Assembly (NCBI RefSeq): GCF_003002095.1
Contig: NZ_PVZC01000009.1
Span: forward strand, 310,001 to 374,000
From: Allonocardiopsis opalescens
GTDB taxonomy: Bacteria > Actinomycetota > Actinomycetes > Streptosporangiales > Streptosporangiaceae
Reading direction: 5' to 3'
Length of the DNA stretch: 64,000 nucleotides
The notes below the pieces were generated by a model. It saw only the letters and a list, made by a program, of their open reading frames with translations. It did no database searches and was not told the origin of the DNA. The stretch's first letter is position 1. Each line of letters opens with the position of its first letter. Of the stretch, positions 1-64,000 are shown one piece after another. The translations under genes were made by a program, and so were the position numbers.

Positions 1-206
1 TCCTTCCGGGGGACCAGCAGCACCTGCGGCTTGCCGGTCGAGCGGATTCCGGGAGCCTTGCTCTGGGGTGCGGCGGCGCGGGCACCGTCGACGGCGGCGC
101 GCACTTCGCCCTCGGAAAGGTCGAGCGGCACGACCATCCCGGGCAGCACCACCGCGTCGTCCAGCGGCAGCACCGGCAGGGTCTGTGTAGACGGGCTCTG
201 GCTCAT
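1..206 (-). CDS. lon: ATP-dependent Lon protease, N-terminal fragment
   Basis: This is the first 68 or so codons of a gene that runs off the left edge of the window. The N-terminus reads MSQSPSTQTLPVLPLDDAVV and continues with LPGMVVPLDLS, the usual opening of the Lon substrate-recognition (LAN) domain. The AAA+ and serine-lysine protease domains lie outside the window. The start is an ATG preceded by a strong AAGGAGG ribosome binding site. Lon degrades misfolded and regulatory proteins in the cytoplasm. An HspR-type inverted repeat just upstream suggests heat-shock control. The identification rests on the N-terminus only. Confidence 0.85.
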   Translation of the reverse strand, partial: MSQSPSTQTLPVLPLDDAVVLPGMVVPLDLSEGEVRAAVDGARAAAPQSKAPGIRSTGKPQVLLVPRK

Positions 207-218
207 GGACCCTCCTTG

Positions 219-237
219 TTGAGTCACTACCACTCAA
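219..237 (-). promoter_or_regulatory. HAIR element, HspR operator of lon
   Basis: The sequence is TTGAGT, seven bases, ACTCAA, a perfect six-base inverted repeat. It matches the core of the HspR-associated inverted repeat (CTTGAGT-N7-ACTCAAG) known from actinobacterial dnaK, clpB and lon promoters. It lies 12 bases upstream of the lon start, where a bound repressor would block transcription. HspR control of this gene is inferred from the match. Confidence 0.8.
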
Positions 238-302
238 TAAAGGGGAGCCCGGTTTTCTTCCCGGCCAGGTGTTCGCCGGGAGCGTACGCGTGCGGCGCCG
301 CC

Positions 303-1229
303 TCAGGCGTCCTCGCGCGGGCGCAGGGTGCCGATGATGTCCTCGATGACGCCCGGGTCGAGCGCGTCGTCGACGCCGGTGTCGGCGTAGAGGACGAAGT
401 TGTAGACGTCGTCCTCGTTGTCGGGGGCGATGAAGGACACGACGTGCACGACCCCGGTCGGCGGGTCGCAGTCGGTGCCCTCCTGCACCGTGGCCTCGGC
501 GGTGACGTAGTGGCCGGTCAGGCCGTGCTGCTCGAAGGGCTGCGGCTCGCCGACGGTGACCTGCGCCTCGGCGGTGTCGGAGTCGTAGCGGGAGTGCGCC
601 CACAGTTCGGCCACCTGCGGGGCGAACTCGGCGGTGTCGACGGGCTCGCCCGCGCCCTGGGTGCCGGTGGCGGCGCGCTCGCTGCCCTGGCCGCAGAACT
701 CGTAGGCGTAGGCCGCCGTGCCGCTGAAGGCCACCAGCGGCTGGCCGTTCTCGTCCTCGAAGCCGCTGATCAGCGTCGGGGAGTGCACGGTCCAGTGGTG
801 CGACTCCTGGGCCGGCACCTCGTAGACGACCCCGCGCTCCTGGTGGCCCACCACCTGCCAGCCGTTGATCAGCGGGTCGACGCCGGTCTGCGGGGCGGAC
901 GACGAGGGCTCGGCCGTCGGCTCGGAGGGCCCGGCGCTCGGCTGCGTGGGCTGCGGGACGGGCGATTCCGAGCCGGCCGGGGGCGCGGCGGAGGAGCCGC
1001 CGGCCCGGAAGGCGAAGAAGGCCATGATGAGCGCGATGACCAGCACGCCGATCATGATCGTGAGCAGCAGGGTGGCGCCCGAGACGGTCCGGCGCGGGGG
1101 CGGCGGGCCGGGCGGTCCCACCGGGCCCCAGCCGCCTGGTCCGGCCGGCTGCACGCCCCAGCCGCCGCCCTGCGGGGGCGGTGCGTTGTTCCAGGGTTGC
1201 TGGGGCCCTGCCCCCTCCGGCCATGTCAC
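303..1229 (-). CDS. Membrane-anchored protein with proline/glycine-rich N-terminus, function unknown
   Basis: A 308-residue protein begun at a GTG (MTWPEGAGPQQPWNN). About 50 residues of Pro/Gly/Gln-rich sequence precede one hydrophobic segment (roughly TLLLTIMIGVLVIALIMAFF). A Pro/Ser-rich linker follows, then a folded-looking domain of about 200 residues ending in a DDVYNFVLYADTGVDDA region. The layout fits an actinobacterial anchored extracytoplasmic protein with a cytoplasmic disordered tail. No enzymatic motif is visible. A longer reading from 1298 is possible, but its extra residues are Arg-rich and lack a good ribosome binding site. It lies between lon and a two-component system with no sign of co-transcription. 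Confidence 0.7.
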   Translation of the reverse strand: MTWPEGAGPQQPWNNAPPPQGGGWGVQPAGPGGWGPVGPPGPPPPRRTVSGATLLLTIMIGVLVIALIMAFFAFRAGGSSAAPPAGSESPVPQPTQPSAGPSEPTAEPSSSAPQTGVDPLINGWQVVGHQERGVVYEVPAQESHHWTVHSPTLISGFEDENGQPLVAFSGTAAYAYEFCGQGSERAATGTQGAGEPVDTAEFAPQVAELWAHSRYDSDTAEAQVTVGEPQPFEQHGLTGHYVTAEATVQEGTDCDPPTGVVHVVSFIAPDNEDDVYNFVLYADTGVDDALDPGVIEDIIGTLRPREDA

Positions 1230-1353
1230 GGCCCCGAGCCTAGATGATCTGCGCCGCCACCCCCGGCCGTGCGGCGGGTGCTGGCCCGAAACGGCCATAC
1301 CCGCCCAAGTCCGGCCGTGTCCGTACCGCCCTGCGCACGGGCGGCGCGACCCG

Positions 1354-2007
1354 CTACCGCACCAAGCCTGACTGGTAGGCGAAGACCACCAGCTGCGCGC
1401 GGTCGCGGGCGTGCAGCTTGACCATGGCGCGGCTCACGTGGGTGCGCGCGGTGGCCGGGCTGAGCACCAGCCGCTCGGCGATCTCGTCATTGGACAGCCC
1501 TTCGCCGACCAGGGCCAGCACCTCGCGCTCGCGCTCGGTGAGCCGTCCCAGCTCGGGGTGGGGACGGCTGCGGCGGGCGCGGTCGGCGGTGAAGGAGGCG
1601 ACCACCCGGCGGGTCACGCTCGGCGACAGCAGCGACTGCCCCTCGGCCACCACCCGGACGGCCTGCAGCACCTCGGCCGGCTCGCTGTCCTTGACCAGGA
1701 AGCCCGCCGCGCCGAAGCGCAGCGCGTCGAAGACGTACTCGTCCAGCTCGAAGGTGGTCACCACGATGACGCGGGTGCCGGCCGCCTCGGGGTCGGCGGC
1801 GATCTCGCGCAGCGCGGTCAGGCCGTCCTTGCCCGGCATGCGGACGTCCATCAGCACCACGTCGGGCCGCTCGGCGCGCACCAGCGCCACCGCCTCGTCG
1901 CCGTCGGCCGCCTCGCCGACCAGCTCGATGTCGTCCTCGCTGTCCAGCAGCACCCGCAGGCCCATCCGGACCAGGCTCTGGTCGTCGGCGATCGCCACCC
2001 GGATCAT
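1354..2007 (-). CDS. NarL/FixJ-family response regulator
   Basis: A 217-residue two-domain regulator. The receiver domain (about 1-120) has the acidic pair D8/D9, the phosphoacceptor D54 in VVLMDVRMPGKDG, and the conserved Lys in GFLVKDSEP. The C-terminus (about 150-210) is a LuxR-type helix-turn-helix with LTEREREVLALVGEGLSNDEIAERL. The ATG overlaps the stop of the upstream histidine kinase in an ATGA, so the pair is translationally coupled. It should act as a DNA-binding dimer once phosphorylated by that kinase. A palindrome between the kinase and the divergent SHOCT gene is a possible target. Confidence 0.93.
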   Translation of the reverse strand: MIRVAIADDQSLVRMGLRVLLDSEDDIELVGEAADGDEAVALVRAERPDVVLMDVRMPGKDGLTALREIAADPEAAGTRVIVVTTFELDEYVFDALRFGAAGFLVKDSEPAEVLQAVRVVAEGQSLLSPSVTRRVVASFTADRARRSRPHPELGRLTEREREVLALVGEGLSNDEIAERLVLSPATARTHVSRAMVKLHARDRAQLVVFAYQSGLVR

Positions 2008-3224
2008 GCGCCGTCCTCAGTGTCGTAGGGGTCGCCCCCGAAGGGCAGCCGGACCGAGACGGCGAAGCCGCCGCCGGGCCGCGGACCGGCCTCGAACCTA
2101 CCCCCGAGGGACTCGGCCCGCTCGCGCATCCCCAGCAGTCCGTGGCCGCCGGGTGCCGGCGCCTCCCCGGGGCCGGCGTCGCCGGCGGCCGCGCCGGTGT
2201 CGGCCACCTCGATCTCGACGGCGCCCGCGTGGTAGGCGACGCGCACCCGCGCGGTGGCCGGGCCGGCGTGCCGCAGCGCGTTGGTCAGCGACTCCTGGAC
2301 GATGCGGTAGCCGGCGTGGTCGACCATCGCGGGCACCGCGCCGCGCTCGCCCTCGACCTCCAGCCGCACCGCGAGCCCGGCGGCGACGGTGGCGGTGACC
2401 AGTTCGGGCAGCCGGTCCAGGCCCGGCAGCGGCCGCCGGTCGTCGTCGGAGGGGTCGGCCGGGCCGCCCCCTCCGGCGCCCTCGACCGGCCGCTCGGGGT
2501 CGCGGAAGACGGCGAGGGTGCCGCGCAGCTCCTCCAGCGCCGACTTGCTGGTCGCCTTGATCGCCTCCAGCGCGGGCGCGGCCTGCTCCGGGCGCTTGCC
2601 GAGCACGTGCAGGGCGACGCCCGCCTGCATGTTGATGACCGACAGGCTGTGCCCGACCACGTCGTGCACCTCGCGGGCGATCCGCAGCCGCTCCTCGAAG
2701 GCGTGCCGCCGCAGCTCGTCGTCGCGCTCCCGGCGGACGGAGTCGCGCCGCATCCGCAGCAGCCGCCCCAGCGACCAGGGCACCAGCAGCCAGGCCACAC
2801 CCATGGGCAGCGCGAACGGGGCGGCCTCCAGCGCCGCGTCCACGCTCGGGGCGCCCAGCGCGAGCGCGGTCAGCACGGCGGTGACGGCGAGCGCGCACCA
2901 GCCGAAGGACTCGCGGGCGGGCAGCCACAGCGCCGTGCTGAACAGGGAGAACAGCAGGAAGAACATGACCGGCCCGAAGGGCAGCACGCCCAGGACGTAC
3001 ACGCCGAGGACCGAGGCGACCGCGATCAGCGAGGCCGTCGGCCAGATCCGGCGCACAGCGAGCGCGGCCGCGGCCAGCACGACCAGGGTGACGGCGAAGC
3101 CGACCGGGGCGCCCGCCGGGTGCCACGACAGCATCCCGGCGGTGGCCGCCGAGCCGACCAGGCCGAGCACGGCGGCCAGGCCGAGATCGGCGGGGAGGGC
3201 CTGGGACCAGGGCGGGCGTCGCAT
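2004..3224 (-). CDS. NarL-type sensor histidine kinase (HisKA_3/HATPase_c)
   Basis: A 406-residue membrane kinase, begun at the ATG giving MRRPPWSQALPADLG. Several hydrophobic segments fill about the first 160 residues with no obvious large extracellular domain, so it may sense a membrane or intracellular cue. The dimerisation box reads REVHDVVGHSLSVI, with the His as phosphoacceptor. The C-terminus holds an ATPase domain with N-box (ESLTNALRHA) and G-box (GHGLLGMRERAESLGG) motifs typical of the DesK/NarX class. The frame stays open to 4373, but the upstream part is low-complexity antisense of other genes. Its partner regulator overlaps by four bases. The signal is unknown. Confidence 0.9.
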   Translation of the reverse strand: MRRPPWSQALPADLGLAAVLGLVGSAATAGMLSWHPAGAPVGFAVTLVVLAAAALAVRRIWPTASLIAVASVLGVYVLGVLPFGPVMFFLLFSLFSTALWLPARESFGWCALAVTAVLTALALGAPSVDAALEAAPFALPMGVAWLLVPWSLGRLLRMRRDSVRRERDDELRRHAFEERLRIAREVHDVVGHSLSVINMQAGVALHVLGKRPEQAAPALEAIKATSKSALEELRGTLAVFRDPERPVEGAGGGGPADPSDDDRRPLPGLDRLPELVTATVAAGLAVRLEVEGERGAVPAMVDHAGYRIVQESLTNALRHAGPATARVRVAYHAGAVEIEVADTGAAAGDAGPGEAPAPGGHGLLGMRERAESLGGRFEAGPRPGGGFAVSVRLPFGGDPYDTEDGA

Positions 3225-3282
3225 GGCACCGACCTTAGGCGGCACCGCCGGGCCGCGGCGTCCGACGGGCGGCGTATCCGCC

Positions 3283-3302
3283 GCTACGCGGCGGCGCGTA
3301 GC
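3283..3302. promoter_or_regulatory. Palindrome between divergent kinase and SHOCT genes
   Basis: GCTACGC, six bases, GCGTAGC: a perfect seven-base inverted repeat in the 147-base gap between the divergent kinase gene (start 3224) and the SHOCT gene (start 3372). Its size and place fit the operator of a dimeric NarL-type regulator such as the one encoded at 1354-2007. No binding evidence exists. Confidence 0.4.
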
Positions 3303-3371
3303 CGCTGCGACGGAGTGCGGCGAGGCGAAGCCGCCGCTCGGCGGATGTGCGGCCGGGCCGCGCCGAGCAGC

Positions 3372-3674
3372 ATGGACGGCATGGACATCACGACGCTGGC
3401 CCAGCCCGCACTCGACACCGCCGACCACTTCGGACCGCCCTGGGGCGGCCCCGGACCCGGGTTCCTGCTCTTCCCGCTGACGCTCGCGCTGATCGCGCTG
3501 GCCGTGTGGCTCTTCCGCCGCCGCGGCGGCGGCTTCCGCCCGGCCGGGGCGGCCGCCGAGAACCGGCCCGCCGACCCGGTGTTCAGCGCCCGGCAGATCC
3601 TCGCCGAGCGCTACGCCAGGGGCGAGATCGACGACGAGGAGTACCTGACCCGACTCAGCCACCTCGGCGGCTGA
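3372..3674 (+). CDS. SHOCT-domain membrane protein
   Basis: A 100-residue protein. One transmembrane helix (about residues 37-53, FLLFPLTLALIALAVWLF) is followed by RRR and a Pro/Ala linker. The C-terminal SHOCT module reads ILAERYARGEIDDEEYLTRL. SHOCT modules are short helical oligomerisation or targeting motifs. Small SHOCT membrane proteins next to two-component systems are common in actinomycetes and often appear to be targets of them. An ATG at 3381 is an alternative start. Divergent from the kinase gene and probably sharing its control region. Confidence 0.8.
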   Translation: MDGMDITTLAQPALDTADHFGPPWGGPGPGFLLFPLTLALIALAVWLFRRRGGGFRPAGAAAENRPADPVFSARQILAERYARGEIDDEEYLTRLSHLGG

Positions 3675-3737
3675 GTCCGCCGCGCCGGGGCGCGGCCGAA
3701 CCGCCACGACCGCACGAGATCCAGGAGCGCAACGACC

Positions 3738-4295
3738 ATGGCCGTGAAGACCCTCCCGACCACCGCCGCGCCGGCGGCGTCCCGCGCGCCGCGGTTCCGG
3801 CTGCCGCGCCCGGCGCGGCGCCTGCTCCTCACCCTGCACGTCGGCATCGGCGTCGGCTGGATCGGCCTGGAGGCCGGAGTGCTGACGCTGCTGCTGACCG
3901 CGCTGAACACCGGCGACACCGAACTGGCGCGAGCCGCGATGCTCGCGGTCGGCGCGGTCGCCGACCCACTGCTGGTCCCGACGGCGGTGCTCACCTTCGC
4001 CACCGGGGTCGTGCTCAGCCTCGGCACCCAGTGGGGGCTGGTCCGCTACTACTGGGTCGCCGTCAAGCTGGTGCTGTCGACCGCCCTGCTGTTCGGCAGC
4101 TCGCTGGCGATCAACCCGCGCATCCAGCGGGTCGCGGCCGAGGTGGCGGCGGCCGGGCCGGAGGTGATGCCGGTGTCCGACGCCGTCCTGGTGTCGATGG
4201 CGGGCGCCACCGTGGTGCCGGGCCTGCTGGTGATCGCGGCGACGGCGCTGTCGGTGTACAAGCCGTGGGGGCGCACGCCCCTGGGGCGGCGCTGA
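3738..4295 (+). CDS. Multi-pass membrane protein, DUF2269-like
   Basis: A 185-residue integral membrane protein with about four hydrophobic segments. The first carries HVGIGVGWIGLEAGVLTLLL, the last VVPGLLVIAATALSVYKPWG. The early His and GW in helix one resemble the DUF2269/CopD-like membrane families, whose function is not settled. The start ATG follows an AGGAGCG ribosome binding site. It begins 63 bases after the SHOCT gene on the same strand, so the two may be co-transcribed. Confidence 0.75.
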   Translation: MAVKTLPTTAAPAASRAPRFRLPRPARRLLLTLHVGIGVGWIGLEAGVLTLLLTALNTGDTELARAAMLAVGAVADPLLVPTAVLTFATGVVLSLGTQWGLVRYYWVAVKLVLSTALLFGSSLAINPRIQRVAAEVAAAGPEVMPVSDAVLVSMAGATVVPGLLVIAATALSVYKPWGRTPLGRR

Positions 4296-4513
4296 CGCCG
4301 GCCGCTCCGGGCCCCCGCCGCCCTCGGGCGGCGGGGCGCTCCCGGTCCAGGACGCGGACGCGTCCGCACCCACCGGTCCCCCGACGCGGGTGGGGTCGTG
4401 CGAATCCCGTCAACGTGTTGGCAACAGCGCGCGGCGCGCCCGGATTCCGGCCGGCGGCTGTGCGGTGCGGCACACGGCAGGGCCCGCACGGCGGGCGGTG
4501 CGGTGCGCGCGGG

Positions 4514-4954
4514 TCAGGCGTGGCCGGTGCGCGGCAGCTTCACCACGGTCACGAAGAAGTCGTCGATCTGGCGGACCACCCGGATGAACTGGTCGAAGTC
4601 GACCGGCTTGGTGATGTAGGCGCTGGCGTGCAGCCGGTAGCTGCGCAGCACGTCCTCCTCGGCCTCCGAGGTGGTCAGCACCACCACCGGGATGTGCGCC
4701 AGGGACTCGTCCGCCTTCACCTCGGCCAGCACCTCCCTGCCGTCCTTCCTGGGCAGGTTGAGGTCGAGCAGGATGAGGTGCGGCCGCGGGGCCTCGGCGT
4801 ACTCGCCCTGCCTGCGCAGGAAGCGGAGCGCCTCGACGCCGTCGGAGACGGTGTGCAGCCGGTTCCTGACCTTGTGCTCCTCGAAGGCCTCCTTGGTCAT
4901 CAGGACGTCGCCGGGATCGTCCTCGACGAGCAGTACCTCGATCGGGGTCGCCAT
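4514..4954 (-). CDS. Rcp1-like single-domain response regulator
   Basis: A single receiver domain of 146 residues beginning [20 protein letters not shown]. It has the ED/D acidic pocket, phosphoacceptor Asp in [14 protein letters not shown], the Thr-Ser switch in [12 protein letters not shown] and the Lys in [12 protein letters not shown]. There is no output domain. The VEDDPGD and [10 protein letters not shown] signatures are those of Rcp1-like receivers that partner phytochrome-like or CHASE3-type kinases. The ATG at 4954 was chosen. A GTG at 4969 overlapping the kinase stop is also possible. It is the last gene of a three-gene signalling operon. Confidence 0.88.
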
Positions 4955-4961
4955 GGTCAGC

Positions 4962-6670
<1,709 letters not shown>

Positions 6671-6671
<1 letters not shown>

Positions 6672-7921
6672 TACACGGTCCCGCCGAAGGCGATGAGCAG
6701 CATCGCGACGTCGTCCTGGAGCGGGCCGCCGTTGTAACGCTCGGCGTCCTCGATGAGCAGGCCGGGCAGTTCGTCCCAGCTGCCGCGCCGCTCGATGGCG
6801 CGCTCCAGCAGGCGGTGCAGCCCCGCCACGCCCAGGCGCTCGTTGGCGGCGCCGTCGCGGGCGTCGATCAGGCCGTCGGTGTACAGGAGCAGCAGCGAGC
6901 CGGGCGCGAGTTCGGTCTCCAGCACGGCGGTCTCCTCGCCGGGCGCCACGCCCAGCGGCGGTCTGGCCTCGCAGGCCAGTTCGCGGGTGCGGTCGGTGAT
7001 CACGATCGGCGGCGGATGGCCGAGCAGGCGCAGCCGCAGCCGCCCGGTGGCGATCTCCAGGCTGAGCGCGCACAGGGTGGCGTAGGCCTCGTCCTGGCTG
7101 CGCTCGCTGACCAGCACCTTCTCCAGGGTGGTCAGGATCTCCTCCTCGGGCACCCCGGTCATCACCAGTGCCCGCCAGGCGATGCGCAGGCAGACGCCGA
7201 GCGCCGCCTCGTCGGGGCCGTGGCCGGAGACGTCGCCGATGATCATGTGGGCGGTGCCGTCGATCTCGACCGCGTCGAAGAAGTCGCCGCCGACCAGGGC
7301 GCGCTTGCGGCCGGGCCGGTAGAAGGACTTGTGCCACAGCGCGGAGTTGGCCAGCAGCGGCTGCGGCAGCAGGCCGCGTTCCAGGCGCAGGTTCTCCTGT
7401 GCGCGCAGGTCGGCCTCGCGCAGCCGCCGCATGTTCTCGTCGGCGCGCTTGCGCTCCAGGGAGTAGCGCAGGCTGCGCGCGAGGAGGCCGCCGTCGACCT
7501 GGCCCTTGACCAGGTAGTCCTGCGCGCCCGCCGCCACCGCCGCCGCGCCCTGGTGCTCGTCGGCGATACCGGTGAAGACGAGGACGGCGGCGTCCCTGCC
7601 CTGGTCGAGCACCTGGTCGAGCACTGCCGAGCCGCTGGCGTCGGGCAGGTTGAGGTCGAGCAGCACGCAGCCGCGGAAGCCGCTGAGGTACTCCCGGGCG
7701 GCGTGCAGGGTGCGCACCCAGTTGATGCGGACCGGCAGGCCGGTCTCCTTCAGCAGCTCCTCGACGATGACGGCGTCGCCCTCGTCATCCTCGATCAGCA
7801 GCAGGTCGATGGTGTCGGAAGCACCCTGGGGCCGCGCGGCGTCCGACGGCCGGGCCGGGTGCGGCCCGCCGTCCGATCGGGAAACTCCGGGAAGGTCGCC
7901 GGGCGTCTCTTCGAATTCCAC
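6671..7921 (-). CDS. Receiver-PP2C (RsbU/SpoIIE-type) serine phosphatase
   Basis: A 416-residue fusion read from a GTG start (MEFEETPGDLPG) with an AAGG element upstream. Residues about 45-160 form a receiver domain (LLLIEDDEGDAVIVEELL, CVLLDLNLPDASG). After a short helical linker comes a SpoIIE-type PP2C domain (VGGDFFDAVEIDGTAHMIIGDVSGHG, LLLLYTDGLIDARDG). Such phosphatases dephosphorylate anti-anti-sigma proteins in partner-switching pathways, or related targets. It is first in the operon with the CHASE3 kinase and the stand-alone receiver, so phosphorylation of its receiver probably gates phosphatase activity. The open frame continues to 8518 without coding signs. Confidence 0.9.
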
Positions 7922-8602
7922 AGATCGCCTTCGTGATGGCCGCCTAATATTTGACTTCGCGCAAATATAGGGGGATTGATCAACATTCCGCCAGTCGGTA
8001 CGGCTTGTTACCGGCGGGTCGGGTCGTCGGGCCCTCGCGGCGATCGCCGATCGCGCCGCGAGGCGGAGAGGGCGCCGCTCAGGCACCGGTGGCTGGGCTC
8101 CTGACCACAGGGTACGCAATACACCGCCGCAAACGGCGCAGGCGCCGGGCGGGCCGCCGGAATCCGGCGCGCCGCCCGGACGCGGGCGCGCGGTGGCCCG
8201 GAGCCGCCGGGCGTCCCGGCCCGGCGCGGCCGGAGCGCCGCCCGCGGTGCCCGCGAAGCGCACCCGGCGGCCGTACGGCCCGACGCGCAACGGGGGTCCG
8301 GCGTTGTCGCGGTCAGCGGATCCGTTGATCGTCTTCCGGAGTTTTCGGCCGTATTCACCATTGCCTCCCGTCCCGACCGGCGGGGAAATCGGGACGCCGG
8401 GGACGCAATCAACAAAGGCGTGCGCGGTAGGAGCGTATTTCCCCTTCTTTACCACGGCCCGGCCGCCCCGCCCGGCCGCGCCGGTGTCCCGTTCCGGCCG
8501 TCCGGCGCGGACTTTCACGACGAATCGTCACCAAAGCCTTGACGTGCCGCCGCCCTGATCACGACACTATGTCAGCAAGAGCCGTCCGTACGGAGGGGAC
8601 CC
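7922..8602. other. Intergenic region between divergent signalling operon and heme oxygenase
   Basis: A 681-base gap between divergently transcribed genes. It contains the AT-rich palindrome near its left end and a TTGACG hexamer at 8539-8544 upstream of the heme oxygenase gene. The best -10-like CACTAT (8565-8570) is 20 bases away, which is too far for a standard promoter. Short open frames here are Arg/Pro-rich and lack ribosome binding sites. No gene is supported. Confidence 0.6.
7947..7968. promoter_or_regulatory. AT-rich palindrome upstream of signalling operon
   Basis: ATATTTG, eight bases, CAAATAT: a perfect seven-base inverted repeat in an AT-rich island within very GC-rich sequence, 26 bases upstream of the phosphatase start. 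Its position suggests a promoter-overlapping operator for the three-gene signalling operon. The binding protein is unknown. Confidence 0.4.
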
Positions 8603-9301
8603 ATGGACACCTCGCGTGAGCAGCACCGCCCCGACGGCGCCGGCGGCAGCGCGGCCGAGCCCTTCTCGGCGCGGCTGCGCGCCGCCACCTGGGACCGCCA
8701 CGCCGAGGCCGAGCGCGACGGCTACCTCACCGCGCTGATGGCCGGCCGGGTGTCGCGCGGCGGCTACGCCGAGATGGTCGCCCAGCACTACTTCGCCTAC
8801 GCCGAACTGGAGCGGGTCGGCCGCTTGCTGGCCGCCCACCCGGTGGCCGCCCCGTTCGTCCGGCCCGAGCTGGAACGGGTGCCCGCCCTCGAACGCGACC
8901 TGGAGTTCCTGTACGGCCCCGGCTGGCGGGCGCGCGTCGCCCCCTCGGCGGCGACCGGGCGCTACGTGCGGCGGCTGGGCGAGATGGCCGACTGGCCGGC
9001 CGGCTTCGTCGCCCACCACTACACCCGCTACATCGGCGACCTCTCCGGCGGCCAGTTCATCCGCCGCTTCGTCTCCCGCCACTACGGCTTCCCCGGCGAC
9101 GACGGCACCGCCTTCTACGTCTTCGACGCGCTGGGCAGCCTGCCCCGCTTCAAGGACCGCTACCGCGCCGCCCTGGACGGCCTCGCCGTCGGCGAGGAGG
9201 AGCGCGCCCGTGTCGTCGCCGAGACGGTTACCGCCTACCGGCTCAACATCGAGGTGCTGGCCGAACTGGGCCGCAGCCGCGAGATCGACCGGGTGGCGTG
9301 A
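8603..9301 (+). CDS. Biliverdin-producing heme oxygenase
   Basis: A 232-residue heme oxygenase. The proximal ligand is likely H33 in TWDRHAEAE. The distal helix carries the glycine-rich YIGDLSGGQ signature, and HYTRYIGDLSGGQ is close to bacterial HmuO/HO-1. It cleaves heme to biliverdin, CO and ferrous iron, so it serves iron recovery or heme detoxification in the cytoplasm. The ATG follows a GGAGGGG ribosome binding site. About 20 poorly conserved residues precede the domain. The TetR gene 81 bases downstream on the same strand may belong to the same unit. Confidence 0.93.
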   Translation: MDTSREQHRPDGAGGSAAEPFSARLRAATWDRHAEAERDGYLTALMAGRVSRGGYAEMVAQHYFAYAELERVGRLLAAHPVAAPFVRPELERVPALERDLEFLYGPGWRARVAPSAATGRYVRRLGEMADWPAGFVAHHYTRYIGDLSGGQFIRRFVSRHYGFPGDDGTAFYVFDALGSLPRFKDRYRAALDGLAVGEEERARVVAETVTAYRLNIEVLAELGRSREIDRVA

Positions 9302-9382
9302 CCCCCGTCCGGCCGTGGGCGCCGCCGCCGGCCGCCGCGCGAAGCGCCCCGGCGGGCCGCCCCTCCGTGCGACCATAGGGCC

Positions 9383-10024
9383 ATGCCCAAGATCTCGGCC
9401 GCCACCATCGCCGAACACCGCGCCCAGACCCGCGACCGCATCCTCGACGCGGTCGCGGAGCTGACGCGGCGGCAGGGCATCGACGAGATCTCCATGACCG
9501 ATGTCGCGGCCACCGCCGGCATCACCCGCACCGCGCTGTACAACTACTTCCCGGACAAGGCGGCGCTGCTGCTCGCCTTCACCGAGCAGGTCACCCGAAT
9601 CTTCCTCAGCCGCTACCGCGAGGAGCTGCCCGAGGGGGCGTCGGCCGCCCGGCGGCTGGCGGTCTTCGTCCGGCTCCAGCTGGAAGGGCTGCTGGCCCAT
9701 CCGCACCCCGGGGCGGCCGAACTCGGCGCCTCGCTGGGTCCCGACGCCTACCAGCGGCTGGCCGAGCACGTCGCGCCGATGCAGCGGCTGCTCGGCGGCA
9801 TCCTGGCCGACGGCATCGCGGCCGGCGAGTTCCAGCCCGCGGACGGCGCCGGCACCGCCGACACGGCCGCCACCGCCCGGCTGGTGCTGGCCGCCATCGG
9901 CGCGCAGCGCTCGCCGCTGCTGCGCGGCGAACTCGACCTCGACGCGGCCGCCCGCCCGGTCACCTCCTTCGTGCTCCGCGGCCTCGGCGTGCCCGCCGAG
10001 GAACTGGCGCGGCTGGACGCCTGA
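9383..10024 (+). CDS. TetR-family transcriptional regulator
   Basis: A 213-residue regulator. The N-terminal helix-turn-helix (about 17-63) shows RDRILDAVAELTRRQGIDEI and DVAATAGITRTALYNYFPDK, typical of TetR proteins. The remaining helical domain (about 75-210) would bind a ligand and dimerise. The ligand cannot be read from the sequence. It follows the heme oxygenase gene on the same strand, so heme-related or local control is possible but not shown. Confidence 0.92.
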   Translation: MPKISAATIAEHRAQTRDRILDAVAELTRRQGIDEISMTDVAATAGITRTALYNYFPDKAALLLAFTEQVTRIFLSRYREELPEGASAARRLAVFVRLQLEGLLAHPHPGAAELGASLGPDAYQRLAEHVAPMQRLLGGILADGIAAGEFQPADGAGTADTAATARLVLAAIGAQRSPLLRGELDLDAAARPVTSFVLRGLGVPAEELARLDA

Positions 10025-10160
10025 GCCGCCGACCGCACGCCGCAATGGCCTGATCCGGCCAGCCGCGCGCCGCCGTGCGTGCCGCCCCGGTGGCGAGGAA
10101 CAATCGGCGCTGGCGCCCTCCCCCGTGCGCCCCGAGCCCGCCCCCGAAGGGACCGCGAAC

Positions 10161-10379
10161 ATGTGGTCGCTGCTCTTGCTGCTGTCCGGGACCGCCTGCG
10201 TCTGGTACGGCTGGAGCCGTCCGCGCCCAAGCGGCGCCAGACCGCGCCCCCGCCCGGCCGGCCCCGGCCGGGTCGCGACACCCCCGGTCCGACTGACCGA
10301 GGCCGGACGCGCCACCCTGGTCACCGTCGGCGGCAGCTTCCTGATCATCGCGGTGTTCACCGCCCTGTCGGGCGTGTGA
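10161..10379 (+). CDS. Small two-helix membrane protein, function unknown
   Basis: A 72-residue protein starting MWSLLLLLSGTACVWYGWSR. Two hydrophobic segments (about 2-18 and 52-70) flank a Pro/Arg-rich loop. An AAGGGA element lies upstream at a usable distance, which supports expression. No family is recognised. It follows the TetR gene by 136 bases. Confidence 0.55.
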   Translation: MWSLLLLLSGTACVWYGWSRPRPSGARPRPRPAGPGRVATPPVRLTEAGRATLVTVGGSFLIIAVFTALSGV

Positions 10380-10547
10380 GCCGGCCGCCGCGCGGGTGCG
10401 GCGGCCGGGCGGTGGCTGGTGCTGCGTGGCGGCGGGCCACCACGGACGTCCGGGCGTGCCCGGTGGACGCGCCGGGGCGGTGGCGGTGGGACCACCGCGG
10501 CGCTGCGGCGGCGCGGGTACGTGCGGATCCGGCGGACCGGGTGGCCG

Positions 10548-11495
10548 CTAGGTCGCCGCGCCGCCCGTGGCCGGGGCGCGCAGCGCGCGCACCGCGGCCC
10601 AGCCCACCGCGCCGCCGCCCAGGGCGAGCACCGCGGCGGCGGCGAGGCCGGTGAGCCGGCGGCGGCGGTGCCGCAGTTCGGCCATCTCGACGGCCACGGC
10701 CCGCTCGGCCGGGGTGAACGGCCCGCCGCAGTAGCTCGGGTCGAGTTCGAGCGCCCGCCAGCGCGGCGTCCAGTGCCGCAGCGCCGGCCGGCCGTCGAGC
10801 ACGCGCGGATGGGAGCCGTCCAGCTCCTGCTCGGCACCGCGGCCCCGCCAGGCGGCCGACAGCGGCCCGCGCTCCTTGACGCGCCCGCTCGGCGGCGGGC
10901 CGGTCAGCTGCCGGGGCGTCGGCCCGGCGTAGTGCAGGCTGCGCGGGGCGTTGCCGATCAGCTCGGCGAGCAGCTGCGCGCAGGCGCGCGCGTCGCCGAG
11001 GGCGGTGTGCTGGCCGGTGGGCCAGTGCGCGGTGAGCGCGTGGGTGGCCTGCGCCAGGGAGTAACGCGGCAGGTCCAGCTGGGAGCGGACCGCGCGCAGT
11101 GTGCACAGCCCCGGCAGCTCGCCCGGCAGGCCCTCGGGGGCGAACTGCGCCGCCAGGAAGCTCTCCTCGAACTCCAGCTTGTGCCCCACCAGCACGGCGC
11201 CCGACAGCAGCTCGGTGAGGTCGCCGGCGATGTCTCGCACGCTCGGCGCGGCGGCGACGTCGCCGTCGGTGATGCCGTGGAACGCGGTGCCCAGCACCGG
11301 GACGCCCGGGTCGACCAGAGTGGCGTACTCGCGCTGGACGGTGCCGTCGCCGTGCATCCGGACCACCGCGATCTCGCAGACCCGCGCGCCTTCGGCCGGA
11401 TCGAGGCCGGTCGTCTCGACGTCGATCACGGCGTAGTCCAGCCGGCGAGGGTCGGCACCGCCGCGCGCCCGGGTGAGGCGCCCGTAGTTGATCAA
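10548..11495 (-). CDS. DnaQ-like 3'-5' exonuclease with C-terminal membrane segment
   Basis: A 315-residue protein from a TTG start with GAGGA upstream. Residues about 17-190 form a DEDD exonuclease: Exo I DYAVIDVETTGLDP, Exo II region LVGHKLEFEESFL, Exo III HTALGDARACAQLL (DEDDh class). About 80 unassigned residues follow, then a hydrophobic helix (LTGLAAAAVLALGGGAVGWAAV) near the C-terminus. The domain resembles the DNA polymerase III epsilon subunit and stand-alone trimming exonucleases. The C-terminal membrane anchor is unusual for the class. The start is uncertain, since a longer frame runs to 11678. Confidence 0.82.
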   Translation of the reverse strand: MINYGRLTRARGGADPRRLDYAVIDVETTGLDPAEGARVCEIAVVRMHGDGTVQREYATLVDPGVPVLGTAFHGITDGDVAAAPSVRDIAGDLTELLSGAVLVGHKLEFEESFLAAQFAPEGLPGELPGLCTLRAVRSQLDLPRYSLAQATHALTAHWPTGQHTALGDARACAQLLAELIGNAPRSLHYAGPTPRQLTGPPPSGRVKERGPLSAAWRGRGAEQELDGSHPRVLDGRPALRHWTPRWRALELDPSYCGGPFTPAERAVAVEMAELRHRRRRLTGLAAAAVLALGGGAVGWAAVRALRAPATGGAAT

Positions 11496-11766
11496 GTTCG
11501 TCCTCGGTCTCAAGTTCGCTGGCCCGTGGCGGAGCGCCGCCGCACGGCGGCCGTTCCAGCCTACGGGCCGCGGCACGCGCGAGCGGACCCGACGCCACTG
11601 ACCGAGGCGGTGGGCCTTCGACCGGATCGCCTTCTGCGCCTCAGCCGCGCCCCGCGGTCCACCGCCCGGCTCCGTCACTCCATGCGGCCCGGCGCGCTAC
11701 ACCAGCTCACAAGGCGGCTCGGCGGCTACACTTTCCCCGCCCATCGATGGAACCCGGGGAGTCCAC

Positions 11767-12735
11767 TTGCCCAGCACCCTCGTCTCGCAGCTTCCGCACG
11801 CCCCCCTGGCGGAGGTCGTCCGCGACGGCTTCGTGGAGAGCATCCACTACGGTTCGCTGATCGCGCTCGCCCCTGACGGTTCGGTCGCCCGCAGCAGAGG
11901 GCCGGTGGACGCCCCGATGCTGCCGCGCTCCTCCGTCAAGCCGGTGCAGGCGCTCGCGTCGCTGCGCGCAGGGGCGCGGCTGGACGGGCCGGCGCTGGCG
12001 ATCGCCACCGGCAGCCACCGCGGCGAGGACTTCCATGTGCAGATGGCCGAGGAGGTGCTGGCCTCGGCCAAGCTGGACGCGGGCGCGCTGCAGTGCCCGC
12101 CGAGCTGGCCCGGCGACCCCGACACCCGCACCGCCCTGCTGCGGTCGGGCGCGGGACCGGCCCGGATCCGGATGAACTGCTCGGGCAAGCACGCCGGGAT
12201 GCTGGCGGCGTGCGTGGCGGCCGGCTGGCCCACCGAGAGCTACCGCGAGCCCGGCCACCCGCTGCAGCGGCTGGTCCGCGCCACCCTGGAGGAGTTCGCC
12301 GGTGAGCGGGTCGCGCACACCACCGTCGACGGCTGCGGCGCGCCGCTGTTCGGCATCAGCCTGGCCGGGCTGGCGCGCTCGGTGCAGGCGCTGGTGCTGG
12401 CCGCGCCGGGCAGCCTGGAGAACCGCGTGGTGAGCGCGATGCGCGCGCACCCGGAGTACGTCGGCGGCAGCCGCGACCCCAACACCGCGCTGATGCGGGC
12501 GCTGCCCGGTGTGGTGGCCAAGGGCGGCGCCGAGGGCGTGCTGGTGGTGGCCACCGCGCAGGGCCACACCGTGGCGGTCAAGGCCATCGACGGCCAGCAC
12601 CGCGGCAATGCGGTGGCGGCACTGGCCGCGCTGGCGCGGCTCGGCGTCGACGTGGCGCCCGCGGCCGAGGTGGCGCGGGTGCCGGTGCTGGGCGGCGGGG
12701 AGCCGGTGGGCGCGGTCCGCCCGGTGCTCGACTGA
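11767..12735 (+). CDS. Asparaginase (Asparaginase_II family)
   Basis: A 322-residue protein of the actinobacterial/rhizobial asparaginase family (PF06089 type), distinct from the E. coli enzymes. Visible motifs are MLPRSSVKPVQALA, ALAIATGSHRGE, MNCSGKHAGML and DGCGAPLFGISLAG. The family hydrolyses L-asparagine to aspartate and ammonia. The TTG start is preceded by GGGGAG. It converges on the ferredoxin gene, with a perfect hairpin between them. Confidence 0.87.
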   Translation: MPSTLVSQLPHAPLAEVVRDGFVESIHYGSLIALAPDGSVARSRGPVDAPMLPRSSVKPVQALASLRAGARLDGPALAIATGSHRGEDFHVQMAEEVLASAKLDAGALQCPPSWPGDPDTRTALLRSGAGPARIRMNCSGKHAGMLAACVAAGWPTESYREPGHPLQRLVRATLEEFAGERVAHTTVDGCGAPLFGISLAGLARSVQALVLAAPGSLENRVVSAMRAHPEYVGGSRDPNTALMRALPGVVAKGGAEGVLVVATAQGHTVAVKAIDGQHRGNAVAALAALARLGVDVAPAAEVARVPVLGGGEPVGAVRPVLD

Positions 12736-12760
12736 CCGGGGCGGCCGCCCCGGCGGAGGC

Positions 12761-12788
12761 GGTGCGGACCGCCCGGCCGGTCCGCACC
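12761..12788. terminator. Bidirectional hairpin between convergent genes
   Basis: An 11-base perfect inverted repeat (GGTGCGGACCG with a six-base loop) sits in the gap between the convergent asparaginase (end 12735) and ferredoxin (end 12796) genes. There is no T-tract, which is common for actinobacterial hairpin terminators. Confidence 0.6.
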
Positions 12789-12795
12789 GTGGGAA

Positions 12796-12987
12796 TCAGT
12801 CCTCGACCGTGATGGCGGTCCGGGGGCACGACCTGGCCGCCTCCTCGACGAGCGTCCGCATCTCCTCCGGCGGCTCCTCGTCGAGTACGTACAGGAAGTC
12901 GTCGTCCCGGACCTCGAACACCTTGGGCGCGATGCCCATGCACACCGCGTTGCTCTCACACAGGTCGAAGTCCACGCTCACGCGCAT
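12796..12987 (-). CDS. 3Fe-4S-type ferredoxin
   Basis: A 63-residue ferredoxin beginning MRVSVDFDLCESNAVCMGIA. Cysteines are arranged C-x5-C near the N-terminus and C-P (RSCPRTAI) near the C-terminus, the three-ligand pattern of actinobacterial [3Fe-4S] ferredoxins that donate electrons to cytochromes P450. The ATG has a GGAGG ribosome binding site six bases upstream, which decides the start. No P450 is in the window, so its partner is elsewhere. Confidence 0.88.
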   Translation of the reverse strand: MRVSVDFDLCESNAVCMGIAPKVFEVRDDDFLYVLDEEPPEEMRTLVEEAARSCPRTAITVED

Positions 12988-13532
12988 GCCATGCCTCCTG
13001 GCCTCCAGTCCGCTCGGCGCCGGACCACCGTCGGCCCGGCACACCGCCGTCGCAGAACGTGTTCAGCCTAGTAAGCCGGGTGCGGGCGCGTGGGAGGACG
13101 ACGGGTTCCGGCCACGGCGTCGCTACCGGCGCCCGGCACACTGTTTGGTTACAGTAAGGAATCATGCAATCACTTAACGTGACTGAACAGGTGTAGCCCC
13201 GCCCCGAGCGGGAACCCACAGGGAGGACGGCCGTACGGACCGCACATCCGTACGGCCGCCACCACCGCCGGCCGGCCGCGCACCGGCCGTATGTCAACCG
13301 CACACGTCACCCCCAGTCGCGACGACCGGGACCTTGCACATCGGGGGGTCCTGCGTCCGCCGCGCCCCCGTGGCCGTCCAGGCCGCCCGTGTGGTCACGC
13401 CCCACGCAGCAGCGGAGCCGCCTGGACGCGCGCTCGGGGCGCGCGGCCGGTCCGGTCCGATCGCGGCGCGTGCCGGCCGCGGCGCCCCGGCCAACCCCGG
13501 AGCGCCGCGGCCCGGCCGCAGTCGGCGCCGCC
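12988..13532. other. Intergenic region downstream of proline iminopeptidase
   Basis: A 545-base gap between the ferredoxin start and the iminopeptidase stop. It holds an AT-richer stretch at about 13140-13190 and a perfect hairpin at 13229-13257. No supported open frame is seen, as candidates are Arg/Pro-rich. Confidence 0.55.
13229..13257. terminator. Hairpin downstream of proline iminopeptidase
   Basis: A perfect 11-base inverted repeat (GGCCGTACGGA with a seven-base loop) without a T-tract. It lies about 280 bases beyond the iminopeptidase stop on the minus strand and could end readthrough before the ferredoxin promoter. Confidence 0.4.
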
Positions 13533-14582
<1,050 letters not shown>

Positions 14583-14829
14583 TCAGCGCGGCACACGGTC
14601 CGCACCGGACGTGCCCCAATCGATGCGAAGTTCACCTCCGATGCGGAAGCCTTGCTGAGGCGTTACCGAACGGCGCCCGGGCGGGGCCGCGAGGCGCCGT
14701 CGGACGGCGTCTGGGCGGGCGCGGCGACGGCGATCGGGCGGCGCGGGGCGGACGGACGGGCGCCGGGTAACGTGGCGGTGTCCGGTCGGTGCCCCGACCC
14801 GGGTCCGGACCGCCATCGGGAGGTCGCGC

Positions 14830-15612
14830 GTGAGCCGTAGCTATGTGGTGACCGGCGGAGGCCGCGGGGTGGGCCGCGCGGTGGTGGAGCGGTTGCTCGC
14901 CGACGGCGGCGCCGTAGTCGCCATCGAGGCCGACCCGGCCGCGCTCACCTGGACCGCGGGCCACCCGGCCGGCGAGCGCGTCCTGCCCGTGGTCGGCGAC
15001 GCCGCCGACGAGGCGACCGCCGCACGCGCCGCCGACCTGGCCGAGCGCGCCGCCCCGCTGGCGGGCTGGGTGAACAACGCGGCGGTGTTCCGCGACGCCT
15101 CCGTCCACACCGACCCCTCCGGCCTGGTGCTCGACCTGATCGGCCGCAACCTCGCCCCCGCCGTGGTGGGCTGCACCGTCGCCGTCCGGCGCTTCCTGGC
15201 CTCGGGCGCGGGCGGCGCGATCGTGAACGTCTCCTCCCACCAGGCCGCCCGCGCGGTGCCCGGCTGCCTGCCCTACGTCACCGCCAAGGCCGCCATCGAG
15301 GGCCTGACCCGCGCCCTCGCCGTCGAGTACGGCGCCAGGGGTGTCCGGGTGAACACGGTCGCCCTCGGCTCGATCCGCACCGAGCGCTACGAAGCCTTCC
15401 TGGTGGAGCAGGGCCCGGCCACGGCGGCCCGCATCGAGCGCCAGATGCGCGACCTCCACCCCGTCGGCCGGGTCGGCCGCACCGGCGAGGTCGCCGACGC
15501 CATCGCCTACCTGCTCTCCGACCGCGCCTCCTTCATCAGCGGCGCCACCGTCCCCGTCGACGGCGGCCGCTCCATCCTCGCCCGCGACCCCGAGGCCCAC
15601 GAACCGGCGTAG
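14830..15612 (+). CDS. Short-chain dehydrogenase/reductase
   Basis: A 260-residue classical SDR. The cofactor site is TGGGRGVGRAVVE. The NNA motif is WVNNAAVFRD, the catalytic Ser lies in IVNVSSHQA, and the Tyr/Lys pair is in LPYVTAKAAIEG. The C-terminus GATVPVDGGRSI is typical of the FabG-like group. The substrate cannot be assigned. GTG start with GGGAGG upstream. It converges on the partner gene at 15629. Confidence 0.9.
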   Translation: MSRSYVVTGGGRGVGRAVVERLLADGGAVVAIEADPAALTWTAGHPAGERVLPVVGDAADEATAARAADLAERAAPLAGWVNNAAVFRDASVHTDPSGLVLDLIGRNLAPAVVGCTVAVRRFLASGAGGAIVNVSSHQAARAVPGCLPYVTAKAAIEGLTRALAVEYGARGVRVNTVALGSIRTERYEAFLVEQGPATAARIERQMRDLHPVGRVGRTGEVADAIAYLLSDRASFISGATVPVDGGRSILARDPEAHEPA

Positions 15613-15628
15613 CGGCCACCCGGCCGCT

Positions 15629-16411
15629 TCAGGCCGAGGGCCACTCGATGCCGGAGTCGTCGGCCTGTGCGGCATCCCCGGCCTGCTCGGCCTCACGGGC
15701 GGCGCGCTCGCGTTCGCAGATCCGCCGGTAATGGGCGGCCGACTCTCTGACCTCGGGATGGAGCGAAGTGTCGTCAGCCAGGGCGGTGAAGTACTCAAGT
15801 TCGCGGTCGTGACCGAAGGCCCAGATAGCGATGAGAGCTTGCTCCGTCTCACGCCATGGCAACCAAGGGATGAACGACCTGAGCAGCGCTACGAAACGCT
15901 TCTGATCCGGCACCAGCGCGGAGTCCATTGACGGGCCGCCCTCATCACGAAAGGCGGCCTTAAGCCAGCGTATGGCATCTCTGTTCATGCCGACCACCGT
16001 GCCGTAGACCCAGAACCGACTCAGGTCGTCCACGACGGCGTCAGGAGGTTCGGTCCACCGCTCACCGAACAGGAATTCCAAGTCGACTTCGCTCGACAGC
16101 CACTCCAGCACCGTCGCCCTATCCGCATCACGGAATGTCGGCATTCGCAGATCCAGGGCTTTGCGGAAAAAGAACCACGCCTCATAGAAATGATCGTTGA
16201 GCGCCGGATAGGGGCTGCCCTCATCATCGTCATCCCGGTCCTTCAGAGCGACCACATAAGCCAGGCCGTTCTCCAAGGCCACAAGGGCCATAGCACGCTG
16301 ACTCGGCACGGCGGGAAGCCGCTGCAACTCCTCGCGCCGCCGATCTCCGTCCGACAGACACCATGGCGCGGGAAGTCGTCGCAGCACCTCTGAGAGAAGA
16401 AATCGGTTCAC
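15629..16411 (-). CDS. Partner protein of nuclease-like gene, copy 1 (immunity-like)
   Basis: A 260-residue acidic, mostly helical protein with no signal peptide or membrane segment. It begins MNRFLLSEVLRRLPAPWCLS and is a clear paralogue of the products of 31715-32452 and the broken 31265-31718. Shared blocks are SPYPALNDHF, RMPTFRDADRATV, LFGERWTEPPDAVVDDLSR and FGHDRELEYFTALADD. The GTG start overlaps the stop of the upstream nuclease-like gene in a GTGA, so translation is coupled. Coupling, acidity and duplication suggest an immunity or antitoxin protein, which is inference. No known family was recognised. Confidence 0.75.
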   Translation of the reverse strand: MNRFLLSEVLRRLPAPWCLSDGDRRREELQRLPAVPSQRAMALVALENGLAYVVALKDRDDDDEGSPYPALNDHFYEAWFFFRKALDLRMPTFRDADRATVLEWLSSEVDLEFLFGERWTEPPDAVVDDLSRFWVYGTVVGMNRDAIRWLKAAFRDEGGPSMDSALVPDQKRFVALLRSFIPWLPWRETEQALIAIWAFGHDRELEYFTALADDTSLHPEVRESAAHYRRICERERAAREAEQAGDAAQADDSGIEWPSA

Positions 16412-17478
16412 AGAAAATCCAGTCCATAGGGCCGCAGGAAATCGCGGGCGGCGTCCAAGGTCGGGAGATGCCTCGCGAACCATTCCCGAGGCGATTTCGC
16501 CTTGTGGTCAGATTCAAAGGCGCGAAGCGTCGCATCACGCAGGGCAGACAACCGGTCTGGCGAAAGCTCAATCTCATTGATTCTCATCGGAATGCTCTCA
16601 GCTATCAATCCGTTGACCGCAAAACTTTCCCAATCACTTCTATTCAACAGGCTGAACATTCCTGTCCACCCCGCATCAGTGGAGATGTGCATCTCTACCC
16701 GCCGCGCCGCAGGTTCGGCATCCCGCCACTCGACCATCCGCTCCAGTTGCTTCGGATCCTTCCGCAACTTGTCCGCAAGCGTCTGCGCCGTCGCCTTGAC
16801 CTCGGCCAGGTTGATCACGCCGTCGGTGGTCACGTAGACCAGGTCGGCCTGGGGAACCGGCGCGATATCACCGAGGACCACGCCTCCGCCGAGGTCGATG
16901 CGCTCGCCTTCCCGGGCGTCCAGCGCGATTCTGCTGTCCTCGGCCAAGGTCTCACCTCCCAGTACGCGTGCCGCGGCGCGGAGTTCGGCTGCGGCGCCGA
17001 TGGCGTGTGCGGGGTCGGTGCCGGCGAGTTGGCGCAGTATGCCGGTGAGGACGTCGTCGCGGCGGCGGGGCGATCCGGCCAGGCGGTCCGAGCGTTCCAG
17101 GTCGGCGAGGTCGCGGGCGGCCTGGTGGACGGGGATGTCGGTCCGGCGGCAGAGGGCGGCCGCGTCCGGGAGGGCGTTGAGGCGGTGCGCGGTGCGCGCG
17201 AGTACGGCCAGGTCCTCGCGGGTGCGGTGGTCCGGGGTGTCCGCTGGGCCGATGGTCGCGGCCCAGGTGTCCACCACGGTGTCGAGGTCGGTGCGGTCCG
17301 GGGCCAGGGGGTCGAGGGCGCTCGGGTCGTGTGCGGCGGCGTCGGCCTGGTCGGCGAGCCGGCGGAGCACGGTGCGGGCGTCGTCGGGCAGCCGGTCCCC
17401 GGGCGCTTCGCGCCGGGCGTCCCGGGTCTCGGCGGGGCGGTCGCCGCTCCCGGCCGTCCAGCGGTCCATCGCGCCCAC
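16408..17478 (-). CDS. PD-(D/E)XK nuclease-like protein, copy 1
   Basis: A 356-residue protein from a GTG start with GGAGG five bases upstream (the same arrangement is kept in copy 2). Residues about 150-260 show a PD-(D/E)XK pattern: Glu 165 in GAAAELRAA, Asp 212 in PVPQADLVYV and Glu 226/Lys 228 in NLAEVKATAQTLADK. The N-terminal third is helical and variable. The C-terminus ends in LRPYGLDFL, also conserved in copy 2. No secretion signal, membrane helix or helicase is seen. It could be a nuclease toxin or a defence effector. The downstream partner overlaps by four bases. Confidence 0.72.
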   Translation of the reverse strand: MGAMDRWTAGSGDRPAETRDARREAPGDRLPDDARTVLRRLADQADAAAHDPSALDPLAPDRTDLDTVVDTWAATIGPADTPDHRTREDLAVLARTAHRLNALPDAAALCRRTDIPVHQAARDLADLERSDRLAGSPRRRDDVLTGILRQLAGTDPAHAIGAAAELRAAARVLGGETLAEDSRIALDAREGERIDLGGGVVLGDIAPVPQADLVYVTTDGVINLAEVKATAQTLADKLRKDPKQLERMVEWRDAEPAARRVEMHISTDAGWTGMFSLLNRSDWESFAVNGLIAESIPMRINEIELSPDRLSALRDATLRAFESDHKAKSPREWFARHLPTLDAARDFLRPYGLDFL

Positions 17479-17587
17479 GCGGCCCTCCAGACGCGCTCGC
17501 CGACGGCTCAGCGTACGTCGACGGACACGGGACGTGCACGCGCTTTCCGGCCGCGGTGCCGGGCGGTCGTTCGCCGGCCGCCGACCC

Positions 17588-18502
17588 TCACAAGCGGTCC
17601 AGCAGCTCCTTCTTCTTGCCCTCGAACTCCGTCTCGGTGATCAGGCCCTCGTCGCGGAGGCGGCCCAGTTCGCGGATGCGGGCGAAGGTGCGCTGGTCGT
17701 CGTCGGCGGTGGGCGGGTCGGCGACGCCGGCCGGGGCCGGCGTGGCGGCCGGCAGGGCCGCCGGGGCGGGCTCCGACTCGGCGGCGGGCAGGGCGCGCGG
17801 CTCCAAGTCGAGGCGGGCGGCGATGGCGGCGGCGACCAGCAGCAGGGACGCCTCCTGCTTCTTGCCCCAGCACAGCAGGGTGGTGAAGTCCTTGGCCTGC
17901 TTGACCGGGCCGCTCGGCGCCCCCTTGGGCACCAGGCGCAGGTAGCCGTAGTCGCCGCTGACGCCCGGCGCCCACACCACCCGGCTGAGGCCGGCGAGCG
18001 GGTACTCCTTGGAGCGCTGCCGCGCCTTGGCGCCGCTGGCGTGGGATCCGTTCCATTCCAGGGTGACGGCCGCGCCGTCGAAGGCCGCCACGCCCTCGGC
18101 CACCTGGACGTGCACCGGCACGGCCGGGGCGAGCAGTTCGCGCAGCCGCGCGGGCGACTCGGCGTCGGGGGTGAGTTCGGCGGCCGTTCTGACCTGGTCG
18201 GCGAAGTACTCGGCCGTCAGCTGCGAACCTGCGGTGCCCGACAGCAGGTAGGGGTCGGTGTCGGGGCGCAGCGCGCCGCCGGCCAGGGCGTAGGGGTCGA
18301 GGCCGGGCCGCAGCCGGAGCCGCAGCCGCCAGGCCCGGCGGCCGGAGGTGCGGAACTCCACCGCGCCGATGGCCTCGGCCGGTACCCGGGTCTGGCCGAG
18401 CGCGCGGTGCAGCGGGTTGGCCCGCCAGCCGGTGTCGTAGGTGATGTCCACCGACGCCCCGTCAAAGCGCCACGTGGCGTGGTTTCCGCGCAACTCGTCC
18501 AT
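17588..18502 (-). CDS. DUF4429 protein with C-terminal SHOCT domain
   Basis: A 304-residue protein. Two repeats of a beta-rich domain (about 5-100 and 115-215) resemble DUF4429: each has a WRFDG or LEWNG start and a region with VVWAPG or a similar block. An Ala/Pro linker follows, then a SHOCT module (RIRELGRLRDEGLITETEFE). The family is common in actinomycetes and has no proven function. No membrane segment is evident. It is 109 bases upstream of the nuclease-like gene on the same strand. Confidence 0.8.
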   Translation of the reverse strand: MDELRGNHATWRFDGASVDITYDTGWRANPLHRALGQTRVPAEAIGAVEFRTSGRRAWRLRLRLRPGLDPYALAGGALRPDTDPYLLSGTAGSQLTAEYFADQVRTAAELTPDAESPARLRELLAPAVPVHVQVAEGVAAFDGAAVTLEWNGSHASGAKARQRSKEYPLAGLSRVVWAPGVSGDYGYLRLVPKGAPSGPVKQAKDFTTLLCWGKKQEASLLLVAAAIAARLDLEPRALPAAESEPAPAALPAATPAPAGVADPPTADDDQRTFARIRELGRLRDEGLITETEFEGKKKELLDRL

Positions 18503-18649
18503 AGTGCCGACCAGTGTAGGCAGCGGCGCGCCGTGGACGGAGGTTCGGTTCCGCGCTGCCGGGGGAGGTCATCTAGGGCCGACCGCGGCGACGGCGTGCG
18601 CGGGCCGACGACCGTGCGCGCCTTGGGCGCACATCTTCGGAGGTAGGCC

Positions 18650-20383
18650 ATGTCGAGCAGCACCGCATCCGCCGGCCGCGAGGCCACCGAGGCGTTCCGG
18701 ACCGCCCGGGACCTGCTGCTGACGCACCGGGAGGATCCCGAGGGGGCGCGCCGCGCCTTCCACTGGCCGGTGCTGGACCGCTTCAACTGGGCGCTGGACT
18801 GGTTCGACGTGATCGCCGCCGAGCACCCCGACCGCCCGGCGCTGCGGGTGGTCGCGCTCGACGGCGCCGAGACCTCGCTGACGTACGGGGAGCTGTCGCG
18901 GCGGTCCTCGCAGGTGGCGAACTGGCTGCGCGCCCAGGGGGTGGACCGGGGCGAGCACATCCTGCTGCTGCTCGGCAACCAGGTGGAGCTGTGGGAGACC
19001 CTGCTGGCCGCCATCAAGCTGGGCGCCGTCGTCATCCCCGCCACCCCGCTGCTCACCGCCGACGACATCGCCGACCGGATCGAGCGCGGCAAGGTCGCCC
19101 ACGTGGTGGCGGACGCCGCCGACACCGGCCGCTTCGACGGGATCGGCGGGCACTGGACCCGCGTCTCGGTCGGCCCCGCCGAGGGCTGGCTGTCCTACAC
19201 CGACGCCTACCAGGTCGAGGAGCACTTCGAGCCGAGCGGGCCGACCCGCGCCACCGACCCGCTGCTGCTCTACTTCACCTCCGGCACCACCGCCGCGCCC
19301 AAGCTGGTCGAGCACACCCACGCCTCCTACCCCGTCGGGCACCTGTCCACGATGTACTGGATCGGGCTGCGCCCCGGCGACGTGCACCTCAACGTCTCCT
19401 CGCCCGGCTGGGCCAAGCATGCCTGGAGCAGCGTGTTCGCCCCCTGGAACGCGCAGGCGACGGTGCTGGTGGTCGACTACGGGCGCTTCTCTGCCGACGC
19501 CCTGCTCGACCGGGTCGTCTCGTGCGGCGCCGACACGCTGTGCGCGCCGCCGACCGTGTGGCGGATGCTGATCCAGGCCGACCTGTCGCGGTGGCGGGTG
19601 CCGCTGCGCGAGGCCGTGGCCGCGGGCGAGCCGCTGAACCCCGAGGTGATCGAGCAGGTCCGGCGCGCCTGGGGGCTGACCGTGCGCGACGGCTTCGGCC
19701 AGACCGAGACGACCGCCCAGATCGGCAACCCGCCGGGGCAGCCGGTGCGGCCCGGTTCGATGGGGCGCCCGCTGCCCGGCTACGAGGTCGCGCTGATCGA
19801 CCCGGTCACCGGCGCGCAGGCGGACGAGGGCGAGATCTGCCTGCCGCTGGACCCGCGCCCGCTCGGCCTGACCACCGGCTACCGCGACAGCGCCGAGCGC
19901 ACCGCCGCCGCGATGCGCGACGGCTTCTACCACACCGGCGACGTGGCGGTCCGCGACGCCGACGGCTACATCACCTACGTGGGCCGCACCGACGACGTGT
20001 TCAAGGCGTCGGACTACCGCATCTCGCCCTTCGAACTGGAGAGCGTGCTCATCCAGCACGAGGCGGTGGCCGAGGCGGCGGTGGTGCCCTCGCCCGACCC
20101 GCTGCGGCTGGCCGTGCCCAAGGCCTACGTCACGCTGGCGGCCGGGGTGGAGCCGGGCCACCGGGTGGCGCTGTCGATCCTGCGGCACGCCCGAGAGCGG
20201 CTGGCGCCCTACAAGCGGGTCCGGCGGGTCGAGTTCGCCGAGCTGCCCAAGACGGTCTCCGGCAAGATCCGCCGCGTGGAACTGCGCGGCCGCGAGCAGC
20301 ACCGGCCGCCGGAGGCGACCGGCGAGGGCGCTCGCCTGCCGGGCGAGTTCTGGGAGGAGGACTTCCCCGACCTCAAGGGCTGA
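18650..20383 (+). CDS. AMP-forming acyl-CoA synthetase
   Basis: A 577-residue adenylate-forming enzyme. The P-loop is LLYFTSGTTAAPKLVEHTH, the A5-like motif is DGFGQTETT, the A7/A8 region is DGFYHTGDVAVRDADGYITYVGRTDDVFKASDYRI, and the C-terminal catalytic Lys lies in LPKTVSGKIRRVELR. Sequence features match medium-chain or aromatic acyl-CoA synthetases (MACS group) rather than acetyl-CoA synthetase. The exact acid is not readable. It stands alone, with its promoter in the gap after 18502. Confidence 0.88.
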   Translation: MSSSTASAGREATEAFRTARDLLLTHREDPEGARRAFHWPVLDRFNWALDWFDVIAAEHPDRPALRVVALDGAETSLTYGELSRRSSQVANWLRAQGVDRGEHILLLLGNQVELWETLLAAIKLGAVVIPATPLLTADDIADRIERGKVAHVVADAADTGRFDGIGGHWTRVSVGPAEGWLSYTDAYQVEEHFEPSGPTRATDPLLLYFTSGTTAAPKLVEHTHASYPVGHLSTMYWIGLRPGDVHLNVSSPGWAKHAWSSVFAPWNAQATVLVVDYGRFSADALLDRVVSCGADTLCAPPTVWRMLIQADLSRWRVPLREAVAAGEPLNPEVIEQVRRAWGLTVRDGFGQTETTAQIGNPPGQPVRPGSMGRPLPGYEVALIDPVTGAQADEGEICLPLDPRPLGLTTGYRDSAERTAAAMRDGFYHTGDVAVRDADGYITYVGRTDDVFKASDYRISPFELESVLIQHEAVAEAAVVPSPDPLRLAVPKAYVTLAAGVEPGHRVALSILRHARERLAPYKRVRRVEFAELPKTVSGKIRRVELRGREQHRPPEATGEGARLPGEFWEEDFPDLKG

Positions 20384-20792
20384 GCGCCGGGCACGGGGCG
20401 CCTCCCCGCCCTGGACCGGGCGCGGGGGCGCCGTCCGCGATGCGGCGTCGGAGCGGGCCGTGTCCGTTCTCCCCCGGTCGAACGCCGTTCCGGCCGTTCC
20501 CCGGCGAGCAGCGCCCCCGGGTCAGGTGAAGGATCCGACGGACGGATCCGGGCGGATCCGCGCCGATCGGTCGAGACGGATACCGATTCGAACGGACGGC
20601 GCCGGATCCGGTGCGGGCGAGGCGGTCCAGCCGCTGTGACCAGGGCTTAAGCGCCGCATGCCGTGCTCGTTCACCCCGCCGCCCTCGTTACGATGATTCC
20701 GGTGCCCCCTCCTGGGAACGTCGGGACGGGGACATCACGGACGGGTACGCCGCGCGGACCCGTCCGGCGATCGCAGAGGGGGAAGGCGCACC
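20384..20792. other. Intergenic region with repeated GGATCCG motifs
   Basis: A 409-base gap between the synthetase and the PuuD-like gene. Between about 20528 and 20612 the heptamer GGATCCG or close variants occur several times. A GC-rich hairpin-like stretch at about 20398-20432 may end the upstream transcript. No coding frame is supported. Confidence 0.5.
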
Positions 20793-21623
20793 ATGACGTC
20801 CGTGCGTCCGGTCATCGGCATCTCCAGCTACCTGGAGCGCGCACGCTGGTCGGACTGGGAGTACTCCGCCGCGCTGCTGCCGAGCGGCTACGTCGACGGA
20901 GTCGCCGCGGCGGGCGGTGTGCCGGTGCTGCTGCCCCCGGTGCCCGGCATGGGCGCGGCCGTGGAGCGACTGGACGGCCTGCTGCTGGCCGGCGGCGGTG
21001 ACGTCGACCCCGCCCGCTACGGCGCCGAGCCCCATCCCGAGACCGACCGGGTGCAGCCCGAGCGCGACGACGCCGAACTGGCGCTGCTCGGCTCGGCACT
21101 GCGCGCCGGCCTGCCCGTACTCGGCGTCTGCCGGGGGATGCAGCTGCTCAACGTCGCCTTCGGCGGCACCCTGCACCAGCACCTGCCCGACCTCCTGTCC
21201 GCCGCGGCGGCCGCCGCCGACGGCCCCGGCGACGGCGCGGGCGCCGGCCTCGCCGAACTCGCCGACTCCCCCGGCGCGCCGCCCGCCGCCGTGTGCCACC
21301 GCGGCGAGCGGGGCGAGTTCAGCGAGCACCCCGTGCTGGTCGAGCCGGCCAGCCGGCTCGCCGCGGCGCTCGGCCGCACCGAGCTGGACGTACCCACCTA
21401 CCACCACCAGGCCGTCGACCGCCTCGGCTCCGGGCTCGCCGCCGTCGCCTGGACGGCCGACGGGGTGGTCGAGGCGCTGGAGGCGGCCGCGTACCCGCGG
21501 CTGCTGGCCGTGCAGTGGCACCCGGAGCAGGGCGAGGACCCCAGCCTGTTCGCCTGGCTGGTGCAGGCCGCCGCCGATGCCCGGCTGGCCGGCGCGGCCC
21601 GCTCGGTGACCGCCGTCGCCTGA
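20793..21623 (+). CDS. Gamma-glutamyl-GABA hydrolase family protein (PuuD-like)
   Basis: A 276-residue class I glutamine-amidotransferase-like hydrolase of the PuuD/peptidase C26 group. The nucleophile elbow is VLGVCRGMQLLNVAFGG with Cys as nucleophile. GGGDVDPARYG and LLAVQWHPEQGED supply the other signatures (His and Glu). The family cleaves gamma-glutamyl amides, as in putrescine breakdown. A paralogue acting on another gamma-glutamyl compound is possible. No other putrescine gene is adjacent. It converges with the CDF gene 13 bases away. Confidence 0.88.
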   Translation: MTSVRPVIGISSYLERARWSDWEYSAALLPSGYVDGVAAAGGVPVLLPPVPGMGAAVERLDGLLLAGGGDVDPARYGAEPHPETDRVQPERDDAELALLGSALRAGLPVLGVCRGMQLLNVAFGGTLHQHLPDLLSAAAAAADGPGDGAGAGLAELADSPGAPPAAVCHRGERGEFSEHPVLVEPASRLAAALGRTELDVPTYHHQAVDRLGSGLAAVAWTADGVVEALEAAAYPRLLAVQWHPEQGEDPSLFAWLVQAAADARLAGAARSVTAVA

Positions 21624-21636
21624 GGCGGCGCCGCGC

Positions 21637-22710
21637 TCACCCGGCCGCGCCCCGGCCCCCGCCGTCGCGGTCGGCCGGGCGGTCGTCGAGGTTCCAGCCG
21701 TAGCGGGCCAGCACGTGCGCCCGGATGGCGGGATCGTCGCGCGGCACCGGTTCCAGGAAGACCTCGTCCACCTCGGGGTGCTCGCGGCCCAGTTCCTCGG
21801 CGATGCGCACGCAGGCGCGCTCCAGCTCGGCCGAGCTCAGCGTGTCGCGGAAGTCCAGCCGGGCGCAGACCAGCACCTTGTCATGGCCGGTGGTCATGGT
21901 CACCAGGTCCACCAGCGCCTCCACCTCGGGCGCGTCCCGCAGCCGCCCGCCGATCGCCCGCACCAGCCGCGGATCGGCCTGGCTGCCGATCAGCAGGTTC
22001 CGGTTGATCCGCCCCAGCGCGAGCGCGACTAGGGTGAGCACCACCCCGATCAGCAGCGACGCGATCCCGTCCCAGACGGCCGAGCCGGTGAGCTGGTGCA
22101 GGCCGATCCCGCCGAGCGCCAGCAGCAGGCCCACCAGCGCCGCGGAGTCCTCCAGCAGCACCACCACGGACGGCGGGTCGTCGGTGTGCCGCACGTAGTC
22201 CAGCAGCCGCTGCCGGTGCTCGCGGGCGGCGCGGCCCGCGTCGCGCAGCGCCCGCACCCACGACACCGTCTCCAGCGCCATCGCCACCAGCAGCACCACA
22301 TAGGCGACCAGCGGGTCCTCCTGCTCGCCCCGGCCGCCGGTCAGCGCCTCGAAACCCTGCAGGAACGCGAACAGCGCGCCCATGCCGAAGATCGTCACCG
22401 CCACCAGCAGCGACCAGAAGTACCGCTCCTTGCCGTAGCCGAAGGGGTGCCGCCGGTCGGCCGGGCGCGCGCTCAGCCGCAGCCCTTGCAGCAGCAGCAC
22501 CTCGTTGCAGCTGTCGGCCACCGAGTGCGCCGCCTCGGCCGCCATCGCGGCCGAGCCGGTGATCACGGCCGCGACCGCCTTGGCCACCGCGATCCCCAGA
22601 TTGGCCAGCAGCGCGACGATGACCGTCAGCCTGCTCTCGCCATCACCGCCGGACGCCTCTTCCCCTCGCGGCGGGACCGGCGCCGTCCCGCCCTCGGAAC
22701 GCGTGTCCAT
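21637..22710 (-). CDS. Cation diffusion facilitator family transporter
   Basis: A 357-residue integral membrane protein with about six helices. Helix II carries AAEAAHSVADSCNEVLL and helix V DGIASLLIGVVL, the usual metal-binding segments. The H-x3-D form in helix II fits Zn/Fe/Co transporters, which exchange metal for protons. The cytoplasmic C-terminal domain (about 265-345) is present (VEALVDLVTMTTGHDKVLV). The start ATG at 22710 lacks a strong ribosome binding site. A longer frame to 22773 exists. Confidence 0.88.
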   Translation of the reverse strand: MDTRSEGGTAPVPPRGEEASGGDGESRLTVIVALLANLGIAVAKAVAAVITGSAAMAAEAAHSVADSCNEVLLLQGLRLSARPADRRHPFGYGKERYFWSLLVAVTIFGMGALFAFLQGFEALTGGRGEQEDPLVAYVVLLVAMALETVSWVRALRDAGRAAREHRQRLLDYVRHTDDPPSVVVLLEDSAALVGLLLALGGIGLHQLTGSAVWDGIASLLIGVVLTLVALALGRINRNLLIGSQADPRLVRAIGGRLRDAPEVEALVDLVTMTTGHDKVLVCARLDFRDTLSSAELERACVRIAEELGREHPEVDEVFLEPVPRDDPAIRAHVLARYGWNLDDRPADRDGGGRGAAG

Positions 22711-22800
22711 GCCGCGCCCGCTGCCCCGCCGATCTGCGGGCACGCGCCCTCGGGGCCCGGTTGCGGGCCCCACTGACCGACCCGGCTACCGTTGGCGCGC

Positions 22801-22920
22801 ATGAGCCCGCAGCCCTTTGACGTCGACGCCTTCCTCGCACGGCCGCTGACCGCCCGGGTCGCCACCGACGGACCCACCGTGCGCCCGGACTCCCTGCGCG
22901 CCAAGGACCTCGGTTACCGG
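22801..22920 (+). pseudogene. Remnant of pyridoxamine-phosphate-oxidase-like flavoprotein
   Basis: The first 31 codons read MSPQPFDVDAFLARPLTARV followed by ATDGPTVRP, the typical N-terminus of small PPOX-type FMN/F420 proteins. The expected VWF strand and the rest of the barrel are missing. The frame jumps to DSLRAKDLGY, which resembles the C-terminal end of such proteins. An internal deletion between two similar RP codon pairs would explain this, but that is inference. It lies directly upstream of the toxin-antitoxin pair. Confidence 0.55.
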
Positions 22921-23020
22921 TGTGACGGGAACCGACGCGGTCGGCGATGCCGTCCGACTCGACTCGATTCTCTGTACAGAAATCACGCCAGTATCGCCGT
23001 GCCTCCGCTAGCACTAGGGC

Positions 23021-23302
23021 ATGACGACGATGCCGCTGACCGACGTGCGTAACCATCTGTCCGAACTGATCGACGAGGTCGCCCGCACGCACGAGAGAGT
23101 CACGATCACTCGGCATGGAGAACCGGCGGCCATCCTGGTCTCCCCAGACGACTTGGCCGCGCTGGAAGAGACCCTCGACGTACTGGCCGAGCCTGACCTG
23201 CTGCGGCAACTCGCCGAGTCGCGTTCCGCCATCGCCGCGGGAGACGTACTCGACGCTGGCGACCTGGCCGCCCTCATGGCCAAACGGAAGCGGTCGGGGT
23301 GA
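23021..23302 (+). CDS. Phd/YefM-type antitoxin
   Basis: A 93-residue antitoxin: MTTMPLTDVRNHLSELIDEV, then ERVTITRHGEPAAILVSPDDLAALEETL, the Phd/YefM DNA-binding fold. An acidic C-terminal tail would wrap the toxin. It should neutralise the cognate RelE-type toxin and repress its own promoter. The toxin gene starts within its stop as GTGA. The antitoxin is intact although the toxin is frameshifted. Confidence 0.88.
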   Translation: MTTMPLTDVRNHLSELIDEVARTHERVTITRHGEPAAILVSPDDLAALEETLDVLAEPDLLRQLAESRSAIAAGDVLDAGDLAALMAKRKRSG

Positions 23303-23579
23303 ACTCAGCCGACAGGTACCGGCTCATCGTCACCGGCCCGGCCGCTCGCATGCTCGCAGCACGCCTTCCCGAGAAAGTGGCGTCCGCCGTCTACGAGTTC
23401 ATTACGACCACGCTGCTGGACAGTCCGCACCGTGTGGGCAAGCGGCTGATGCTCTGCCTCCGTACGCGGGCACCCGGTCGGCACGCCGAGGCGCCTACCG
23501 CGTCTTGTATGAAATCGATGACGAGCAGATGACCGTCACCGCGATCGAGCACCGCGCCGACGTGTACCGCTCACGCTGA
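23299..23579 (+). pseudogene. RelE-type toxin with frameshift
   Basis: The first frame gives VNSADRYRLIVTGPAARMLA and continues to SPHRVGKRLM, a RelE/ParE N-terminal half, then runs into non-family sequence and stops at 23532. The second frame resumes as LPPYAGTRSARRGAYRVLYE and ends HRADVYRSR, the RelE C-terminus with the catalytic-region Arg residues. The break lies at about 23445-23465. Fusing the frames would restore a toxin of about 90 residues. As read, the ribosome-dependent RNase toxin should be inactive. Confidence 0.8.
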
Positions 23580-23623
23580 CCGACGAGCGCCCTCGTGACC
23601 CGGGTCGGGGACCGCGCCCGCTC

Positions 23624-25129
<1,506 letters not shown>

Positions 25130-25249
25130 GGTGGGCCTCCGGTGGGCGTTCGCGGTGCCGCTCGGCGGCGGCCGGGGGTCTCCCGGCGCCGCCGGGGGCC
25201 GCGCACCCGCCCGGTGGTGCGGGCGGGTGCGCGCGGGCTCAGGGGCCGG

Positions 25250-26524
25250 TCACAGCCCCGGGTACAGCGGGTGCTTGGCGGTCAGCGCCGCCACCCGGCC
25301 GCGCAGCGCGGCGGCGTCGAACTCGGGCAGCAGCGCGGCGGCGACGATGTCGGACACCTCGGCGAAGTCGGCCTCGGTGAAGCCGCGGGTGGCCAGCGCC
25401 GGGGTGCCGATCCGCAGCCCCGAGGTGACCATCGGCGGACGCGGGTCGTTGGGGACCGCGTTGCGGTTCACCGTGATGCCGACCTCGTGCAGCCGGTCCT
25501 CGGCCTGGCGGCCGTCGAGCTGCGAGCCGACCAGGTCGACCAGGACGAGGTGCACGTCCGTGCCGCCGGTGAGGACCTTGACGCCCGCCTCGGCCATGTC
25601 GGCGCGGCCCAGCCGCTCGGCCAGGATGCGGGCGCCCGCCACGGTGCGCTGCTGGCGCTCGCGGAAGGCCGGCTCGCCGGCCTGCTTGAGCGCGACGGCC
25701 TTGGCCGCGATGACGTGCTCCAGCGGACCGCCCTGGAGACCGGGGAAGACCGCGGAGTTGATCTTTTTGCCGTACTCCTCGCGGGCCAGGATCAGCCCGC
25801 CGCGCGGCCCGCACAGCGTCTTGTGGGTGGTGGTGGTGACCACGTCGGCGAAGGGCACCGGGTTGGGGTGCAGCCCGGCCGCGACCAGGCCGGCGAAGTG
25901 CGCCATGTCCACCAGCAGCAGCGCGCCGACCTCGTCGGCGACGGCGCGGAAGGCGGCGAAGTCCAGCTGCCTGGGGTAGGCCGACCAGCCCGCCACGATC
26001 ATCTTCGGCCGGTGCTCCTTGGCGAGTGCCGCCACCTCGTCCATGTCGACCAGGCCGTCGCTGTCGCGGACGTGGTAGGCGACCGCGTTGAGGACCTTGC
26101 CGGAGTAGTTCAGCCGCATGCCGTGGGTGAGGTGGCCGCCGTGCGCGAGGTCCAGGCCGAGGATGGTGTCGCCCGGCGACAGCAGCGCGAAGTACACGGC
26201 CGTGTTGGCCTGCGCGCCCGCGTGCGGCTGCACATTGGCGTGCTCGGCGCCGAACAGCGCCTTGGCGCGGTCGATGGCCAGCTGCTCGACCACGTCGACG
26301 TACTCGCAGCCGCCGTAGTAGCGGCGGCCCGGGTAGCCCTCGGCGTACTTGTTCGTCAGGACCGAGCCCTGCGCCTCCAGCACCGCCCGCGAGGTGAAGT
26401 TCTCGGAGGCGATCATCTCCAGCGTGTCGCGCTGCCGGCCCAGCTCGGCCGCGACGGCCGCCGCCACGTCCGGGTCCACCTCCGACAGTGTCGCGTCGTG
26501 GCCGCCGCCCAGCGGGTCGGTCAT
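25250..26524 (-). CDS. glyA: Serine hydroxymethyltransferase
   Basis: A 424-residue PLP enzyme, full length. Signatures include [40 protein letters not shown] and the PLP-lysine segment [15 protein letters not shown]. It interconverts serine and glycine with tetrahydrofolate. The ATG follows GAGGGAG. The gene starts 15 bases after gcvH, so it is co-transcribed within the glycine-cleavage operon. Its product feeds on the methylene-THF made by the cleavage system. Confidence 0.96.
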
Positions 26525-26538
26525 GGTGTCGCTCCCTC

Positions 26539-26928
26539 TCACTCGGAGTCCCCGCCGGTGATCTCGGCGTACTGCTCGGCCGTGAGCAGGTCGTCGGGGG
26601 CGGCGCTGAGGGAGACCTTGAACAGCCAGCCCTGGCCGTAGGGGTCGGAGCCGACCAGCTCGGGGTCGTCGACCGCGTTCTGGTTGATCTCGGCGACCTC
26701 GCCGCTGACCGGCGCGTAGACGTCGCTCACCGATTTGGTGGACTCCACCTCACCGCAGGTCTCGCCCGCCGTCACGGTGCTGCCCACCGCCGGCGGTTCG
26801 ACGTAGACGATGTCGCCCAGCTGCTCGGCGGCGTAGGCGGTGATGCCCACGGTCGCCGTGTCGCCGGAGACCGCCACCCACTCGTGCTCGCTGGTGTAGC
26901 CCAGCTCGGCGGGGATCTTGGTATCCAT
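26539..26928 (-). CDS. gcvH: Glycine cleavage system H protein
   Basis: A 129-residue lipoyl carrier. The lipoylated Lys is K65 in [14 protein letters not shown]. The rest follows the family closely: YTSEHEWV at the start and [11 protein letters not shown] near the end. It shuttles the aminomethyl group between the P, T and L proteins. It lies 76 bases downstream of gcvT in the same operon. No gcvP is nearby, which is usual in actinomycetes. Confidence 0.96.
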
Positions 26929-27004
26929 GATGTGCTCCCGGTAAGTCTGGCACGGCGCCCGGCTGCCCGGGGCCGCTCCGCGGACGGTTCTGTTCGGGTC
27001 GGGG

Positions 27005-28132
27005 TCAGCGCTCGCGCCGGTAGAAGGGCAGCGGCACCAGGTCGACGGGCTCGGCGCGGCCGCGCACGTCGACGGCGAGGCCGTCGGCGCCCGGCTCCAC
27101 GGGCAGGTCGGCCGCGATGTAGGCCATCGCGATCGGCCGGCCCAGGCTCGGCGAGGGGGCGCCGCTGGTGACCTCGCCGACCCGCCGGCCTTCGTACAGC
27201 ACCGGGTGGCCGTGCCGGGGCGTGCGGCGGCCGCGCCCCGCCAGCCCGACCAGCCGGGCGGCCGGGCCGGACTCGGCGCGCAGCGCCAGGGCGTCGCGGC
27301 CGACGAAGTCGCCGGGCTTGTCCAGCCGGACGACCCGGCCCAGGCCCGCCTCGTACGGGGTGACCTCGCGGGTCAGCTCGTTGCCGTACAGCGGCATCCC
27401 GGCCTCCAGCCGCAGGGTGTCGCGGGCGGACAGCCCCGCGGGCACCAGCCCCTCGCCCGCGCCGGCCCGCGTCAGCGCCTCCCACAGCGGTTCGGCGTCG
27501 GCGGGGGCGCAGAACAGCTCGAAGCCGTCCTCGCCGGTGTAGCCGGTGCGGGCCAGCAGCACCGGGCGGCCGTCGACCTCGGCGCGGTGGCCCGCGTAGT
27601 AGCCGACGCCGTCCAGGTCGGTGGCGGTGAGCCCGGCCAGGATCGCCGCGGCCCTCGGGCCCTGCACGGCGAGCAGCGCGTGCTCGTCGGAGCGGTCGGC
27701 GACCTCGGCGGCGAAGCCGGCGGCGCGGTGCGCCAGCTCCTCGCGGACGGTCGCGGCATTGGCGGCGTTGGCCACCACCAGGTAGTCGTCCTCGGCGAGC
27801 CGGTAGACGATCAGGTCGTCGATGACGCCGCCGTCGGCGGCGGTGATCATCGTGTAGCGGGCCTTGCCCGGCTTCAGCGCGGACAGGTGGCCGACCAGCG
27901 CGTAGTCGAGCAGCTCGGCGGCCTGGGCGCCGGTGACGGCGATCTCGCCCATGTGGGAGAGGTCGAAGAGCCCGGCCGCCTCTCGGACGGCGCGGTGCTC
28001 GGCGGTCTCGCTGCCGTAGCGCAGCGGCATCGACCAGCCGGCGAAGTCGACCAGCTGGGCGCCCAGCCGCCGGTGCACGGCGTGCAGCGGAGTGGCCCGG
28101 GGGGACGGAGCGTCCGATGGCGTCGGGGTCAT
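27005..28132 (-). CDS. gcvT: Glycine cleavage system aminomethyltransferase (T protein)
   Basis: A 375-residue T protein. It has GWSMPLRYGSETAEHRAVRE, LFDLSHMGEIAVTG and the folate-binding residues in TGYTGEDGFELF. It transfers the methylene group from the H-protein-bound aminomethyl moiety to tetrahydrofolate, releasing ammonia. The ATG at 28132 with AGGAG nine bases upstream was chosen over an upstream in-frame codon. The first gene of the operon, directly behind the glycine riboswitch. Confidence 0.95.
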   Translation of the reverse strand: MTPTPSDAPSPRATPLHAVHRRLGAQLVDFAGWSMPLRYGSETAEHRAVREAAGLFDLSHMGEIAVTGAQAAELLDYALVGHLSALKPGKARYTMITAADGGVIDDLIVYRLAEDDYLVVANAANAATVREELAHRAAGFAAEVADRSDEHALLAVQGPRAAAILAGLTATDLDGVGYYAGHRAEVDGRPVLLARTGYTGEDGFELFCAPADAEPLWEALTRAGAGEGLVPAGLSARDTLRLEAGMPLYGNELTREVTPYEAGLGRVVRLDKPGDFVGRDALALRAESGPAARLVGLAGRGRRTPRHGHPVLYEGRRVGEVTSGAPSPSLGRPIAMAYIAADLPVEPGADGLAVDVRGRAEPVDLVPLPFYRRER

Positions 28133-28195
28133 GGGAAGCGGCTCCTGGAGGACTCGGCGCGCGGTGCTGACGCCGCCATCCTCCCCCTCTGTCAT

Positions 28196-28379
28196 CGGAG
28201 CCTGAGAGCTTCACGCGCGTCCCGGCGTGGCGGGACGGCGCTTGCACCTTCGGCGAGGGGCGTCGGACCCCTGCTTTCCAGAGCTGCCTCGTCCGCGCGG
28301 TCCAGCGGCCTGAGAGGTTCCGGGGAGGATTTGCTCCTTCGGCGGTCCGGGCTGGCGGCCCGGACACTCTCCCGCACGG
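28196..28379 (-). ncRNA. Tandem glycine riboswitch
   Basis: On the minus strand the leader of gcvT contains two aptamer-like units. The first (about 28379-28307) opens with GCGGGAGAG and closes with CCTCTCAGGC. The second (about 28296-28196) has GGCAGCTCTGGA and closes with GCTCTCAGGC. Both contain the conserved CGCCGAAGG core, at about 28340 and 28255. This is the standard paired architecture of glycine riboswitches, which switch on gcv operons when glycine binds. The expression platform is not resolved in the 60 bases before gcvT. Confidence 0.92.
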
Positions 28380-28461
28380 GGTCGTCGGCTGCCCGCCAGC
28401 GTAGCAGCGCCGCCCGCCCGCTCCCAGGGGGTGCGCCCGTCCGGGTCCGGGGCGGCGCGCC

Positions 28462-28851
28462 CTACAGCATCACGCCGAGCAGCAGGGCGCCGATGGCGCT
28501 CAGGCCGCTGAGCGCGCCCCAGATCGCCTTGCCGCGGCGCGAGGAGACGTACATGTGCAGGAGTGCGGCGACACCTGAGAGCAGCACCACGGCGATCTTG
28601 ATCTCCAGGATGCGGCGGTAGCCCTCGGCCACGTCGAAGCCGCCGACGGCCAGCAGGTTCCACACCCCGGTGACCAGCAGCACGGCGAAGGCCGTCCACG
28701 CCACGACGTTGAAGCGGCGGGCCGCCTCGCGCGGCGCGCCCTCGTGGCGGCGCAGCACCGGGAGCAGGAAGACGAGGGTCAGCTGGCCGCCGACCCAGAC
28801 CGTGGCGGCCAGGACGTGCAGGAAGACGCGGATGATGTCCAGAGCGTGCAT
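28462..28851 (-). CDS. CopD-like four-helix membrane protein
   Basis: A 129-residue membrane protein with four hydrophobic segments. Helix one has FLHVLAATVWVGGQLTLVF, and a His appears again in ALLHMYVSSRRG. The HxxAxxxWxGG pattern is shared with the CopD/YibT-like copper-resistance membrane domain, but at this length function is uncertain. A role in copper or heme handling is only a family-level guess. It is isolated between the riboswitch and the kinase gene. Confidence 0.75.
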   Translation of the reverse strand: MHALDIIRVFLHVLAATVWVGGQLTLVFLLPVLRRHEGAPREAARRFNVVAWTAFAVLLVTGVWNLLAVGGFDVAEGYRRILEIKIAVVLLSGVAALLHMYVSSRRGKAIWGALSGLSAIGALLLGVML

Positions 28852-28915
28852 GCGCCCATTGTCCCGGCCCGCTCGCGCCGCCCGTCCCGGGGTGGGCGGC
28901 GGCGGGCGGCCGGGC

Positions 28916-30574
28916 TCAGCTCCGGTTCATCGGGAAGGTGACGGTGCCGTCGGAGTCCGGGCCGTGCCAGATGATGACCAGGCGGCCGCCGGTGAGGACG
29001 AGGTCGGCGCCGGTGTGGGTGGCGCAGGGCGGGTCGGTGTGGCCGGCTGTGGTGCTGTAGCCGTCGCCGGAGTCCCCGGAGAGGGTCAGCGTGATGGTGC
29101 ACGAGCCGTCGGTGGCGGCCAGGGTGGCGGAGGTGGCGCCCTCGGCCAGCTCCATCGTGAAGTCGCGGGCCCCGGCCGCGGTCTGGCCGGCGCCCACCCA
29201 GGTGCCGACGTAGTCGCCGTCGAAGCCCCGGGAGGCCGTGCCGCTGCCCGCGCCCCTGGAGTCCTCTTCCTCTTCTTCCTCGACCTCGACGACGCTGGAG
29301 CCGGACACACTGGTCCCGCCGCCCAGGTCGGGGGCGGGGCTCCGCGAGGCCCCGCCGGTCGGCTCGCCGCCCGAGGCGGCGGCGGGCGAGGCGGGCGGCA
29401 GCTCCTGCCCGGCCTGCACCACCGGGCTGCCGCCCTCGGCGCCGCCCCCGGCGCCGAGGTAGTAGGCGCCGCCTCCGACGGCGGCGGCCAGCAGCAGCGT
29501 GCCGAGCACACCGGCCGCCACCGCCGCCGGCCGGCGCCGCCGGCGTCCGCCCGGCCCGTCGCTGGGCAGCGTGTCGGCCTCGCGGCCGGCGGGCTCGGGC
29601 TGCGCGGACGGGCCGGTGGGCGCGGCCGCCCCGGTGCCGCGGCCGGGCGGCAGCGGCGCGGGGCCGCCCGCGTCGGCGCGGGCCGGGGCGGCGGGCGGGA
29701 AGGCGGGGGGCGGAGCGGTCGGCGCCTCGGCGGCGACCGGCGCCGCGAGCACGGGCGTGGCGCCGCGGCGGCCGCGCAGCAGGGACATCAGCACGTCGTG
29801 CGAACTGGGCCGGGCGGCGGGGTCCTTGCTCAGGCAGGACGCCACCAGGGCGCGCAGCGGGCCGTCCAGTTCACCGAGGTCGGGCGCGGAGTGCATCACG
29901 TGGTGCATGACCGCGGGCAGGGAGTCGCCGGCGAAGGGGGCGCGGCCGGTGGCGGCGAAGACCATCACCGCGCCCCAGGAGTAGACGTCGGCGGCCGCTC
30001 CGACTGCGGCGTGCGGGGCCATCTGCTCGGGCGCCATGAAGGCCGGGGTGCCCACGATCGAGCCGGTGAAGGTGCCGCTGTCGGCGATCCTGGCGATTCC
30101 GAAGTCGATCACGCGCGGGCCGTCGGCGGCGATCAGCACATTGGCCGGCTTGAGGTCGCGGTGCACGATCCCGGCCTCGTGGATGGCGACCAGTGCGGTC
30201 GCCGTCGCCACCGCGAGCCGGTTCAGCGCCGCGCCCCGGCGCGGCCCGTCGGTCCGCACGGACTCGCTCAGCGAGGGGCCCGAGACGTACTCGCTGGCGA
30301 TGTAGGGCGGGTCGTGGTCGAAGTCCGCCCGCACCACCTGCGCGGTGCAGAAGGACGCCACCCGCTGCGCCGCGGCCGCCTCGCGCACGAAGCGCTCGCG
30401 GTGACCGGGGTCGCGCATGCCCAGCGCGGACAGCACCTTGACCGCGACCTGCTCTCCGTCCGGGGCCTCGCCGAGGTAGGCCACGCCCTGGCCGCCCTGC
30501 CCGAGCCGGGCCAGGATGCGGAAGCCGCCCACCTCGCGCGGGTCTCCAACGAGCAGCGGCTGGCCGACAGACAT
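28916..30574 (-). CDS. Transmembrane serine/threonine protein kinase
   Basis: A 552-residue Hanks-type kinase. The catalytic domain (about 17-275) shows LGQGGQGVAYLG, VAVKVL, HRDLKPANVLI, VIDFGIARI and GTPAFMAPEQM. A Pro/Ala-rich juxtamembrane region follows, then one transmembrane helix (about 370-390). The extracellular part has a Ser/Pro/Glu stalk and a C-terminal beta-rich domain of about 115 residues that lacks PASTA repeats. The ligand is unknown. ATG at 30574 with GGGAG upstream. It is divergent from the Lrp gene. Confidence 0.92.
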   Translation of the reverse strand: MSVGQPLLVGDPREVGGFRILARLGQGGQGVAYLGEAPDGEQVAVKVLSALGMRDPGHRERFVREAAAAQRVASFCTAQVVRADFDHDPPYIASEYVSGPSLSESVRTDGPRRGAALNRLAVATATALVAIHEAGIVHRDLKPANVLIAADGPRVIDFGIARIADSGTFTGSIVGTPAFMAPEQMAPHAAVGAAADVYSWGAVMVFAATGRAPFAGDSLPAVMHHVMHSAPDLGELDGPLRALVASCLSKDPAARPSSHDVLMSLLRGRRGATPVLAAPVAAEAPTAPPPAFPPAAPARADAGGPAPLPPGRGTGAAAPTGPSAQPEPAGREADTLPSDGPGGRRRRRPAAVAAGVLGTLLLAAAVGGGAYYLGAGGGAEGGSPVVQAGQELPPASPAAASGGEPTGGASRSPAPDLGGGTSVSGSSVVEVEEEEEEDSRGAGSGTASRGFDGDYVGTWVGAGQTAAGARDFTMELAEGATSATLAATDGSCTITLTLSGDSGDGYSTTAGHTDPPCATHTGADLVLTGGRLVIIWHGPDSDGTVTFPMNRS

Positions 30575-30775
30575 GCGGAGGCTCCCGGGGGGATGGTGGG
30601 TGGTCAACGCGCATCGAGCCCTCCGGCCGGCGCGCCTACCAAACGAACCTACCGAAACCGGACGGTGGCCCGGTGGCCGGTCCGGAGAGTTCCCGGTGTC
30701 CGGAACAGGCCGAACAGCAGGTCGGCCGCCCGGCTCCCCGCCGCGGCGGCACCGCGGTCCTGCCACACTGACCGC

Positions 30776-31258
30776 ATGAGCGCTGATGCCCGGGCGCGCC
30801 TCGACGCCCTCGACGAGAAGATCATCGCGCTGCTGGTGCGCGACGGCCGGGCCGGCTACGCCGCGATCGGCGCCCGGGTCGGCCTGTCGGCGCCCGCCGC
30901 CAAGCGGCGGGTCGACCGCCTGGTCGGCACCGGCGCCATCACCGGCTTCACCGCCGTGATCGACCAGGCCGTGCTCGGCTGGAGCACCGAGGCCTACGTG
31001 GAGCTGTACTGCTCGGGGCAGCCGGCGCCCTCCCTGCTGGCCCGCAGCCTGGCCGCCATCCCCGAGGTCGTGTCGGCCAGCACCGTCACCGGCGACGCCG
31101 ACACCCTGCTGCGGGTACGCGCCGCCGACGTGCGCCACTTCGAACGGGTCCTGGAACGGCTGACCGCGCTGCCGTACGTCGAGCGCACCCGCACCACCCT
31201 GGTGCTCTCCCCCCTGTTCGAGCGCCCCGCCCCGGCCGCCGAGCCGCCGACGGGGTAG
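30776..31258 (+). CDS. Lrp/AsnC-family transcriptional regulator
   Basis: A 160-residue regulator. The N-terminal helix-turn-helix reads LDEKIIALLVRDGRAGYAAI and VGLSAPAAKRRVDRL. The C-terminal RAM domain (about 65-150) should bind an amino acid and build octamers. Regulators of this type often sit beside arginine or ornithine catabolic genes. Here the dimethylargininase-like gene is 2.7 kb downstream, across the second nuclease-like module. Control of that gene is plausible but inferred. Confidence 0.9.
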   Translation: MSADARARLDALDEKIIALLVRDGRAGYAAIGARVGLSAPAAKRRVDRLVGTGAITGFTAVIDQAVLGWSTEAYVELYCSGQPAPSLLARSLAAIPEVVSASTVTGDADTLLRVRAADVRHFERVLERLTALPYVERTRTTLVLSPLFERPAPAAEPPTG

Positions 31259-31264
31259 CCGCGG

Positions 31265-31718
31265 TCAGCCGGACGGCGGCTCGGCGCCGTTTTCTTCGGC
31301 TTCACGGGTGGCGCGCTCGTCTTGGCAGATCCGCCGATAGTGCTCAACCGACTCACGTACCTTGGAGTGGAGTGCCGGATCAGCCGCCAAGGCGGCGTGA
31401 TGACAGCCACGCCACCACCGACACACGATCAGCATCCCGGAACGTCGGCATCCGCGTGGTCAGGTCCTTGCCGAAAAAGATCCACGCCTCGTCGAAAGGG
31501 TCATTGAGCGCAGGATAGGGATTCGGCTCGTCGTCGTCCTCATCAGGGCCGAGCGCCGCCATGAACGCCAGGGAGTGCTCCAAGGCGGCAAGCGCCACGC
31601 TCCGCTGGTCCGCCGTGGCCGACAAAGCCGTCAGCGCATCCCGCCGCTGGATCGAGTCCGACAGACTCCATGGCACCGGAAGCCCACGAAACACCTCAGG
31701 CAAGAGCGATCGGTTCAC
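31265..31718 (-). pseudogene. Partner (immunity-like) gene copy 3, internally deleted
   Basis: The start is a GTG overlapping the stop of copy 2 in a GTGA. The first 105 or so codons match copy 2 (MNRSLLPEVFRGLPVPWSLS, NPYPALNDPFDEAW, RMPTFRDADRVSVVAWLSS). The frame then stops at 31380. A second frame continues as LAADPALHSKVRESVEHYRR and CQDERATREAEENGAEPPSG to a stop at 31265, matching the C-terminus of copies 1 and 2. About 94 codons from the middle are gone and the frames do not join. Clearly a decayed tandem paralogue. Confidence 0.85.
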
Positions 31719-32452
31719 TCGATACCGCCCTCCTGGGCTTCACGGGCGGCGCGCTCGTCCTCGCAGATTTCGCGGTAGTGGGCGGCCTCCGCGCGGGTCT
31801 TGGGATGGAGAGCCGGGTCGTCGGCCAGCGCGGCGAAGTACTCCAGTTCGCGATCGTGACCGAGAGACCAGATGACGCCGATGGGTTGCATCGCCTCACG
31901 CCAGGGCAATCTAGGAATCGCCGACTTCAGCAGCGCCACGAAGCGCTCCCGGTCCCGCACCAGCGCTGGATCCTCCGATGGATCACCATCGCGGAAGGCG
32001 GCTTGGAGCCAGCGCACGGCGCTTGCACTCAACCCGATGGCTTTGCCATTGGCCCAGAGGCGGCTCAGGTCGTCCACGACGGCGTCAGGAGGCTCGGCCC
32101 ACCGCTCACCGAACAGCAGCTCGGTGTCGATCGACGACAGCCACGCCACCACCGTCGCACGATCAGCATCACGAAACGTCGGCATCCGCGCCGTCAAGTC
32201 CCTGCCGAAGAAGACCCATGCCTCATCGAAATGATCATTGAGCGCGGGATACGAATTCATATCGTCATCCTCCGCATACGGGCCGAGCTGCACCGTATAC
32301 GCCAAACCGCGTTCCAGAGCAGAAAGAGCCACAGCACGCTGATCCGGAGTGGCAGGCAGCCGTTCCAGTGCATCGCGCCGCTGAACCGGATCGGACAGAC
32401 ACCATGGCACTGGAAGCTCGCGCAGCACCTCAGGCAGAAGCATTCCATTCAC
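31715..32452 (-). CDS. Partner protein of nuclease-like gene, copy 2 (immunity-like)
   Basis: A 245-residue acidic protein closely related to the product of 15629-16411. Conserved blocks are PVPWCLSDPVQRRDAL, SYPALNDHFDEAWVFFGRDL, RMPTFRDADRATVVAWLSS, LFGERWAEPPDAVVDDLSR and LGHDRELEYFAALADDPALH. Its GTG overlaps the nuclease-like stop as GTGA. No known domain was recognised. An immunity or antitoxin role is inferred from coupling, acidity and the pairing being kept in two loci. Differences from copy 1 lie mainly in the loop after residue 55 and in the C-terminal tail. Confidence 0.78.
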   Translation of the reverse strand: MNGMLLPEVLRELPVPWCLSDPVQRRDALERLPATPDQRAVALSALERGLAYTVQLGPYAEDDDMNSYPALNDHFDEAWVFFGRDLTARMPTFRDADRATVVAWLSSIDTELLFGERWAEPPDAVVDDLSRLWANGKAIGLSASAVRWLQAAFRDGDPSEDPALVRDRERFVALLKSAIPRLPWREAMQPIGVIWSLGHDRELEYFAALADDPALHPKTRAEAAHYREICEDERAAREAQEGGIE

Positions 32453-33642
32453 AAGAAATCAACTCCATAAGGTCGCAGGAACTCACGCGCAGCACTCAAT
32501 GTTGGCAAATTCTGCGCGAACCAGCCACCAGGTCCACCAGGAAATTCTCGTCCGTTGTCAACGTATGCACGGAAGGTGGCGTCGAAGATCACCTGCAACT
32601 CATCCGGCATGAGAACGCGCTCTTCGATGCACACCGGAATACCGTTGACGATCAACCTTTCGATCGCATATCTTTCCTCGCTCTCCGGACGCATCCGACT
32701 GAATACCCCGGTCCAACCATTTTCAGTGGCAATGTGAACCTCCACCCGTCTCATGTCCGGATCGGCCCCCCGCCACTCCAGCATCCGGTCCAACTGATCG
32801 GGATCCTTCCGCATCTTGTCCGCGAGCGTCTGAGCCGTCGCCTTGACCTCGGCCAGGTTGACGACGCGGTCAGCGGTGACGTACACGAGGTCGGCCTGGG
32901 GGACCGGGGCGATGTCGCCCAGGACCACTCCGTTGCCGAGGTCGATGCGCTCGCCCCTGCGGGCGTCCAGGGCGATCCTGCCGCCCTCGGCGAGTCTCGC
33001 GTCGCCCAGCAGGCGCCCGGCGGCGCGCAGTTCCGCCGCGGCGCCCACCGCGTGGGCGGTCTCGCCGCCGGCGAACTGCCGCAGCAGGCCGGTGAAGATG
33101 TCGTCGCGGCGGCGGGGGGAGCCGGCCAGGCGGTCCGAGCGCTCCAGGTTCGCGAGGTCGCGGGCCACCTGGTGGGCCGGGACATCGGACCTGCCGAACA
33201 GCGCGGCCGCATCGGGAAGGGCGCCCAGGCGGTGCGCGGTCCGCGCGACGACCGTCCAGTCCCCGCGGCTCTCGCAGTCAGGCGCTTCCGCTCCGTCGAG
33301 GCGCGCCGACCAGACGTCCACCACTGCGGCGAGGTCCGGGCCCTCCCCCACCGGACCACCGAAACTGCTCTGGTCGTCGGCCGACTCGACCTCGGCCGCG
33401 AGCCGACGGAACACCGCGCGGTCGTCGTCGGTCAACCGGGGTCCGGCCCCAATGCCGCTCCGGGGTTCCCCGGACTCAGCCGGATGATCACCGACAGGGA
33501 GGGTGTCCGCCGGATCTCCCGGACGGGCGCCGCCGCGCCGCGCGTCCGGAGCCGCCGCCGGACCGCCGCCGGCAGGCCCCCGGTCCGGCGCGTCGTCCGG
33601 ACGGTCGCCGCCCTCACCCGTCCAGCGGTCCATCCCGCCCAC
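32449..33642 (-). CDS. PD-(D/E)XK nuclease-like protein, copy 2
   Basis: A 397-residue paralogue of 16408-17478. The N-terminal 70 residues form a Gly/Pro/Asp-rich, probably disordered extension longer than in copy 1. The helical segment (about 70-195) shares TAHRLGALPDAAAL and LERSDRLAGSPRRRDD. The nuclease-like core has Glu 204 (GAAAELRAA), Asp 251 (PVPQADLVYV) and Glu 265/Lys 267 (NLAEVKATAQTLADK). The C-terminal region is less conserved but ends LRPYGVDFL. GTG start with GGAGG as in copy 1. Base composition drops toward the 3' end relative to neighbours. Confidence 0.75.
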   Translation of the reverse strand: MGGMDRWTGEGGDRPDDAPDRGPAGGGPAAAPDARRGGARPGDPADTLPVGDHPAESGEPRSGIGAGPRLTDDDRAVFRRLAAEVESADDQSSFGGPVGEGPDLAAVVDVWSARLDGAEAPDCESRGDWTVVARTAHRLGALPDAAALFGRSDVPAHQVARDLANLERSDRLAGSPRRRDDIFTGLLRQFAGGETAHAVGAAAELRAAGRLLGDARLAEGGRIALDARRGERIDLGNGVVLGDIAPVPQADLVYVTADRVVNLAEVKATAQTLADKMRKDPDQLDRMLEWRGADPDMRRVEVHIATENGWTGVFSRMRPESEERYAIERLIVNGIPVCIEERVLMPDELQVIFDATFRAYVDNGREFPGGPGGWFAQNLPTLSAAREFLRPYGVDFL

Positions 33643-33992
33643 GCGACCCTCCACCCACGCACACCGGCGAAGCTGAGCGTACAACCACGGCCACCCGGCG
33701 TATACGCGTTTTCGCCGTCCCGCGAGGCAGCCCGGGCGCCCGGCACGCACCCGCCGGAGGCCATGGGCACCGGCGGCCGTGGCACCCCCGCGGACGGGCG
33801 CAGGAGCCGCCGACTCGCGGCACGCATGCCGCCCGGCCGACGCGGTGGCGGCGCACTCCCCCACGGCCGCGGGTGCTGTCATGAGCCGACGCAAGGATCA
33901 GCCGCGAGATCAGTCAAAGACACAAGAAAAGAACGTGATCACGCAGGTATACGTGCTTGGTCAGCTGGACCTCGCGCTCATATCTTTCAGTT
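33643..33992. other. Intergenic region with dimethylargininase promoter
   Basis: A 350-base gap between divergent genes. The left 200 bases are GC-rich and show nothing coding. The right 100 bases are AT-richer and hold a ten-base palindrome CGTGATCACG (33934-33943) and a leaderless-type promoter just before 33993. Confidence 0.55.
33957..33986 (+). promoter_or_regulatory. Promoter placing transcript start at the GTG codon
   Basis: TTGGTC (33957-33962) and TATCTT (33981-33986) are separated by 18 bases. The predicted transcription start falls at about 33993, the G of the GTG start. No ribosome binding site is present before that codon. This suggests a leaderless mRNA for the dimethylargininase-like gene. 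A CGTGATCACG palindrome just upstream of the -35 may be a regulator site. Confidence 0.5.
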
Positions 33993-34883
33993 GTGACCAC
34001 TCCTTCCGCGCCGGCCACCGCGCCGCCGGCCACCGCCCCGGCGCCCGCCGCTCCGGCGAGCGTCCGCCGTGCCCGCACGCGGCACTTCCTGATGTGCCCG
34101 CCGACCCACTTCCGGGTCGACTACGCCATCAACCCGTGGATGTCCACCGGCAGCCCCGTGGACGCTGCGCTGGCGCTGCGGCAGTGGGAGGGACTGCGCG
34201 CCGTCTACCAGGAGCTGGGTCACCGGGTCAGCGAACTGGTCCCCGACCCGGCGCTGCCCGACATGGTGTTCACCGCCAACGGCGCCGTCGTCCTGGACGG
34301 CGTCGCCTACCGGGCCCGGTTCCGGCACGCCGAGCGGGCCGCCGAGGCCGACGCGCACGCCGCCTGGCTGACCGCGTCGGGCTTCGAGGTGCGCGGCGGC
34401 GAGCGGATCAGCGAGGGCGAGGGCGACTTCGCGGTCACCGAGGGCGCCATCCTGGCGGGCACCGGTTTCCGCACCGAGCCCGGCGCGGCGCTGGAGGCCC
34501 AGGAGGTCTTCGGCCGCCCGGTGATCGGGCTGCGCCTGGTCGACCCGCGCTACTACCACCTCGACACGGCGCTGTTCGTGCTGGACGACGGCGCGGACGG
34601 CGGCCCGGCCGACATCGCCTACTACCCCGGTGCCTTCTCCGACGCCAGCCTGCGGGTGCTGCGCCGCCTCTTCCCCGACGCCCTGCTGGCCACCGAGGAC
34701 GACGCGGCCGTGTTCGGCCTGAACGCCGTCAGCGACGGCCGCAACGTGGTGCTGCCCGCGCCGGCCGTGCGGCTCGCGGCGCGGCTGGCCGAGCGCGGCT
34801 ACCACCCGGTCCCGGTCGACATGGGCGAGTTCGTGAAGGCGGGCGGCAGCGTCAAGTGCTGCACGCTGGAGGTGCGCGGCTGA
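33993..34883 (+). CDS. Dimethylargininase-like amidinotransferase-fold hydrolase
   Basis: A 296-residue protein of the DDAH/arginine deiminase superfamily. Key features are HFLMCPPTHFRVDYAINPWM, MVFTANGAVV, YHLDTALFVLDD with the catalytic His, EGEGDF, and the C-terminal Cys in GGSVKCCTLEV. These match proteins annotated as dimethylarginine dimethylaminohydrolase next to ornithine aminotransferase in actinomycetes. It should release citrulline from methylarginines or act on arginine. The first 30 residues are Ala/Pro-rich. No rocD follows here, unlike in many relatives. Confidence 0.87.
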   Translation: MTTPSAPATAPPATAPAPAAPASVRRARTRHFLMCPPTHFRVDYAINPWMSTGSPVDAALALRQWEGLRAVYQELGHRVSELVPDPALPDMVFTANGAVVLDGVAYRARFRHAERAAEADAHAAWLTASGFEVRGGERISEGEGDFAVTEGAILAGTGFRTEPGAALEAQEVFGRPVIGLRLVDPRYYHLDTALFVLDDGADGGPADIAYYPGAFSDASLRVLRRLFPDALLATEDDAAVFGLNAVSDGRNVVLPAPAVRLAARLAERGYHPVPVDMGEFVKAGGSVKCCTLEVRG

Positions 34884-34893
34884 CGGGCCGCGC

Positions 34894-35481
34894 TCAGACC
34901 ACCCTGCGGCGCGCCTCGGCGCGGGGCTCGGCCAGCCGGATGCGCACCTGTGCGGGCAGCCTGCGCAGCTCCATCGCGCCGCGCAGCCGCGCCAGGCCGT
35001 CATCGCGCAGCCGCTGCCAGACCTCGGCCACGTCGGCGTCCTCGTCCACCACCAGGTCCATCCGCACCCGGGGCGCCCGCTCGGCACCGATGAGCCGGGC
35101 GCGGGCCCGTTGGACCCCCGGGTAGCCGTCCGCCTCGCGCTCGACGGCATCGGTCGCCGCCGAGGACGGCAGCACGGTGCGGCCGCCGCCGGCGTCCGGC
35201 TCGACCTCGATCCGGCGCACCGACTCGGTGCGCGCCTGCACCAGCAGCCAGCGCAGCCCGAGCAGCGCCAGCACGACGCAGACCGCCGCAACCGCGTACC
35301 AGAACCAGGGCTGCGCGGCCAGCGCCCGCGCCTGCGGGCCGAGCACCGGGCGCGCGGCCCGCTCCGGGCCGAAGACGCCCAGGCCCAGCGCCAGGCCGGC
35401 GCCGCCCGCCGCGAGCAGCACCGCCCCGCCGAGTGCGAGACCCCACCTGTTCCCCCGTGCCGACCTGCGCAGCCTGCTCAT
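34894..35481 (-). CDS. AmaP/DUF6286-type membrane anchor protein
   Basis: A 195-residue protein with two transmembrane helices (about 13-35 and 60-82) separated by an extracytoplasmic loop. A cytoplasmic domain of about 100 residues follows, with VRMDLVVDEDADVAEVWQRL. This is the layout of AmaP-like anchors that recruit Asp23 proteins to the membrane. It is the last gene of a six-gene minus-strand cluster (34894-37899). Confidence 0.8.
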   Translation of the reverse strand: MSRLRRSARGNRWGLALGGAVLLAAGGAGLALGLGVFGPERAARPVLGPQARALAAQPWFWYAVAAVCVVLALLGLRWLLVQARTESVRRIEVEPDAGGGRTVLPSSAATDAVEREADGYPGVQRARARLIGAERAPRVRMDLVVDEDADVAEVWQRLRDDGLARLRGAMELRRLPAQVRIRLAEPRAEARRRVV

Positions 35482-35526
35482 CGAACGCTCTCCCTCGCCC
35501 GGCCCCGGCGGCTCAGCCCGACAGGG

Positions 35527-36198
35527 TCACTCTGCGTCACCAGGCTCCCACCTGGCGGTGCGCCGGGTACGCACTTTGACCGAGACGTGCAGCGGCCGGG
35601 CCGGCGCGAGCGCGGTCACCCGGCCGCGCACCGCCTCGCGGACCTGGCTGCGCAGCCGGTCGGGGGTGCGCAGGTCCGTCGAGACGACGACCAGGGCGCG
35701 CGTGCCGGCCAGCCGGACCTTGGCGGAGCGCACGCCCCACACGCTCTCGGCCGCGGCGGCGAGCGCGCGGCGCACCGCGCCCGGCGACAGGCCCACGACC
35801 AGGTCGGGATCGGCCGTCTCGACCGCCACCCAGCGCGGGCGCCCCGGGACGAGGGCCAGCAGGATCAGACCCAGGCCCACCAGCATCAGCACCACGCAGG
35901 CCGCCAGCACGGGCGGATCGCGCCAGGTCGCGGTGCGCAGGTAGCCGTCGGCCGCCTGGTAGGGCAGCGCGTGCAGCGGCCGGCCCACCAGCGCGGAGAT
36001 GACCTCGGCGGCGGCCAGTACCGCGATGGCCGTCAGCACGATCGCCGCCACCGTGGCCGGAACGGTGCGGTGCGGCCGGAAGGCGTGCCGGGCCGCGCGC
36101 CGCGCGGAGCGCACCCGGGCCGGGGAGACCACGCCCGAGCCGCCGGGGCGCGGCGACGGCAGCGGCCAGCGCGCGGTGTCGCGTTCGGTCGCGGTCAT
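35527..36198 (-). CDS. DUF6286-family membrane protein of Asp23 cluster
   Basis: A 223-residue protein with a basic N-terminus, two transmembrane helices (about 48-70 and 100-120) and a C-terminal soluble domain (VSPGAVRRALAAAAESVWGVRSA and the VRTRR region). It matches the DUF6286 proteins found between Asp23/Gls24 and AmaP genes in actinomycetes. The function is not known. A role in envelope stress is inferred from the cluster. Its start overlaps the preceding Asp23 gene by four bases. Confidence 0.8.
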   Translation of the reverse strand: MTATERDTARWPLPSPRPGGSGVVSPARVRSARRAARHAFRPHRTVPATVAAIVLTAIAVLAAAEVISALVGRPLHALPYQAADGYLRTATWRDPPVLAACVVLMLVGLGLILLALVPGRPRWVAVETADPDLVVGLSPGAVRRALAAAAESVWGVRSAKVRLAGTRALVVVSTDLRTPDRLRSQVREAVRGRVTALAPARPLHVSVKVRTRRTARWEPGDAE

Positions 36199-36596
36199 CG
36201 CGCCCCACCCCCTCTGCGCTCGGGCGGGCCCGGCAGGTACCGGTCCACCCGGATGTCGACGTGGCGCACCTTCATCCCGGTCAGCGTGGACAGCCGGTCG
36301 GCGACGCGCTCGCGCACCCGCCGGCTGACCTCGCGCACCGGCTGCGGATAGACCAGCGAGACGCCGAGCCGGACCGACACCGCGCGCCCCCGCACGGTCG
36401 CCGTCGCCTTGGCTCGGCCGCCGCGGCGCGGCGCGCGGGCGGTGCCGTCGACCTCCGTCACGGCCTGCGCCGCGATCTTCTCCACCACCCGCGGGGCGAT
36501 CACCGTCACCCCCCGGTCGGCGGCGCGCCGCACGGCGGTCCGCGGAGCGGTGCCGGGGCGGCGGGCCGGCGCGGTGGCGGTACCGATCGAGCTCAC
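36195..36596 (-). CDS. Asp23/Gls24-family protein (second copy)
   Basis: A 133-residue protein with GVTVIAPRVVEKIAAQAVTE followed by VSVRLGVSLVYPQPVREVSR and MKVRHVDIRVDRYLP, the Asp23/Gls24 fold. The N-terminus is Ala/Arg-rich. Such proteins bind membrane anchors of the AmaP type and are linked to envelope and alkaline stress. GTG start. It is seven bases downstream of the small membrane protein gene. Confidence 0.82.
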   Translation of the reverse strand: MSSIGTATAPARRPGTAPRTAVRRAADRGVTVIAPRVVEKIAAQAVTEVDGTARAPRRGGRAKATATVRGRAVSVRLGVSLVYPQPVREVSRRVRERVADRLSTLTGMKVRHVDIRVDRYLPGPPERRGGGAR

Positions 36597-36603
36597 CGCC
36601 GCC

Positions 36604-36789
36604 TCACCCCCGCCGCCCGAACAGCTGGGCCACGTCCAGTTCCCCCTGGACGATCCGGCCGGCCAGGAAGCCGACCACGCCGAGCGCCAGCACGACCAGG
36701 AAGCCGGTGAAGCCGCCCAGGATCCCGGCGAAGCCCAGGGCCGTGCCGTAGGCCAGTCCGATGACCGGCCAGGACAGTGTGCCGTTCAA
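36604..36789 (-). CDS. Small membrane protein of Asp23 cluster
   Basis: A 61-residue protein read from a TTG with GAGGAG upstream. Two closely spaced hydrophobic segments (about 8-22 and 27-45) with Gly-zipper-like spacing are followed by IVQGELDVAQLFGRRG. Short proteins of this kind occur in actinobacterial Asp23 clusters. It may help assemble the envelope complex. Function unproven. Confidence 0.7.
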   Translation of the reverse strand: MNGTLSWPVIGLAYGTALGFAGILGGFTGFLVVLALGVVGFLAGRIVQGELDVAQLFGRRG

Positions 36790-37104
36790 GGTTCACTCCT
36801 CACTGCTCGTCGGTCGGGGGCGGCGGGTGGAGCGCCGCCGCGGGCTGCGTGCCCGTGCCTGTCGGTACCGCGTTGTTCTCCTGGTGCGCGCGTCCGCACG
36901 GCGGCGCCTGTCGGACGCGGCCCCGCGCACCTCGGCGCGGCCCGCGCTGCTCGTGCGCCCACCCCGACGGCGCTCCACCGCCGGTGCGCACGTACCCGCA
37001 CGGCGGCACCCGTCGGACGCGGCCCCGCACTCCAGCGCAGCCGCGCGCCGAGGCGTCCGGACCGCCGCCGCGGCCGGGCTGCCCGTGCGGCGCGGGTGCG
37101 CGGC
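36790..37104. other. Gap inside the Asp23 cluster
   Basis: A 315-base stretch on the GC-rich background between two minus-strand cluster genes. Open frames are Arg/Pro-rich, lack ribosome binding sites and look like compositional noise. No gene or clear hairpin is seen. Confidence 0.5.
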
Positions 37105-37419
37105 TCACTGCGGGCTCCGCGGCGCCGGGGTCGCCGGGGCGGCGACGATGTCGCCGATGCCGACGTCCACCCGGCGTCCGGGGACCTCGGCGGCCACCGC
37201 GGCCCGGACCTGCTCGGCGATCTCCGGCAGCGGGCGGCCGTAGCGGGCCACCACCCACACCTCGACCGCGTCCGCGCGCACGGCGACCCCGGTCAGCCGC
37301 TCCCCCGGCAGGTAGGTGGCGACGGCGCCGTACGGCCCGCCCGAGAGCCGGGCCACGTCGGGGCACGAGCGCGCCCGCGCGCCGATCCGGGCCGCCAGGC
37401 CCTCGTCCTGCTCCGCCAT
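37105..37419 (-). CDS. Asp23/Gls24-like small protein
   Basis: A 104-residue protein beginning MAEQDEGLAARIGARARSCP. The core (VAVRADAVEVWVVARYGRPL and EIAEQVRAAVAAEVPGRRVD) has the strand-helix pattern of Asp23 domains, though it is divergent. It begins 12 bases downstream of the main Asp23 gene and is probably co-translated with it. The N-terminal half resembles other short proteins of these clusters. Confidence 0.72.
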   Translation of the reverse strand: MAEQDEGLAARIGARARSCPDVARLSGGPYGAVATYLPGERLTGVAVRADAVEVWVVARYGRPLPEIAEQVRAAVAAEVPGRRVDVGIGDIVAAPATPAPRSPQ

Positions 37420-37431
37420 ACGCCCGGCCCG

Positions 37432-37899
37432 CTACTGGACCCGCGAGGAGCGCGCGTCGTCGTCGGACTCGGAGTCGTCGCCGGGCAGGTGGATGTCGTC
37501 AACCGTGACGTTGACCTCGGCGACCTCCAGTCCGGTCATCCGCTCCACGGCGGCGATGACATTGCGCCGCACTCCGGCCGCCAGGTCGGGGATGGCCACG
37601 CCGTACTCGACCACCAGGTCGATGTCGACGGCCGCCTGCCGCTCCCCCACCTCTACCGAGACGCCCTGGTTGACGCCGGTGCCGCCGGTGCCTGGCAACC
37701 GGTCGCGGACGGCGCCGAGCGCCCGGGCGGCGCCGCCGCCCATCTTGTACACGCCGCCGACCTCGCGCGCCGCCATCCCGGCGATCTTGGCGACGACGTT
37801 GTCGGCGATGGAGGTGCGGCCCTGTGTGGCGGCCGACGACTGATCGCCGCGGGCGGTGCCCGCACGCTGCGTGCCGCTCTCCGTCTTGGTGTCGGTCAT
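37432..37899 (-). CDS. Asp23/Gls24-family envelope stress protein
   Basis: A 155-residue protein. After a polar N-terminus comes the classic Asp23/Gls24 domain: ADNVVAKIAGMAAREVGGVY, VSVEVGERQAAVDIDLVVEY, GVAIPDLAAGVRRNVIAAVE and LEVAEVNVTVDDIHLP. It is the lead gene of the cluster that includes AmaP- and DUF6286-like anchors, and in firmicutes such clusters protect the envelope. The ATG at 37899 has GGGGGA five bases upstream. Confidence 0.9.
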   Translation of the reverse strand: MTDTKTESGTQRAGTARGDQSSAATQGRTSIADNVVAKIAGMAAREVGGVYKMGGGAARALGAVRDRLPGTGGTGVNQGVSVEVGERQAAVDIDLVVEYGVAIPDLAAGVRRNVIAAVERMTGLEVAEVNVTVDDIHLPGDDSESDDDARSSRVQ

Positions 37900-38233
37900 C
37901 GCTGTCCCCCGGTCGCTGCTCGGCCTTGAAGTTTTCGGCGGTCTCGCCCGTCGACCGTCCGCGCGCGGGCGCCGCCGCGATCCGGACCGGACGTGGCGAG
38001 AGCACTCATCCCACCGATGCACACTCTAAGCACCGAATCGGTCACAGAACGTAGGACTCGCTGCTCATGGTGGAGATTCGGCCCGGCATTGAGCGCGCCG
38101 GGGCGTGCCCGTGGCGCGTCGCGCCCTCCCGGGGAACGAGGGGCGGCCGATGCCTAGGGCGTTCGGGCGCGCGGACGGCCGGGCCCGGCGGCCGGGCCCG
38201 TGGCGGCGGCCCGGCCGGCGCGTCGGCGTCGGC
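37900..38233. other. Intergenic region upstream of Asp23 cluster
   Basis: A 334-base gap. It must hold the promoter of the Asp23 cluster, but no clear -35/-10 pair was found. A perfect hairpin downstream of purU is at 38180-38200. No coding frame is supported. Confidence 0.5.
38180..38200 (-). terminator. Hairpin downstream of purU
   Basis: CGGGCCCGG, three-base loop, CCGGGCCCG: a nine-base perfect stem 33 bases beyond the purU stop. There is no T-tract. Likely an intrinsic-type stop for the purU transcript. Confidence 0.45.
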
Positions 38234-39091
38234 TCAGCGGAAGACCACCGTCTTCGCGCCGTTCAGCAGCACCCGGCGCTCGACGTGCCAGTTCACCGCG
38301 CGGGCCAGTGCCAGGCACTCCAGGTCGCGGCCGAGCGCGGCGAGCTGGTCGGGGGTGTGGGTGTGGTCGACCCGCGCCACCTCCTGCTCGATGATCGGCC
38401 CCTCGTCGAGGTCGGCGGTGACGTAGTGCGCGGTGGCGCCGATCAGCTTCACGCCGCGAGCGTGCGCCTGGTGGTAGGGGCGCGCCCCCTTGAAGCTCGG
38501 CAGGAAGGAGTGGTGGATGTTGATGATCCGTCCCGAGAGCTTGGCGCAGAGGTCGGAGGAGAGCACCTGCATGTAGCGGGCCAGCACCACCAGGTCGACG
38601 CCGTAGCTGTCGGCCAGTTCGAGCAGCCGCGCCTCGGCGTCGGGCTTGGTCTCGGGGGTGACCGGGACGTGGTGGAAGTTCACCTGGTACGAGGCGGCCA
38701 GCGGCTGGAGATCGCGGTGGTTGCTGACCACGGCGGCGATCTCGATGTCCAGCATCCCGCTCGACTGCCGGTACAGCAGGTCGTTCAGGCAGTGCCCGAG
38801 CTTGGAGACCATCACCAGCACCCGGGGCCGCGAGGTGCGCGCCCGCAGCTCGCCGTCCATGCCGAACTCGGCCGCCAGCGCCGCGAAGTCGGCCCGCAAG
38901 GCGTCCTCGCTCACGGCGGGGTCCTCGGCGATCAGCTGCACCCGCAGGAAGAACCGCCCGGCGATGCGGTCGCCGTACTGCTGGCTCTCGGTGATGTTGC
39001 ATCCGTGGTCGGCGAGGAATCCGGAGACGGCGGCCACGATGCCCCGGCGGTCCGGGCAGGACAGGGTCAGCACGTACTCACGGTCACTCAT
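38234..39091 (-). CDS. purU: Formyltetrahydrofolate deformylase
   Basis: A 285-residue protein. The N-terminal ACT domain (about 5-80) starts EYVLTLSCPDRRGIVAAVSG. The C-terminal formyltransferase-like domain has MVSKLGHCLNDLLYR, GRIINIHHSFLPSFKGARPY and the catalytic Asp in TADLDEGPIIEQEV. It hydrolyses 10-formyl-THF to formate and THF, balancing one-carbon pools in which the nearby glycine-cleavage operon also acts. ATG with AGGAG upstream. Confidence 0.94.
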   Translation of the reverse strand: MSDREYVLTLSCPDRRGIVAAVSGFLADHGCNITESQQYGDRIAGRFFLRVQLIAEDPAVSEDALRADFAALAAEFGMDGELRARTSRPRVLVMVSKLGHCLNDLLYRQSSGMLDIEIAAVVSNHRDLQPLAASYQVNFHHVPVTPETKPDAEARLLELADSYGVDLVVLARYMQVLSSDLCAKLSGRIINIHHSFLPSFKGARPYHQAHARGVKLIGATAHYVTADLDEGPIIEQEVARVDHTHTPDQLAALGRDLECLALARAVNWHVERRVLLNGAKTVVFR

Positions 39092-39202
39092 CACGGCTCC
39101 TGGGGGGATTGACCAGCGATTTCGCATTCTAGTTCGCCGACGCGCCCGGAGTGGCCGGATCGCGCGGCCAGCGACGGGACCCCAGGTGACGGCAGGCCGA
39201 CG

Positions 39203-39228
39203 GCCCCCGCGCCGAAGGGCGCGGGGGC
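39203..39228 (-). terminator. Hairpin downstream of hypothetical gene 39245
   Basis: GCCCCCGCGCC, GAAG loop, GGCGCGGGGGC: an 11-base perfect stem 17 bases after the stop of the gene at 39245-39610. Probably a terminator for the two-gene unit. Confidence 0.6.
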
Positions 39229-39244
39229 TGGTGGGCGGGGGTGG

Positions 39245-39610
39245 TCAGTTCGGGGTGTCGTCGGTGAGGCGTGGGAGGGCGAGGGTGAATCCGTGGAGTT
39301 GGTGGGTGTCGGGCTGGTGGGTGGGGGTGAGGTGGCGCAGGGTGATCCAGGCGGGTTCGGTGGGGTGGGCGGTGCTGTGGGCCAGCAGCCAGGTGCGGAA
39401 TTCGTTGCCGAGGGCCTGGACCATCAGATCGGTGATCGTGGCCAGATAGTGGGGGTCGGCGGTGGGCTCCACAGGGATGGCGTCGGAGCCGGGCGGTGTG
39501 GTGGTCACCCACAACACGAAGCACTGCTCGGGTGGTGCGGGCAGCACGGGCGACAGCATCGGGTCGGGATAGGTGGCCGGGCCGATGTGGGGCGGGGTGG
39601 GTGGGGTCAT
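39245..39610 (-). CDS. Hypothetical protein following BldC-like gene
   Basis: A 121-residue soluble protein with a Pro-rich N-terminus (MTPPTPPHIGPATYPDPMLS). The body carries VLWVTTTPPGSDAIPVEPTA and LGNEFRTWLLAHSTAHPTEP. No family is recognised. Its ATG overlaps the stop of the HTH gene (ATGA), so the two are coupled. Codon and base use are in line with the host. Confidence 0.68.
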   Translation of the reverse strand: MTPPTPPHIGPATYPDPMLSPVLPAPPEQCFVLWVTTTPPGSDAIPVEPTADPHYLATITDLMVQALGNEFRTWLLAHSTAHPTEPAWITLRHLTPTHQPDTHQLHGFTLALPRLTDDTPN

Positions 39611-40002
39611 GATTGGTCGTCCTTGTGTGTGTCGGGGTCGGATCGGTCGGGGTCGGCTTGCTGGTCGAGCAGGGCCCGGACGTCCTCAGCGGTGTAGCGG
39701 CGGTGCCCGCCCAGCGTGCGGATGTAGGTCAGGCGCCCCTGACGGGCCCAACTGGACACCGTCTTGGGATGCACGCGGAACAGATGTGCCACCTCTTGGG
39801 CGGTCATGAGTTCGGGCAGCTCGCCCTGAAGCTCTTCGGGCAGCGGCGGACGTTCGGGAAGCCGTGCGGGATCGAAGTAGTAATGGCCGCTGACGAACAC
39901 CGCGTAGACCTGCTCGGCCTCGGCCATCTCCTTCAAGGTCTCCGGATGCCGCCCTGACAGGCGGGCGGCCTCTCCCAGCGGCACCAGAGCGGGAACGGGC
40001 AT
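39607..40002 (-). CDS. BldC/MerR-type helix-turn-helix protein
   Basis: A 131-residue DNA-binding protein. Residues about 62-115 form an excisionase/BldC-like wHTH: MTAQEVAHLFRVHPKTVSSW, then GRLTYIRTLGGHRRYTAEDV. The first 55 residues may be a second, divergent HTH-like unit (LGEAARLSGRHPETLKEMAE). Such proteins regulate development or mobile-element functions in actinomycetes. The downstream hypothetical gene is translationally coupled. No integrase is nearby. Confidence 0.82.
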   Translation of the reverse strand: MPVPALVPLGEAARLSGRHPETLKEMAEAEQVYAVFVSGHYYFDPARLPERPPLPEELQGELPELMTAQEVAHLFRVHPKTVSSWARQGRLTYIRTLGGHRRYTAEDVRALLDQQADPDRSDPDTHKDDQS

Positions 40003-40156
40003 ACAGCGGTCCTCGGGAACGGGGCATGCGGGAGCATGGCCACGGTGAGCGGGGTGGATGGTGGTCCCGGCCGCGGGGGGAGCCTCCCCATCGGGCCGCC
40101 GCCCCATCGGGGCAGGTCGGGGTCTGACGGCCGCTCGACCCTCGCGGCCGGGACGA

Positions 40157-40618
40157 TCAGGGGGCGCCGCGCCGGGTGGGCGGCGACGGCGAACGGTGCA
40201 GTTCGAAGAAGACGGTGCGCCCGGTGGCATCGGCCCGGTCCCCGAAGGCGTCGGCCAGCTCCGCGACCAGGGCCAGGCCCCGGCCTCTGGTGTCCTCGGG
40301 GCCGCTCATCGCGTAGCGAGGGCGCGCCCCGGTGCGGTTGCCCGCGTCCTCGCACTCGACCCGCACCCGCTGCGGACCGCACCGGACCCGCAGCCGGAAC
40401 CAGCCACCGGCCTCGCCCGAGGCGGTGTGCGCGAGTGAGTTCGTGGCCAGCTCCGACACCAGCAGCACCGCCGTATCGGCCGGCTCGCCGGTGAGGTCCG
40501 CAAGCGCCAGCACTCCCCGGACCCAACGCCGCGCGGCGCCAACCGACGCGGGCACCCCCGGGAACGCGTGCACGGCCGCGCCCAAGGCCGGGGACATCAC
40601 ACCGCCGATGGTGATCAC
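40157..40618 (-). CDS. RsbW-like ATP-binding protein (HATPase_c_2)
   Basis: A 153-residue GHKL ATPase domain without a dimerisation His box. The N-box reads LLVSELATNSLAHTASG and the G-box region SGPEDTRGRGLALVAELADA. Stand-alone copies act as anti-sigma-factor-like kinases or as regulatory proteins beside XRE/DUF397 modules in actinomycetes. Its GTG overlaps the stop of the upstream gene (GTGA). ATG 40597 is an alternative start. Confidence 0.82.
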   Translation of the reverse strand: MITIGGVMSPALGAAVHAFPGVPASVGAARRWVRGVLALADLTGEPADTAVLLVSELATNSLAHTASGEAGGWFRLRVRCGPQRVRVECEDAGNRTGARPRYAMSGPEDTRGRGLALVAELADAFGDRADATGRTVFFELHRSPSPPTRRGAP

Positions 40619-40917
40619 CGCACGGCCGTCCCGGCCAAGGCGTCGACGCGCTCGCGCGGCGCCTGCGCGGACGCGCGCTCGTGGGCGAGCAGGTAGGGGC
40701 GGACCATCGCCGGACGTCCCTGCGGAACGTGCTGGTCGAGCGGGAGCCATTCGGTCGTCTCGCCGATGGAGGCGCAGCGCGCGACCGGCGGCCAGGCGGG
40801 CGCCCGGTCCGGCATCGGGTGCCGGGCGGAGCGCACCGCTCGCGCAGTTCGCCGAATATGCCGCATACCGGACAACAGTCCGCTGCACACGCGGATGAAT
40901 CGGTCAATCGAATTCAT
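40615..40917 (-). CDS. Small hypothetical protein coupled to RsbW-like gene
   Basis: A 100-residue protein (MNSIDRFIRVCSGLLSGMRH) with a basic N-terminal helix and a C-terminal GRPAMVRPYLLAHERA motif. That motif recurs in short actinobacterial proteins of unknown function beside GHKL ATPases and XRE regulators. Its ATG has AAGGAG nine bases upstream. It overlaps the ATPase gene by four bases. Divergent from the XRE gene at 41117. Confidence 0.72.
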   Translation of the reverse strand: MNSIDRFIRVCSGLLSGMRHIRRTARAVRSARHPMPDRAPAWPPVARCASIGETTEWLPLDQHVPQGRPAMVRPYLLAHERASAQAPRERVDALAGTAVR

Positions 40918-41116
40918 CTGGCGCCACTCCTTTTGGCCGATTTGATGATCACACCCCCGATCCTCGGCCATCACGGGGGATTCGCGTGTCCGAAGCATTG
41001 CACGGTGTCCGGCACCACTCCTAGCGTCCGTGATCATCTGGCGGACTATTGAGGATGCCATGAGTCTAATTGTGAATTCCACTTGTGATCTTCGCACCCT
41101 CATGGTGCCATGAGGC

Positions 41117-41926
41117 ATGGCTACAGACCGGAACCCCAACGCGGTCAAGTGGGGACGTGAATTGAAGCGCGTGCGTCGTCGCGCCGGGCAGTCTCAACAC
41201 CAGGTGGCACGGGCTGTCGGATGTACAACGAGCCATATTTCGAACCTTGAGATCGGCCACCGGAGCCCGCCCCCGGAACTGCTGCAAGCTCTGGACGAAA
41301 CACTAGGATCAAACGGACAACTCATCGAATACTGGGAGCAGTTGACTCGCGACGCGCGGCCCGCTTGGCTCGAGGAGTTGGGAGTCGAGATCGAGCAGTC
41401 CGACGCGGTGTACGACTACTGCGTTATCACATGGCCGGGATACATGCAGACGCCCGATTATGCCCGCGTACTGGTCGAACAGGCGGTTCCGTGGCTGGCC
41501 CCGGAGGAGGCTGAGCGGAGGATCGCGGAGCGAGTCTCTCAGACCCAGCGCATGACGGAGGCCAACCGTCCTATGCTCTGGGTCGTTGCGGATGAGAGCA
41601 TCCTGTGGAGGCGCTTTGGCGGTGCCTCCGTAACGCGTGATCAACTCGACCACGTCATGCGTCTGGTCGAAGCAGGGCGGGTGCACCTACAGTTCATGCA
41701 GGCGGACGCGGAGCACCATCCGGGCAACTCAGGACCGTTCAAACTGCTGAGCAGCACGCGGCGGCCGGACGTGCTGTACACCGAGAGCACTCGTGAAGGG
41801 CAACTGGTGACGGATACGGATGACGTTGTGCACTACCGGATGTTGTTCGCCCAGCTGCAAGGCGCGGCGATGCCCGTAGCGGATACCCTTGATCGTCTAC
41901 GGAACACAGTAGAGAGGCTGAAATGA
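41117..41926 (+). CDS. XRE-family regulator with DUF5753 (Scr1-like)
   Basis: A 269-residue regulator. The N-terminal HTH (about 11-65) reads WGRELKRVRRRAGQSQHQVA and VGCTTSHISNLEIGHRSPPP. The C-terminal DUF5753 domain begins with LEELGVEIEQSDAVYDY and has PGYMQTPDYARVLVE. These proteins pair with a DUF397 partner, in the manner of a toxin-antitoxin-like or developmental switch in actinomycetes (the Scr1/Scr2 type). Its stop overlaps the DUF397 ATG. The region is lower in GC than the surroundings. Confidence 0.92.
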   Translation: MATDRNPNAVKWGRELKRVRRRAGQSQHQVARAVGCTTSHISNLEIGHRSPPPELLQALDETLGSNGQLIEYWEQLTRDARPAWLEELGVEIEQSDAVYDYCVITWPGYMQTPDYARVLVEQAVPWLAPEEAERRIAERVSQTQRMTEANRPMLWVVADESILWRRFGGASVTRDQLDHVMRLVEAGRVHLQFMQADAEHHPGNSGPFKLLSSTRRPDVLYTESTREGQLVTDTDDVVHYRMLFAQLQGAAMPVADTLDRLRNTVERLK

Positions 41927-42102
41927 TCACCGAGTGGCACAAGAGCAGCTACAGCAGCGGCGGGTCCAACTGCGTGGAGTTCCGGGAGTCCGAGAACTGC
42001 GCCGACGTGCGCGACTCGAAGCACCCCGAGCAGCCCCACCTCTCCTTCTCCCCCGACGCCTGGACCACCTTCACCCAGGCCGTCAAGGACGACCGACTGT
42101 AG
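41923..42102 (+). CDS. DUF397 protein, copy 1
   Basis: A 59-residue protein, MITEWHKSSYSSGGSNCVEF then RDSKHPEQPHLSFSPDAWTT, the DUF397 signature. DUF397 proteins are partners of XRE/DUF5753 regulators. The ATG overlaps the XRE stop (ATGA). A strong terminator follows 20 bases after the stop, ending the unit. Confidence 0.92.
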   Translation: MITEWHKSSYSSGGSNCVEFRESENCADVRDSKHPEQPHLSFSPDAWTTFTQAVKDDRL

Positions 42103-42121
42103 AACGAACCTCCAACGAAAG

Positions 42122-42152
42122 AAAGCCTCCGGCCCTCGGCCGGAGGCTTTTT
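42122..42152 (+). terminator. Rho-independent terminator of XRE/DUF397 unit
   Basis: A 13-base perfect stem (AAAGCCTCCGGCC) with loop CTC and the complementary arm running into TTTTT. It is the clearest intrinsic terminator in the window and lies right after DUF397 copy 1. Confidence 0.92.
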
Positions 42153-42228
42153 GTACTGTCGTAGCCCTGTGACTCTTTGTCGGCCGCGAATACACTTAAC
42201 CAACGACGAGCCCAGTAGCGAGGTCGGA

Positions 42229-42408
42229 ATGATCACGGAGTGGCACAAGAGCAGCTACAGCGGCGGCTCAGGAAGCTGTGTCGAAGTCCGCGAGCACACC
42301 GACCGCGCCGACATCCGCGACACCAAGAACCCGCAGGCCGGACACATCACCGTCGGCGCCCGGGAATGGAACGCCTTCGTCCGCGCCATCCGCGACGACG
42401 CACTCTAG
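42229..42408 (+). CDS. DUF397 protein, copy 2
   Basis: A 59-residue DUF397 protein (MITEWHKSSYSGGSGSCVEV) that begins with the same 11 residues as copy 1 and then diverges to DRADIRDTKNPQAGHITVGA. It has no XRE gene directly upstream, only the terminator of the preceding unit. It may be an orphan partner arising by duplication. A frameshifted XRE-like gene follows. Confidence 0.88.
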   Translation: MITEWHKSSYSGGSGSCVEVREHTDRADIRDTKNPQAGHITVGAREWNAFVRAIRDDAL

Positions 42409-42527
42409 CCCACCCCAGCGGCAGCCGGAATCTGATCAGATGCTCCGCGACGCCGAAGTCGTCTTCCGGTCGGCCCGGGCCTGCCGAATCAACCGTCCCG
42501 CTACTATCGGTCACACTGGGGGCGAGG

Positions 42528-43315
42528 GTGGCTGACGACTTCGGAACGCGGTTGGCTGCGCACATGGATATGCGCGGAATGTCGCTGCTAGTGCTGGCCA
42601 AACTGATCCATTTCAATCACGGCTACCTGTCGCGCGCGCAGCGGGAAGTCGAGACCTTCGCGCGAGCTGGCGGAAGCCCTGGATAGCGAACTCGGCGCAG
42701 ACGGTGCGCTGTTCGAACTGGCCGACACCTGGTCGCAGCTGAACGCCGACGACCGCGACCGGCTGGCGCACGCGATCGACAACCCCACCCGGGTCGATCA
42801 GGCGACGGCCGACGCCCTGGCCGGGGTGCTGGCGCACCAGCGGCGGCTGGACGATACCCTCGACCCGGCCGCAATGCTGGCCTCCATCGAATCCCATCTG
42901 GCCGTGGCTGACCGCCTAGCTCGCCCGCCAGCAGGGCCGCCACCTGGCCGTCGCCCGCTACTTCCTCGCCGCTTTCCACACTCCCGGAGCGCACCCCGCC
43001 CAGCAGGTCGGCGACGGAATCCAAGCCGCCCAAGGGCTGGCCAAACTGGGAGAACGCGCACAAGCCCTGAAACTGCTCGACCTGGTCGACCGCAAAATGC
43101 CCAAAGCCGCCCGGCACCCACCCCCCGAAACCGCCTACTGGCTGCTGCCGAACTTCCACGGCCTCAACATCGGCCTCGCCCTCATCGCCCTGGACGAACA
43201 CACCGACGGCGCCGCCCGGATCAGGCATTCGCTTGCCAATCTCCCCGAAGACCAACAAGGCGCCAACTGGACCATCGAGTACCGCCGAGCGGCCGAACAA
43301 GCCGAAGCCGCATGA
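42528..43315 (+). pseudogene. XRE-family regulator, disrupted by frameshifts
   Basis: Three frames join into one XRE-type regulator with a TPR-like C-terminus. Frame one gives VADDFGTRLAAHMDMRGMSL and LIHFNHGYLSR. Near 42655 the frame changes to RELAEALDSELGADGALFEL and runs to about 42925. It then changes again to QQGRHLAVARYFLAAFHTPG and ends with EYRRAAEQAEAA at 43315. Two shifts of one base each are implied. Such HTH/tetratricopeptide regulators are common in actinomycetes. The gene is non-functional as read. Confidence 0.82.
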
Positions 43316-43370
43316 GGCTATGTGAGGGAGTCGGCATGACACAGGGGGTGGAATCATCGTCCGGCACGGC

Positions 43371-43982
43371 ATGATGCGGCTGCGGCGGCCGCGCGGGAAT
43401 CTGGTGAAGCGCAATCTCGCCGCTGACGGGCCCGGCTACTCCTTCCCCTCGGCGTCCAGCCAAGAGGTGTGGACGCACCACGTCACCCCCGAGGCGTCGC
43501 ACCAACCGCTGACGGACCCGCGCATCGCCAAACTTTTGGGCGTTCCGGTCGGCACGTCGGTGCTGCGACGGTTCCGGGTGACCGGGCCCGTGTCCGAGCC
43601 GCCGTTCCAGATCAACGTGTCGTGGATCCATCCGCGCGGTGTGGCCGACGCACCCGAGGTCGCCTCGCAGGGCCGGGGCCCAGGTGACTGGCTGTACCGC
43701 TTGGAGCGGGCCGGGCACTGGCCGATCAGCTGGGTGGAGTTCCACAGAGCCCGCATGCCTACCAAGGACGAGGCCGGGCTCCTGGAGATCCCGACCAGCC
43801 TGCCCGTGCTGGAGATCGTGCGCGTGGGAACCTCAGGCCGCGACGAACAACCCATCGAGGTCACCGAGTACGTCGTGGCCGGCGACCGCGTCGAGACCGT
43901 GCACGTCCTGCACCGCGACGAGTCCGCGCAAGCACCATGGCCCGACGTCCCTCGGGAAAGCCGAGACGACAGGAGCCGGTGA
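43371..43982 (+). CDS. UTRA-domain protein lacking the GntR DNA-binding domain
   Basis: A 203-residue protein with a UTRA ligand-binding domain (VTPEASHQPLTDPRIAKLLG, SWVEFHRARMPTKDEAGLLE, LPVLEIVRVGTSGRDEQPIE). GntR/HutC regulators normally have about 70 residues of winged helix before this. Here the frame before the ATG contains only GGGIIVRHG, like the last strand of such a wing, then a stop at 43323. The 5' part of the gene seems lost. It may be a decayed regulator or a stand-alone sensor. Confidence 0.72.
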   Translation: MMRLRRPRGNLVKRNLAADGPGYSFPSASSQEVWTHHVTPEASHQPLTDPRIAKLLGVPVGTSVLRRFRVTGPVSEPPFQINVSWIHPRGVADAPEVASQGRGPGDWLYRLERAGHWPISWVEFHRARMPTKDEAGLLEIPTSLPVLEIVRVGTSGRDEQPIEVTEYVVAGDRVETVHVLHRDESAQAPWPDVPRESRDDRSR

Positions 43983-44713
43983 GCGTGGCCTTGACCGTTG
44001 CAGCCGCCGCCCGCACCCACACCGGCCTGGTCCGCGCCCGCAACGAGGACAGCTGCTACCCGGGCCGCCACCTCTTCGCCGTCGCGGACGGCCTCGGCGG
44101 CCACGTCGCCGGAGACGCCGCCAGCGCCGCCGTGATCGCGGCACTGCAACCGTACGACCGTGCGGCGGACCCGTCCGAACTGCCCCTCATCCTCGGAACG
44201 GCCGTGCACGCGGCCAACGACGCCCTGCGCGACCGGATCGACGCGGAGCCGGACCTGGCCGGGATGGGCACCACCCTGGTCGCGCTGCTGTGGGCGGAGA
44301 CGACCTGCGTTCTCGCCAACGTCGGCGACTGCCGCGCCTACCGGCTGCGGCCTGCCGACGACGGCCCCGCGCAGCTGACCCGCCTCACCGAGGACCACAC
44401 CTACGGCACGCTGCTGGCCGACGCCGCCACCGTGCCAAGACTCCCCGAACGCATCTCCCGCTTCCTCGACGGCCGCCCCGATGGCCGCTCCCCCGACATC
44501 ACCACCCGCGAGCTGCGCCCCGGCGACCGCTATCTGCTCTGCTCAGACGGCCTCAGCGCAGTCGTGCCCCACACGCTCATCAGCGAAGCGCTCACCGCAC
44601 CCACCGGCCCCGTCGAAACAACCGACCGCCTCATCGAACTGGCCCTCGACCACGGCGGCCCGGACAACATCACCGCACTCGTCTTCGACGCACACCAAGC
44701 GCTTCCTGACTGA
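43979..44713 (+). CDS. PP2C-family protein phosphatase
   Basis: A 244-residue PPM phosphatase. It has ARNEDSCYPG, LFAVADGLGGHVAGDAASAA, GMGTTLVALL, NVGDCRAYRL, LLCSDGLSAVV and PDNITALVF, which hold the metal-binding Asp residues. It should dephosphorylate Ser/Thr-phosphoproteins, possibly substrates of kinases elsewhere. The GTG overlaps the UTRA stop (GTGA). GTG 43985 has better spacing to AGGAG, and ATG 43937 is a further alternative. Confidence 0.9.
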   Translation: MSVALTVAAAARTHTGLVRARNEDSCYPGRHLFAVADGLGGHVAGDAASAAVIAALQPYDRAADPSELPLILGTAVHAANDALRDRIDAEPDLAGMGTTLVALLWAETTCVLANVGDCRAYRLRPADDGPAQLTRLTEDHTYGTLLADAATVPRLPERISRFLDGRPDGRSPDITTRELRPGDRYLLCSDGLSAVVPHTLISEALTAPTGPVETTDRLIELALDHGGPDNITALVFDAHQALPD

Positions 44714-44910
44714 ACGCGCAACGCCGCTGACCCGACGATCGATGAAAGCCTCTCGCGGCCGGGTGAGGCCGGACCGCATCGTGGCGGTTGACCGCGGTCC
44801 GGTCTCGTCCGCTCCCCCATCGGCGTGCCCCGGCCGCAGGCGGGCGAGGGCCGGATGGGCGGCCAGAGAACATGAATGCCATTCACAGCCCGCTGTGGCA
44901 AGCTGCCGGG

Positions 44911-46110
44911 ATGGAGCCGCTGCGGGACCGCTATGACCGGGCGACGGCCGGGATCGAGCCGCCGTTCGCCGCCGTCGATCTGGCCGCCTTCCGGGCCAAC
45001 GCCGCCGACCTGGTGCGGCGCGCGGCCGGGAAACCCGTGCGGGTGGCGAGCAAGTCGGTGCGCTGCCGCGCGCTGCTGACCGACGTGCTGGCCATGGACG
45101 GCTTCGCCGGAGTGCTCGCGTTCACGCTGCCCGAGGCGCTGTGGCTGGTGGCCGAGGGCGTCACCGACGACGTGCTGCTCGCCTACCCGACCGCCGACGC
45201 CACCGCGCTGCGCACGCTGGCCGACGACCCCCGCGCCGCCGCCGCGATCACCGTCACGGTCGACTGCACCGACCACCTCGACCTGCTGGAGCGCGCCGCC
45301 GCGGGCTCGGCGCACACCGCGCCGCTGCGGGTCTGCCTGGACGTCGACACCGGCTGGCTGCCGCTGGGCGGCCGGGTACGCGTGGGCGCGCTACGCTCGC
45401 CGGTGCGCACCCCCGCGCAGGCGGTGCGGCTGGCCCAAGAGGTGGTGCGGCGGCCCCGGCTGCGCCTGGTCGGCCTGCTCGCCTACGAGGCGCAGATCGC
45501 GGGCGTGCCCGACCGGCCGCCCGGCCGTCCGCTGTACGGCGGCCTGGTCCGCTTCGCCCAGCACCGCTCCCGCGTCGAACTCGCCAGACGCCGCGCCGAG
45601 ATCGTCCGCGCGGTGGGCAAGGTCGCCGAGTTGGAGTACGTCAACGGCGGCGGCACCGGCAACCTCGGCACCGCCGCCCGCGAACGCGCCCTCACCGAAG
45701 TCGCCGCGGGCTCCGGCCTGTACGCCCCCACCCTCTTCGACGGCTACCGCGCCTTCACCCCGGTCCCCGCCGCCGCCTTCGCCCTCCCCGTCGTACGCCG
45801 CCCCGGCCCCGGTACCGCCACCGTCCTCGGCGGCGGCTACCTCGCCTCCGGCACCGCCGCCCCCGACCGCCTTCCCCGCCCCTGGCTCCCGAGCGGCCTC
45901 CACCTGACGGCCGCCGAAGGCGCCGGCGAGGTGCAGACCCCGGTCGTCGGCCCCACCGCCGACACCCTGCGCATCGGCGACCGCGTGTGGTTCCGGCACG
46001 CCAAGGCGGGCGAACTGTGCGAGCGCTTCGACCGGCTGCACCTCATCGACGGCGAGCGGGTGGTCCGGACGGTGCCGACGTATCGGGGCGAGGGGCGGAC
46101 CTTTCTCTGA
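44911..46110 (+). CDS. Alanine racemase N-domain PLP enzyme (D-threonine aldolase/amino acid deaminase-like)
   Basis: A 399-residue PLP enzyme of fold type III. The Lys anchor is in PVRVASKSVRCRALL. The C-terminal metal-binding-like motif WFRHAKAGELCERF is shared with D-threonine aldolases and D-serine dehydratases (DSD1 type). GGGTGNLGT and GSGLYAPTLFDGY are also typical. The reaction on a beta-hydroxy or D-amino acid cannot be fixed. An upstream in-frame ATG at 44872 is an alternative start. It borders the CRISPR array. Confidence 0.85.
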   Translation: MEPLRDRYDRATAGIEPPFAAVDLAAFRANAADLVRRAAGKPVRVASKSVRCRALLTDVLAMDGFAGVLAFTLPEALWLVAEGVTDDVLLAYPTADATALRTLADDPRAAAAITVTVDCTDHLDLLERAAAGSAHTAPLRVCLDVDTGWLPLGGRVRVGALRSPVRTPAQAVRLAQEVVRRPRLRLVGLLAYEAQIAGVPDRPPGRPLYGGLVRFAQHRSRVELARRRAEIVRAVGKVAELEYVNGGGTGNLGTAARERALTEVAAGSGLYAPTLFDGYRAFTPVPAAAFALPVVRRPGPGTATVLGGGYLASGTAAPDRLPRPWLPSGLHLTAAEGAGEVQTPVVGPTADTLRIGDRVWFRHAKAGELCERFDRLHLIDGERVVRTVPTYRGEGRTFL

Positions 46111-46139
46111 GGGCGGGCTTGCCGCGATCGAGGGAAGCG

Positions 46140-47696
46140 GCGGCTATCCCCGCGTCTGCGGGGAGCATCCGGCGATAGAGGCCAAGCCCAGGCCCCGGGC
46201 GCTGTGCCATCCCTGCGCGGGGGAGAACTGGATGGGCTGGCCGGTCCCGGCGCACTGCCGGGGACCATCCCCGCGCGCGGGAAGCACGGCCGATGACCTT
46301 CTCAACCAGGTCCAGAGCCGGGACCATCCCCCCGCGCGCGGGGAGCACCAGCCGCAGCCACGCGCGAGACCGTTGGTCGAGGGACCATCCCGCGCGCGCG
46401 GGGAGCACCAGGTCCGATCCGGCGTGCTCCTGCCAGAGCCGGGACCATCCCCCCGCGCGCGGGGAGCACTCGGGCTACCAGCCAACGGATCGTGACCCCT
46501 CGGGACCATCCCCGCGCGCGCGGGGAGCACGCGAGCAGCCCCAGCCGCACCCTGGCCTCCACGGGACCATCCCCGCGCGCGCGGGGAGCACATCAGCACG
46601 CTGCCGTCGCGGCCGTAGGCCACGGGACCATCCCCGCGCGCCCCGCGCGCGCGGGGAGCACGCCAGATGATCGCGTAGGCGATGCGTTCCCACGGGACCA
46701 TCCCCGCGCGCGCGGGGAGCACAGCGACCCGACCGGCACGGCGTAGCGCCACCTGGGACCATCCCCGCGCGCGGGGAGCACCGGTCGGCGCTCGCCGACC
46801 TGCCCGCCGCTCTGGGACCATCCCCGCGCGCGCGGGGAGCACATCTGCACGGCGTTCGCGCCCAGCACGAGGTTGGGACCATCCCCGCGCGCGCGGGGAG
46901 CACGCCGATCACATGACGGTCGAGCTGCGCGCACAGGGACCATCCCCGCGCGCGCGGGGAGCACCGGCCGGCGGGGTGCCGGGCGAGGACATGGTCGGGA
47001 CCATCCCCGCGCGCGCGGGGAGCACCGGCCGGCGGGGTGCCGGGCGAGGACATGGTCGGGACCATCCCCGCGCGCGCGGGGAGCACTCGCGGTCGATCAC
47101 CGACAGGTCGTAGCTGATGGGACCATCCCCGCGCGCGCGGGGAGCACACGTTCAGGTTCGGGCGCCTGGTCGAGGTCGTGGGACCATCCCCGCGCGCGCG
47201 GGGAGCACGGCGGCCGGCCTTCCTCGCGGACGCGGCCGCGGGGACCATCCCCGCGCGCGCGGGGAGCACCCGACAATCCCGCCGACAATCCAGGTCAGGA
47301 TGGGACCATCCCCGCGCGCGCGGGGAGCACCGGTGCTCGGAATGGGGGGCGGGGTCAGACACGGGACCATCCCCGCGCGCGCGGGGAGCACAGCGAATAG
47401 GAGTGGTAGAAAATACGGCATCAGGGACCATCCCCGCGCGCGCGGGGAGCACGCCGGGCGCCCTGGTGTCATTGACTGTTGATGGGGACCATCCCCGCGC
47501 GCGCGGGGAGCACGAAATAGCCTCCGTACCGATTAGCAAGGTACAGGGACCATCCCCGCGCGCGCGGGGAGCACGCTGCAATATCCTTCTTAGCCCTACT
47601 CTGATATGGACCATCCCCGCGCGCGCGGGGAGCACCGGGCCTGAGTCGCGGCCGCGCCGTCGGCGTCGGGACCATCCCCGCGCGCGCGGGGAGCAC
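46140..47696 (-). CRISPR. Type I-E-like CRISPR array, 26 repeat units
   Basis: Twenty-six repeat units, mostly 29 bases, are spaced by 25 spacers of about 32 bases (period 61). The core is a perfect palindrome CCCCGCGCGCGCGGGG flanked by GGGACCAT and AGCAC. In the usual actinobacterial I-E orientation the array reads on the minus strand, with the leader at the right. The two left-most units (46140, 46201) are degenerate and several next ones vary in length, as expected at the old end. One unit (46624-46661) is 38 bases long. Spacers at 46965 and 47026 are identical. No cas gene is in the window. Confidence 0.97.
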
Positions 47697-47713
47697 CCTC
47701 GGCGACCTGGGGC

Positions 47714-47743
47714 GTTATCAGCGGATCACCTCGGTTTTGGCAA
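47714..47743 (-). promoter_or_regulatory. Leader promoter of CRISPR array
   Basis: On the minus strand TTGCCA (47743-47738) and GATAAC (47719-47714) are 18 bases apart, close to the sigma-70 consensus. The predicted start is about 10 bases before the first repeat (47696). This supports minus-strand transcription of the array and a leader to its right. Confidence 0.6.
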
Positions 47744-48073
47744 CTTCTCGAAAATCAGACAAATCACGCACCTGTCTCCGGTCGCCGGTCGGTCCTCGGG
47801 AAGGATCGTACGGGCAGGTTCCCGGGGTGGCAGCGTTCGATGTGGCGACGTCCTCTGTCGGCCATCGTTGGCGCTGGCTGCATGGGGTCTTGGTGTGGTG
47901 GTCGACAGGTGCTCGTGTGGCGGCGGGACAGAGACTAGCGGCCGCTGCCGAAAGGGCGATCGGGTCGTGCCGTCGCCGTCTCGTGGGGTGCGCTGCTCGG
48001 TGTCGCAAGTGACGATGCCGCCCGCCGGTCGGCGGGCGCCGCGGCGGGCGGGCGGCACACCCGCCCGAACGGC

Positions 48074-48118
48074 CGCCGCCCGCTGCCGGACCCGTCACGG
48101 GTCCGGCAGCGGGCGGCG
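48074..48118 (-). terminator. Perfect 21-base-pair hairpin after DUF3618 gene
   Basis: Two arms of 21 bases (48074-48094 and 48098-48118) are perfectly complementary around a TCA loop. It begins 11 bases after the stop of the DUF3618 gene on the minus strand. Very stable, without a T-tract on that strand. A strong transcription stop that also shields the CRISPR leader. Confidence 0.8.
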
Positions 48119-48129
48119 AAAACCCCAGT

Positions 48130-48507
48130 TCAGCGCCTACGACGCGAGCGCCAGAGGATGTAGACGCCCACGGCGGCGACGGCGGCGCCCGCTCCGATGA
48201 GGAGCAGGGTGGGCGGGCCGACGGGGCGGACCTCGTAGTCGGTGCTCACGACCTGGTCGGTGGTGACGCTGCCCGGGGCGGGTTCGATCTCGGTGGTGCG
48301 GCCGCGCACCAGCTGCTGGGCGTCGCCGGTGACGAGGCTGGCGACGCTGTCGACGGCGTCCTCGGCGGCGGCGCGGATGCGGTCGACGCCGCGGCGGGCG
48401 ACCCGCCGGGGGCTGACGCGGTCGGCGATCTCGTCGATCGTCACGGCGAGCTGGGCACGCGTCCGTTCGATGCGCTGCTGAACTTCGTCGGGGTCCTGTG
48501 CCGGCAT
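48130..48507 (-). CDS. DUF3618 membrane protein
   Basis: A 125-residue protein. The N-terminus carries the DUF3618 motif: DEVQQRIERTRAQLAVTIDE followed by IADRVSPRRVARRG. A C-terminal transmembrane helix (about 99-118, TLLLIGAGAAVAAVGVYILW) ends in RSRRRR. DUF3618 proteins are widespread in actinobacteria and have no fixed function. It is separate from the phosphatidyltransferase genes by 82 bases on the same strand. Confidence 0.9.
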   Translation of the reverse strand: MPAQDPDEVQQRIERTRAQLAVTIDEIADRVSPRRVARRGVDRIRAAAEDAVDSVASLVTGDAQQLVRGRTTEIEPAPGSVTTDQVVSTDYEVRPVGPPTLLLIGAGAAVAAVGVYILWRSRRRR

Positions 48508-48589
48508 GGAGTGAGTCCCTTCGTCTGCGTGCCCGTCCCAGTCTGGCAGGTTCGGGGCCGGGGTGGGGCGGCGTGACGCGCGGCGGCGG

Positions 48590-49537
48590 TCAGGCCGCCG
48601 CGAGCCGCTGCCGGGCGGCCTTCTCGTCGCGGTCGAAGGCGCGGGTGGCCCGCCACAGGCCGTAGATGATCACGGCCTCGAAGAGCAGCAGCGCCGCGGC
48701 CGCTCCGACCGTGAGCACCGGGATGGCCGCCGCCCACAGGCCCGTCAAGAGCGGAGCTACCACGAAGACCACCATCTCAAGCTCGATCCCGCTGACGAGG
48801 TGGGTGCGGATGCGATGCCGCAGCATGGCGGCGCGCATCCGCGCGTAGAGCGGGAACCGGGCCGACAGGGTGCCGGGCGCGGGGGTCGGGGGCGCGTCGG
48901 CCAGGCCGACCGCCTCGGGGTCGTCGTCGGCCGCGGGGGGCGCCGCGGGCGCGGGCTCGGGGCCGCCGAAGCGCTCGCGCAGCCGCTCGGACCACTCGGC
49001 CCGGCGGTCGGCCATGGCGCGGCGCACCTTGGCGGCGTTGAAGGCGCTGAGGTAGCGGATCAGCTCGGCGCCGATGACGACGGATACCAGCCACACGTAC
49101 AGCACCTCGCCGGTGGCGAGGTACTGGCCGCCCATCAGGCTCGCCGAGCACAGCACCACCCGGACCCGGTCGAGGATGAAGTCGAGCCAGGTGCCGAACA
49201 TCGAGCCGGTGCCCTTGAGCCGGGCGATCTTGCCGTCCATGCAGTCCAGCACGAAGCTGAAGTGGAACAGCAGCGCGCCCGCGACCAGCCACGGCCAGTC
49301 GGCCAGCCAGAAGCAGGCCGCCGAGCCGAGCCCGAGCACCAGCGCGACCAGGGTGAGCTGATCGGGAGTGATCGAGGTGCGGTTGGCCGCCACCTTCACC
49401 AGCGGCCCGGCCAGCGGGTCGACCAGCAGCACCGTCCACCAGGAGTCGCGCTTCTTGTAGGTGCGCTCGCGCACCTCGGCGAGGGTGAAGGCGGGGCGCG
49501 CGGCGGACGGTTGCGACGGCGGTGGGGCACTGGGCAC
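48590..49537 (-). CDS. CDP-alcohol phosphatidyltransferase, copy 1
   Basis: A 315-residue membrane enzyme. The catalytic motif D-x2-DG-x2-AR-x8-G-x3-D-x3-D is present in DCMDGKIARLKGTGSMFGTW, which continues LDFILD. About six hydrophobic segments surround it. An Ala/Pro/Asp-rich insert (about 195-225) and a C-terminal pair of helices extend it beyond the minimal family. It would transfer a phospho-alcohol from a CDP-activated donor. Substrate unknown. It is a paralogue of the next gene upstream. Confidence 0.88.
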   Translation of the reverse strand: MPSAPPPSQPSAARPAFTLAEVRERTYKKRDSWWTVLLVDPLAGPLVKVAANRTSITPDQLTLVALVLGLGSAACFWLADWPWLVAGALLFHFSFVLDCMDGKIARLKGTGSMFGTWLDFILDRVRVVLCSASLMGGQYLATGEVLYVWLVSVVIGAELIRYLSAFNAAKVRRAMADRRAEWSERLRERFGGPEPAPAAPPAADDDPEAVGLADAPPTPAPGTLSARFPLYARMRAAMLRHRIRTHLVSGIELEMVVFVVAPLLTGLWAAAIPVLTVGAAAALLLFEAVIIYGLWRATRAFDRDEKAARQRLAAA

Positions 49538-49661
49538 GGCTGGGTTCTCCCGCGACTCGGCTGGGACGGACTGGGCCGTCCGCGCGGGGGTTCGCGGCGG
49601 CCCGGTGACGCATGAGTCTACGGAAGCCGGAACACCGCCCCGTACGGGCTTCGCGGCCGGG

Positions 49662-50801
49662 TCAGCCCGCGGCGCCGGGCCCGGGCGCCCCCACCAGGTA
49701 CCGTTCGCGCCGCTCCGTCAGCTCGGCCAGGGCGGCGTCGATCTGCTCGCAGGCGCGCTGGAAGTCGCGGGTGGACAGCCACAGCTTGTAGATGATGACG
49801 AGTTCGAAGGCGAGCAGCAGCGCGCCCACGACGGCGACGGTGACCGGGATGGCGGCGGCGGAGAACATGCCGAGCAGCGGCGCGACGATGAAGACGCCCA
49901 TCTGGAACTCGATGCCGGAGACCAGGTGCGGCCGGATGCGGCGGCGGCGCAGCGCGTCGCGGACGCGGGCGTACCACGGGAAACGGGAGTGGAAGCGCTG
50001 CTGGAGGGCGGTCGCCTGCATGCCGCGGACGGTGATCGGCGAGCGCACCGCCGGGGCGCCCGCGGCCGCGTCGGCCGTCGCCTCGAATTCTTCGGCCGCC
50101 TCCGCCGCCTCGGCCTCTTCCTCCTGGGCGGTGTCGGCGTCGTCCATCAGCTCGGCCGGGACGGGCTCGTGCGCGCCCAGCCTCCTGGCCAGTTCCTCGA
50201 TGCGGGCCCGGACCTCGCTGCCGCCCTGGGCCGCGTCGGCGTCGGCGGAGCGCTCGGCGGCCTCGGCCTGGAGCAGCCGCCTGAGCTCGCGCACCGAGCG
50301 CTTGAGCCGGCCGCGCATCGCGCCGCGCACCTTGGCGACCTGGAGGGCGTTGAGGTAGCGGAACATGTCGAGGAAGACCACCGCGAGCGCGACCCACAGG
50401 AAGACGGCGTCTCCGGTGGCGGCGAACTGGCCGGCCGCCAGCGCGACGGCGCAGATCAGCACGCGCAGCCGGTCGAAGACGTAGTCGAGCCAGGTGCCGA
50501 AGAGCGAGCCGGTGCCCTTGAGCCGGGCGATCTTGCCGTCCATGCAGTCCAGCACGAAGCTGAAGTGGAAGAGCACCGCCCCGGCCAGCAGCCAGGGCCA
50601 GTCGGCCATCGCGAAGCACACGGCGGCCGCGAGGCCGAGCACCAGGGCGCCCAGGGTGAGCTGGTTGGGCGTGACCGAGGTGCGGTTGGCGGTGATCCGC
50701 ACCAGGCGCGAGGCCAGCGGATCCACCAGCAGCACCGTCCACCAGGAGTCCCGGCCCTTGTAGGTGCGCTCTCGGACGTCGGACAGGGTGAAGCGCTGCA
50801 T
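49662..50801 (-). CDS. CDP-alcohol phosphatidyltransferase, copy 2
   Basis: A 379-residue paralogue starting MQRFTLSDVRERTYKGRDSW. It shares the catalytic segment DCMDGKIARLKGTGSLFGTW, then LDYVFD, and near-identical flanks with copy 1. It differs in a long acidic Ala/Glu insert (about 190-255) that may be coiled coil. Tandem copies with such inserts occur in actinomycetes with unusual phospholipid or polyol-phosphate products. ATG with GGGAG upstream, over an earlier start at 50852. Copies are separated by 124 bases. Confidence 0.88.
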   Translation of the reverse strand: MQRFTLSDVRERTYKGRDSWWTVLLVDPLASRLVRITANRTSVTPNQLTLGALVLGLAAAVCFAMADWPWLLAGAVLFHFSFVLDCMDGKIARLKGTGSLFGTWLDYVFDRLRVLICAVALAAGQFAATGDAVFLWVALAVVFLDMFRYLNALQVAKVRGAMRGRLKRSVRELRRLLQAEAAERSADADAAQGGSEVRARIEELARRLGAHEPVPAELMDDADTAQEEEAEAAEAAEEFEATADAAAGAPAVRSPITVRGMQATALQQRFHSRFPWYARVRDALRRRRIRPHLVSGIEFQMGVFIVAPLLGMFSAAAIPVTVAVVGALLLAFELVIIYKLWLSTRDFQRACEQIDAALAELTERRERYLVGAPGPGAAG

Positions 50802-51025
50802 ATCTCGTGGCTCCCACAACGATGACGGATGAAAAGCCGATACGTCACACATGCACAGAGGCGAACGCGGGGTGACGAGCAGATGTACGGAAGCCTACGC
50901 CCGCTGGTGACGTGCTTGATCACCATGCGATCGGCGTGTCGGCGCTACGGTGGACACGCGACCGGCCGCCGAATCGGGGCCGGTCCGGTCAGACCACCAC
51001 GATCCGCCCGCAGGAGGCACCCGGC

Positions 51026-51502
51026 ATGAGCACGGCCGACACCCGGCTGGAGCCCGGCGACACCGCACCCGACTTCACCCTGCCCGACGCCGACGGCACC
51101 CCCGTGTCACTGAGCGGGCTGCGCGGGCGGCGGGTGATCGTGTACTTCTACCCGGCGGCCAGCACGCCCGGCTGCACCAAGGAGGCCTGCGACTTCCGCG
51201 ACAACCTCGCCGAACTCGACCGCATCGGCATCAGCGTGCTCGGCATCTCCCCCGACGCCCCCGCCAAACTGGCCGCCTTCCGCGAGGCCGAGGGCCTGAA
51301 CTTCCCGCTGCTGTCCGACCCCGAGCGCAAGGCCCTGCACGCCTACGGCGCCTTCGGCGAGAAGAAGAACTACGGCCGCCTCATCCAGGGCGTGATCAGG
51401 TCCACCTTCGTCATCGACGCCGAGGGCCGGGTCGAGAAGGCGTACTACAACGTCCGCGCCACCGGCCACGTCGACCGGCTCCGCCGCGACCTGGGACTGT
51501 AG
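51026..51502 (+). CDS. bcp: Thioredoxin-dependent peroxiredoxin (BCP)
   Basis: A 158-residue peroxiredoxin. The active segment is YFYPAASTPGCTKEACDFRD, with peroxidatic Cys and a second Cys five residues later as in the BCP class. APDFTLPDADG and STFVIDAEGRVEKAYYNV are further signatures. It reduces hydroperoxides with thioredoxin in the cytoplasm. AGGAGG lies eight bases before the ATG. Followed 87 bases on by a VOC-family gene. Confidence 0.95.
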   Translation: MSTADTRLEPGDTAPDFTLPDADGTPVSLSGLRGRRVIVYFYPAASTPGCTKEACDFRDNLAELDRIGISVLGISPDAPAKLAAFREAEGLNFPLLSDPERKALHAYGAFGEKKNYGRLIQGVIRSTFVIDAEGRVEKAYYNVRATGHVDRLRRDLGL

Positions 51503-51589
51503 CGGCCTGCGCGGGCGGCGCCGTCCGGGTGCCGCCCGCGCCCCCGGTCCGCGGTGGCGCCGGAGCCGGGCGCTTGGCAGGATCGCCGG

Positions 51590-51994
51590 GTGGCCCATCT
51601 CGGACTGGTGACGGTGGTCGTGCGCGACTACGACGAAGCCATCGCCTTCTACGTACGCGCCCTCGGCTTCGAACTCGTCGAGGACACCCGCCTCGGCGGC
51701 GGCAAGCGCTGGGTGGTCGTCGCCCCGCCCGGAGCTCGCGGCAGCGCTGTACTGCTGGCCCGCGCCGCAGGCCCCGAGCAGGAGACCAGGATCGGCGACC
51801 AGACCGGGGGCCGGGTGGGCTGGTTCCTGAGCACCGACGCCTTCGACCGCGACCACGCGCGCATGCGGGCCGCCGGGGTCGAGTTCGAGGAGGCGCCGCG
51901 GCAGGAGCCCTACGGCACGGTCGCGGTCTTCCGCGACCTCTACGGCAACCGCTGGGACCTGATCCAGCCGCGACCGGCACCGGACGGCACCTAG
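51590..51994 (+). CDS. VOC (glyoxalase-like) family protein
   Basis: A 134-residue protein with the vicinal-oxygen-chelate fold pattern: LVTVVVRDYDEAIAFYVRAL at the start and GTVAVFRDLYGNRWDLIQPR at the end. The GNRWDL end motif is typical of bleomycin-resistance/glyoxalase-like members. Possible metal ligands are few, so catalysis is uncertain. GTG start chosen, as residues before it are not family-like. Confidence 0.85.
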   Translation: MAHLGLVTVVVRDYDEAIAFYVRALGFELVEDTRLGGGKRWVVVAPPGARGSAVLLARAAGPEQETRIGDQTGGRVGWFLSTDAFDRDHARMRAAGVEFEEAPRQEPYGTVAVFRDLYGNRWDLIQPRPAPDGT

Positions 51995-52015
51995 ACCGCG
52001 CGGCGCCCGCGCGCC

Positions 52016-53029
52016 CTACCCCACATAACCGCGCGGGTTCTTCGTCTGCCAGCGCCACGCGTCCGCGCACGCGTCGTCGACCGTGCGGCGGGCCGACCAG
52101 CCCAGCTCGCGGTTGGCCCGTCCCGGGTCGGCGAAGCAGACCGCGATATCGCCCGGACGGCGCGGCGCCACCTCGTACGGCACCCGGCGGCCCGACGCCC
52201 GCTCGAAGGCGGCCACCGCCTCCAGCACCGACGTGCCCGTCCCCGTGCCCAGGTTGAACACCGACAGGCCCTCGGCCGCGTCCAGATGCTCCAGCGCCGC
52301 CACATGGCCCAGCGCCAGATCCACCACGTGCAGGTAGTCGCGCACACCCGTGCCGTCAGGAGTGTCGTAGTCGTCGCCGAACACCAGCAGCCGATCCCGC
52401 GCACCCGCCGCCACCTGCGCGATGAACGGGAACAGATTGCTCGGCACCCCCTCCGGATCCTCGCCGATCAGCCCGCTCTCGTGCGCGCCGATCGGATTGA
52501 AGTAGCGCAGCACCCCGATCCGCCACCCCGGATCCGCCGCCGCCAGATCGCGCAGCACCCGCTCACCCACCAGCTTGGTGCCCCCGTACGGATTCGTCGC
52601 CCGCAGCGGCGCCGACTCGTCCACCGGCACCCGGTCCGGATCCCCGTACACCGTCGCCGACGAACTGAACACCAGCCGGCGCACCCCGTGCGCCGCCATC
52701 GCCTCGCACACCGACAGCAGGCCGTCCACGTTGTTGCGGTAATAGCGCAGCGGCTCACGCACCGACTCGCCCACCGACTTCAGACCCGCGAAATGCATCA
52801 CCGCGTCGAAGCGCCACCGCCCGAACACACCCTCAAGCACTCCGCGGTCCGCGCAGTCGCCCACCTCCAGCGGCACCGACGCCCCCGCGATCGCCGCGAC
52901 CCGCTCCGCCGCCTCACGCCGGCTGTTCCCCAAGTCGTCCAGCAGCACCACATCATGGCCCGCCGCCACCAGCTCCACCGCCGCATGGGTGCCGATATAG
53001 CCGCAACCACCCGTGATCAGCACGCGCAT
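52016..53029 (-). CDS. galE: UDP-glucose 4-epimerase
   Basis: A 337-residue extended SDR. It has the NAD site MRVLITGGCGYIGTHAAVEL, FSSSATVYGDPDRVPVDE with catalytic Ser, and the Tyr-Lys pair in NPYGGTKLVGE. The LRYFNPIGAHESG region binds the UDP-sugar, as in GalE. It interconverts UDP-glucose and UDP-galactose for cell-wall and capsule sugars. Length is normal. Monocistronic, next to a tRNA gene. Confidence 0.93.
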   Translation of the reverse strand: MRVLITGGCGYIGTHAAVELVAAGHDVVLLDDLGNSRREAAERVAAIAGASVPLEVGDCADRGVLEGVFGRWRFDAVMHFAGLKSVGESVREPLRYYRNNVDGLLSVCEAMAAHGVRRLVFSSSATVYGDPDRVPVDESAPLRATNPYGGTKLVGERVLRDLAAADPGWRIGVLRYFNPIGAHESGLIGEDPEGVPSNLFPFIAQVAAGARDRLLVFGDDYDTPDGTGVRDYLHVVDLALGHVAALEHLDAAEGLSVFNLGTGTGTSVLEAVAAFERASGRRVPYEVAPRRPGDIAVCFADPGRANRELGWSARRTVDDACADAWRWQTKNPRGYVG

Positions 53030-53089
53030 AGCCCGCAGTGTAGCCACGGCACCACCCGCCCCCACCCGTACTACGATGAACACCCACCA

Positions 53090-53163
53090 GGGGCCGTAGC
53101 CCAACGGCAGGAGGCGAACGGTTTAGGTCCGTTACAGTGCGGGTTCGAATCCCGCCGGCCCTA
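53090..53163 (+). tRNA. tRNA with UAG anticodon and short variable loop
   Basis: A 74-base cloverleaf. Acceptor stem 53090-53096 pairs with 53156-53162 (first pair G-U). The D arm has a three-base-pair stem, the anticodon stem is 53117-53121/53129-53133, and the T arm is normal with TTCGAAT. The seven-base loop TTTAGGT gives anticodon UAG (CUA, leucine). The variable loop is only five bases, whereas leucine tRNAs have a long arm. No CCA is encoded. Folding is good, so it is a real tRNA-like gene, but its identity is unsettled. Confidence 0.8.
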
Positions 53164-54088
53164 CGCTCGGGTGTGCTCTTGCTTGCTCGCTTCGCTCGCT
53201 GCGCCGGCTCGCTTCGGCGTGCCAGCCCCGGGGGTACGACCCCCGGACCCCCGCGCCAGGGGCTCCGCCCCTGGACCCCGGTGGACTGAGGTGACGCTAG
53301 AACCGTTTTGAGCGCGGTTATAGGGGACTTGGGTCACCGCGTTACCCCCACTCCCGCCGGACCGAGATGACGTGCTCACCGTCGTGACCGCGGTTGTGGG
53401 GGAACAGGGTCACCGCGTTAACCCCACCTCCACCGGACCGAGACGACGCGCTCACCGTCGTGACCGCGGTTGTGGGGGAACAGGGTCACCGCGTTAACCC
53501 CACCTCCACCGGACCGAGACGACGCGCTCACCGTCGTGGCCGCGGTTGTTCTGGGGGCCGAGGTCACTACCACCCCACTTGCTTCGGTTCTGGTGCTCTG
53601 CGGTGTGGGCTTTGCTCGCTACGCTCGCTCGCCTGGTTCCGCGTGTATGGACGGCGGGGTTCTCGGACGCGGTGTGCGCCCTTGCTCCCTTCGCTCGCTT
53701 GGCTGCCGGTGTTGGTCTGCGGGTCTGTCTGGTCGTGGGTTCGGGGACCGGGGTGGAGACTCCTGGCCGGCGCTGTCGCGGTGACGGCGTGGGTGGTCTT
53801 TCGCAGCCTGCGCGACATGCTGAAGTAGACCCGGCCCGTCGGTACCGCCTGCGGCGCCGCCGCCGGGTGCTGAGGTCCACACGGCTCCACACACCTAGTT
53901 TATTCCACATGAAGGAAATGATGCGGATATCTATTGCAACCTGCGGAATGGAGCCGTAACTTGCCAGAAACCTGGTTGCCGCGTGCGGAATGCCCGCGCG
54001 GCACCCGGGAACCACGGGGGCCGATAGCGCCCGAGTCGGCGGCCTGGGGCCGGTGTGCTCCGGGCGCGGTGAGAAGGGCGGTGGTTCG
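53164..54088. other. Non-coding region after tRNA with tandem repeats
   Basis: A 925-base stretch with no supported gene. It has CTCGCT-rich segments at about 53180-53210 and 53610-53700, a run of 76-base tandem repeats (53284-53565), and an AT-richer stretch at about 53895-53960 that probably carries the promoter of the ABC operon. Open frames here are short and low in complexity. Confidence 0.6.
53284..53565 (+). repeat. 76-base tandem repeats, three copies plus a decayed one
   Basis: Copies start at 53337, 53413 and 53489 with a period of 76 bases. Copies one and two are nearly identical after the first 35 bases, and two and three after the first base. A decayed copy occupies 53284-53336. 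Each unit contains CCGGACCGAGA, GCTCACCGTCGTG and GTGGGGGAACAGGGTCACC or close variants. The third copy ends in a diverged block at 53550-53565. No protein is encoded. Confidence 0.85.
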
Positions 54089-54970
54089 ATGGGTGCCGAC
54101 ACGGCTCCGGCGGTGCCCGCGGGGGCGGCCCTGGTGAGCGGGCGGGCGGGTGCGCCCGCGCGGGGCGGACGCGCCGGGCCGGTCCGAGCGCGGGCGCGGC
54201 GGTGGCGCGAACTGGGCGTGCGGGTGGGCGGTGTGCTCGCGGTGCTGGCCGCCTTCGAGCTGTGCTCGCGCCTCGGGGTGCTGCCCAGGCAGTGGTTCCC
54301 GCCGGTCAGCGAGATCTACGTCGAGCTGTTCCGGCTCGCCTTCGGGCGGCCGCTGTGGGTGGAGATCGGCCGCACGCTGAGCGGGTGGGCGATCGGGTTG
54401 GGGCTCGCCACGCTGCTGGCCGTCCCCGCCGGGGTGCTGCTGGGGTCCAGCAGGATCGCCTACCACCTGTCCAGGACGGTGATCGAGTTCTTCCGGCCGG
54501 TGCCCTCGGTGGCGCTGATCCCGCTGGCCGTGCTGGTCTACGGCACCGGCCTGGACATGAAGGTCTTCCTGATCGTCTTCGTCACCTTCTGGCCCGTCCT
54601 GATGCAGACGATCTACGGCGTGCAGGACGTCGACCCCGTCGCCAAGGACACCGCCCGCTGCTACGGGCTGCCGCCCACGGCGGTGTTCCGGCTGATCACC
54701 CTGCCCAGCGCCGCCCCCTACATCGCCACCGGGCTGCGGCTGTCGTCCTCGGTCGCACTCGTGCTCGCGGTCACGGCCGAGCTGGTGGCCGGCTCCCCCG
54801 GGCTCGGCCAGGCCATCGTGGTGGCCCAGTCCAACGCGCTCATCACCCGGATGTACGCGCTGATCATCGTCACCGGGCTGGTCGGCTGGGGGCTCAACTC
54901 CGCCTTCCAGGCCGTCGAGGGGCGGCTGCTGCGCTGGCATCCCTCGCAGCGCCAGGAGGTGGCCCGATGA
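54089..54970 (+). CDS. ABC transporter permease, nitrate/sulfonate/taurine type
   Basis: A 293-residue permease with about six helices. The cytoplasmic EAA-type loop reads DPVAKDTARCYGLPPTAVFR. The family is the SsuC/TauC/NitT-type importer. The N-terminus carries an Arg/Ala-rich extension. It is first of four overlapping genes (two permeases, ATPase, binding protein). ATG with AAGGG upstream. Substrate unknown. The aromatic catabolic operon lies just downstream. Confidence 0.9.
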   Translation: MGADTAPAVPAGAALVSGRAGAPARGGRAGPVRARARRWRELGVRVGGVLAVLAAFELCSRLGVLPRQWFPPVSEIYVELFRLAFGRPLWVEIGRTLSGWAIGLGLATLLAVPAGVLLGSSRIAYHLSRTVIEFFRPVPSVALIPLAVLVYGTGLDMKVFLIVFVTFWPVLMQTIYGVQDVDPVAKDTARCYGLPPTAVFRLITLPSAAPYIATGLRLSSSVALVLAVTAELVAGSPGLGQAIVVAQSNALITRMYALIIVTGLVGWGLNSAFQAVEGRLLRWHPSQRQEVAR

Positions 54971-55833
54971 GCACCGAGCGCTCACCCGCACTGCGCCGCG
55001 CGGGCCTGGTCGCCCTGGAACTGTGCGTGCCGGTGCTGCTGCTGGTCGGCTACGGCCTGTGGTCCCACCGGGCGCTGGACTTCTACTTCCCGCCGCTGGG
55101 CGAGATCGCCGAGGTCTTCGGCCGGCTCTGGCTCTTCGACCGGGTGCCCGGCGACCTGCTGCCCAGCCTGGTGCGGATGCTGGCCGGCTACGCGCTGTCC
55201 GTCGTGCTCGGGGTGGGCGCCGGGCTGCTGCTGGGGCTGTCGCGGCTGCTGCGCACCGCCGCCGAGCCGGTGGTGGAGTTCCTGCGCGCGCTGCCCGCGC
55301 CCGCGCTGATCCCCTTCGCGCTGCTGCTGTTCGGCGCAGGCGACGGCGCCAAGGTGTTCGTCATCGTGCTCGGCGCGGTCTGGCCCATCCTGCTCAACAC
55401 CATCGACGGCGTGCGCGGCGTCGACGCCCAGCAGCTGGACATGGCCCGCGCCTACCGGGTGCCCTTCGCCGCCCGGGTGCTGCACATCGTGCTGCCGGCC
55501 GCCTCGCCGCGCATCTTCGCCGGGATGCGCACCAGCCTGGCCATCGCCATCATCCTGATGGTCGTGTCGGAGATGGTGGCCAGCAGCAACGGCCTGGGCT
55601 ACTTCGTGCTGGAGTCGCAGCGCTCCTTCGCCATCCCCGAGATGTGGACCGGCATCATCCTGCTCGGCGTGCTCGGCTACGCGCTGAACTGGGTCTTCCT
55701 CCGGGTCGAGCGGCGCGCCCTGTTCTGGCACCGCGGCGCGCGCGGCCGGCTCGGCACCGCAGGCCCGCCGGGCCGCCGCGGCCGCGCCGCCCGCCCTCGA
55801 TCCGCCCCGTCCCCGGAGGTCACCGATGCTTGA
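54967..55833 (+). CDS. ABC transporter permease, second subunit
   Basis: A 288-residue paralogous permease with about six helices. Its EAA-type loop reads DAQQLDMARAYRVPFAARVL. The C-terminal 35 residues are Arg/Pro-rich. Its ATG overlaps the first permease stop (ATGA). Two different permease subunits imply a heterodimeric channel, less usual in this family, where one permease often forms a homodimer. Confidence 0.9.
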   Translation: MSTERSPALRRAGLVALELCVPVLLLVGYGLWSHRALDFYFPPLGEIAEVFGRLWLFDRVPGDLLPSLVRMLAGYALSVVLGVGAGLLLGLSRLLRTAAEPVVEFLRALPAPALIPFALLLFGAGDGAKVFVIVLGAVWPILLNTIDGVRGVDAQQLDMARAYRVPFAARVLHIVLPAASPRIFAGMRTSLAIAIILMVVSEMVASSNGLGYFVLESQRSFAIPEMWTGIILLGVLGYALNWVFLRVERRALFWHRGARGRLGTAGPPGRRGRAARPRSAPSPEVTDA

Positions 55834-56626
55834 CGTACTGGGCCTGCGCAAGGTCCACGGCCCCGACCCCGACGGCCCGCCGGCCGTCGCGGACCTGGAC
55901 TTCTCCGTCGCGGCGGGCGAGTTCGTCGCGATCCTCGGCTCCTCGGGCTGCGGCAAGACCACCATGCTGCGCTGCCTGTCGGGCCTGGTGCCGCCGACGG
56001 CGGGCGAGGTGCTGCTGCACGGCGCCCCCGTCACCGGCCCGCCCAAGGACATGGCCTTCGTCTTCCAGGACTACAGCCGCTCGCTGCTGCCGTGGATGAC
56101 GGTGCGGCGCAATGTCGCCTTCCCGCTGCGCTACCAGGGCGTCACCGGGCCGGCGGCGCGGACCGCCACCGAGGAGGCGCTGGCCGCCGTCGGGCTGGCC
56201 GGGCGCGGCGACCGCTTCCCCTGGCAGCTGTCGGGCGGTATGCAGCAGCGGGTGGCCATCGCCCGCGCCCTGGCCTACCGGCCCAAGCTGCTGCTGATGG
56301 ACGAGCCCTTCGCCTCCGTCGACGCCCAGACCCGGGCCGGCCTGGAGGACCTGCTATTGGAGGTGCGGGAGCGCTACGACATCACCGTCGTGTTCGTCAC
56401 GCACGACATCGACGAGGCCGTCTACCTGGCCGACCGGGTGCTGGTGCTGCGCCCGCCCGCCCACGTCAGCCTGGCCGTCGACGTGGACCTGCCCCGGCCG
56501 CGGCACCAGGTCGACACCAAGCGGCTGCCCGAGTTCGGCCGGCTGCGCGCCGAGCTGTTCGCGGCCCTGGACGGCGGCGGGCGCGACGCGGCCGCACCGG
56601 CCCCGAGCCCGGCCGACGCCGGATGA
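55826..56626 (+). CDS. ABC transporter ATP-binding protein
   Basis: A 266-residue ATPase. Walker A is [13 protein letters not shown], the signature motif [15 protein letters not shown], Walker [13 protein letters not shown], and the switch His [18 protein letters not shown]. It is the SsuB/TauB-like subclass. The ATG overlaps the second permease by eight bases. It powers import through the heterodimeric permease pair. Confidence 0.94.
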
Positions 56627-57627
56627 GGCCCCCGACGACCCGGCCGCGCGCCCGCCGCGGCCTGCGCGGACTGGCCGCGCTGGCGGCCGTGGCACTGCTG
56701 GGCGCGGGCTGCACCGACTACGGCGGCGACCTGTCCGGCGCTGCCGGCGCCCGGGCGGGCGGCGAGGACACCGTCGTGGTCTCCGACACCGCCGGCACCC
56801 CGCTGGCCTTCCTCGCCTACGGCGTGCGGCAGGGCTACTTCGCGGCCGAGGGCATCGAGGTGGAGGTGCGCCCCTCCAGCGGCGGCGCCACGGTCATCCC
56901 CTCGCTGATGAGCGGCGACGTGGACATCGTCGGCTCCAATGTGGTCTCGGCGATGATCGCGATGGGCCGCCGGATGCCGGTGCGGATGGTGGCGGCCGGC
57001 ACCAGCACGGCCGAGGAGCCCGAAGACGACTTCTCCTCCCTGATGGTGCCGCCCGACAGCCCGATCCGGGACGCCGCCGACCTGGCCGGCGCCCGCATCG
57101 CGGTGAACACGCTGCAGAACATCAACGACGTGGTGCTCTACTCGGCGCTGCGGGAGCGCGGCGTGGACCTGGCGAGCGTGGAGCTGGTCGAGATGCCGCT
57201 GCCAGACATGGCGGCGGCGGTACAGCGCGGCGATGTGGACGCGGCCGCGCTGATCGAGCCCTTCGCCACCATCGGCCGCTCCCAGGGGCTGCGCGACGTG
57301 CTGCGTCCCTACAGCGACCTGCGCCCCAGTCTGCAGATCGGCACCTTCCTGATGACCGAGCGCACCATCGAGGAGCGGCCGGAGCTGGCCGCGGCCTTCC
57401 AGGCCGGGGTGCGGGCCACCGCCGAGGCGGTCCGCGCCGATCCGGAGTCCTTCCGCGCGGCGCTGCCCGAGATCAGCGAGGTGGATCCGGAGCTGGCCGC
57501 CGAGATGGACCTACCGGTGTGGAACGGCACCACCGACCGGGAGTCGATCGAGCTGATCCACGCCGAGATGGTCGAGTTCGGGCTGACCGAGGCCGAACTG
57601 GACTACGAGGGCAGCGTGCTGGGCTAG
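56623..57627 (+). CDS. Substrate-binding lipoprotein (NMT1/TauA-like)
   Basis: A 334-residue secreted lipoprotein. The signal peptide has Arg-rich N-terminus, hydrophobic core and lipobox LGAGC (Cys about 29). The mature part has the periplasmic-binding-protein type 2 fold: VVVSDTAGTPLAFLAYGVRQ, YFAAEGIEVEVRPSSGGATV, MSGDVDIVGSNVVSAMIA. It captures the substrate outside the cell. The ATG overlaps the ATPase stop (ATGA). Substrate not readable, although an aromatic acid is possible given the downstream operon. Confidence 0.9.
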   Translation: MRPPTTRPRARRGLRGLAALAAVALLGAGCTDYGGDLSGAAGARAGGEDTVVVSDTAGTPLAFLAYGVRQGYFAAEGIEVEVRPSSGGATVIPSLMSGDVDIVGSNVVSAMIAMGRRMPVRMVAAGTSTAEEPEDDFSSLMVPPDSPIRDAADLAGARIAVNTLQNINDVVLYSALRERGVDLASVELVEMPLPDMAAAVQRGDVDAAALIEPFATIGRSQGLRDVLRPYSDLRPSLQIGTFLMTERTIEERPELAAAFQAGVRATAEAVRADPESFRAALPEISEVDPELAAEMDLPVWNGTTDRESIELIHAEMVEFGLTEAELDYEGSVLG

Positions 57628-57760
57628 CCGGGCGGCCGGTCCCGGCCGTCCGGCCCCCCGGACATGGGATGTGCGCCGCGGATCTGCGATGCTAGCCGCC
57701 CGAACGCCCGCCGTCCGCCACGGGGGCGTCCGCACTCCGGACACACGACAGGACTCCCCC

Positions 57761-58318
57761 ATGATGAACGCACGCGCCCGCCGGGTCCCCATGGTCATCG
57801 GCACCGTCTCCGCCGGTGTCGCCGCCGCCATCCTGCTGGTCATGGGCGTGATCTTCACCGCGGTCGGCGGCATCGACTACACCTCGTACACCGGGCGGGC
57901 CGAGGCCGTGGTGGTAGAGGTGATCACCGAGAGGAACACCGTCGGCTCCGGCTCGGACCGCAGGAGCCGGGTGGACACCGACACCTACGTCGGCTACACC
58001 GCCGAAGGCCAGGAGTTCGGCCGCGTCCTGCTGAACGGGCTCAACCCCGACAGCTACGCCGAGGGCCAGAGCCTCACCGTCGCCTACGACCCCGCGAACC
58101 CCGGCTCCCCGGTCACCGTGGCGAGCACCGAGCCGGGCGCCATGGACACCTTCCGCTGGGTCGGCATCGCGCTGCTGGTGGCGGGCGGGGTGGTCGCCGT
58201 GGTCGCGGTGGTACTGATCGTCAAGCTCGTCTCCGGCCGCCGCGCCCGCCCGTCCGGCCCCGCCCCGGGCCCCTACGGGTACCAGCCGCAGGGCTATCCG
58301 CCGCCGCCGCACAACTGA
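57761..58318 (+). CDS. DUF3592 membrane protein
   Basis: A 185-residue protein with two transmembrane helices (about 16-38 and 133-155) around an extracytoplasmic domain of the DUF3592 type (YTGRAEAVVVEVITERNTVG, VDTDTYVGYTAEGQEFGRVL, LTVAYDPANPGSPVTV). A Pro/Gly/Tyr-rich tail follows. Function unknown. It is 134 bases after the ABC operon and may be separate from it. Confidence 0.82.
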   Translation: MMNARARRVPMVIGTVSAGVAAAILLVMGVIFTAVGGIDYTSYTGRAEAVVVEVITERNTVGSGSDRRSRVDTDTYVGYTAEGQEFGRVLLNGLNPDSYAEGQSLTVAYDPANPGSPVTVASTEPGAMDTFRWVGIALLVAGGVVAVVAVVLIVKLVSGRRARPSGPAPGPYGYQPQGYPPPPHN

Positions 58319-58334
58319 GCGCGGCCGGGCTTGC

Positions 58335-59126
58335 TCACACCTGCGCGCGCAGCAACTCCAGCACGGCGTCGCGGGCGCGCAGCACGGCGGGGGCGAGTTC
58401 GGCGCCGTCGGCGCGGGTGGGCATCCGGCTGGCCGGGATGACCACGGCGATGGAGGCGAGCGGGGCGTCGGTGAGGTCGCGCAGCACCGCCGAGACCGCG
58501 CTGATGCCGTTCTCGCCCTCCTCGACGTTGACGGCGTAGCCGTCGCGGCGGATCTGCACCAGCTCCGCCTCCAGGTCGTCCCAGACCGCGATGGACGCCT
58601 CCGTGCGGGCGGTCAGCTCGCGGTCGGCGTAGCGGCGGGCCAGCTCGGGCTCTGGCAGCGCGGCCAGGATGGCCTTGCCCGCCGCGGTGCAGTGGGCGGG
58701 CAGCACCACGCCGGTGCGGTTGCCGACCCGCACGGCGCGCGGCCCCTCGACGCAGTCGACGAAGCGGACGTTGCGCCCTTCGAGCACCGACAGGCTGACG
58801 GTCTCCTGGGTCTGCTCGCGCAGCTCCTCCAGGATGGGGTGGGCGACCCGGCGGATGTCGATGCGGCCGATGGCGGCCAGGCCGATCTCGTTGAGGACCG
58901 GGCCGGGGCGGTAGGCGCCGTTGGGCTTGTCCTGGATGACGAAGCCGCGGCTGCGCAGCGCGTTGAGCAGCCGGTGGGCGGTGGACGGCGCCACGCTCAG
59001 CAGTGACGCCGCCTCCGAGACCCGCAGGGCGTGGCGCTCTCCGATCAGTTCGAGCAGCCGCAGCGCGTTGTCCACCGAGCTCGACGTGCCTCGGGGTGCA
59101 GGTGAGCCGGGTCTCGGGTTCGACAT
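58335..59126 (-). CDS. IclR-family regulator of the gentisate-type operon
   Basis: A 263-residue regulator. The winged helix is VSEAASLLSVAPSTAHRLLN, and the effector domain (about 85-255) has ETVSLSVLEGRNVRFVDCVE and HCTAAGKAILAALP. The family usually represses or activates aromatic catabolic genes in response to the substrate. It lies downstream of the hydrolase gene on the same strand. A palindrome overlaps its own start codon, suggesting autorepression. Its mRNA may be leaderless. Confidence 0.92.
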   Translation of the reverse strand: MSNPRPGSPAPRGTSSSVDNALRLLELIGERHALRVSEAASLLSVAPSTAHRLLNALRSRGFVIQDKPNGAYRPGPVLNEIGLAAIGRIDIRRVAHPILEELREQTQETVSLSVLEGRNVRFVDCVEGPRAVRVGNRTGVVLPAHCTAAGKAILAALPEPELARRYADRELTARTEASIAVWDDLEAELVQIRRDGYAVNVEEGENGISAVSAVLRDLTDAPLASIAVVIPASRMPTRADGAELAPAVLRARDAVLELLRAQV

Positions 59127-59154
59127 GAAAGAACTTTATCGCAGAGTTTTTTCA
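59126..59154 (-). promoter_or_regulatory. Putative IclR operator over its own promoter and start
   Basis: TGAAAGAACT (59126-59135) and AGTTTTTTCA (59145-59154) form an inverted repeat with nine of ten bases matching and a nine-base spacer. It overlaps a GATAAA -10 (59140-59135) that sits 18 bases from a TTGCTC -35 (59164-59159) on the minus strand. The predicted transcript start is within three bases of the ATG, so the mRNA may be leaderless. Confidence 0.6.
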
Positions 59155-59178
59155 CTTAGAGCAATATGGCCGCCACTG

Positions 59179-60048
59179 TCAGCGCACGCCCAAGCGCATC
59201 TCGCCGATTCCGCTGATCGACGCCGCCAACCGGTCGCCGGGCCGGATCGGGCCGACCCCGGGCGGCGCCCCGGTGAAGATCAGGTCGCCGGGCACCAGGG
59301 TCATCATCCGCGAGGCGTAGCTGACGATCGCCGGCACCTTGGTGATCATGTCGCGGGTGCGCACGTCCTGGCGCGGCTCGCCGTTGACGTCCAAGCGGAT
59401 CTCCAGGCCGGAGGGGTCGCCGATCTCGTCGGCGGTGGTGATCCAGGGGCCGAGCGGGCTGAAGGTGTCGTAGCTCTTGCGCCGGGAGCGGTCGGCGTCG
59501 GCGCGCACGGTGATGTCCAGGCCCATGGTGTAGCCCATCACGTGGTCGAGCGCGTCGGACTCGGGGATGTCCCTGCCGCCGGTGCCGACCACCACGACCA
59601 GCTCGGACTCGTGGTGCACCTCGTGGCCGGCCTCGACCACGTCGGCCGGGAGCCTGATGTCCTCGGCCGGCCCGGACAGCGAACTGGGGGCCTTGAGGAA
59701 GACGTCGAAGCGCATCATCCACGCCTCCACCCGGCCCAGGGTGCGCTCCTGCACGCCGTGCATCTCGGCGACGTGGTCGGCGTAGTTGGACGCCGTCGCG
59801 ACGATCTTGCTCGGGTTCAGCGCCGGAGCGCGCAGCCGCACCCGCTCCAGCGGGACGCGGGTGCCCTCGGCGGCGGCCCGGGCCAGCGCGTCGCAGACCC
59901 CGGCGCGGTCGCGGCAGAGCCGCCGCCACCACCCGGCGGTGACGGGGTCGGGATCGTGCGGCCACGGCAGCGCCGAGGTGACGTCGACGAGCGCGGTGCC
60001 GTCCACGACGACGCCGAGCCGGTGGTCGTCGAACAGGGCCAGCTTCAT
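59179..60048 (-). CDS. Fumarylacetoacetate hydrolase-family protein (fumarylpyruvate hydrolase-like)
   Basis: A 289-residue enzyme. Residues about 80-285 form the FAH domain: NPSKIVATASNYADHVAEMH, GHEVHHESELVVVVGTGGRD, with the metal-binding E-x-E type region, and PGDLIFTGAPPGVGPIRPGD. In gentisate catabolism it would split fumarylpyruvate to fumarate and pyruvate. It follows the dioxygenase gene by 58 bases. Direct maleylpyruvate hydrolysis is an alternative role because no isomerase is present here. Confidence 0.87.
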   Translation of the reverse strand: MKLALFDDHRLGVVVDGTALVDVTSALPWPHDPDPVTAGWWRRLCRDRAGVCDALARAAAEGTRVPLERVRLRAPALNPSKIVATASNYADHVAEMHGVQERTLGRVEAWMMRFDVFLKAPSSLSGPAEDIRLPADVVEAGHEVHHESELVVVVGTGGRDIPESDALDHVMGYTMGLDITVRADADRSRRKSYDTFSPLGPWITTADEIGDPSGLEIRLDVNGEPRQDVRTRDMITKVPAIVSYASRMMTLVPGDLIFTGAPPGVGPIRPGDRLAASISGIGEMRLGVR

Positions 60049-60106
60049 CGGGTGAGCCTTTCCGGGGGCGGATCGGGCCTGGTCGGCCGGTCGGGTGGGG
60101 GGAGGG

Positions 60107-61219
60107 TCAGGCCGGTTCGAAGACGCCGGTGACCTCCTGGGGCACCGCCAGCGTCTCCTCTCGGTAGATGCCCAGCGCGCGCAGCACCGGGGTGTCGCTG
60201 AGGCTGAAGAGGTCGGCCTGGCCGCCCTCGGCGCGGTGCTCGGCGGCGGCCCAGGACGGCACCACGAACATGTCGCCGCTGGTCCAGTCGAAGCGCCGGC
60301 CCGCGATCACGCTGCTGCCGGAGCCGCGGAAGACCACGTACACGGTGTTGCCGCTGCGCCGCACCGGCGGCGAGGCGGCGCCGGGGACCAGCCGGTGCGC
60401 GGTGCAGGCCAGGGTGGGCAGCACGCTGGCGCCCGAGCGCGGATTGGTGAACTCCGCGCTCACCATGCCGCCGCCGGCCGCCTCGGCCTCGGCCAGCCGG
60501 GTCAGCCGGGCGTCGGTGTCGGCCCAGCGGTACACCAGCAGCGGGGACGGCTCGGGGTCGAGCGCGGAGCGCACCGCGCCGTCGGCCATCCGGCGCTCGG
60601 CCGGGACCCCGGCGTGCGCCGCCTCCGAGCGGTTGTGCTCGCCGCGCACCGGCTGGTTCAGCTCGGGGTGCTGCTCGAAGAAGATGCCGTCCAGCGCCTC
60701 GATCATCGGCAGGTCCAGGCCGTCGAACCAGAACATGTCGGAGTCGCCGCCGTTGCTGTGGTCGTGCCAGGCCTTGGCTGGGGTGAGCACGAGGTCGCCG
60801 GGCCCCATGTCGCAGGCGTCGCCGTCCACGGTGGTCCACACCCCCCGGCCCGCCAGCACGAAGCGGATCGCGCCGGGGGTGTGGCGGTGGGCGGGCGCGG
60901 ACTCGCGCGGGCCCAGGCACTGCAGGGCGCCCCACAGGGTGCCGGCCGCGTAGGGGCGGCCGCCCAGGCCGGGATTGGCCAGGGACAGCACGCGGCGCTC
61001 GCCGCCGCGCTCCACCGGCACCAGCCGGATCGCCCGCTCGGCGAGCGGGCGCATGGTGGCGCCGCGCCACAGCCACGGCACCGCGCGGGGCCGGGGCTCG
61101 GGGGTGAGCAGCTGCTCGGTGATCGTCCACAGCGGGCGCAGCCCGGCGGCGTCCAGGTCGCGGTAGAGCGCGTCCAGTTCGGGCTCGGCGGCGGTGTCGG
61201 CGGGCGGGTGCACGGACAT
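60107..61219 (-). CDS. Gentisate 1,2-dioxygenase-like bicupin
   Basis: A 370-residue protein with two cupin domains. The first (about 95-165) has SAPAHRHTPGAIRFVLAGRG and DGDACDMGPGDLVLTPAKAW followed by HDHSN, giving the three His iron ligands. The second (about 270-350) lacks most ligands. This matches gentisate dioxygenase, which cleaves gentisate to maleylpyruvate. A 1-hydroxy-2-naphthoate or salicylate dioxygenase of the same family is possible. It is 27 bases downstream of the monooxygenase gene. Confidence 0.87.
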   Translation of the reverse strand: MSVHPPADTAAEPELDALYRDLDAAGLRPLWTITEQLLTPEPRPRAVPWLWRGATMRPLAERAIRLVPVERGGERRVLSLANPGLGGRPYAAGTLWGALQCLGPRESAPAHRHTPGAIRFVLAGRGVWTTVDGDACDMGPGDLVLTPAKAWHDHSNGGDSDMFWFDGLDLPMIEALDGIFFEQHPELNQPVRGEHNRSEAAHAGVPAERRMADGAVRSALDPEPSPLLVYRWADTDARLTRLAEAEAAGGGMVSAEFTNPRSGASVLPTLACTAHRLVPGAASPPVRRSGNTVYVVFRGSGSSVIAGRRFDWTSGDMFVVPSWAAAEHRAEGGQADLFSLSDTPVLRALGIYREETLAVPQEVTGVFEPA

Positions 61220-61246
61220 GTCGGCCTCCTGGTGGCGGTGCGGCGG

Positions 61247-62500
61247 TCAGACGGCGGCGGCGCGCGGCACTTCGCCGGGCGGCAGGCCCACCCCGAAGCG
61301 GCGGACGCTCTCCAGCAGCGAGGCGCGGCGCATGTAGCGGCGGGCCCGGTCGGGATCGGCGGCGATGGCGCGCATCTCGTCGTGCGACGCCTTGCGGCGG
61401 GCGTCGTCGGCCTCCATCAGCCGCTCGGTGTTGCGCTGGGTGTCGGCCTGGACGTACTCCACCGCGATCTGGTGGCGGATCCGGGCGAAGGCGTCGAGTT
61501 CGGCCTCCTCGTCGGCCTCGCCGGCGCGGATCCTGGCCAGCCGGCGGGTGAGGTCGACGGCGTCGTGGATGCCGCTGTTGAGACCGACCCCGCCCATCGG
61601 GCTGTTGATGTGGGCGGCGTCGCCGACCAGGGCGACCGGCCCGGCGCGGAAGCGCTCGGCCACCCGCTGGTGCACCTTGTAGATCTGGTGGTCCACGATC
61701 GGGTAGCCGCCGGGCAGCGGCGCCAGGCCCTGCATCTGCGCCTGGAGGGTGTCGGGGGCGGTCGCCTGCTCGCGGCTCGTTTCGGGCCGCACCGGCCACA
61801 CCGCCCGCCACGACTCCGGCGTGCGCAGCAGGAAGAGCCACTCGTCGGGGTCGGCGATGTAGTTGACGTCGGCGATGCCGGGCAGCAGCGAGCGCAGGTC
61901 GACGCTGGTGCTGGCGATCAGGAAGCGCTGCGGGTAGGTGTAGCCGGTGAAGTCCACCCCCAGGCAGCGGCGCACGGTGCTGCCCGGGCCGTCGGCCCCC
62001 ACCAGGTGGCTGCCGCGCAGCTCGTGCTCGCCGCCGGCGTCGCGGACGGTGACCGCGACGCCGCCGGCGTCCGCGCGCACCCCGGTGACGGTGGTGCCGA
62101 AGCGCAGTTCGACCAGGGGGTCGGCGGCCAGCCGCTCGTGCAGCATCCGGACCAGGTGCTGCTGGTTGAGCTGGAGCCGGTACGGATAGGGCGTCTCGTC
62201 GGCCAGCAGGCCGAAGTCGAAGGCGGCGACCAGCCCGGCCCGGCGGTCCCTGAAGTGGTACACGGGCACGACCAGGCCCTCGGCGTGCATCCGCCCGGCC
62301 ACGCCGAGCTCGTCGAGCAGTTCGAGGGTGGCGGCGTGGAAGGTGGAGGCCCGCCAGTCGGTCCTGGGCACCGGGTCGGTCTCGACCACCGCGACGGGGA
62401 TCCCGGCCTGGGCCAGGCTCGCCGCCGCGACCATCCCCACCGGCCCGGCGCCCGCGACGACGACCGGCTGCTCCGCGCGGGCGTGCGCGTGTGCTGTCAT
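61247..62500 (-). CDS. FAD-dependent aromatic monooxygenase (3-hydroxybenzoate 6-hydroxylase-like)
   Basis: A 417-residue group A flavoprotein monooxygenase. It has the FAD site VVVAGAGPVGMVAAASLAQA, the DG motif LVGADGPGSTVRRCLG and the GD motif PVALVGDAAHINSPMGGVGL. Paired with a gentisate dioxygenase, it is likely to hydroxylate 3-hydroxybenzoate or a similar acid to gentisate using NAD(P)H and oxygen. First gene of the operon. A seven-base inverted repeat is just upstream. Confidence 0.87.
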   Translation of the reverse strand: MTAHAHARAEQPVVVAGAGPVGMVAAASLAQAGIPVAVVETDPVPRTDWRASTFHAATLELLDELGVAGRMHAEGLVVPVYHFRDRRAGLVAAFDFGLLADETPYPYRLQLNQQHLVRMLHERLAADPLVELRFGTTVTGVRADAGGVAVTVRDAGGEHELRGSHLVGADGPGSTVRRCLGVDFTGYTYPQRFLIASTSVDLRSLLPGIADVNYIADPDEWLFLLRTPESWRAVWPVRPETSREQATAPDTLQAQMQGLAPLPGGYPIVDHQIYKVHQRVAERFRAGPVALVGDAAHINSPMGGVGLNSGIHDAVDLTRRLARIRAGEADEEAELDAFARIRHQIAVEYVQADTQRNTERLMEADDARRKASHDEMRAIAADPDRARRYMRRASLLESVRRFGVGLPPGEVPRAAAV

Positions 62501-62507
62501 GCCCCTT

Positions 62508-62543
62508 AACGTCCCATACGTTCCGCAAAACGAAAAGGACGTT
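62508..62543 (-). promoter_or_regulatory. Inverted repeat upstream of catabolic operon
   Basis: AACGTCC (62508-62514) and GGACGTT (62537-62543) form a perfect inverted repeat with a 22-base spacer in an AT-rich stretch just before the monooxygenase start (62500). It may bind the operon regulator. It is not the same motif as that at the IclR gene, so which protein binds is open. Confidence 0.35.
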
Positions 62544-62576
62544 GAAGATACTTCTGCTATGTCGAAGAAATACCGG

Positions 62577-63650
62577 TCAGGTGTTGGGCGGCAGCTCCGT
62601 TCCGGCGCCGCGGCGGCGCACCGCGACCAGGTCGTGCCGGGCCTGCGGCAGGGTGCGCTCGGCCGCGCCCTCCACCGTGAACCCGGCATCGGCGATCATC
62701 TGCCGGTCGTCGGCGCCCGGCTGCCCCTCGCTGGTGAGGTAGTCGCCGAGGAAGACGGAGTTGGCCAGGTGCAGCGCCAGCGGCTGGAGGGAGCGCAGGT
62801 GGATCTCCCGGCCGCCCGACAGCCGCACCTCCACATCGGGGAAGCAGAAGCGGAACAGCGCCAGCACGCGCAGGCAGCGCTCCGGGGTGAGCTCCCAGGT
62901 GCCGGCCAGCGGGGTGCCCTCCATCGGGATCAGGAAGTTCACCGGCACGGAGTCCGGGTCCAGCTCGCGCAGCGCGAAGGCCATGTCGACGATGTCGTCG
63001 TCGGACTCGCCCATGCCCACGATCGCGCCCGAGCACGGCGACAGCCCGCCCGCCGCCGCCCGCCGCACCGTGTCCACCCGGTCGGCGAAGGTGTGGGTGG
63101 AGCAGATGTCGGCGTAGCGCTCCGCACTGGTGTTGAGGTTGTGGTTGTAGGCGTGCGCCCCGGCCTCGCGCAGCCGCTCGGCCTGCCCCTCGGTCAGCAG
63201 CCCCAGGCAGACGCAGACCTCCACCTCGGGATGCTCGCCCTTGATCGCCCCGATCGTCTCGCCGACCCGGCGGATGTCGCGCTCGCCGGGCCCGCGCCCG
63301 CTGGCCACCAGGCAGACCCGCTTGGCGCCCGCCCGCACCGCCTGGCCGGCCGTCGCCGCCGCCTCGGCCGGGCTGATCCAGGAGTACTTCAGGATGTCGG
63401 AGCCCGAGCCCAGCCGCTGCGAGCAGTACGAGCAGTCCTCGGGGCACAGCCCGCTCTTGAGGTTGATGAGGGTGTTCAGCTTCACCCGGCGGCCGAAGAA
63501 GTGCCGCCGGACCCGGAAGGCCGCCGCGACCACGTCGAACACGTCGAAGTCGTCGGGGCGCAGCAGCGCCAGCGCCTCCTCCCGGGTGGGGGCTTCACGG
63601 CGCAGGGACTTGTCCACCAGCTGATCCAGCCGGTCCAGGGTGTCGACCAT
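62577..63650 (-). CDS. bioB: Biotin synthase
   Basis: A 357-residue radical SAM enzyme. The 4Fe-4S site is C69-x3-C73-x2-C76 in [12 protein letters not shown]. Later motifs are [20 protein letters not shown] and [16 protein letters not shown] with the Arg ligand region of the 2Fe-2S cluster. It inserts sulfur into dethiobiotin, the last step of biotin synthesis. ATG at 63650. No other bio gene is nearby. It lies 76 bases upstream of the catabolic operon on the same strand, but that gap holds the operon's own AT-rich promoter region. Confidence 0.95.
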
Positions 63651-63739
63651 GCCGCCAGTCTCCCCCGGCGGCGTCGAACGGGGATAGGCGCGCCGCCGAC
63701 AACACCGGCCCGCCCGCCCTTGTCGCCGCCGTGCACGGC

Positions 63740-64000
63740 TCAGCCCGGCGGCGCCGCCACGGGCTCGCCCTCGACCACCGCGCAGGCCGCCGCGACGAAG
63801 GCGGCCAGCTCCCGCGAGCGCGACGCCTCCGGCCACGCCAGCCCCACCACACTCGGGCTGGCGTCCGCCACCGGGCGGCTGACCACGTCCGGACGCGCGT
63901 ACCCGGCCACGTCGGACTCCGGCAGCAGCGCGACCGCCTGGCCCAGCGCCACCACCTCCAGCAGCTGCGCGGAGTCGTCCACCGGCGGGCCCGGCGGCGC
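63740..64000 (-). CDS. LysR-type regulator, C-terminal fragment
   Basis: The last 86 or so residues of a protein that continues beyond the right edge. [20 protein letters not shown] followed by [20 protein letters not shown] resembles the end of a LysR effector-binding domain. The final residues are Ala/Gly/Pro-rich. The DNA-binding N-terminus is not in the window, so family assignment is provisional. It precedes bioB on the same strand by 89 bases. Confidence 0.65.

What the first reader, a model, noticed from the sequence alone, without database searches (positions are those of the whole stretch)
31265..33642. Second copy of the module plus a tandem, decayed third partner gene
Copy 2 keeps the overlap, GTG start, GGAGG spacing and catalytic-type residues of copy 1. 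Directly after it is a third partner gene with its own GTGA coupling but missing about 94 central codons and frame-broken. Extra partner genes following a toxin pair are typical of immunity arrays, where spare immunity genes protect against related toxins. That reading is inference.
Basis: partly seen in the sequence, partly recalled or inferred. Interest (0 to 1): 0.78.

Follow-up and report, generated by a model that had tools for sequence, protein, structure and literature searches.

The report
Nuclease toxin–immunity module with decayed spare
This stretch holds a predicted DNA/RNA-cutting toxin gene, the gene that most likely protects the cell from it, and a recently broken spare protector; relatives in other actinomycetes carry the same nuclease on the end of pilus-like proteins, followed by similar runs of protector genes, so it looks like part of a little-described bacterial weapon family.

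Summary
On the minus strand lie a nuclease-like gene (33642-32449), a partner overlapping it by GTGA (32452-31715), and a second-partner remnant (31718-31265) with its own GTGA overlap and one ~296-bp frame-shifting internal deletion. Five such pairs exist in this genome. No Pfam, NCBIfam, PADLOC or PHROG model matches at E<0.001.

In 17 other genomes (16 of 393 in one Streptomyces-like genus, one in the window's own family) the nuclease is usually the C-terminal domain of a protein with an Flp-pilin-like segment. In the loci whose surroundings I checked, Tad pilus genes lie beside it. A partner homologue follows directly in 17 of 19 cases, and nine carry two tandem partner domains. Three show decayed tails; one carries an orphan partner array matching another strain's toxin type. 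Residues E, D, E-x-K are invariant across 24 sequences; Q is nearly so.

Best reading: a new polymorphic-toxin nuclease and its immunity protein. The window's version lacks the pilin carrier; the third gene is a spare immunity gene broken recently by one deletion. The array reading is supported, but this copy is broken and its protection unproven. Toxicity, delivery and binding are inferred. No confident structure was obtained.

The parts
32449..33642 (-). Copy 2 nuclease-like gene (GTG 33642 or ATG 33633; stop 32449-32451). Conserved core about 33258-32452; E76, D123, E137-x-K139, Q155 in core numbering
   Evidence: ORF and start; 24-sequence alignment A9
31715..32452 (-). Partner 2 (predicted immunity protein), GTGA overlap with the nuclease stop
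   Evidence: homologues follow the nuclease domain in other genomes
31265..31718 (-). Third gene: decayed second partner. N part 31718-31398 (open frame to 31380), C part 31402-31268 in another frame; ~296 bp missing between them
   Evidence: tblastn and DNA alignment
16408..17478 (-). Copy 1 nuclease-like gene
15635..16411 (-). Partner 1, GTGA overlap with copy 1 nuclease
30776..31258 (+). Lrp/AsnC-type regulator gene, left flank of the inserted module (family name from sequence, own knowledge)
   Evidence: In eight relatives a homologue lies upstream of ddaH on the same strand, seven of them within 120-180 bp
33957..34883 (+). Dimethylargininase (ddaH)-like gene, right flank of the inserted module (longest ORF; true start probably a little inside; name from own knowledge)

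Best explanation
The pair is a toxin and its immunity protein. The first gene encodes a PD-(D/E)xK-type nuclease domain that cuts nucleic acid. The second, translated in step through the 4-base overlap, binds and blocks that nuclease in the producing cell and its kin. The third gene is a tandem copy of the immunity gene that was kept under selection as a spare, probably against related toxins, and was then broken by a single deletion. The family belongs to polymorphic toxins whose carriers in other actinomycetes are Tad/Flp-pilin-like proteins; this genome holds five carrier-less cassettes of it. Shown: gene pairs, homology, array architecture, catalytic-type residues, carrier context in relatives, insertion between two normally adjacent genes. 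Inferred: nuclease activity, toxicity, inhibition by the partner, protective value of the spare, delivery route.
For: Five nuclease+partner pairs in this genome, all in the same order and with a 4-base overlap. In another genus of the family the nuclease is the C-terminus of a 583-aa pilin-leader protein, with a partner homologue directly downstream (E 3e-20; hhalign 97%). In a Streptomyces-like genus, 16 of 393 genomes have it. The type IVb prepilin-like motif (GQTAVEY plus hydrophobic stretch) occurs in 16 of 19 loci. Carrier parts are 76-88% identical while nuclease parts are 40-47% in the same pairs, among the 14 most discordant pairs listed. A neighbouring carrier holds a PT-HINT pretoxin domain, E 1e-11. 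Tad pilus genes (RcpC, TadE, T2SSE, T2SSF, Flp, Peptidase_A24) lie beside the toxin in the loci checked. A partner follows in 17 of 19 loci; 9 carry two partner domains and 3 show decayed remnants. Nuclease and partner distances correlate, r 0.88, 0 of 2000 permutations. Invariant E, D, ExK in 24 sequences; the best Pfam echo is Hjc, E 0.0014, over the ExK strand, in two members. Purifying selection: omega 0.2-0.4 on nuclease and partner, 0.13-0.22 on the remnant's N part.
Against: No toxicity or inhibition data. Both structure models are of low confidence (pLDDT 60 and 45), and the fold search with the first found nothing significant. The proteins in this genome have no signal, transmembrane or pilin segment, so export is unexplained. 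One carrier nuclease (L064) has no detectable partner. The third partner is broken. The correlation of distances is partly expected from shared descent.
Confidence: 0.72

Rival explanations
1. In this genome the modules are not exported. They act inside the cell as toxin-antitoxin or abortive-infection pairs, domesticated from the polymorphic-toxin family; the partner is an antitoxin and the third gene is a redundant antitoxin.
For: No export or pilin segment in any of the five copies. The copies sit singly among ordinary chromosomal genes; copy 2 is inserted between an Lrp gene and ddaH. Each has its own upstream region; those of two copies are clearly conserved.
Against: No match to PADLOC models. 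Homologues elsewhere sit on Tad-pilin carriers. Extra antitoxin copies in tandem are less typical of this kind (own knowledge).
Confidence: 0.25
2. The third gene never served as a spare. It is neutral debris of a tandem duplication or of a displaced toxin module.
For: It is broken. Remnants of partners and nucleases at the far end of arrays are seen in L054, L061 and L066, as expected of displaced modules.
Against: Omega of 0.13-0.22 over its N part and the absence of further stops show it was under constraint for most of its divergence. Intact tandem partners are common in relatives.
Confidence: 0.3
3. The nuclease-like protein is a DNA-processing enzyme (resolvase- or repair-like) and the partner a stable subunit; no conflict role.
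For: Weak similarity to archaeal Hjc resolvase in two members.
Against: Fusion to variable pilin-like carriers, patchy distribution (1 of 60 close relatives), partner arrays and decay are not expected of a housekeeping subunit.
Confidence: 0.04

Closest known systems
Polymorphic toxin systems with REase-fold toxin domains, especially Tox-REase-6 (E, D, ExK, Q, Y; Imm49) and Tox-REase-7 (GxxxE, IxD, ExK, Q; HEAT-repeat immunity) (PMC3482391)
   Same: REase-type residue pattern E, D, ExK, Q; C-terminal toxin domain on variable carriers; immunity gene next door
   Different: No Pfam match of the 24 members to a described toxin nuclease model among the families shown; the partners matched no Imm model; the words pilin, Flp, TadE and pilus do not occur in the held text of that survey
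Polyimmunity loci and polyimmunity proteins (PMC3482391); T6SS immunity arrays of Vibrio (PMC5361080); tandem esaG immunity genes of Staphylococcus (PMC9484751)
   Same: Tandem paralogous immunity genes behind the toxin, fused multi-domain immunity proteins, orphan immunity genes of another toxin type, remnants of displaced modules
   Different: Other toxin and immunity families; here at most one spare, and it is broken in the window
Flp-pilin-linked ARC (CD38-like) toxins, mentioned in PMC12605009
   Same: Toxin domain carried on an Flp pilin
   Different: ADP-ribosyl cyclase rather than nuclease; only a passing mention, no array
Kil, a Tad-like apparatus for contact-dependent killing in Myxococcus (PMC8460266)
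   Same: Tad machinery tied to contact killing
   Different: Gram-negative; whether Kil secretes toxins is unknown; no pilin-fused nuclease found in the passages read

Membership tests
Polymorphic toxin system | Conserved carrier with exchangeable or hypervariable C-terminal toxin domain | tested here: met
   In relatives: carrier 76-88% vs nuclease 40-47% identity in the most discordant pairs; another pilin-leader carrier in L066 bears PT-HINT. In the window's genome no carrier form was found
Polymorphic toxin system | Export-related N-terminus | tested here: not met
   For the five own copies: no hydrophobic or pilin segment. Met in 16 of 19 relatives. So the window pair is filed as a carrier-less relative, not as a complete system
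Polymorphic toxin system | Immunity gene directly after the toxin gene | tested here: met
   Five of five own copies; 17 of 19 elsewhere. Immunity function not shown
Polyimmunity / immunity array | Two or more related immunity genes or domains in tandem | tested here: met
   Window (second copy broken); 9 of 19 relatives
Polyimmunity / immunity array | Extra members protect against non-self toxins | not testable with these tools
   Suggestive only: G887 carries an orphan double partner of the L029 toxin type without that toxin
PD-(D/E)xK (restriction-endonuclease-like) fold | Catalytic E, D, E-x-K (and Q) in alpha-beta-beta-beta-alpha-beta order | tested here: inconclusive
   Residues invariant or nearly so; predicted order of elements agrees, but model confidence is low and the fold search was negative; Hjc echo below the curated cut-off
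Described Tox-REase / Imm families | Match to the curated family model | tested here: not met
   No such match among families at E <= 1 for 24 nuclease members (three of the 28 families were not displayed) nor for the window partners
Known anti-phage defence system | Match to a PADLOC model | tested here: not met

The most novel reading that the evidence does not exclude
Actinomycetes use the Tad (Flp) pilus machine to deliver pilin-fused nuclease toxins to neighbouring cells, with tandem immunity arrays. The window's genome has turned the same nuclease/immunity cassette into five carrier-less, independently expressed modules with a separate role inside the cell or an unknown export route.
Probability: 0.35. 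Interest if true: 0.8.

Novelty: new variant of a known kind. Interest (0 to 1): 0.6.

Why it matters
It adds a nuclease/immunity family without a model in Pfam, NCBIfam or PHROGs, on a carrier type (Flp/Tad pilin) that I found mentioned only once in passing for toxins (PMC12605009). It shows immunity arrays, fused double immunity proteins and orphan immunity genes in Streptomyces-like genomes, and makes a testable case that Tad pili of actinomycetes deliver toxins. The window's five carrier-less copies allow the question whether such cassettes can be domesticated as cell-internal systems.

Tried and rejected
Two degenerate-pattern scans of 84,980 species genomes and two of IMG/VR, plus tblastn of plasmids and phages, found no relative. 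Only profile searches of whole genomes did. In the phylum-wide scan the one new genome was marginal (G873, E 8e-4) and was not used. AlphaFold models with 5 and 2 rows were poor; Foldseek on the first found nothing. PDB sequence searches gave only chance hits. No clear terminal repeats of a mobile element were found around copy 2. A carrier-only search to count other C-termini failed on the server. My first Lrp check used a wrong reading frame and was repeated. A 58-aa partner hit in L022 (12591) is probably chance.

Full report
What is there. On the minus strand of window 31265-33642 lie a nuclease-like gene (GTG 33642, stop 32449), a partner gene whose GTG overlaps the nuclease stop by GTGA (32452-31715), and a third gene whose GTG overlaps the partner's stop in the same way (31718-31265). 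Copy 1 of the pair is at 17478-15635. The nucleases are 63% and the partners 66-67% identical. The third gene matches partner 2 over codons 1-107 (about 75-77% nucleotide identity) and again over the last ~41 codons in another frame; about 296 bp are missing between. There is no other stop or frame break in the kept parts, so a single recent deletion explains the decay.

Dating. Synonymous divergence (NG86) is 0.76 for the two nucleases, 0.80 for the two partners and 0.82 for the remnant against partner 2; all are old and near saturation. At protein level the remnant is nearer to partner 2 (71%) than to partner 1 (61%), and it groups with partner 2 in the tree with weak support (83/28). Omega is 0.2-0.4 for the nuclease and partner and 0.13-0.22 for the N part of the remnant, so the remnant was constrained for most of its history and decayed late.

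The module as a unit. The genome holds five nuclease genes and behind each a partner: two in the window and one each on contigs C1, C5 and C6. The nuclease/partner overlap is GTGA in four and TTGA in one. Pfam, NCBIfam, PADLOC and PHROGs give no match at E<0.001 for the proteins scanned; weak chance-level echoes only.

Where it sits. In eight relatives a homologue of the Lrp/AsnC-type gene at 30776-31258 lies upstream of a ddaH homologue on the same strand, in seven of them within 120-180 bp. In the window the 2.4-kb module lies between these genes, in the opposite orientation, so copy 2 is an insertion into ordinary chromosome. I found no clear terminal repeats.

Relatives. The single protein finds nothing in 59 close relatives. 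With a profile, one genome of the same family (G184), one of the class (G481) and then 16 of 393 genomes in G481's genus, G481 included, carry the domain. The genus is unnamed; genome size makes Streptomyces likely (inference). In 16 of 19 loci the nuclease belongs to a protein with a type IVb prepilin-like segment such as GQTAVEYAGLIAVVAAIIVAL, and in most it is the C-terminal domain. TadE/G-like genes, a prepilin peptidase, RcpC/CpaB, TadE, TadA-type ATPase, T2SSF proteins and an Flp pilin lie beside the toxins in the loci checked. The most discordant pairs of carriers are 76-88% identical outside the nuclease but 40-47% within it. In one locus a second pilin carrier has a PT-HINT pretoxin domain. 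These are hallmarks of polymorphic toxins (PMC3482391).

Partner arrays. A model built only from the five own partners and G184 already finds partners in other loci (down to E 5e-14). With iteration a partner lies directly downstream on the same strand in 17 of 19 loci; L056 has it on the other strand and L064 has none. Iterated E-values are partly circular. Partner segments are nearly confined to the neighbourhood of the nuclease: 34 within 1.5 kb and 4 elsewhere in 267 kb, three of the four being the orphan array of L061. Nine loci have two partner domains fused in one gene. L054 has toxin, double partner, second carrier-less nuclease with its own partner, then a broken partner. L061 has toxin and partner, then an orphan double partner of the L029 toxin type, then a frame-broken nuclease with an intact partner of a third type. 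L066 ends in a partner fragment.

Nuclease nature. Across 24 sequences as low as ~20% identical, E76, D123, E137, K139 and W162 are invariant and Q155 nearly so, the residue pattern given for Tox-REase families (E, D, ExK, Q; PMC3482391). The best weak Pfam echo is the resolvase Hjc (two members, E 0.0014, below cut-off), aligned over the ExK strand. The order of predicted elements fits, but model confidence is low, so the fold is likely, not shown.

Mechanism. Most likely the nuclease is toxic and the partner neutralises it; the overlap couples their translation; extra partners widen or back up immunity. In relatives the pilin segment suggests export through the Tad machine; a Tad-like apparatus is required for contact killing in Myxococcus, although whether it secretes toxin is unknown (PMC8460266). 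The window's copies have no such segment. They may be stand-alone cassettes awaiting recombination, toxins with another route, or domesticated internal systems. I put the toxin-immunity reading at 0.72 and the internal reading at 0.25 for this genome.

Limits.

Noticed in passing
window 46259-47696: CRISPR array of the type I-E kind: 29-base repeat GGGACCATCCCCGCGCGCGCGGGGAGCAC with 61-base period, more than 20 units, a tandemly duplicated repeat-spacer unit at 46936/46997 and a slightly aberrant unit near 46633.
   Followed up: partly
window 53090-53549: tRNA-Leu followed by two direct copies of about 197 bases at 88% identity, offset by 76 bases.
   Followed up: no
window 48922-49490 and 50234-50793: A 77% identical DNA duplication of about 570 bases, probably paralogous genes.
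   Followed up: no
L014 and L015, upstream of the nuclease start (5368+ and 6806+): Copies C5 and C6 share a conserved upstream stretch with a palindrome-like CTGGCC-TGATGC-GGCCAG and GGCTACGTTCGGT, a possible promoter/operator.
   Followed up: no
L022 7633-8886: The partner in G184 carries about 160 extra C-terminal residues beyond the partner domain, perhaps a second, unrelated immunity domain.
   Followed up: no
L066 3848-5584 (minus): A second pilin-leader carrier with a PT-HINT domain directly beyond the immunity array.
   Followed up: partly

Follow-up and report, generated by a model that had tools for sequence, protein, structure and literature searches.

A class I tRNA-Leu(UAG) gene downstream of bcp is apparently the only reader of CUA in the draft genome of Allonocardiopsis opalescens

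The bcp locus and its tRNA gene

The window, i.e., the whole 64-kb stretch of an A. opalescens contig that was analyzed, contains one tRNA gene, which follows a bcp-type peroxiredoxin gene. The features of this locus, in window positions, are as follows.

51026–51502, + strand: bcp-type peroxiredoxin gene (AhpC/TSA; Pfam PF00578), the conserved upstream neighbor
51554–51994, + strand: glyoxalase-family gene (Pfam PF00903), between bcp and the tRNA gene
52016–53029, − strand: galE-type NAD-dependent epimerase gene (Pfam PF01370), between bcp and the tRNA gene
53090–53163, + strand: class I tRNA-Leu(UAG) gene of 74 nt, without an encoded CCA (ARAGORN; RF00005, 54.3 bits; class I model R2, 94.9 bits)
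53124–53126, + strand: anticodon TAG, reading CUA (ARAGORN, anticodon at position 35; sequence)
53134–53138, + strand: variable loop ACAGT, 5 nt (class I), its last base being U48 (sequence)

ARAGORN called no other tRNA in the window (its call spans 53090–53164), and the gene does not form part of a dense tRNA cluster of the mobile-array kind. The leucine anticodon UAG and the five-base variable loop, both recognized in the initial annotation, are confirmed by the sequence and, for the anticodon, by ARAGORN. To our knowledge, bacterial leucine tRNAs are described as always bearing a long variable arm; the 5 nt found here fall short of the 10 nt or more of a class II arm. Covariance scoring, which had been proposed as a check, gave a match to the Rfam tRNA family RF00005 at 54.3 bits, well above the gathering score of 29, when the 50–56 kb stretch was searched, and the gene is thus a member of that family. 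Minimum-energy folding reproduces the acceptor, anticodon, and T stems; the standard D stem is missing from this fold, whose energy is unexceptional (z −0.90). The case for the gene thus rests on its covariance score and its conservation. Scans for promoters and terminators found none of the types covered.

Direct reading gives A at position 73 and G1–U72 as the first pair. The initial annotation had pointed to this G–U pair as unusual; it is present, but among 26 class I UAG tRNAs of the same family the 1–72 pair is G–C in 17, G–U in seven, and A–U in two, and a class II tRNA-Leu(CAG) of the same genome (L014) likewise has G1–U72. The pair is therefore incidental. The variable loop, by contrast with the class II form, measures 5 nt in all 26 of these members.

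Two repeat structures lie in the same window. A CRISPR-like array at 46259–47739 comprises roughly 22 repeats, most of them at a spacing of 61 bases, with the unit GGGACCATCCCCGCGCGCGCGGGGAGCAC, and one of its repeat–spacer units is present in two exact copies, at 46936 and 46997. A tandem 76-bp repeat (53302–53549; 3.3 copies, 91% match) begins some 140 bp past the tRNA gene.

Conservation and synteny

The survey of relatives suggested earlier bears out that the tRNA is conserved. A DNA match at E 0.001 was obtained in 36 of 60 relatives, some of the matches being UAA genes; the best loci of 29 relatives (L044–L072) carry UAG in 28 cases and UAA in one, as called by ARAGORN. In the window, 1.6 kb separate bcp from the tRNA gene, with the glyoxalase-family and galE-type genes intervening. 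In same-family genomes chosen because they carry a class I UAG gene, bcp precedes the tRNA by 14–570 bp on the same strand in all 36 loci tested, and the stems of the tRNA are intact. For class I UAG genes in other families of the sample, bcp is present in 12 of 26 loci.

Class II tRNA-Leu(UAG) genes occupy the same place in other lineages. There, bcp was found in 15 of 29 loci, upstream on the same strand in 13 and within 700 bp in eight; these loci were 3 or 10 kb long, and the absence of bcp from the shorter ones means little. Even within the family of A. opalescens, one genome (G003) has a class II UAG gene 138 bp after bcp. Moreover, congeneric genomes carry opposite classes at the same locus: G205 (class II) versus G241 and G118 (class I), and G135 (class II) versus G235 (class I).

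Leucine tRNA set of the genome

The genome is a 6.97-Mb draft in 22 contigs, 98.1% complete, and an RF00005 search of it located at least 50 tRNA places. Two class-specific covariance models were used to judge which leucine tRNA genes are absent, rather than the RF00005 listing: R2, built from 34 class I leucine tRNAs, and R3, built from 20 class II leucine tRNAs. R3 recovered four class II leucine tRNAs (CAG twice, GAG, and CAA) at 80–95 bits; its next match was the tRNA-Leu(UAG) at 53090–53163, at 56.9 bits, followed by non-leucine tRNAs. R2 scored the UAG gene at 94.9 bits and one UAA gene at 76.4 bits, these being the only genes in the genome above 60 bits, while the next match, at 59.1 bits, was a tRNA-Ala. 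The leucine set thus consists of class II CAG (two genes), GAG, and CAA and of class I UAA and UAG, one gene each. Tools that sort or score leucine tRNAs by the long arm may mis-rate such class I genes.

The R3 model found neither a class II tRNA-Leu(UAG) nor a class II tRNA-Leu(UAA) in the 22-contig draft. A search for a second, class II tRNA-Leu(UAG) had been suggested in the initial annotation, and its result is decisive: since no such gene was found and the class I UAG gene is single, the tRNA at 53090–53163 is apparently the only one in the draft genome able to read CUA. It is probably an essential leucine tRNA for this codon. The codon is in use, with CTA accounting for 68 of 89,966 codons in 244 ORFs of the home contig, picked by codon-position composition.

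These observations bear on whether the gene might be a pseudogene or the remnant of a phage, or might serve outside translation, a role raised in the initial annotation. Such a status would agree with the lack of a consensus promoter among the scanned types and with the abundance of class I relatives in phage contigs and tRNA arrays. On the other hand, the tRNA is the only CUA decoder found, its stems are intact and it stands beside the same chromosomal gene throughout the same-family loci tested, and bcp accompanies none of the 80 viral loci listed. This explanation is thus very unlikely, and a role outside translation is not supported. The tRNA is real, neither a pseudogene nor a spare copy, and is presumably expressed.

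Two further genes of the genome deserve mention. A second tRNA-Ser(GGA)-like gene (L276, G000:C2:590560–590651; 93 nt by ARAGORN) lies about 130 bp after a tRNA-Leu(CAG), scores weakly against the class II leucine model, and has an odd D arm. U at tRNA position 33 is nearly universal, yet the class I tRNA-Leu(UAA) of the genome (L019, G000:C1:597780–597853) has C33. Among 13 same-family class I UAA tRNAs compared, C33 occurs in six and U33 in seven.

Mutual exclusion of the two classes

Strict patterns combining the D arm and the anticodon were used to scan 216 genomes of the class. For UAG, 37 genomes matched the class I pattern, 128 the class II pattern, none both, and 51 neither. If the two forms were independent, about 22 genomes with both would be expected; shared ancestry inflates this contrast, which is descriptive only, and Fisher values calculated from the counts, which take no account of relatedness, carry no weight here. 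For UAA, the counts were 103 for class I, 36 for class II, none for both, and 77 for neither. In the genomes examined, many actinobacteria thus appear to use a class I leucine tRNA for CUA; for UUA this holds for about half of the sample (103 of 216).

Five same-family genomes fell outside the class I UAG pattern. One is G003, which has the class II gene described above; the other four (G060, G095, G190, and G219) were missed by the pattern and have a class I UAG gene by the R2 model. Likewise, the class I UAA gene of A. opalescens escapes the UAA pattern because of its C33. At E 1e-11, the class-specific models showed neither a class II UAG nor a class II UAA gene in the same-family genomes G012, G021, G023, G031, and G095. 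R2 at E 1e-14 gave no class I gene in G002 and G014 and no class I UAG gene in G013 and G032. A class I tRNA-Leu(CAA) is also present in seven of 14 same-family genomes searched with R2 (loci L402, L407, L393, L411, L412, L410, and L403).

Determinants of leucylation

A single protein of the genome scores above the family cut-off for leucyl-tRNA synthetase (LeuRS; TIGR00396). For Escherichia coli, a 2023 review (PMC9976931) reports that LeuRS relies on A73, the A15–U48 pair, G18G19, A20a, and contacts between the D and T loops, that the sequence and fold of the long arm are immaterial, and that arm-less variants stay active. The tRNA-Leu(UAG) at 53090–53163 carries A73, A14, A15–U48, and the D/T core. 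The same elements are maintained in its relatives: U8, A14A15, and A73 occur in all 26 same-family class I UAG tRNAs compared and U48 in 23 of them. In an alignment of 34 sequences, whose columns were assigned to standard tRNA positions in the present analysis, there is no variation at U8, A14, A15, and A73, at the first G of the D loop, at the A of GGYA, or in the T-loop core, and U48 reaches at least 90%. The A15–U48 pair is not universal: among 39 rows compared (37 distinct genes, two of them read twice), four have G15, five lack U48, and two show both changes.

The single LeuRS would therefore be expected to charge this tRNA via A73, A14, A15–U48, G18–G19, and the D/T-loop core. None of these elements would need a long arm, and they are common to the class II leucine tRNAs of the genome. 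Once charged, the class I tRNA-Leu(UAG) would insert leucine at CUA. The congeneric sets that differ in class (G205 versus G241 and G118; G135 versus G235) offer a testbed for the requirements of LeuRS and for the dispensability of the arm.

The initial annotation had considered mis-charging, and a non-leucine amino acid such as lysine would leave CUA ambiguous or reassigned. The dual-identity tRNAs of actinobacteria provide a model for such a state. The class I body is compatible with it, and the combination of A14A15, U48, and A73, which in this genome is confined to the tRNAs of the five leucine anticodons and two lysine tRNAs, is shared with lysine. Against it, the determinants match those of the class II leucine tRNAs of the genome, and class II UAG genes hold the same bcp locus in other lineages. 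A dual-identity tRNA would also coexist with a normal decoder of the same codon; no class II tRNA-Leu(UAG) was found in the draft genome. The codons themselves provide a further line of evidence.

Meaning of CUA

Codon meaning was assessed in 1,614 ORFs from the commonest residue at homologous positions among partners that use another codon; loci below 60% GC were excluded from the pooled alignment. Leucine is the commonest residue at 49 of 69 CTA positions with such a partner when all sources are taken together. In class I bearers, the count is 37 of 51 (0.73), which lies among the leucine fractions of the other leucine codons in these genomes (CTG 0.62, CTC 0.67, CTT 0.75, and TTG 0.77) and far from those of the non-leucine controls GTA (0.07) and ACA (0.02). 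Class II bearers give 12 of 18, and the same-family class I sources alone give 12 of 20. A direct comparison of orthologs between the class I genome G241 and its class II congener G205 aligned CUA with leucine in six of six cases.

The genome of A. opalescens alone contributes two comparable CUA positions, one with leucine (one partner) and one tied between tyrosine and leucine (three each, plus one histidine), and in a direct ortholog comparison with G030 its single CUA aligned with histidine. The very small size of this sample is compatible with non-leucine charging. The pooled alignments support the placement of CUA at leucine positions in class I bearers as a group, the support being weak for this genome alone with its two positions. 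Because CUA in class I bearers behaves like other leucine codons, and given the leucine determinants known from E. coli, mis-charging is not supported and we regard it as very unlikely. The oddity noted at the outset, a UAG anticodon on a class I body, is thus real, but none of the explanations first offered for it, a decoding oddity included, finds support.

Comparison with known leucine tRNAs

The tRNA shares several features with bacterial class II tRNA-Leu(UAG): it decodes CUA, carries A14A15, U48, and A73, and stands downstream of bcp, as the class II gene does in several lineages. The difference lies in the variable region, 11–15 nt in all 24 class II tRNAs compared versus 5 nt here. The bldA tRNA-Leu(UAA) of Streptomyces is also dedicated to a rare leucine codon in a high-GC actinobacterium; it reads UUA and is class II.

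The closest precedent comes from members of the Mycobacterium mucogenicum clade, for which PMC6582537 describes a mobile tRNA cluster carrying a tRNA-Leu(TAG) whose variable loop is short, besides a normal copy with a larger loop. That tRNA likewise combines a UAG anticodon with a short loop in an actinobacterium. It is, in the account given there, an extra copy in a cluster, whereas the present gene is a single chromosomal one in conserved synteny and the only decoder of CUA found. In Mycobacterium tuberculosis, Leu-2, Leu-3, and Leu-5 have a long loop comparable to that of tRNA-Ser, according to PMC11541572. Animal mitochondrial tRNA-Leu, as outlined in PMC9976931, is charged by LeuRS without a long arm, much as would be the case here; it is organellar and structurally floppy, whereas the present tRNA is bacterial and a regular cloverleaf by covariance. 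In titles and abstracts of the open-licence papers searched, no class I or short-arm tRNA-Leu was described as the only tRNA by which a bacterium decodes a given codon.

Phages, tRNA arrays, and the origin of the gene

Class I tRNA-Leu(UAG) is widespread outside this family. The tRNA matched 35 phage records, and a scan of viral contigs gave at least 120 matches; all 80 viral loci listed hold a UAG tRNA-Leu of 73–78 nt, with a median of eight tRNAs per locus and at least three tRNAs in 70 of the 80. Plasmids gave no match at E 1e-5. The phage and array tRNAs, e.g., those of Gordonia phage GodonK and Streptomyces phage Manuel, have the same body and anticodon as the window gene; they lie mostly in tRNA-rich stretches and none stands beside bcp, whereas the window gene is single and near bcp. 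A pattern scan of named-species genomes found at least 120 stretches; 79 of the 80 loci listed carry a class I UAG gene (ARAGORN). Eight of these 80 hold at least four tRNAs, among them loci of Calothrix, two other cyanobacteria, a planctomycete, Xanthocytophaga, and Herbidospora. The tRNAs of five named loci recur without any difference in other genomes of the comparison; those of Planotetraspora (L163) and Sinosporangium (L175) match same-family genomes, which by itself would place the window probably in Streptosporangiales.

Taking the structure, synteny, and codon evidence together, we consider it very probable that the gene encodes a regular and apparently the only CUA-reading tRNA, that this leucine tRNA with a class I body is charged by LeuRS, and that it has replaced a class II gene at the bcp locus. 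Since both classes occupy this locus, the change would be a replacement or a conversion in place, the class I gene standing where a class II tRNA-Leu(UAG) stood. The donor may have been a class I leucine tRNA of the phage or mobile-array kind, or the gene may have been copied from a resident leucine tRNA of class I; replacements of class II by class I probably occurred in several actinobacterial lineages.

As for the route, an alternative that concerns origin and not function is that no replacement took place and that the class II gene beside bcp shed its variable arm and drifted. The occurrence of both classes at one locus agrees with this. So does identity calculated without the variable region, leaving out the UAA row L389 and sequences whose arms could not be placed: the same-family class I UAG tRNAs have mean values of 0.649 to class I UAA, 0.655 to class II UAG, and 0.664 to viral tRNAs, so that the identity to class II UAG is no lower than that to class I UAA. 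As calculated here, arm-free identity does not discriminate between origins. The D stem, however, is GCC/GGC in class I and GCG/CGC in class II, and in the class I UAG tRNAs both the D stem and the CG-UAG-CCCAA block follow the class I UAA, phage, and array tRNAs and not class II. We therefore favor gene replacement as the probable route, arm loss in place being a serious but less probable course.

A broader and, in our estimation, unlikely extension of gene replacement is that actinobacteria and their phages have in common a second form of leucine tRNA, of class I, and that LeuRS is naturally two-class, the decoders of CUA and UUA, and in some genomes UUG, having switched in place repeatedly, seeded by phage copies. 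If so, the switch may be of advantage, since the class I form would escape any protein that grips the long arm, be it a toxin, a nuclease of phage or host, or another protein.

Short leucine tRNAs of other anticodons were also encountered. In the many-tRNA loci L125, L150, and L165, leucine tRNAs with CAA, UAA, CAG, and GAG measure 73–79 nt; UAG is thus not the only anticodon with which the arm has been lost. The same-family genomes G003 (L400) and G095 (L406) have small tRNA clusters in which a tRNA-Leu(CAG) measures 74 nt.
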